Below, in pieces: positions 1 to 21,109 of a stretch of 21,109 nt of DNA. The notes beneath the pieces were generated by a model that did no database searches, was not told where the DNA came from, and saw nothing but the letters and a program-made list of their open reading frames with translations. The DNA comes from a virus. Each line of letters begins with the position of its first letter. Positions within the stretch are counted from its first letter, which is position 1. Where the stretch lies: the IMG/VR virus record IMGVR_UViG_3300025941_000110, positions 1 through 21,109 of that record; one strand, 5' to 3'. A program made the translations under genes and the position numbers.

Positions 1-10
1 AATGATTAGC

Positions 11-406
11 CTAAGCCCTGACACTAGGAGCGCCAGGAACCACAGCGTGCTCGTAATAGTCAGCATCGTGGCGGCCCACATAAAGTAATCGTAGATATTG
101 CACATAGCTTAATCCCGCAATCAGATAGTTGTAAAAATCTGGCGGGGAATAGGCCATGTATAGGCGATAACCTACGAAATTAATGATCACTGAGGCAATG
201 CATGTGGCCTGTATGTGATCGCACAATCTTCCGCTGATGTGATGCTGAGCGACATACAACAGAAGCAAATCTACAGCACCCGCGCTTCCATGATAGATAG
301 CCATCATCTGAGGTGTATTAGCACACCCTAGCATGACCCAATCATGAATCTTTGCCGCAATAAAAAAGACGGCAATAAGCAATAAACGCGAGCGCCAACC
401 GTTCAT
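11..406 (-). CDS. Four-helix phage membrane protein, possible lysis-cassette member
   Basis: Encodes 131 residues. Four hydrophobic stretches are visible, at roughly residues 7-22, 43-57, 66-84 and 92-110, joined by short polar loops and followed by a charged tail (GRHDADYYEH). This makes it an integral inner-membrane protein with no recognisable enzyme motif. Its ATG overlaps the stop of the preceding 35-aa ORF (ATGA). No good Shine-Dalgarno site sits in front of it, so translation is probably coupled. It is the last gene of the structural operon in this window. In related podoviruses a membrane protein at the end of the late operon often precedes the endolysin, so a holin or lysis-accessory role is possible but unproven. 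The gene further downstream lies outside the window. Confidence 0.7.
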   Translation of the reverse strand: MNGWRSRLLLIAVFFIAAKIHDWVMLGCANTPQMMAIYHGSAGAVDLLLLYVAQHHISGRLCDHIQATCIASVIINFVGYRLYMAYSPPDFYNYLIAGLSYVQYLRLLYVGRHDADYYEHAVVPGAPSVRA

Positions 407-510
407 TTGGTTTTTTTAGGAGTTTGAGTTTTTACCGGGACAGATGAGGTTTTTTCATCTGGTGGCCGTTGTTGACCACCACCACCTGTAGCCATATTGA
501 TCTTATTCAT
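403..510 (-). CDS. 35-aa Gly/Gln/Pro/Lys-rich peptide sharing a motif with the 559-aa virion protein
   Basis: A 35-codon ORF reading MNKINMATGGGGQQRPP then a Lys/Thr/Pro-rich tail. The start is supported by a strong AAAGGAAGA Shine-Dalgarno sequence just upstream, and its TGA overlaps the next ATG (ATGA), the usual spacing in this operon. It has no hydrophobic segment or known domain. The segment ATGGGGQQRPP also occurs inside the 559-aa virion protein (around nt 5119-5150), so the two genes share a short sequence. It may be a genuine small virion or lysis-associated peptide, or a relic of duplication. The function is unknown. Confidence 0.55.
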   Translation of the reverse strand: MNKINMATGGGGQQRPPDEKTSSVPVKTQTPKKTK

Positions 511-521
511 TCTTCTTCCTT

Positions 522-884
522 TCATTTAACGAGTTGTAGCCGCAATGCAGCTTGTTTTTGTTTCCATTCTTCGATACGGGCCTGATCGCCCTCAAGAAGT
601 GCACGAATACTCTTAGCATCATTTTTTTCCAGTTCTGCGATGATTGCAGCATTTGACTGTGCAATAGCCATTTTTGATTTCAATTTTACATCTTCTGCTG
701 CTACTTCTTCATTAAATAGCAGATCACCATCAATACGAACCGCACCAGTGATATCTATAGATGGTATTTCACCATCAATTGATTCATCCCACAGAACAAA
801 TGTCGGATCAAAATACGATCCACCTTCTTCAATTTCGATTAATTGACGACCAGATATTTTATCAATTACAAGAAGTTTGCTCAT
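522..884 (-). CDS. Small fibre-associated protein, possible fibre assembly partner
   Basis: Encodes 120 residues. The first half is polar and beta-prone (KISGRQLIEIEEGG, FDPTFVLWDE). From about residue 65 the rest is a charged amphipathic helix (KSIRALLEGDQARIEEWKQ) likely to form a coiled coil. The gene starts inside the stop of the fibre gene (ATGA overlap), so the two are translationally coupled. Small proteins with an acidic N-terminal part and C-terminal helix directly after a fibre gene are commonly fibre chaperones or assembly factors. That is an inference from position, since I recognise no specific family with certainty. It could instead be a minor virion component. Confidence 0.65.
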   Translation of the reverse strand: MSKLLVIDKISGRQLIEIEEGGSYFDPTFVLWDESIDGEIPSIDITGAVRIDGDLLFNEEVAAEDVKLKSKMAIAQSNAAIIAELEKNDAKSIRALLEGDQARIEEWKQKQAALRLQLVK

Positions 885-2014
885 GGGGTATTTACCTTCG
901 CAATTGACATCATCGTAGTACTAAAAGCATCTACAGCATTGGCTGTAGTTCCATAATGAGAACGAATAACATCACCAGCACTTAATTTCAATGTTCGTGT
1001 GATCGATCCAATCACTATTGCATAACTTGATCCAACACGATTTGAAGCAGTGAAGCCAACTGCATCAATATCAGTTGTAAGTTGAGCCGAATTGATAGAA
1101 ATGCCAACAGTGGTTGGCGATGCTGTTCCACCACCTTGCGCAATGTTTGTGATAGCATAGAATCCATTTTCGTTGATCGTGAACGAAGATCCCAAAGTAG
1201 CGCTGTCGGCATATGTGATAGCAGTTCCGACATTCTTCAAAACAGTTGTGTATCGCCGAATTCTCGTATTCGTTGATCCGAATCCATTACCCGTGTGAAC
1301 AACTACTTCATGGTCGCCAATTGGCGTCAAAGCAAGCGGTTTGCCATCAGCACGTTGATATTTCGTAATACGCGCTGCTGCGCCATCGCCGCGAATAGTT
1401 GCTGTATCTCCTACCGCAGTCGTGATATTTGCACCAGTTGGAAGAATAAGTGTTGCACTGTTTGTTAGTGTCAAAATACCATCAAAAACAACTTCTCTCA
1501 TTGCTCCACTAGGGATAGTAAAAGCAGTGATATTAGTCGTCCCAGTGATATGTACAAGATTGCCTGTAGCTGTTGACAAATTAACTGTTGCAGCACTAGC
1601 AATATCTGCACCTTTTGCTTCATTGATACGTGATGTATATGTAATCGGAATGGTAAATGTATCAGTCCAGCTCGCATTTGTACCATCTGTAGTTACGAAT
1701 TTCCCGGCATTCCCAGCCTGCAAAGGAAGTGCAGTATTGAATGTTGCAGTAGTAATAGCATTCTGCATAAACAACAAAGTCACTGCATCTTGAGGCAATG
1801 TCGGATTAGCAAGACTGGTAAGTTTGAAATTGTTCCACGAAATATTAGCTGTAGGCGTACCTTGCCCATCTCGAGTAATGCAGTTTCCTAAACCAGCCGA
1901 TGTGATATCGCTCGTATCATCATCCATATTTGTTGGTAGAATAGGTATACCGGTAGCAGCTTCTTGCGTCCAATTATGCTTTCGGTTAAACGTGCCAGAG
2001 CCATTCCATGGCAT
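881..2014 (-). CDS. Tail fibre / receptor-binding protein
   Basis: Encodes 377 residues. The N-terminus (MPWNGSGTFNR, then W-x-x-A-A-T-G-I-P-I and TNMDDDTSDI) is typical of podovirus fibre N-terminal regions that dock to the tail. Residues ~125-225 form a beta-rich repeat-like module of the type seen in many phage fibres (INEAKGADIASA, VFDGILTLTNSA). The C-terminal ~135 residues (from about GDHEVVVHTGNG) look like a C1q/TNF-type jelly-roll head, rich in Thr, Ser and Gly with FTINENGFYAI. No cysteine-rich or enzymatic motif is seen, so it is a binding fibre rather than a depolymerase. The start has an AAGGAG Shine-Dalgarno site. It is separated from the upstream gene by 133 nt, the largest gap within the structural operon, and is followed by a coupled 120-aa partner. 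Confidence 0.82.
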   Translation of the reverse strand: MPWNGSGTFNRKHNWTQEAATGIPILPTNMDDDTSDITSAGLGNCITRDGQGTPTANISWNNFKLTSLANPTLPQDAVTLLFMQNAITTATFNTALPLQAGNAGKFVTTDGTNASWTDTFTIPITYTSRINEAKGADIASAATVNLSTATGNLVHITGTTNITAFTIPSGAMREVVFDGILTLTNSATLILPTGANITTAVGDTATIRGDGAAARITKYQRADGKPLALTPIGDHEVVVHTGNGFGSTNTRIRRYTTVLKNVGTAITYADSATLGSSFTINENGFYAITNIAQGGGTASPTTVGISINSAQLTTDIDAVGFTASNRVGSSYAIVIGSITRTLKLSAGDVIRSHYGTTANAVDAFSTTMMSIAKVNTP

Positions 2015-2147
2015 GATATTTCTCCTTAACTCACAGCGAGGAAATATGTCCTCTGTATTCCTGATCGGTATTGCTCAATGCTTGATTGCTATGATTCTCT
2101 CATGCATTTGTTCATCCGCAGTCAAACTCATCAATAAATTCCCAGAT
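2015..2147. other. 133-nt gap upstream of the fibre gene
   Basis: Unusually long for this operon. On the minus strand it holds only stop-rich short frames: a 6-codon ORF whose ATG overlaps the upstream stop at 2148-2151, and an 18-codon ORF (2075-2131, MSLTADEQMHERIIAIKH) with a weak GGGA box. A short imperfect hairpin (GAGGA...TCCTC, about 2038-2054) lies before the fibre Shine-Dalgarno site. No terminator tail or clear promoter is seen. It may be a scar from swapping of the fibre gene. Confidence 0.5.
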
Positions 2148-3839
2148 TCATCGTTTCGCCGGTTTCTTCTGTGGAACGGCACTTTCAAGAAGCGCGGCTC
2201 CTAGTGGAGCGCCTACAACAGGTGATGCAAACTGAGTCAATGCCGCACCTTTTTGCGCGCCTTGTAAGACCGCATTTTCAGCAGCCGTACTGCCAGCGGA
2301 AAGACCTCGTGCCAAAGCGACAGATGGCGCTGTTGTATAAAGCTGTGAGGCTAACCATGCAGGGACAGAGAGCGCAACATTGACTGGGTTCCCAGGATTA
2401 AAAGAGCGGGTAGCTGTGCCGCTATCTCCTACAATTGCAGGGAAAGCTTGTGAGAATCGTGCTGCATCATAAAGTGGCGATTCATTGCGGCCAAAAAGGA
2501 ATCCCGTTCTATCTTTTGCCTGAAGTGCTGAAGCTAATGCACGACCGTTCACATTACCATTTGATGGATTAACAATGTTTTGACGACTAGTAAGCACCAT
2601 CAAGTTACGATATTGACTGCGTGCATCGCCAAATCGTTGCGCAAGTTCTGACGGTAGGCCAGCTTGGAGCAGATCATCTACCTGGCTTTTCACATCGCCC
2701 AACGCCATCCCTAGTTGACGATCACCCATTGGTGAGGTCATCGCTTGATTCGAAGCTTTCGTAAGCTTACTTCCCAAATCGGCTAATTGCTCAGCACTAG
2801 CATCACCTTTTGCAGCATAATTCATCAAGCGCTTAACTAGCGGATGATCGGCAATTGATTTCGTACCTTCGCCAATCAGTCCTTCGTAATTTTTCTCAAT
2901 ATCGACTAGATTGTTCAAGAACTGATCAGGATCTATTGTCCGATTACCAGTTGCCTTAACTTCATCATAAACGCCACCAATACGGTCAGCGGCTCGGCCA
3001 AGTACAGTCGAGTCAACAGTTTTGGAAGTTTCTCCAATAGCTTTAGCAGCCTGTTGATTGAGAACAGTCTGATTGGTTTGTTTGATATTACTGAATGGTC
3101 CGGCTGTAATTGGATAGCTTTCAGCAGCGGCCTCTATCATTTGCAGAGGCTTACTACCTGTCGCCTGACCTGGCGTTAGCTTCATCCCTAATTGCTTACC
3201 TGCGGCAGCAGCAGAACGCTGTGCGTCAGTCAAACCGGCCGCTGCGCTAGATACTTCATCGAGAGGAATATTCTGAGGCTGCAAACGTTCTGCCAATGCT
3301 GAGCCAATTTTATTCTTGAGCGTAGATGCGCCTTTCGCCGCAATATCTCCGATATATTTACCTGCAACACCGCCAGCAGCACCCAACCCAACATTTTGCA
3401 ATACACTTTCATCGGCCTTTGTAGGCTGCAACGCTCCAGTACCACCCCCAACTAATGCCGCACCCAATGCAGTATTTGCGCCTGGAATAAGCATTGCAGG
3501 CGCCGCTGCTGCACCAGCACCAATAACTTGACCGACAAGACCAGCCTTCGTAGCAGCCAGGGGGTCCATATTGGCGCGATAATCGTTAATCTCATTCTGA
3601 TCAGCTAGGCCAAGACGTTGTTTTGCTCCTAGATAAAGGCCCATCATTCCGCCGCCAATACCTGCTAATCCGCGCTCAAGAGGATTCATCTGCTCCAAAA
3701 TTTGCTGCTGGCCGGATTTAGGCGCAGATTGAGGCGTTGGAGTGCGCGCAGTTTGCGTTACCGCATTCCAGTCAATAGCGCCACCACCTCCATTTTGAGC
3801 TGGCTGACCACTAACAGCATTCCAATCAATAGCAGGCAT
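2148..3839 (-). CDS. Internal virion / DNA-ejection protein with Gly-Ala-rich membrane-like segments
   Basis: Encodes 563 residues. The N-terminus carries a direct peptide repeat, AIDWNAV at residues 3-9 and 21-27, separated by a Gly/Gln linker. Residues ~57-72 (GLAGIGGGMMGLYLGA) and ~99-137 (long Gly/Ala/Leu runs such as GAGAAAAPAMLIPGA) are hydrophobic and glycine-zipper-like. Proteins ejected into the host envelope by podoviruses often have such segments. The rest is mainly helical and Ala/Gln-rich, ending in a basic tail (QKKPAKR). It follows another large Gln-rich virion protein with a TGATG overlap. By position and composition it corresponds to the internal or pilot proteins (P22 gp7/gp16/gp20 or T7 gp14-16 type). 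I see no lytic transglycosylase motif. Assignment to a specific family would need profile searching. Confidence 0.72.
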   Translation of the reverse strand: MPAIDWNAVSGQPAQNGGGGAIDWNAVTQTARTPTPQSAPKSGQQQILEQMNPLERGLAGIGGGMMGLYLGAKQRLGLADQNEINDYRANMDPLAATKAGLVGQVIGAGAAAAPAMLIPGANTALGAALVGGGTGALQPTKADESVLQNVGLGAAGGVAGKYIGDIAAKGASTLKNKIGSALAERLQPQNIPLDEVSSAAAGLTDAQRSAAAAGKQLGMKLTPGQATGSKPLQMIEAAAESYPITAGPFSNIKQTNQTVLNQQAAKAIGETSKTVDSTVLGRAADRIGGVYDEVKATGNRTIDPDQFLNNLVDIEKNYEGLIGEGTKSIADHPLVKRLMNYAAKGDASAEQLADLGSKLTKASNQAMTSPMGDRQLGMALGDVKSQVDDLLQAGLPSELAQRFGDARSQYRNLMVLTSRQNIVNPSNGNVNGRALASALQAKDRTGFLFGRNESPLYDAARFSQAFPAIVGDSGTATRSFNPGNPVNVALSVPAWLASQLYTTAPSVALARGLSAGSTAAENAVLQGAQKGAALTQFASPVVGAPLGAALLESAVPQKKPAKR

Positions 3840-5518
3840 CAGAATGCTCCCATTTGATCGAGTTTCTGCACGTTATTAAGGATTTTTTGCCATGAGCTAG
3901 GATTCTGTTGCTTAATCTGCTGTACTACTTGTTGAACATTTCCATTTTGGCTAGCTTCCGCCAGACGACGTCCAAGGCTAACAGTCCCAGGATCGGCAGC
4001 ATTATTGAATTTGCTCAGGAAGCCCTGAAGATCAGAAAGCTGCCCCCCATTTTGCAGGAAATTATTTGCTGCTTTTCCTCGTGCTTCGCGTGCATCAATC
4101 TGGCTGACCAACATCGGAATAACTTTTTGCATACCTGCATTGGTCATTTCGCCGTTAGGGAATGCAGCCTGAATGTTAGCTTGCTGCGCATCAGTACCGG
4201 TTCCGCCCTTTCCAAGTTGCGACATGACCATATTGGCGGAAAGCTTCTTCATGACATCCTGATCTGACTGTGCGCCAGTCATATCGATGCCAGCGTTTGA
4301 TGCCAATGCCTTGAGGCGAGCAATACCACCAGAGCCAGGACCGAACTGACCAGCCTGCGCCAAATGCCACATCTCATTAAGAATCTGGCGATGCTGCGCG
4401 TTATTCGTGTTCTCAGAATTGATCTGCGTATAAAGCTGATTACCTTGATCAGTCATCAACTTATTAGTCTGAGTCTGGCCAAGTTGCGGGCGTGCCGAAT
4501 TATATGATTGCAGCAACATTTGGGCTTGTTGATTACCTGCATTCGCTGCCTGCTGGATTTGTTGTAGGCGAGCCTGCGGAAGTTGACCACCAGTATAAGG
4601 AGGTACTTCACCAGGGTTCAATCCAAGCTGTTGAGTTCCAGCAGTAGCAGCAGGGCCAGCCCATACAGGGACCTGCTCGCCATTCGGGCCAGTTACCTGC
4701 GTGATATTCGTTCCCGAACGAGCAGCATTCTCAGCGCCTGCAAGTTGTGCACGAGCACCTGCAACCCCACCTACAGGAGCGGCTCCGACAACACCATTTT
4801 GAACGCCATATTGCAGATTATTCGATGGATCAGCCCCAACCATTGCAAGTTGAGGATTACCTTGTGCGTCATAACGAATATTCGACTGATTTGGCGAAAG
4901 TGATGCACTTGTGGTAATGGCGTTGCGTGCAGCGGGCGATACACCAGAGAAAATGTCATTTTTCATCTGATCAGTTGGCTCAGCCGCTTTATATCGAGCG
5001 GCAGCATATTTGTCAGCGGTTCCCTGAGGAAGCAAACCAAGTTGCTCGCCCATTGCATAATTGCGCCATACAGGATCTTGGCGTACATCAGGAACCATTT
5101 GCCCGATTCCAGGCGGAGGCCGTTGCTGACCACCGCCACCAGTTGCTGCCATTGAATTTGCATCGCCCTGTGCGGGTGCTGCACCGCCCTGTGCTAGCAT
5201 GGGAGAACCTGTTTGCTGCTCTCCGCCACCGCCGAGCATCTGCGCCATTAGATTCAGCCTTTGTTGGCCAATCTTGGATTGGATATCACCAATCTGCGCG
5301 TTTGCTTCTTGCATACGCTGCGGGGTCTTATAAGCGAGTAATGCATTCCCAATGATCGAACCAAGGCCAATTGGAGCATTAGCCTGTACTGGCGTTACTC
5401 CTCCATATGCTTTAGCCTGAAGCGCCTGGGCAAGCGCTAACTGTTGCTCAGCATTAGCAAGCTGAGCATTTAGGTTCGGATCAAGACGCCCGAGGAAGCT
5501 ATTATCTTGTGCTGCCAT
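3839..5518 (-). CDS. Large Gln/Ala-rich virion (internal/ejection) protein
   Basis: Encodes 559 residues, dominated by Gln, Ala, Gly and Asn. The N-terminal ~90 residues are helical and heptad-like (NAQLANAEQQLALAQALQAK; QIGDIQSKIGQQRLNLMAQM). A low-complexity Gly/Gln/Pro linker follows at ~100-140 and includes ATGGGGQQRPP, which recurs in the 35-aa ORF at 403-510. The C-terminal ~200 residues are again helical. There is no signal peptide, catalytic motif or cysteine pattern. It starts immediately after the upstream stop (TAAATG) with a GGTGG box and overlaps the next gene by TGATG. The location between the S74-containing protein and the Gly-Ala-rich ejection protein suggests an internal head protein. 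The exact role is inferred. Confidence 0.68.
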   Translation of the reverse strand: MAAQDNSFLGRLDPNLNAQLANAEQQLALAQALQAKAYGGVTPVQANAPIGLGSIIGNALLAYKTPQRMQEANAQIGDIQSKIGQQRLNLMAQMLGGGGEQQTGSPMLAQGGAAPAQGDANSMAATGGGGQQRPPPGIGQMVPDVRQDPVWRNYAMGEQLGLLPQGTADKYAAARYKAAEPTDQMKNDIFSGVSPAARNAITTSASLSPNQSNIRYDAQGNPQLAMVGADPSNNLQYGVQNGVVGAAPVGGVAGARAQLAGAENAARSGTNITQVTGPNGEQVPVWAGPAATAGTQQLGLNPGEVPPYTGGQLPQARLQQIQQAANAGNQQAQMLLQSYNSARPQLGQTQTNKLMTDQGNQLYTQINSENTNNAQHRQILNEMWHLAQAGQFGPGSGGIARLKALASNAGIDMTGAQSDQDVMKKLSANMVMSQLGKGGTGTDAQQANIQAAFPNGEMTNAGMQKVIPMLVSQIDAREARGKAANNFLQNGGQLSDLQGFLSKFNNAADPGTVSLGRRLAEASQNGNVQQVVQQIKQQNPSSWQKILNNVQKLDQMGAF

Positions 5519-6922
5519 TTAGGCCACCTTCGAATAATCAACTGCCATGTAACCAGATGGAGTTTTTGCTACTGCATCCGGCTGTTTCTTCATCAATTCC
5601 TGTGCCATCACACCACGCATTCGTTGCTTGTCTGGATCACCTTTGTAATTATATTCATAGACATTGTTGCCGCCTGGTGTTTTACCTACTTTATCAATAT
5701 TCTCCTTCAGACGTTTGTCAGAGAATAGATATGACCCCGCTTGCACAAGTGATCCGATATCACCCATCAGTCCATTATGATATCCAACCTGATTTTGATA
5801 AGCCTGATTATTGATGCCTGCGATATCAGTCCCAGCAACATTTGCTCCAGGTACATTACCAAATGATGGCATTTGCGGCTGCGCTCCAGATTGCAAAGCA
5901 TTATAGGTCTGTAGCGGCTGATTGTATTGCGCATATACATCTTGCATGCCCTGAGCATGTGCAGCGTTATTAACACCAGCTTGATTCAGCAGATTGTTGT
6001 AGTTTTGAGTCAATGCAGAATTATTCAGATTTGCATTAAACATGCCTTGTTGATTTTGCGCTGCCATATTTGCCAGATTAATTTGCGTCTGAGCATCAGC
6101 AGCATGATTGGCTAATCCAGCATTTGCCAATGCCTGATCAAACCCTTGTTGCTGGGCCTGATTGGCAAATTGACCAGATTGTAGGTTCATACCGAAGGCC
6201 GTATTCCCCGCGTTCAATCCCTGACCAAAGGCAGCATTCTGTGCCTGCTGTTGCGAGAATGTTTGATTACGAGCAAGTTCTGATTGCGCACGATCATAGG
6301 CAGCCGATCCTTGCGTGATACCTTGAGCCGCAAGTTGAGCCTGCAAATCATTACTCTGATTCTTGAATTGCGGATTCAGATAGGCCATCTGATTCTGATA
6401 GGCGGCGTCCTGTGCGCCCTGGATCACACCCGGAATATTGCTCCAATCACCCAAAGTTCGTTGCACATCTCCACCGCCGTTTCCGACATTGGTAACATAC
6501 TTACCGGTTGCGGCCTGAGATGCAGGGCCAGCAGAATGCGTATAAGCTGTATTAAGCGCAGCAGACATACCAGGAGATACACCATAATCCAATTTGCCTA
6601 CACCTGATGTATCAATAGGTTTGGAATACTGGTTTGCAACATTACCAAGTAAATTGCCACTGATGTTTTGCTGTTGCTGCTGATTCTTGAGTTGTTGGTC
6701 AAGAATGCCTTGCACCTGCGGATTAAGAGAAGTCGTTTGCTGATATTTTGGTGTTCCATCAGCATTAGTGCCAACAACTTGATAGGTACTGGACCCAAAT
6801 GGCGAATATTGATCAACACGATTCAGGTTTGCATTCGCAATCGCAGTATTGATATTCGAACCGGTCTGCGCATTCGCCGTATCTTGTGCACTCGACGGTT
6901 TTGGTTTGCTCAGAAATCCCAT
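5519..6922 (-). CDS. Gln/Asn-rich virion protein with a C-terminal short S74-like chaperone motif
   Basis: Encodes 467 residues. The bulk (about 20-390) is a Gln/Asn/Ala-rich, repetitive helical region (QNAAFGQGLNAGN, NQAQQQGFDQALANAG) of the sort found in podovirus internal or tail proteins. The last 67 residues are distinct: SDKRLKENI, then YEYNYKGDP, then RGVMAQEL, PDAV and GYMAVDYSKV. This series matches the peptidase S74 / intramolecular chaperone signature. There the Ser of the Ser-Asp pair (here S401-D402 after LF) is the autocleavage nucleophile and a conserved Lys follows. The domain is shorter than the ~110-160 residues of endosialidase chaperones, so processing may or may not occur. 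A GGAG site precedes the start, 2 nt after the acetyltransferase stop. Confidence 0.75.
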   Translation of the reverse strand: MGFLSKPKPSSAQDTANAQTGSNINTAIANANLNRVDQYSPFGSSTYQVVGTNADGTPKYQQTTSLNPQVQGILDQQLKNQQQQQNISGNLLGNVANQYSKPIDTSGVGKLDYGVSPGMSAALNTAYTHSAGPASQAATGKYVTNVGNGGGDVQRTLGDWSNIPGVIQGAQDAAYQNQMAYLNPQFKNQSNDLQAQLAAQGITQGSAAYDRAQSELARNQTFSQQQAQNAAFGQGLNAGNTAFGMNLQSGQFANQAQQQGFDQALANAGLANHAADAQTQINLANMAAQNQQGMFNANLNNSALTQNYNNLLNQAGVNNAAHAQGMQDVYAQYNQPLQTYNALQSGAQPQMPSFGNVPGANVAGTDIAGINNQAYQNQVGYHNGLMGDIGSLVQAGSYLFSDKRLKENIDKVGKTPGGNNVYEYNYKGDPDKQRMRGVMAQELMKKQPDAVAKTPSGYMAVDYSKVA

Positions 6923-6924
6923 GA

Positions 6925-7338
6925 CTAACTCTCCAAAAATTTACATTGTTCACGAGTCATCGAGTAGATAATCAGGCCACCGTCGGGTGCCACATCTTTG
7001 ATGAATGCCTCAAGTTTAAATCCTAATCCTTCATCAAACCGGCGTGCTGCCAAATTTGATTCTAATACGGTTCCAAGCAATTTTTTGCATTTCAGTACAT
7101 CAAAAACATAGTGAAATACTGAAGTCAGATATTTTTTAGTTGCCCAATGTCGTCCTTCGCCTGCGACATGAATTGAAATGCTAACGCCATTATATCCCTC
7201 AAGCCACACTGCACCGCGAATACGCTCTCCTTCTACCAAGGCGATTGTCGTATGTGCCTCATTCGCCAAGGGATGCTGCAATCGTTGAGACATCCATTCT
7301 TTAACACGCGCCGAATCACCGAAATATACCTGGCTCAC
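6925..7338 (-). CDS. GNAT-family N-acetyltransferase
   Basis: Encodes about 137 residues from a GTG start that overlaps the stop of the nozzle gene (GTGA). An in-frame ATG at 7380 has no Shine-Dalgarno site and lies 45 nt inside the nozzle gene, so GTG is preferred. The GNAT fold is recognisable. The sequence runs from TTIALVEGERIRGAVWLEGYN through the strand SISIHVAG, the CoA-binding-loop region GRHWATKKYLT, the helix YVFDVLKCKKLLGTV, the N-x-A-A-R-R-F-D-E-G-L-G-F-K motif typical of RimJ-like acetyltransferases, and a final IYSMTREQ strand. Such enzymes transfer acetyl from acetyl-CoA to an amine, but the substrate is unknown. Its place between nozzle and internal-protein genes suggests modification of a virion or host protein early or during assembly, which is inference. 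Confidence 0.82.
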   Translation of the reverse strand: MSQVYFGDSARVKEWMSQRLQHPLANEAHTTIALVEGERIRGAVWLEGYNGVSISIHVAGEGRHWATKKYLTSVFHYVFDVLKCKKLLGTVLESNLAARRFDEGLGFKLEAFIKDVAPDGGLIIYSMTREQCKFLES

Positions 7339-9110
7339 AACGTTCCGCCCTGTTGATAGACAACGTCCGTACTTTGCCATTTACAGACTGTATTTTTCAC
7401 GCTCATAGCAATATGCGGAGCACCAGCATAGCCAATACCTGATGCATTGTGCCAAACGCGAACGGTGCTATTAGGTGTCGTCCAAGGGCTTCCCCATGGG
7501 CTTCCCCAAAGCGTAAAACCGCCAGCCGTAACAGTTGTGACCTGAGGCGCAGTCGTCGTATCGAAATCAACATTTACCAAGCATGAAGGCGACAGCCCTG
7601 TCGTTCCAAATAGAATTGGTCGCATCATCGTGAAGAACTTTTGTGATGATGCTCCGAAATAGTTGAATGCCTGCAATGCTTCGCATGGAATTGCATTCCC
7701 ATTATCTGAGAATCCTGTATCAGCTTGAACTACTAATCCGGTGGTCCCAAAGTAAATAGCATCATTGTAAAGTTCCCAGCAAAATGCATTCCAACCTGTA
7801 AATTTTGTCCATGATCCAGTAATGGTATTCATCACATACTGATAGCTTTGAATATCTTCAAACTGGGGTACATTAATGATTACTTTATTGCCAATAGGAT
7901 ATAGCAAAATTTGCCATCCAAAATTGTTACCCAATGCCTGAACGTCGGCATTAATGAGATTTTGAATTTTTGCTGATAACGCATCGCTTTCTTGTGCACG
8001 GTCAGTAAGTAATGCCTTTGATAATGGGAAGGCGCCATCAGCGGTAATGAATACCAGATCACTGCCGATTTTCGCAAAGCATCTGCGTCCAATTGGGCGA
8101 CCAATGCGGAAATGCTGAGCAATGACCCAATTAGCAGCATTTGTTGGGTCAAAACCCTGATAGACCACAACTTCTCCGAGAGTCGAAATAGCAACGAAAT
8201 ATTCTTGGCTTCCGGCGCTATTATCGACAGACCATGTAGCAACAGCCATTAATGCGCCACCAAGTTTGAACATGCCGCCAAATTCGAGAGATTGTGCTGC
8301 ACCACCAATAGCGTTGACAGGCATATACCAGCATCGCGAGCTATTTTTTTCGACCATATACAAGCGCTGCTTGAAACTGGTTCCTTGGATGAATAGGCGT
8401 GGATCTACGCCGGTCGTACCAAATAGAACAATATATGTTCCAACCACCGTTGCATTACCTCCAGGATCGGCTGCCATCACATAAGTGAAAGTAGTCGGAG
8501 ATGTGACAGTAATACGATAAGTTCCACTGAAGCCAGCAGGAGTAGTACCGCTGATTGTCACGCTATTTCCGGTCACAAGACCATGCGGTGCAGCAGTAGT
8601 CAGTGTCGCTAGTGTTCCAACTCTCGTGATCGAACTAATGGTCTGCGCGGTTGCTGTGCTCGCAATGACCTGGATTTGCGTGCCATCATAGAGCAATGGC
8701 AGATCAGTACCATTCGCTAGGTAAAGGAATTGCCCATTTGCGGCAGTCGAACCAAAATTGACATGCTGCCAGCGCGAATTGCTTTGTCCTGTCCATAATG
8801 CCGCACCTACAGCGCCTTGCGTACTAACATCAAAAATATTCCCATCAGCAGCCGCAAGCAATTTATTGCCAGTCAAGCCGCCATATGCGGCTAATGTTTC
8901 TACATTATTGACTAGACCAGTTGCCCAATTAGATGATCCACCTCGTAGATCAACAGTCGATGGTGTAGGAAACCAGTTCTCCAGTTTTACCGCATCAGTA
9001 GGCGGCATCATGCCGATACCATCACGAGCATTTAATCCACCAATCGGTGCAGGAAGACTAAAAGTCACTGAAGAAGGCTGTGCACGAGCTGCAAGATTTC
9101 GTTGTGCCAT
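7335..9110 (-). CDS. Tail nozzle / head-tail stabilisation protein
   Basis: Encodes 591 residues from the ATG at 9110, which overlaps the previous stop (TAATG) and has a GGGGA box. A TTG four codons earlier is less likely. The sequence is beta-rich throughout with propeller-like repeats (GGLNARDGIGMMPPTDAVKLENWFP near the start in pieces; SWTKFTGW; YNDAIYFGTTGLVVQAD), as in P22 gp10-like packaged-DNA stabilisation and T7 gp12-like nozzle proteins. About residues 153-228 look like an inserted small beta domain (TTAAPHGLVTGNSVTISG, YRITVTSPTTFTYV) that recurs in many phage proteins. Near residue 535 a perfect short tandem, WGSPWGSPW, occurs. It directly follows the adaptor gene, the expected tail-closing order. 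Confidence 0.8.
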   Translation of the reverse strand: MAQRNLAARAQPSSVTFSLPAPIGGLNARDGIGMMPPTDAVKLENWFPTPSTVDLRGGSSNWATGLVNNVETLAAYGGLTGNKLLAAADGNIFDVSTQGAVGAALWTGQSNSRWQHVNFGSTAANGQFLYLANGTDLPLLYDGTQIQVIASTATAQTISSITRVGTLATLTTAAPHGLVTGNSVTISGTTPAGFSGTYRITVTSPTTFTYVMAADPGGNATVVGTYIVLFGTTGVDPRLFIQGTSFKQRLYMVEKNSSRCWYMPVNAIGGAAQSLEFGGMFKLGGALMAVATWSVDNSAGSQEYFVAISTLGEVVVYQGFDPTNAANWVIAQHFRIGRPIGRRCFAKIGSDLVFITADGAFPLSKALLTDRAQESDALSAKIQNLINADVQALGNNFGWQILLYPIGNKVIINVPQFEDIQSYQYVMNTITGSWTKFTGWNAFCWELYNDAIYFGTTGLVVQADTGFSDNGNAIPCEALQAFNYFGASSQKFFTMMRPILFGTTGLSPSCLVNVDFDTTTAPQVTTVTAGGFTLWGSPWGSPWTTPNSTVRVWHNASGIGYAGAPHIAMSVKNTVCKWQSTDVVYQQGGTL

Positions 9111-9811
9111 TACGTTCCCCAACTGCCAGAAGGTACAACTACACCAGGGAAGATGTCATATTTCGCATTGTCAAGATTAATAGCATCTTTGCTGCCATCA
9201 CGATTAATGGCATTCATTACTCGGCGCTCATATTTATCTTGATCTTCAGCATATGGAAGACCTTTAGAAGAACGGAAACGCCAAATCAGACCAAGAGTCA
9301 TGATTTGCTCATCGAGTAGAGAAGTATCTGTATCAGCAGTCCAGACATTAGATGTCGTCGTGCCATTCGTTGCCCAATTCTTTGACGCATACTCAAAGAA
9401 ACAATTCTGGCCAGCTACTGGAACAGGGAACATGCGCAGACGCCCCTGTTGAATGCGGAAATTCGACCACGGGCCATTAATGGCAAAGGCTTCTTGCTGC
9501 TGCCATTCTTGCGGGGTTCGTGGACCAAAAACAGGACGGCGCAAAGAACGATTCCAGATCGTGTCATTGATGATGAATGACAGATTAGGAGCAATCGTTG
9601 CAATTGCTCCTTGATCCTCTGTTGCTAGTGTAAGGAAACTAGTTTGCGCGTTAAGTGCCGTCCAATTCGTTCGATTAGCCAGTTCTTGCCCCTCTTCATT
9701 CAATAATTCCAATAGTTGCATCACCTGCAAATCTTGAGAATTGAAAGCAAATGTCGGCTTAATCAATCCAAGACGGGCGCTAGCAGTCTGAATGATAGAG
9801 AGGCAAGTCAT
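9110..9811 (-). CDS. Head-tail adaptor (gp4 / tail tubular protein A-like)
   Basis: Encodes 233 residues. The N-terminus (MTCLSIIQTASARLGL, then LQVMQLLELLNEEGQELANR and W) is the helical opening characteristic of podovirus adaptor or tail-tubular-A proteins that dock beneath the portal. The middle carries beta segments (RRPVFGPRTPQEWQQQ, GRLRMFPVP, CFFEYASKNWA), and helices follow (LLDEQIMTLGLIWRFRSSKGLPYAEDQDKYERRVMNAI). Length and motif order fit that family well. It starts 2 nt after the 206-aa gene and overlaps the nozzle start by TAATG, so adaptor and nozzle are coupled. Confidence 0.82.
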   Translation of the reverse strand: MTCLSIIQTASARLGLIKPTFAFNSQDLQVMQLLELLNEEGQELANRTNWTALNAQTSFLTLATEDQGAIATIAPNLSFIINDTIWNRSLRRPVFGPRTPQEWQQQEAFAINGPWSNFRIQQGRLRMFPVPVAGQNCFFEYASKNWATNGTTTSNVWTADTDTSLLDEQIMTLGLIWRFRSSKGLPYAEDQDKYERRVMNAINRDGSKDAINLDNAKYDIFPGVVVPSGSWGT

Positions 9812-9813
9812 AA

Positions 9814-10434
9814 TTAATTCGCAGCAGGACGACCACGTTTAGGAGCAATGGAAGAATCCAATTGTAATTTCAGATCGCCAATTACATCTCGTAATTCAGC
9901 AATCGTTTGGGCTTGCGTCTCAACAGTTGCTGTTAGCGCTGCAATCTGTTCAGCAGTCTTTCCATGGTCAGAAGTTGAATCAAGCCATGCACGAGCCTTA
10001 TCGCGATCTACGCGAGCGCCCATGCCGGCATTTTGCATTGCAACCTCGTCCATATTTGCCAGGTCTTCAACAGTAACGATACGCATGGCGAGATAATTCT
10101 CTACTGCCGATGGAGACAGGAAACTAACCTGCCGCAAGCTGGTTCCATCTACAGGAGCATCAATACCTTGCTTCCACATTTCATATTTCTTATGGAAACC
10201 ATCTACCCATTCCGGCGGATATGCATCTGGTGCGCCATTGAGCATCTTATGCTTGATTTGAAGAAGCCAATCTTCCGCAACTTTTTCCACTTGATCGCGG
10301 CCACCTGGCTGCATGATAAAAGCCATATTCACATCGCGAGTAGTGCGACGACCGCTTTCAATCGTTGCCTGACGATCCTCAACAGCGATTTGATGAAATT
10401 CTACGAATGGGGGACGAGCTTGATGCAGTTGCAT
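9814..10434 (-). CDS. Unknown virion-region protein with coiled coil and basic KRGRP tail
   Basis: Encodes 206 residues. Residues ~1-110 are mixed and unrecognised (PPFVEFHQIAVEDRQATIE; YPPEWVDGFHKKYEMWKQG). Residues ~118-152 (VTVEDLANMDEVAMQNAGMG) resemble a helix-hairpin-helix-like helical segment. Residues ~158-192 form a heptad-patterned coiled coil (AALTATVETQAQTIAELRD). The extreme C-terminus SIAPKRGRPAAN contains an AT-hook-like GRP core. It lies between the capsid-terminator hairpin and the adaptor gene and has its own AGGAG site. It may be a head-completion or minor head protein. Similar genes sit here in related podoviruses, but the role is not established. Confidence 0.65.
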   Translation of the reverse strand: MQLHQARPPFVEFHQIAVEDRQATIESGRRTTRDVNMAFIMQPGGRDQVEKVAEDWLLQIKHKMLNGAPDAYPPEWVDGFHKKYEMWKQGIDAPVDGTSLRQVSFLSPSAVENYLAMRIVTVEDLANMDEVAMQNAGMGARVDRDKARAWLDSTSDHGKTAEQIAALTATVETQAQTIAELRDVIGDLKLQLDSSIAPKRGRPAAN

Positions 10435-10461
10435 GAGATTTCTCCTGTAGGGGATTTATTG

Positions 10462-10489
10462 TTCTACGCCCTTGTTGGAAGACGTAGAA
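10462..10489 (-). repeat. Second hairpin: 7-bp inverted repeat after the terminator
   Basis: TTCTACG (10462-10468) and CGTAGAA (10483-10489) are perfect inverted copies with a 14-nt loop, and an inner CTT/AAG pairing is possible. It lies just downstream (minus strand) of the UUCG-loop terminator and upstream of the next Shine-Dalgarno site. It could be a back-up terminator, an RNA-stability stem or a processing site. Confidence 0.6.
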
Positions 10490-10512
10490 GAATAAAGGGG
10501 CCGAAGCCCCTT
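10487..10512 (-). terminator. Intrinsic terminator behind the capsid and decoration genes
   Basis: On the minus strand AAGGGGC-TTCG-GCCCCTT forms a 7-bp stem (10495-10501 with 10506-10512) capped by a UUCG tetraloop. It is followed by the pyrimidine-rich TATTCTTCT. It begins 6 nt after the stop of the decoration gene. Placed in the middle of the structural operon, it likely attenuates read-through, so capsid mRNA exceeds tail mRNA. Confidence 0.8.
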
Positions 10513-10517
10513 CGCGA

Positions 10518-11243
10518 TTAAGTAATCGCGCCCTGTGCAGTTGGACGGTCTACATACAGAACATTCCAGAAGTTCGTACCATCGTTGTAAGTGCCAGTAA
10601 CAGTCACAGCGCCAGTTGCAGTTGCGTTTGCGCTCATTACTGCGGTACGGTTATCAGGATCCAGCGACAGCAGAGTAGTCGAAGCTGGGATGCCAGTACC
10701 TGAAACAGCCATGCCAACAAACCAGCCATCAGTATTCGATGCGCGGATAGTTGGAGAGCCATTCTGAGTAACAACATTGCTTTTCGCAACCGTAGTCGTC
10801 GCTGCGGCCTGTACTTTGGAACCGACAATTTCCTTGCCTGCCGAGTTAGCACCGAGCTGACCAGCAGCTACAATACCAATCTGCGCATTTGCAGCAACAG
10901 AAGCACTAGAGAAAGCAGGGATTTTGCCCGATACCAGCGCCCAGCCATATTGAACCGCTGCCACACTTGGCACGGCATTCAGAACGAATGCCACAGGTTG
11001 GCCCAAGTTAGCAGTATTTGGCACTGCGGTAGCGCTAAAGTTTGTGTCTACTACAACGGTAGTACCAACCTTAACGGCAGTCGAGGCAGGGAAGCTAACG
11101 TAAATCAGCTCCTGACCGCCCCAGAATGGATCGATAACAGACAGCACAGTGCCTAGACCTTGGCGCTGTGTGCTATCGGGAATAAACCAGTTGCCAACGG
11201 CTTGAAAGCCGATGACAGCCGAGTTGTTTGCTGCGGTAGTCAT
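10518..11243 (-). CDS. Capsid decoration / cement protein
   Basis: Encodes 241 residues and directly follows the major capsid gene with an AAGGAG site. It is small, beta-rich, without Cys, and rich in Ala, Thr, Val and Gly. It begins with QAVGNWFIPDSTQRQGLGTVLSV and DPFWGGQELIYV, which resemble cement proteins of BPP-1-like podoviruses. A central segment (about residues 155-220, including GWFVGMAVSGTGIPASTTL) looks like an inserted beta domain, which would explain a length greater than minimal cement proteins. It ends with FWNVLYVDRPTAQGAIT. It is expected to bind capsomer junctions on the outside of the head. A strong terminator follows. Confidence 0.75.
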   Translation of the reverse strand: MTTAANNSAVIGFQAVGNWFIPDSTQRQGLGTVLSVIDPFWGGQELIYVSFPASTAVKVGTTVVVDTNFSATAVPNTANLGQPVAFVLNAVPSVAAVQYGWALVSGKIPAFSSASVAANAQIGIVAAGQLGANSAGKEIVGSKVQAAATTTVAKSNVVTQNGSPTIRASNTDGWFVGMAVSGTGIPASTTLLSLDPDNRTAVMSANATATGAVTVTGTYNDGTNFWNVLYVDRPTAQGAIT

Positions 11244-11253
11244 ATTTTTCTCC

Positions 11254-12249
11254 TTAAGCCTTCATGACGCCCTGAAGGAATCGATTGGACACGCACAGAT
11301 TACCCTGGAACAGAATTGGGATCACGATTGCATCCTGATTCACGGATCGCAGTTCTGGCATGATTTCCATATTTGCATCCTGATGGACAACAAGATCCAT
11401 ATAATCAGTATTGATGAAATATGCATGCTGTGGAGGTACGCCGCCCGAAGAATCGAAGAATACGTCAGCATTCTTGTATTTCAGACTCACGAAGCCAGCA
11501 GTACCGCTAGTTGGGCCACTTTCGCTGGAATAGCGCTTAATCGAAGTTTGAGACTGTTCGAAGAATGCGAAGTAATCATCAGACATCACGATCATATCTG
11601 GCTGATCCATACCACGAGTCAGGCGGATATAAGTTGGCAGCATCAGCGATTCAATCGTGGTAGCGCTTGGAGTGATTGCGCCGCCACCTTGAATTGGTGC
11701 AGCAGCAGATTGCACCACGTTTTGCCAGAATGGGAAAGTAGTGGAGTTGATGCCCCCAACAGTACCAGTGCCGGTATCAGCAATCAGCGCTTGCAGACCA
11801 TTAATCTGGTTGGCCGCAGTACCGTCGGAATAGATATCTACCGACAGACCGTTAGCCATCGAACGCTGCGCATTTTTAATCTTCGCTTTCACGAAGTTGA
11901 TAATGCGATTTGCACCCGAGTTAGTACGGATTTCCAGACCAGAAGCAGCGACGTTCACTGCTACTTGACGCCATGGGAATTCAGCAGCCGACAGCACATC
12001 TACAGCATTGATGTTCAGCACATCAAAGCCAGAATAGCGCTGATAGGTCGAGTTGTTTGCATAATCCAGTGGCTGGACGATGGACAGACCACCATCTTCC
12101 AAACGAATCTTGCCCTTTTCCGTCATACGGCGGAACAGTGCATTGTGCTTGGAAACATTATCCGCTACCTCTTTCGAGTGATTGCGGTAGGTAGTGGAGA
12201 CAAGCTCCGTAAAACTGTTAAACAGCGTAGATTGACCAGGAGAGGCCAT
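11254..12249 (-). CDS. Major capsid protein (HK97-fold)
   Basis: Encodes 331 residues, the usual size for podovirus capsid proteins. The N-terminus (FNSFTELVSTTYRNHSKEVADNVSKHNALFRRM) is an extended arm plus helix. E-loop-like and spine-helix features follow (TYQRYSGFDVLNI, AEFPWRQVAVNVAASGLEI, then a long helix RIINFVKAKIKNAQRSMANGL). A P-domain region contains DMIVMSDDYFAFFEQSQTSIKRY and HAYFINTDYMDLVVHQD. The sequence resembles the BPP-1-type coat proteins that assemble T=7 heads. It is placed between scaffold and decoration genes, with a GGAG site 12 nt after the scaffold stop. It builds the procapsid shell with scaffold and portal. Confidence 0.9.
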   Translation of the reverse strand: MASPGQSTLFNSFTELVSTTYRNHSKEVADNVSKHNALFRRMTEKGKIRLEDGGLSIVQPLDYANNSTYQRYSGFDVLNINAVDVLSAAEFPWRQVAVNVAASGLEIRTNSGANRIINFVKAKIKNAQRSMANGLSVDIYSDGTAANQINGLQALIADTGTGTVGGINSTTFPFWQNVVQSAAAPIQGGGAITPSATTIESLMLPTYIRLTRGMDQPDMIVMSDDYFAFFEQSQTSIKRYSSESGPTSGTAGFVSLKYKNADVFFDSSGGVPPQHAYFINTDYMDLVVHQDANMEIMPELRSVNQDAIVIPILFQGNLCVSNRFLQGVMKA

Positions 12250-12261
12250 GATTTAGCTCCT

Positions 12262-13320
12262 TTATTGAATCAGCCCGAGACGCATTGCTGCGTCGCGAAT
12301 CGTGTCATCCATTGTTCCCACTGGCTTAGCAGATGGCAATGTGCCTCGTTTGGCGACATTTGGACCTGCGGCGCGGCGGGCTTCCTGAGCTTTCTTTTGT
12401 GCTTCCGCTTTACGCTGGGCTTCTTGTGCTGCTTGCTGTTCTGCAAGCCATTGAGAGCCATGCACCGGATGCGCTCGGAGAGCTTGGTCATATGCATCCC
12501 GAATTCCATTTGCCGCACCATTCATCAGTAAGGATGACATCAGCGGCTTAAGTTCTTCGAAGTGCGCGTGACCTTCAGACTCGAATTGGGCGATTTCCTG
12601 TTGAGCAAAACGCGATTCGACAGCCTGGGTTACTGCTTGATTAAAATCTTGTGCTGGTGCCGTCGCTTGCGGGACTGCCACCTGCTGTTGGGCGGGTGCC
12701 TGATTGCCTGTCGCAATTGCGTACATGGCATTCAAGTTGATTCCGTAGGAATTGAGTAGTTGCAATGCATGCGTGGCACGCTGCTGATCGTTACCATAGC
12801 GCAAACCATGTTCTGCTGCAAGTACATTTTGCACGGCAATATGCGGTTCTACGCCAAGTTGTGCCATGGTTTGACGAAATGGCGCAATAGCCTGCTCAAA
12901 AACATCTGCTTGTTGAGCTTTTGGCCCCAACTGCTCGTGCATGCGCTTAAGTCCTTCTTGGCTTTCGCGCATACGTCGTTCAAATGCTGCTTGTGCCTCT
13001 TTTGGAGCACGTGCGACGGCTTCAGCTTCTTCTTTACGCAGACCCATTTGCATCCAGCCAGGCACTTGACCTTGCTGTGCATCTGTCTGCTGAATGGCTT
13101 GTTGATCTGTTTGCTCAGTATCAACCAGCTTGTCTTCAGCTTTTTGCTTGAATTGGCCTTTGTCATCGCGAGAAAGAGTCTCTTGAACAAGATGTTCCTC
13201 TTCAGAATCTTCTCCGCGTGCTTGAATTTCTGCCCATGTTGCAGCAATGGTGTCATCCATTGTTTGCTCTGGTTCGCTACTGGTGTCGTCGTCCAGGGTC
13301 GCCTGATCGATGTCGGCCAT
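12262..13320 (-). CDS. Scaffolding protein
   Basis: Encodes 352 residues and is strongly helical and charged, rich in Gln, Ala, Glu and Lys. The acidic N-terminus (residues 1-60, with DDDTSSEPEQ and EDSEEEH) is followed by SRDDKGQFKQK, a phrase common in phage scaffolds. Helices follow (EAQAAFERRMRESQEGLKRM), then a Pro/Gln/Ala linker near 205-225. The Lys/Arg-rich helix EAQRKAEAQKKAQEARRAA near the C-terminus is the probable coat-binding end. It lies immediately upstream of the capsid gene. The phrase TMDDTI appears near both ends (residues 20-25 and close to the C-terminus), encoded by an identical 15-nt sequence. Confidence 0.82.
   Translation of the reverse strand: MADIDQATLDDDTSSEPEQTMDDTIAATWAEIQARGEDSEEEHLVQETLSRDDKGQFKQKAEDKLVDTEQTDQQAIQQTDAQQGQVPGWMQMGLRKEEAEAVARAPKEAQAAFERRMRESQEGLKRMHEQLGPKAQQADVFEQAIAPFRQTMAQLGVEPHIAVQNVLAAEHGLRYGNDQQRATHALQLLNSYGINLNAMYAIATGNQAPAQQQVAVPQATAPAQDFNQAVTQAVESRFAQQEIAQFESEGHAHFEELKPLMSSLLMNGAANGIRDAYDQALRAHPVHGSQWLAEQQAAQEAQRKAEAQKKAQEARRAAGPNVAKRGTLPSAKPVGTMDDTIRDAAMRLGLIQ
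12302..12316. repeat. Direct repeat copy A (15 nt) in the scaffold gene
   Basis: The sequence gtgtcatccattgtt here is identical to 13250-13264. Both encode part of TMDDTI in the same reading frame. The copies are 948 nt apart and so could recombine in frame. Confidence 0.85.
13250..13264. repeat. Direct repeat copy B (15 nt) in the scaffold gene
   Basis: Identical 15-mer to 12302-12316. It encodes the N-terminal TMDDTI of the scaffold protein. Confidence 0.85.
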
Positions 13321-13346
13321 GATGTGCTCCGGTGGTTAGTAAATCG

Positions 13347-13730
13347 TTATGCTGCGCTTTCAAGAGAACGGCGCTGCTCTGGTTTTAAGGCTTGCCATGC
13401 GTCGACTGCTGCTGTCTCAATTTGCTTATCAATTTCAGCATCAATACGCTTGCGCGCTTCAGCAGCAACCTTCTGTTCTTGCTCCATGCCTTCCCATGGA
13501 CGGCAACCATGCTTTGCTAAATCATTGCGGCGAGCGGCCCGTCCCTCGATCCATTCACCAGTGACAGGCGATTCATAAGCAGGGATATCCACTTGTCCGA
13601 ATGGAGCTGAAAGAATGACTTTCTCAGTTGGCGTAGCGCAGCAAATCGGCGTTTCCATGCATCGTGCAATCGGACGCACATACTCATGTATAGAGCCGCA
13701 TGCTCGACAACGAGCTTCATAGAGAGGCAT
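13347..13730 (-). CDS. FmdB-like zinc-ribbon protein
   Basis: Encodes 127 residues. The N-terminus MPLYEARCRACG matches the FmdB / regulatory zinc-ribbon pattern (MPxYEYxCxxCG), with Cys8 and Cys11 as the first pair and Cys30-Cys31 as the second, here adjacent rather than CxxC. An additional Cys24 lies between them. After the ribbon, residues ~75-127 are charged and helical (EQEQKVAAEARKRIDAEIDKQ). The start has a GGAG site and overlaps the portal 3' end by 14 nt. Zinc-ribbon ORFs of this kind are frequent between portal and scaffold or capsid genes of podoviruses. They may act in transcription or assembly, but the function is not known. Confidence 0.78.
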   Translation of the reverse strand: MPLYEARCRACGSIHEYVRPIARCMETPICCATPTEKVILSAPFGQVDIPAYESPVTGEWIEGRAARRNDLAKHGCRPWEGMEQEQKVAAEARKRIDAEIDKQIETAAVDAWQALKPEQRRSLESAA

Positions 13731-16014
13731 TGAAATCTCCTTCGGCGGCGTTAGCCTGATCTGGAGTCATCGTCGTTTGTTTGCCAATTTCAGCTACTTC
13801 AACAGCTTGTACACCTTTCATATGCTGAAGAATCAATTGCAATTGAGCTTGCATTGCTGCCTGCCGTTCATCAGCAGATCGGCGCTGAGCCTCTAGCATC
13901 ATTTCCATTTGCATTTCGCGCTGTTTTAGCATGGAATCAAATCGACCTTGCGCTTCTGCTTGAGCTTGTTGCGCTGCTTGCTGCTGTTGAGCCACCCATA
14001 CATCGAGTTGTGCCTGTTTCTCAGAAAGACGCTCCTCTGATTGAATCTTCGCCATTTCAAGTTGAGCATTTTGTTGAGCATCAGCTTGTGACTGTTTCTC
14101 ATCAGACTGCGCCTTGATCTGCGCTACTTGCACACGCGGGTCAGTCTGATCTTGCTTAGGAGGCGGAGCCTGAATTTTGTCGATCGCATCTTCGACGGCA
14201 TTGCCCATGCGGGCGCGGCGAACGACAGTTAGCATCAGTTCTTTGAGCACATCAACAGGCATAATGCCTTGTTGAACTGCCGGTGCGAAACCATTCATCA
14301 CTTGAACCACACCACCTAGTACCTGTTCCAGGCCTTGCATATCTGATTCCATGGATGCAGCTACGGTCGAATCAGTCTCGATATCTACCTTGAATGTTCG
14401 AAGGGCATCATCACGCATCACGCCGATGATTTCCTGCCAACTTGGGATGGACAGGATTGGCGGCGGCTGTGGTGCTTGTGGTGGCTGCTGGCCCTGCTGT
14501 TGTGCCATTGCTGCTTGCTGCTGGTATTGAGCCTGTGCTTGCTGGAATTGCATCTGCGCTTGTTGCTTAGCCATCTGATCCGGGAATTGCAGGCCAGTCA
14601 TGGTATAGAGTGTCTCAGGCTGGAAACGCTCAGAGATAATCTCTGCCTTGATGCGCAAAATATCGCGGATATAGCGCTGTACTTCTGCTTGTAGGCGACG
14701 AACACGCAGACTGCCATTTGTCGCCTTAATCTGTTGTGCAGTTGCGGTTTCACCAGCATCAGTAGCTCCGCGCATAATGTCGGAGATGCCGGTGATTTCG
14801 TAAATGATTTGCTTGATTTGATCCCGTTGTTGATACAGTTCACGCAAAACATTAGCGGCCTGATCGATTGGAAGCATCCAGACGGCATTCTGAAGACCGC
14901 CGATATCTCGCAGTTCGACAACATTTTGTGCAGCGATCAGATCATTATCTTCACCGCGCATGACTTCCGACAGTTCCGTAATTGTCGCATCATAAACGCC
15001 ACGAAGTTTTAGACCTCGAATCAATCGCGAAATACGAACTGTAACGAGATTGAGCTCTTCCTCTTGCTGACGATAATAGTCAGGCAGAGGAATGGGAACA
15101 TTGGATGAAGAATCCAGAATGCCACGTAATGGGCGTGGACTTGGGAAGAAGCCAATAAGCTTTAAAGGATCATCTTGCTTATCCAGCACAGAATTACGAT
15201 AGCCCGGACTTACAAAAATCACTTTACGAGAATCTTTATCCCAGATTTCCCATACGACCGCAGTCTTAAATAGCTCTCGTACTGCATCGTCACGATGCTT
15301 ATGGATTTCTTCATCGCTGGCAGCATCCATTGTCATGGAATTGCCTTTTTCAGCGCCGAATTTATCAATCAATTCGTTGCGTGTCATGCGATGACGATAT
15401 GCAATCCACGGAATCTCATCCCATGTCTTTCCTGGGCCTTCGCGATAGTCATCCCATTGCACGTGTTCAGCAATGACTTGTTCCCAAGCCAATTCTTCGT
15501 TTGGCGGAGCGTCATCATCGTTAGCCTGCTTGCCTTGTTCTCGTTCGCCAGGCAGTTCTTGACGGATTTCTGCCGTCTCACGAAGGCTGGGAACATATCG
15601 AACACGGGAAATGCCACGGCCAGGCAACAACATATCCATCACGTCACTGACCATGATGGAATTGAAATCGTAAGTATCGAGGGAAAACTCTAGCGCTCGC
15701 GTAAGAACATCAGAAACTGCTTTGCCAACAGGATCAGTATCAGCAAAACGGCGACGTACATCGGGTTTAGGCTGACTGTTATAGATAGCTGGTAGCAATG
15801 TATCCGTATTGCTCCATAGCATGTTGAAAGGGTTCTTTTTGGAATCTTTCTGCCGATATTTGTCCAGCAATTCGCCACAGCGCTTACGCCAATCTTTTTC
15901 ACGTTTGTCAGACAAGTCCAGTTCCAAGAGCCAGCGGCGCACCTCCATTTCTGGACTCGTGCCAATCTCCTGCACTGTCTCAATTTGACCCGCGCTAGAG
16001 GTGATATCGCTCAT
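13717..16014 (-). CDS. Portal protein
   Basis: Encodes 765 residues, the size of P22-class portals. The N-terminal helical region (RRWLLELDLSDKREKDWRKR, then LLDKYRQKDSKKNPFNMLWS and NTDTLLPAIYNSQPKPDVRR) is typical of podovirus portals. It is followed by the wing/stem segment with PDYYRQQEEELNLVTVRISR and EITGISDIMRGATDAGETAT, a hallmark phrase of this family. At ~480-517 there is a low-complexity Gln/Pro tract. Residues ~620-740 form a long Gln/Ala/Glu coiled coil, probably the C-terminal barrel. It forms the dodecameric DNA gate at the unique vertex, on which terminase and then the adaptor dock. The start overlaps the upstream 80-aa gene (ATGA). Confidence 0.92.
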   Translation of the reverse strand: MSDITSSAGQIETVQEIGTSPEMEVRRWLLELDLSDKREKDWRKRCGELLDKYRQKDSKKNPFNMLWSNTDTLLPAIYNSQPKPDVRRRFADTDPVGKAVSDVLTRALEFSLDTYDFNSIMVSDVMDMLLPGRGISRVRYVPSLRETAEIRQELPGEREQGKQANDDDAPPNEELAWEQVIAEHVQWDDYREGPGKTWDEIPWIAYRHRMTRNELIDKFGAEKGNSMTMDAASDEEIHKHRDDAVRELFKTAVVWEIWDKDSRKVIFVSPGYRNSVLDKQDDPLKLIGFFPSPRPLRGILDSSSNVPIPLPDYYRQQEEELNLVTVRISRLIRGLKLRGVYDATITELSEVMRGEDNDLIAAQNVVELRDIGGLQNAVWMLPIDQAANVLRELYQQRDQIKQIIYEITGISDIMRGATDAGETATAQQIKATNGSLRVRRLQAEVQRYIRDILRIKAEIISERFQPETLYTMTGLQFPDQMAKQQAQMQFQQAQAQYQQQAAMAQQQGQQPPQAPQPPPILSIPSWQEIIGVMRDDALRTFKVDIETDSTVAASMESDMQGLEQVLGGVVQVMNGFAPAVQQGIMPVDVLKELMLTVVRRARMGNAVEDAIDKIQAPPPKQDQTDPRVQVAQIKAQSDEKQSQADAQQNAQLEMAKIQSEERLSEKQAQLDVWVAQQQQAAQQAQAEAQGRFDSMLKQREMQMEMMLEAQRRSADERQAAMQAQLQLILQHMKGVQAVEVAEIGKQTTMTPDQANAAEGDFNASL

Positions 16015-16253
16015 GCTAATGCCACCAGATTAGTTGCGGTCGTTCCTGTTGCCAGGATACGGCCCTGATCAGCGGTAAATGGCAGCAATGTACCGGTTGG
16101 CACAGCTTTCAAGGTAATTGAGGCCGTAGTGCCATCAGGAGAAATAGCTACATCACCAGTTCCACCGACGTAAATGCCTCTAAAACTCAATAGAGTAGTA
16201 TCCGATGGCGTTACCGTTTTCCATGATGCGTAGCTCAATGCTAATGTCTGCAT
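16011..16253 (-). CDS. Small beta-rich virion protein (spike-base-like)
   Basis: Encodes 80 residues from the ATG at 16253, chosen over a start 16 codons upstream because it lies 1 nt after the terminase stop and has a GGAG box. The sequence opens with SYASWKTVTPSDTTLL. It continues with GIYVGGTGDVAISPDG and ends ATGTTATNLVALA. The pattern W-x-x-V-T-P-S-D-T-T...YVGGxGDV...ATGTTA is found in short beta-domain phage proteins related to 'spike base' proteins. It is probably a small virion component at the portal vertex or on the head. The precise site is unknown. Confidence 0.7.
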   Translation of the reverse strand: MQTLALSYASWKTVTPSDTTLLSFRGIYVGGTGDVAISPDGTTASITLKAVPTGTLLPFTADQGRILATGTTATNLVALA

Positions 16254-16254
16254 G

Positions 16255-17619
16255 TCAATCTCCGTATTTCTGACGGCGATGCGCCGCGATAATCTGGTCA
16301 ATGGTCTGATGCTGAGCGAATTTTACTACTTCTTTTGGCTTTGGTAGCATTTCCTGTCGCCAAACGATACAAGCATAGCGGAAACTGTCTGCATAATGTG
16401 ATGTCCAATCATGCAAAGGACGATCACGGAAGCATTTTTTATCCTGATCCCATTCCCTGCGATATTGGGTTAATGCTTCAATTCCATCGGCACATTTGTC
16501 TTTATCGATCCAAATTTGGGGAAATGTCTTACGTGCCGCTTGAATGCCATCTTGAAGACTCAGGTCCGGGGTGATACGCGGCTTCCAATCTAAATCACGG
16601 AACTGCTGCTCTACGCTCTTTCCCCTGGCGGCCAATGTCTTCGCTTTAGCATCGTGTGGAAGCCAGATATGCTCAGCGTAGCGATATGGTTTTGCCTTCA
16701 ATATCTCTGAGTAATGTTCGACATCTTTTCCACTAGCAGCATAGCAATCAATGAATCGCACCTGATTATGCGCCACCTGAAAGAACCAAATTGCCGTATC
16801 GTCGTCATAGCCCAAATCGAATGCAACATGAACTTTGAGATTTTCGTCCCAAAGATTGCTAGTCATTCGCCCTTCGTCTTCTACCCTTCGTAGCTCACCA
16901 CCGTAATAAGCGCCCATGATCGCAGCCTCAAAGCTGCACATGAATTCTTGATCAAATAGCGCATGGCCCTGTTCTATGCCAAATTCAGCCTCATAGTTCT
17001 GTCTTTCTTCTTCTAATTGTTGCGTAGTAAATACACCGGACTGATCAGCTCTGATAACTTGAGCAAATGCTTTCGGATTTTGCTTAGCAGCGAGGAAAGT
17101 TTTATGTGCGTGATTTTTACCGCGTGGCGTAGTAATGAATAGCTGCCAACCATTATTTTCGGTCAGGATTGGGCGCAGATATGCCCTAGCAGCAGGATTA
17201 GCCAATGCCCATTCGGAATAAACGATGCCAGCAGGAGCGGAGCCGACTGCTGAATTGAAGTTATCTGATCCGAGAACTTGCCAAGATGATCCATTGATGA
17301 ATTCAATCATCATTTCTTGATTGCGCGTCGTCTTACGAATCTCAAGCGGAAATGCTTCATCAATACGGCGTCGGCCAGTATGCGGATTAACGGCATTCCA
17401 AATAGCCTTACGAGCTTGCTCAGCCTGAGGGAGCATATGCCAATAGTTAGCCACGCGCTCAAATGCAGCTACAGCAGCTCGGTGAAGGCAGATTTCGTCT
17501 TTACCTGAGCGACGATGCCAGATTAGCTCAGCATGCTTTCCGCCATTCTCAAGATACTCCCAAGCTGGAAGCTGATAGCTGCGTGGCTTCCAGTTATTTG
17601 GAAGTCTGATTGTCGGCAT
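16255..17619 (-). CDS. terL: Terminase large subunit (packaging ATPase/nuclease)
   Basis: Encodes about 454 residues from the ATG at 17619 (MPTIRLPNNW). A TTG five codons upstream is less likely. ATPase domain: adenine-binding Q16 region (PRSYQLPAW); Walker A-like RRSGKD at 36-41, with Asp in place of the usual Ser/Thr as in many podovirus terminases; Walker B GIVYSEW at 131-137 with catalytic Glu136; coupling motif ITTPRG at 162-167. Nuclease domain: first acidic residue in VAFDLGYDDDTAIWF (D268), and the last in HDWTSHYADSFRYA near the C-terminus. It powers DNA translocation into the procapsid and cuts the concatemer. It overlaps terS by 26 nt. Confidence 0.93.
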   Translation of the reverse strand: MPTIRLPNNWKPRSYQLPAWEYLENGGKHAELIWHRRSGKDEICLHRAAVAAFERVANYWHMLPQAEQARKAIWNAVNPHTGRRRIDEAFPLEIRKTTRNQEMMIEFINGSSWQVLGSDNFNSAVGSAPAGIVYSEWALANPAARAYLRPILTENNGWQLFITTPRGKNHAHKTFLAAKQNPKAFAQVIRADQSGVFTTQQLEEERQNYEAEFGIEQGHALFDQEFMCSFEAAIMGAYYGGELRRVEDEGRMTSNLWDENLKVHVAFDLGYDDDTAIWFFQVAHNQVRFIDCYAASGKDVEHYSEILKAKPYRYAEHIWLPHDAKAKTLAARGKSVEQQFRDLDWKPRITPDLSLQDGIQAARKTFPQIWIDKDKCADGIEALTQYRREWDQDKKCFRDRPLHDWTSHYADSFRYACIVWRQEMLPKPKEVVKFAQHQTIDQIIAAHRRQKYGD

Positions 17620-18106
17620 CGCCAAATCGTACAAGTTGGACAGTCAATGCAGCGCCATCAGCGCCAGTGTGCTCAAGTGCCTGTTTTTCTCCCCACTTCT
17701 TCGGATTCCATTTAGCAAGCAATTTCAGCCTAGTTTCGATACGTAACTTGGATCGTTGTACATGATCGCCATTTAATTTCCAGCCTGTTGATTCGCCCTG
17801 TGCATCGAATTGTTCCATCCAGTCATTAGTCGCATTATCCGCAATATCCATGCATTCCTGGGCAATGGCATCTTCGCCGAGTTCTCTGGCGCGCGCGAAG
17901 CGTGTGGCGAAATCTTTCTCTTCCATCATCCAGTCATATACTGTTCTCCAGGCCGGCTGTCCATCATCTCGACAAATCTGACGCAGTGGCTCACCTAATG
18001 CGATGCGCTCAAGGATTGCTGCTGCTCGTTCTTCAGTATATGTAGATTTTGGTCCGCGCTTCTTTGGCGGCTCAGATGGCTTTTCGGGGACTTTCTTGCG
18101 GGACAT
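17594..18106 (-). CDS. terS: Terminase small subunit
   Basis: Encodes 170 residues. A basic N-terminus with KKRGPKSTYTEE, resembling an AT-hook, leads into a helix-turn-helix-like segment (AAAILERIALGEPLRQICRDDGQPAWRTVYDWM), typical of small terminase DNA-recognition domains. A helical oligomerisation region follows (FATRFARARELGEDAIAQEC), then KLRIETRLKLLAKWNPKKWGEK, a family hallmark, and a short tail that binds the large subunit. It recognises the packaging site and stimulates TerL. The ATG and its AGGTGA ribosome binding site lie inside the 3' arm of a 10-bp inverted repeat, suggesting control of translation or a protein-binding site. Confidence 0.9.
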   Translation of the reverse strand: MSRKKVPEKPSEPPKKRGPKSTYTEERAAAILERIALGEPLRQICRDDGQPAWRTVYDWMMEEKDFATRFARARELGEDAIAQECMDIADNATNDWMEQFDAQGESTGWKLNGDHVQRSKLRIETRLKLLAKWNPKKWGEKQALEHTGADGAALTVQLVRFGDADNQTSK

Positions 18107-18141
18107 TTCATCACCTATGCTGTTGGGCTAAGTGATGAAAT
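18105..18141 (-). promoter_or_regulatory. 10-bp inverted repeat sequestering the terS start
   Basis: ATTTCATCAC (18105-18114) and GTGATGAAAT (18132-18141) are perfect inverted copies with a 17-nt spacer. On the minus-strand RNA the downstream arm contains most of the AGGTGA Shine-Dalgarno site and the first two bases of the terS ATG. A folded transcript would therefore mask the start. As DNA it could be an operator or a terminase recognition site. Confidence 0.7.
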
Positions 18142-18168
18142 TGTAGCAGAGTATTGCGCTAATTTGCA
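18140..18168 (-). promoter_or_regulatory. Possible extended -10 promoter before terS
   Basis: TGC-TACAAT (18148-18140) is an extended -10 element. A weak -35, TGCAAA, lies 17 nt upstream (18168-18163). The -10 overlaps the upstream arm of the inverted repeat. It is weak evidence on its own. Confidence 0.3.
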
Positions 18169-18181
18169 GATTGTTGGTCGA

Positions 18182-18961
18182 TTATGCTCTACGGAATAGC
18201 AGACCTTCCCATGATCCGCTCAGGATTACGCCTGCTGCACTCGTATATCCGCAACGTAAGCCGAAATCGTTTTTCTCAGGAACGGGAATCATTGTCTTTG
18301 GGTCAAGACTTTTGCTGACAATATCCGTTGTGCTTAGCGCACGAGGTAGGCGGATAGGATTGCTAGCTAGTGGGCCTTTGAAATAAAAGAGAACATCTGC
18401 GCCTTTGCTCGATCCACCACCACCAGCAGAACTATTGATCTGTATGTCGATGTCGAAGATCAGAAGCGTGCAGTTTACTGGTACGGTGTATTGCGATTGT
18501 TTGCTGATTGCTGGTGAAAGGTCAGGAACTGTAGAAATTGGGATAATGGCTCTTACAGTACCACCGCCTGCATCTCTTACATTAATCTGCCCTGCATTGC
18601 GCTGACCGCTACCCGTTGCGCCGAGAGAGACTGAATTGATTCGGTAGAATTGCTGCGTTAGTGCGACTGGAGTCGTACCATTAGTGGGTTTTGTCTCGGA
18701 TATCTCGTTGAAATTGATATCTAGGCCGCTGACTGTTACGCTTTGTGCGCCAGTTCCTGCAGCAGTGTCATTCGCAGCATTAACCCCGACAGAGAGAAAT
18801 TCCAGGCTAGTTGCGCCGGTCATCCATGGATAAATACCGGCATTGGGCCAGATGTCATTCGCTGCTACTCCAGATCCGGCAATCGTTACCTGACCTAGAC
18901 CTGTTACACGTCTAACGAATGTTCCATATAGCCCTAATGATGCTTCAATAGGCTCGTACAT
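18182..18961 (-). CDS. Beta-rich virion structural protein
   Basis: Encodes 259 residues with a perfect GGAGGT ribosome binding site. The sequence is Gly, Thr, Ser and Asn-rich with short beta segments and no Cys cluster except one near the C-terminus. The stretch NDTAAGTGAQSVTVSGLD followed by NEISETKPTNGTTPVAL and FYRINSVSLGATGSGQRNAG is a recurrent pattern in uncharacterised virion proteins of many marine and proteobacterial phages. YTVPVNCTLLI and SKQSQY also fit that group. It lies upstream of terS, an uncommon position for a structural gene. It may be a head fibre, neck or surface decoration protein. The position in the particle is unknown. Confidence 0.72.
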   Translation of the reverse strand: MYEPIEASLGLYGTFVRRVTGLGQVTIAGSGVAANDIWPNAGIYPWMTGATSLEFLSVGVNAANDTAAGTGAQSVTVSGLDINFNEISETKPTNGTTPVALTQQFYRINSVSLGATGSGQRNAGQINVRDAGGGTVRAIIPISTVPDLSPAISKQSQYTVPVNCTLLIFDIDIQINSSAGGGGSSKGADVLFYFKGPLASNPIRLPRALSTTDIVSKSLDPKTMIPVPEKNDFGLRCGYTSAAGVILSGSWEGLLFRRA

Positions 18962-19005
18962 ATTGGCACCTCCTGATGAGATACCAACAGTCTATCATGG
19001 ACAAA

Positions 19006-19149
19006 CTATCGCTTAGTTTGTTTCTTTGCTGCTTCGCGCTTAGTCGAATATGCGATTGCAACAGCTTGCTTAACTGGCTTTCCCGCTTTTACTTCGGCTT
19101 TCACGTTACTTTTGAAGGCAGCAGGAGATGTTGATTTCTTGAGCGGCAT
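19006..19149 (-). CDS. 47-aa lysine-rich conserved phage protein
   Basis: The short ORF MPLKKSTSPAAFKSNVKAEV... ends KREAAKKQTKR. It contains 11 Lys and 2 Arg in 47 residues against 2 Glu. The core AGKPVKQAVAIAY is the signature of a tiny basic protein family I recognise from many phages and some bacteria. It has a strong GAAAGGAAAG Shine-Dalgarno site 5 nt from the ATG, directly after the T-run of the terminator. The first gene of the structural transcript, it is probably DNA- or RNA-associated by charge, but no function is established. Confidence 0.8.
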   Translation of the reverse strand: MPLKKSTSPAAFKSNVKAEVKAGKPVKQAVAIAYSTKREAAKKQTKR

Positions 19150-19163
19150 ATCACTTTCCTTTC

Positions 19164-19200
19164 AAAAAAATCCCGCTCTAGCGCATATGTCCAGAGCGGG
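19164..19200 (-). terminator. Strong intrinsic terminator downstream of the tRNA-like region
   Basis: CCCGCTCT (19200-19193) pairs with AGAGCGGG (19179-19172) as a perfect 8-bp, GC-rich stem with a 13-nt loop, followed on the minus strand by ATTTTTTT (19171-19164). It ends transcription coming from the accessory genes and the RNA block, just before the 47-aa gene. Confidence 0.88.
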
Positions 19201-19210
19201 CGAACTAGGA

Positions 19211-19230
19211 GGGTGAAGCAGGGTGAAACA
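19211..19230. repeat. Tandem 10-mer repeat
   Basis: gggtgaagca is followed directly by gggtgaaaca, two 10-nt units differing at one base. It lies between the tRNA-like sequence and the terminator. Confidence 0.75.
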
Positions 19231-19239
19231 AAGGAAACT

Positions 19240-19366
19240 TTCACTCTATGGGATTCGAACCCATGGCAAGAACATATTCCCCTCACAATTTTGAGGTAGA
19301 TGCTACTTCCCTGCACCCTTATATCCAACTTCCCAAGGGAGCCTTCAACCACTCAGCCAAGAGTAA
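19240..19366 (-). tRNA. Atypical Ser-type tRNA or tRNA-like RNA with an enlarged centre
   Basis: The minus strand shows an acceptor of 7 pairs (TTACTCT 19366-19360 with AGAGTGA 19247-19241, one G-U), then TG and a Ser-type D arm GCTGAGTGGTTGAAGGC. A perfect T arm follows, ATGGG-TTCGAAT-CCCAT (19264-19248), with discriminator A and no encoded CCA. Between D and T arms lie 76 nt, about twice the usual length of anticodon plus long variable arm. CCCTT/AAGGG would enclose 14 nt, and further small stems (GTAG-CAT-CTAC; CCTCA-6 nt-TGAGG) are possible. I could not place a normal 7-nt anticodon loop, so I assign no anticodon. It may carry an insertion, be a decayed tRNA, or be a tRNA-like structure. 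Confidence 0.5.
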
Positions 19367-19372
19367 AATCTG

Positions 19373-19426
19373 GCCGGACTTCCACCGGCTTTGTCTGTAT
19401 AGCGGTACTCGCTCTCTTACACGACA
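19373..19426 (-). ncRNA. Two hairpins upstream of the tRNA-like sequence
   Basis: GCCGG-TGGAAGT-CCGGC (19389-19373) is a 5-bp, 7-nt-loop hairpin shaped like a T arm but without its loop consensus. Next to it, TGTC/GACA, TGTA/TACA and AGCG/CGCT (19426-19392) pair in order with small bulges. No ORF or protein signal crosses this stretch. It would form the 5' leader of a transcript running into the tRNA-like sequence. Confidence 0.5.
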
Positions 19427-19443
19427 TTGGCCATCGCTAAGCC

Positions 19444-19472
19444 ATTATAGATCAGAAATGTCTCTGAATCTA
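19444..19472 (-). promoter_or_regulatory. Candidate sigma70-type promoter for the RNA block
   Basis: A perfect TATAAT -10 (19449-19444) with a 17-nt spacer to a partial -35, TAGATT (19472-19467). It lies just after the stop of the 99-aa gene. A transcript would start near 19437 and run through the hairpins and tRNA-like sequence to the terminator at 19164. Confidence 0.45.
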
Positions 19473-19474
19473 TA
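19446..19474 (-). repeat. Hairpin directly after the 99-aa gene
   Basis: ATAGATCAGA (19447-19456) pairs with TCTGA-ATCTAT (19463-19473) with one bulge, plus one flanking pair, around a 6-nt loop. No T-run follows, so it is not a clear terminator. It overlaps the candidate promoter. Confidence 0.6.
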
Positions 19475-19774
19475 TTAGCCTTCAATTTGATCAAGAGTGA
19501 TGATTACTTGCTTGTCTTCGATGGCTCGGGCGATGGCAGCGTTGGCGACAGCAGTTAGTTTTAGGCTCGATGGCCCATTTTCCCATGCGGTAATCAATTC
19601 GTCGTCGTTCATCTTTGTCTTCGGATATTCAGGTTCCGGCTTGATGCGAAGTTCATCATTATCCCAATTAGGTTGACCAAGAACATCCCTCCAATTACCT
19701 GTACTGTTCTTAAATTGGATTTGTTTTCCGTCGGCCCATCGTTTTATTAATTCTGCATGCTTATGTGGTTTCAT
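19475..19774 (-). CDS. Conserved phage protein, 99 aa, unknown role
   Basis: The ATG at 19774 was chosen over an ATG at 19861. It overlaps the stop of the two-helix membrane gene (ATGA) and has a GGAAGAG box at suitable distance. The longer form would lie antisense-free but inside that gene. The N-terminal segment MKPHKHAELIKRWADGKQI, then NWRDVLGQPNW and DELRIKPEPEYPKT, is a recurring pattern in phage accessory proteins: a short helix followed by beta strands ending in a Tyr/Arg-Ile-Lys-Pro motif. The C-terminal half is helical (LKLTAVANAAIARAIEDK). No catalytic residues are evident. It is the last gene before the non-coding RNA block. Confidence 0.72.
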   Translation of the reverse strand: MKPHKHAELIKRWADGKQIQFKNSTGNWRDVLGQPNWDNDELRIKPEPEYPKTKMNDDELITAWENGPSSLKLTAVANAAIARAIEDKQVIITLDQIEG

Positions 19775-19959
19775 TTGTACTCTTCCTTGAGCATCAACAT
19801 AATCAGGCCAGACAACATAAAGGCAGCTGTGGCACATGTCATGCGCGACCAATAACTCCATCCGGCGATGTTAAAATCTGCCTCTATGAATGTCCATATG
19901 AGGTAGCAAAACGGCATAGCCGTAAGAGATTGCAAAAGATATTGTGCATTCTTCTTCAT
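19771..19959 (-). CDS. Small two-helix membrane protein
   Basis: Encodes 62 residues with two hydrophobic helices, about residues 8-26 (LLQSLTAMPFCYLIWTFI) and 40-57 (TCATAAFMLSGLIMLML), separated by an aromatic loop (AGWSYWSR). The end is charged (KEEYK). It has a strong AGGGAG site, and its ATG overlaps the upstream stop (ATGA). Its stop overlaps the next start in the same way, so it is a real member of the operon although short. The topology would suit a class II holin or another small phage inner-membrane protein. The accessory location away from an endolysin makes holin only one possibility. Confidence 0.65.
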   Translation of the reverse strand: MKKNAQYLLQSLTAMPFCYLIWTFIEADFNIAGWSYWSRMTCATAAFMLSGLIMLMLKEEYK

Positions 19960-20255
19960 TTCTTCTCCCTTTCTGCCATCATTGCATCAGCAAAGAAATA
20001 TGCCCATCGAGCGCGCCATGAACGATATGACTCCGGAACTGCTTGCTGACCTAAGGTTCTTGTGTTTCCCCTCGAATCTGGCGGGTGTATTGTCACTGTT
20101 GGCTCTGACTTGATCTCTCGGCAGAAATCGTTAGGAATATCAGGCGCATGGGCTGCAAAATAATCCCTCAGTGTCATCCCTAGCACCGGATCACTTCTCC
20201 ATACTCCACCGTCTTTAGGATGAGGGAATGCAGATTGTTGTTTGTCTTCGCTCAT
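19956..20255 (-). CDS. Conserved small phage protein (99 aa) of unknown function
   Basis: Residues 21-36 (SDPVLGMTLRDYFAAH) and the end (RWAYFFADAMMAEREKK) form a pattern I recognise in many hypothetical phage proteins, where GMTLRDYFA is followed later by a C-terminal ADAMLxER. Between them is a variable polar segment. It has no membrane segment or metal motif. It is linked by ATGA overlaps to both neighbours, so it is translated as part of a tightly coupled accessory cluster. The function is unknown. Confidence 0.75.
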   Translation of the reverse strand: MSEDKQQSAFPHPKDGGVWRSDPVLGMTLRDYFAAHAPDIPNDFCREIKSEPTVTIHPPDSRGNTRTLGQQAVPESYRSWRARWAYFFADAMMAEREKK

Positions 20256-20551
20256 GCTACCTCCTTGATAGGCTTTTCTTCTTCTACTTCATCAGTATCC
20301 GGCAGTCCTGAAATTGGACGAAGAAATACATCACTAACTGGCCGGCTCTTCTCAATCAGATATTCTCCTGTCATATATCTCACTGGAATACCGTTCGGCG
20401 AACTAACTATCCAGACAGGAGCACCATTTTTCAGAAGGTCAGTAAATTCGTGTGGTTCTGCCAATCTCTCGACTTTGACAATCATGCCAATCATTTCCAA
20501 CGTCCATCTGGCGTTGATGATAATCGCCAAATCACCTGGTTTCACGTTCAT
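20252..20551 (-). CDS. Small SH3-like beta protein, conserved in phages
   Basis: Encodes 99 residues. It opens MNVKPGDLAIIINARW, then GMIVKVERL, PVWIVSS and VFLRPISGLPDTDE, a family pattern in which a small beta barrel ends in a conserved LRPIsG motif. It is found in many accessory regions of proteobacterial phages. The N-terminal KPGDLAII resembles an SH3/KOW-like fold. It starts 3 nt after the winged-helix gene with a GGTGAT box. No enzymatic residue is visible and the role is unknown. Confidence 0.75.
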   Translation of the reverse strand: MNVKPGDLAIIINARWTLEMIGMIVKVERLAEPHEFTDLLKNGAPVWIVSSPNGIPVRYMTGEYLIEKSRPVSDVFLRPISGLPDTDEVEEEKPIKEVA

Positions 20552-20554
20552 ATA

Positions 20555-20887
20555 TCACCCAATGGAAGCAATAGCCATGCGCTCACCCATGATGCGCTCA
20601 ATGATAGCCTTATGCTGTGGTCGTGGCGCCAAGGGCCGCATAATCGGTTTCTCAGCCTGTTCTGCGGCAAGCTGGGATGGCGATGGAATGTAAAAGCGAC
20701 GGCACTTGCCCAGCGGCTCTTTGCGGATGATCTTATCGCGTTCCATGTTCTCCAGCACCAGGCGCAGAGCTGGCAGACCAATGCCAAGCTTTCGACTCAT
20801 CATCATGTCAGAGTAGCCAGCAGATTCTTTCGTCAGCAGTCGCATGACTTCCTGGCGTGCAAATGCTTCTGTGTATTCCTTCGTCAT
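20555..20887 (-). CDS. Winged-helix-like DNA-binding protein
   Basis: Encodes 110 residues. Residues ~10-65 read as a winged helix: helix 1 FARQEVMRLLTKE, helix 2 YSDMMMSRKLGI, recognition helix GLPALRLVLENMERDKI, then a strand-wing region (IIRKEPLGKCRRFYIPSP). The remaining 40 residues are basic and Pro/Ala-rich (EKPIMRPLAPRPQHK), possibly a flexible tail. It is probably a small phage regulator of transcription or replication. Its target might be a promoter of this cluster or of the late operon, but nothing in the sequence shows which. It overlaps the preceding membrane gene by ATGA. Confidence 0.68.
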   Translation of the reverse strand: MTKEYTEAFARQEVMRLLTKESAGYSDMMMSRKLGIGLPALRLVLENMERDKIIRKEPLGKCRRFYIPSPSQLAAEQAEKPIMRPLAPRPQHKAIIERIMGERMAIASIG

Positions 20888-21069
20888 TTCACATCCTCGC
20901 TAATAATCTTGCATTCAATAATCTTATCTCGCAATACAGTTTTCCCATATCGCTGACAGTCTTTAAACGTTGAATTGTTTGTAGATACATTAGATGCAAA
21001 GGCTCCAACTGCTGCGCCAATTCCCATTAGCACTATTAAAAACATAATCACAACAAATTCGTCATCCAT
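20884..21069 (-). CDS. Single-helix membrane protein, 61 aa
   Basis: One strong hydrophobic helix (about residues 6-25, VVIMFLIVLMGIGAAVGAFA) follows a very short acidic N-terminus. A 35-residue soluble tail has two cysteines (KDCQRYGKT and IECKII), which could form a disulphide if the tail is periplasmic. It has a clear GGAG site. There is no lipobox of the correct form. It might be a spanin-like or toxin-like peptide or an entry-exclusion protein, but the sequence does not decide. Confidence 0.6.
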   Translation of the reverse strand: MDDEFVVIMFLIVLMGIGAAVGAFASNVSTNNSTFKDCQRYGKTVLRDKIIECKIISEDVK

Positions 21070-21082
21070 TTCTTTCTCCTAG

Positions 21083-21109
21083 TTAAGCTGCTTTAGTTCG
21101 TCCTTCTTG
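21083..21109 (-). CDS. 3' end of an unidentified gene entering the window
   Basis: Nine codons before a TAA read QEGRTKAA. The alternative frame reads KKDELKQLN before a TAG at 21079-21081. Either could be the tail of the upstream gene. Too little remains to identify it. Confidence 0.3.
   Translation of the reverse strand, partial: QEGRTKAA

Follow-up and report, generated by a model that had tools for sequence, protein, structure and literature searches.

The window analysed here, a 21,109-base stretch of a virus record, encodes the head and packaging proteins of a tailed phage (the large and the small terminase, the portal and the major head protein) and contains a non-coding stretch of about 310 nt that an earlier note had read as a dedicated gene for a structured RNA, with a tRNA, a tRNA-like decoy or a regulatory RNA as its possible products. 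This locus raises two questions: whether the stretch is a transcription unit of its own, and what kind of RNA such a unit would supply to the phage.

Results

A putative RNA transcription unit and its relatives

Read along the minus strand, to which all features of the unit belong, positions 19164–19449 begin with a TATAAT hexamer and a leader with two short hairpins; the tRNA-like core comes next, then a tandem repeat rich in C, and a strong intrinsic terminator closes the series. The hexamer (19444–19449) is a perfect −10 element accompanied by a weak −35 element. Hairpin 1 of the constant leader, AGCG-AGTAC-CGCT (19401–19413), lies within 19393–19416, and hairpin 2, GCCGG-TGGAAGT-CCGGC, occupies 19373–19389. 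The tRNA-like core (19240–19366) is 127 nt long with no encoded CCA; it is followed by two near-10-mers, TTTCACCCTG CTTCACCCTC (19209–19228), and by the terminator (19164–19200), an 8-bp G+C-rich stem with a T run (CCCGCTCT/AGAGCGGG then ATTTTTTT). Every signal that the earlier note had listed is present: the perfect hexamer, the hairpins, the core with its fully paired T arm and acceptor, the tandem repeat, the terminator and their order on a single strand.

A simple scan for promoters and terminators gave no site at the TATAAT and likewise misses 19164–19200, because the terminator loop is longer than 8 nt; the fold energy of the unit is not above chance (z = −1.1) and is not significant as evidence. 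The leader GGTGGAA is able to pair with a downstream TTTCACC across the tRNA-like core, a possible precursor stem. A 47-aa basic ORF (MPLKKSTS...; 19006–19149, minus strand) begins directly 3′ of the terminator.

A scan of contigs for 20 bases of the leader yielded six contigs, five of which also carry the terminator (L097, L257, L258, L260 and L261). Four of these five (L097, L258, L260 and L261) have an identical −10 region, and L097 has three copies of the tandem repeat. Hairpin 1 is kept in all six contigs, tRNA-free ones included, whereas the conservation of hairpin 2 is biased because it lies within the 20-mer used as query. We judge the unit to be beyond chance because of this recurrence; the promoter-like −10, leader and terminator also keep their order in relatives, with an insert or without one, which supports 19164–19449 as a putative self-contained RNA transcription unit.

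What lies between leader and terminator varies: the leader is accompanied by tRNA-Gly in L258 and L260; L097 has a tRNA-like element, the leader and tRNA-Gly; and in L257 and L261 leader and terminator surround an empty slot. The sixth contig, L259, carries the tRNA-like element of L097 and L082, one base different, together with the leader in another setting without the terminator. In the contig closest to the window, IMGVR_UViG_3300024181_000002 (98% identity over 8.9 kb of the structural region), what lies between the shared promoter region and terminator is another class-II tRNA-like element, then the leader and then a normal tRNA-Gly(TCC). The slot thus occurs in three states: empty (two phages), filled by a normal tRNA-Gly (three) and, in the window, filled by a class-II tRNA-like RNA. 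As leader and terminator are kept in all three states, we regard the unit as a constant part with an exchangeable insert; the dedicated gene proposed earlier survives as a self-contained unit but not as a gene for one RNA. Small ORFs resembling the 47-aa ORF of the window also lie 3′ of the cassette in L257, L258 and L261.

A constant part that outlasts its inserts could itself be the product, and a regulatory RNA role for it is possible: the leader–terminator unit, with its C-rich tandem and GGA loop, would be a small regulatory RNA and the inserts its passengers. Consistent with this, leader and terminator vary less than the slot and are present in L257 and L261, where no tRNA accompanies them, and the leader occurs without the terminator in L259. 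Against it, no Rfam regulatory family matches, comparison of the five copies of the constant leader revealed no compensatory pair, and the leader hairpins and terminator would serve a tRNA expression cassette equally well. We consider this explanation rather improbable.

Anatomy of the tRNA-like element

The Rfam scan of the whole window gave a sole match, tRNA (RF00005), at 19240–19366, with 30.3 bits against a gathering threshold of 29 (E = 0.0086 for the whole window and all families; 3e-4 for 751 nt). Inspection and scripted pairing resolve most parts of a class-II tRNA of the serine type: the acceptor stem pairs TTACTCT (19360–19366) with AGAGTGA (19241–19247) at 7/7 positions, one of them G-U; the D arm GGCTGAGTGGTTGAAGGC (19341–19358) bears G15 and G18G19, and T8, A14 and the D–T loop bases are in place; and the T arm ATGGG-TTCGAAT-CCCAT (19248–19264) is paired 5/5. 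The variable arm (19266–19314) has a 7-bp stem, GCAGGGA/TTCTTGC, with an inner hairpin, and is separated from the T arm by a single unpaired C48 (19265), as in tRNA-Ser, with the G15–C48 pair kept. One serine feature differs: the element has A73, and G73 is the usual discriminator of bacterial tRNA-Ser. In E. coli, G73 is of moderate importance to tRNA-Ser (PMC9976931).

The anticodon arm is replaced by a remodelled one, CCCTT-(14 nt)-AAGGG (19316–19339), with a loop that is not decodable, and the normal combination of 5-bp stem, 7-nt loop and U33 (17 nt in all) is absent from every register of the middle of the element. An ordinary decoding tRNA, one of the functions first proposed, is disfavoured on this ground, and a tRNA-like mimic fits best among them. 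The default ARAGORN search of the window found nothing, because the 14-nt anticodon loop hides the element from it; when introns are permitted, the program is forced to call a Thr(tgt) tRNA interrupted by a 46-nt “intron”, a call that we regard as spurious. A tmRNA was also considered and rejected, as neither ARAGORN nor Rfam called one. No Rfam family other than tRNA matched at E up to 1, Y RNA included.

Could splicing, or some unusual fold, give back a decoding arm? The intron-containing ARAGORN calls would be in line with this, as would the archaea that dominate the cellular-genome matches listed for the serine pattern (below), which is what archaeal tRNA introns would lead one to expect. 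However, no register offers the 17-nt arm with its U33, removal of the called intron would take away most of the variable arm, and the head and packaging proteins of the window phage have bacterial-phage relatives (its large terminase is 51% identical to that of Acetobacter phage phiAX1 and 48% to that of a Stenotrophomonas phage). We know of no such tRNA splicing among bacterial phages, and find this explanation very unlikely. That the element resembles the bacterial Y RNA YrlA and is bound by a protein of the Ro60 type is scarcely credible: Y RNAs do mimic tRNA, but only tRNA is matched in Rfam at E up to 1, and the element has a 7-bp tRNA-type acceptor and a Ser-type variable arm.

Similar elements in other phages

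Neither a nucleotide search among named phages with the RNA unit of the window nor a search of viral contigs with an exact 30-mer (D arm plus anticodon arm) found a match. Viral contigs were then scanned by structure: a Ser-type pattern (degenerate D arm and T arm around an over-long middle) gave 50 stretches, and its Leu-type equivalent at least 120 matches, of which 80 were kept (L262–L341); most of these loci come from metagenomic fragments. Only the D arm and the inner T arm are set by the patterns, and their conservation is for that reason not independent evidence; the acceptor stem, the outer T pairs and position 48 were left free and therefore serve as independent tests. The restriction to serine and leucine is not itself a result, because only D arms of these two types were searched. 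L101, L105, L109, L115, L118, L129, L131 and L134 were set aside as normal tandem tRNAs or suppressor tRNAs.

Among the viral-contig matches listed, 107 distinct elements with 60 different acceptor sequences have no normally placed anticodon arm, and 98/106 have no 5-bp/7-nt/U33 arm anywhere in the middle, in any register. Nearly all of L262–L341 are without a normal anticodon arm. The acceptor is paired 7/7 in 89 of the 107 distinct elements, against a mean of 8.5 with shuffled partners and a maximum of 19 in 200 shuffles. At position 48, in the expanded sets of matches listed, 39/43 Ser-type elements carry C and 71/77 Leu-type elements carry T, preferences that fit the G15 of the Ser-type and the A15 of the Leu-type D loop.

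The canonical register of the variable helix leaves one unpaired nucleotide before the T stem in tRNA-Ser and two in tRNA-Leu. For the helix nearest the T stem in the matches listed, the Ser-type elements peak at one unpaired nucleotide (7/24; shuffled, 1.9) and the Leu-type at two (15/53; shuffled, 4.1). In many listed Leu-type members the 5′ strand of this helix falls within the anticodon-region hairpin, so that a possible pseudoknot would join the anticodon-region loop and the variable region.

Named phages searched with the other elements returned mostly normal tRNA-Leu genes and one true match, in Bacteroides phage BS-TP2, where an unannotated Leu-type element fills the gap between two genes. 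The Leu pattern found none in 399 Pseudomonadota genomes and is therefore not something that ordinary tRNA genes of this bacterial group show. The Ser pattern, run on bacterial and archaeal genomes, gave mostly archaeal sequences among the matches listed; of the six bacterial ones inspected, three proved to be masked sequence and a fourth was a normal tRNA whose end had been mis-joined. No protein family turned up repeatedly next to elements of different types, the only shared neighbours being prophage genes within one subgroup, which suggests that the RNA acts with host factors. As judged from sequence, similar putatively non-decoding tRNA look-alikes are carried by many unrelated phages.

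Other tRNA-like loci

The Ser-type set includes an L107-type subgroup with its own architecture: in L107 (2956–3580), and likewise in L089, L103, L113, L116, L127 and L138, a Ser-type and a class-I tRNA-like element flank apparently non-coding DNA, roughly 230–450 nt across these loci. The stretch between the two in L107 has no Rfam match at E up to 1, and XRE-like and integrase-like genes lie near many loci of this paired arrangement. The class-I elements (L107 3509–3580, L113 4357–4480, L127 2237–2299 and L116 4611–4671) vary in the anticodon arm, with a 5-nt loop, a ~50-nt expansion or a deletion (63 nt in total); those of L107, L113 and L127 are near-identical outside the middle.

Ser-type tRNAs with normal arms occur at L109 (9080–9189) and L125, with the anticodon TTA, which would read UAA, and at L115 (3005–3107), with CTA, which would read UAG; they are likely phage suppressor tRNAs. 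L154 (1860–1990; Streptomyces globisporus) is a Ser-type tRNA-like element with a long anticodon-arm stem, and L211 (5380–5461; Acidobacteria) a Ser-type tRNA whose arm reads the anticodon GTT (Asn). L093 (3644–3769) and L112 (619–720) carry dissimilar tRNA-like elements at the same distance, 8 bp, behind T7-type scaffold genes that are homologous to each other (38.5% identity).

Discussion

Our analysis suggests that the window carries a tRNA-expression cassette whose slot holds a non-decoding, Ser-type class-II tRNA-like RNA, that is, a mimic and most plausibly a decoy; we give this reading an even chance of being right. The cassette would comprise its own promoter, the leader hairpins, the exchangeable slot and the terminator. 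RNase P and 3′ nucleases would trim its transcript, which would receive a CCA tail as a tRNA does; host enzymes that recognise a tRNA by its acceptor, elbow and variable arm and ignore the anticodon would bind, and perhaps charge, the product; and the matured element, unable to enter decoding, would act as a non-translating tRNA mimic. Its most plausible role would be that of a decoy for a host tRNA-directed factor, e.g. a defence nuclease; a synthetase could also be its target.

We infer a matured and possibly chargeable mimic because serine and leucine identities are charged without reading of the anticodon: serine identity resides mainly in the variable arm; tRNA-Leu without anticodon and variable arms is still leucylated given A73 and the D–T contacts; and LeuRS requires the anticodon arm for editing but not for charging (PMC9976931). 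The elements keep most of these charging features; the window copy differs in its discriminator. Against a mimic stand the A73 discriminator, the lack of a protein partner that recurs across element types and the precedent of retron-Eco7 (below), where the phage tRNA needed its anticodon; moreover, the RNA of the window has no homolog that carries compensatory changes.

The same observation bears on decay, by which a former normal tRNA-Ser, with insertions in its anticodon and variable arms, would have fallen out of use. That cassettes with an empty slot survive (L257 and L261), that no close homolog of the window copy was found in named phages or by the 30-mer in viral contigs, and that the fold z-score of the element is low would all accord with decay. 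Yet acceptor (7/7), T arm (5/5), C48 and the Ser-type variable-arm register are intact; a one-nucleotide-different copy of the L097/L082 element stands in another setting in L259; and the pattern is found again in many unrelated phages, where the acceptor stems covary, which decay would not bring about. Decay is, in our view, unlikely.

A device for RNA processing or stability, i.e. a mark for RNase P or 3′ cleavage that requires the acceptor and the T arm and can do without an anticodon, would account for the freedom of the anticodon region, and other elements do lie within 8–45 bp of a head gene: the scaffold gene in L093 and L112, the terminase gene in L121 and the portal gene in L126. However, the window unit ends in a terminator of its own, with no gene for it to punctuate, and the retained Ser/Leu-type register of the variable helix would be left unexplained; we think this explanation improbable.

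Extended beyond the window, the mimic reading becomes a more tentative proposal, to which we give clearly less than an even chance: phages of many lineages may encode Ser- and Leu-type mimics that have lost the anticodon and kept the features read by SerRS or LeuRS, RNase P and the CCA enzyme, and that would be charged or bound but never decode, serving as decoys or aminoacyl donors, with the window as one member. Debate on why phages carry tRNAs has centred on decoding and on replacement of cleaved tRNAs; RNAs with a tRNA body that cannot decode need another reason. Both sets found belong to identities charged without anticodon reading (the only two searched), and aminoacylation is directly testable. 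The elements may be widely unannotated because the default search of a tRNA finder, ARAGORN, misses them. Open PubMed Central papers, preprints aside, held nothing relevant on anticodon-less phage tRNA mimics, and non-decoding look-alikes of this kind appear not to have been described previously.

tRNA mimics that do not decode are known elsewhere, among them the tRNA-like RNAs of the virus MHV68 and the YrlA Y RNAs; these belong to other hosts and differ in architecture, and no such family is matched by Rfam in the window. tmRNA likewise combines a tRNA-like acceptor and T arm with a replaced anticodon, but is Ala-type and much longer. Phage tRNAs with anticodon-loop mutations (PMC10264068) resemble the window element in being altered there, although their changes affect the loops of recognisable decoding tRNAs, whereas in the window the whole arm is remodelled. 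The phage tRNAs known from anti-defence, tRNA-Tyr of T5 and SP15 against retron-Eco7 and of T6 against Septu (PMC11555353, PMC13096335), share with the window element a phage tRNA gene with its own promoter and the acceptor, D and T arms, and possibly a role against tRNA-directed defence. These tRNAs replace cleaved host tRNAs, and they act by decoding rather than as decoys, since tRNA-Tyr needed its anticodon in retron-Eco7 rescue (PMC11555353); the window element has no decodable anticodon arm. Compared with bacterial class-II tRNA-Ser and tRNA-Leu, the window element lacks the 7-nt anticodon loop and has a variable arm of ~50 nt with an inner hairpin, but it shares with them the D-loop type, the Levitt pair, the variable-arm register and the acceptor and T arms.
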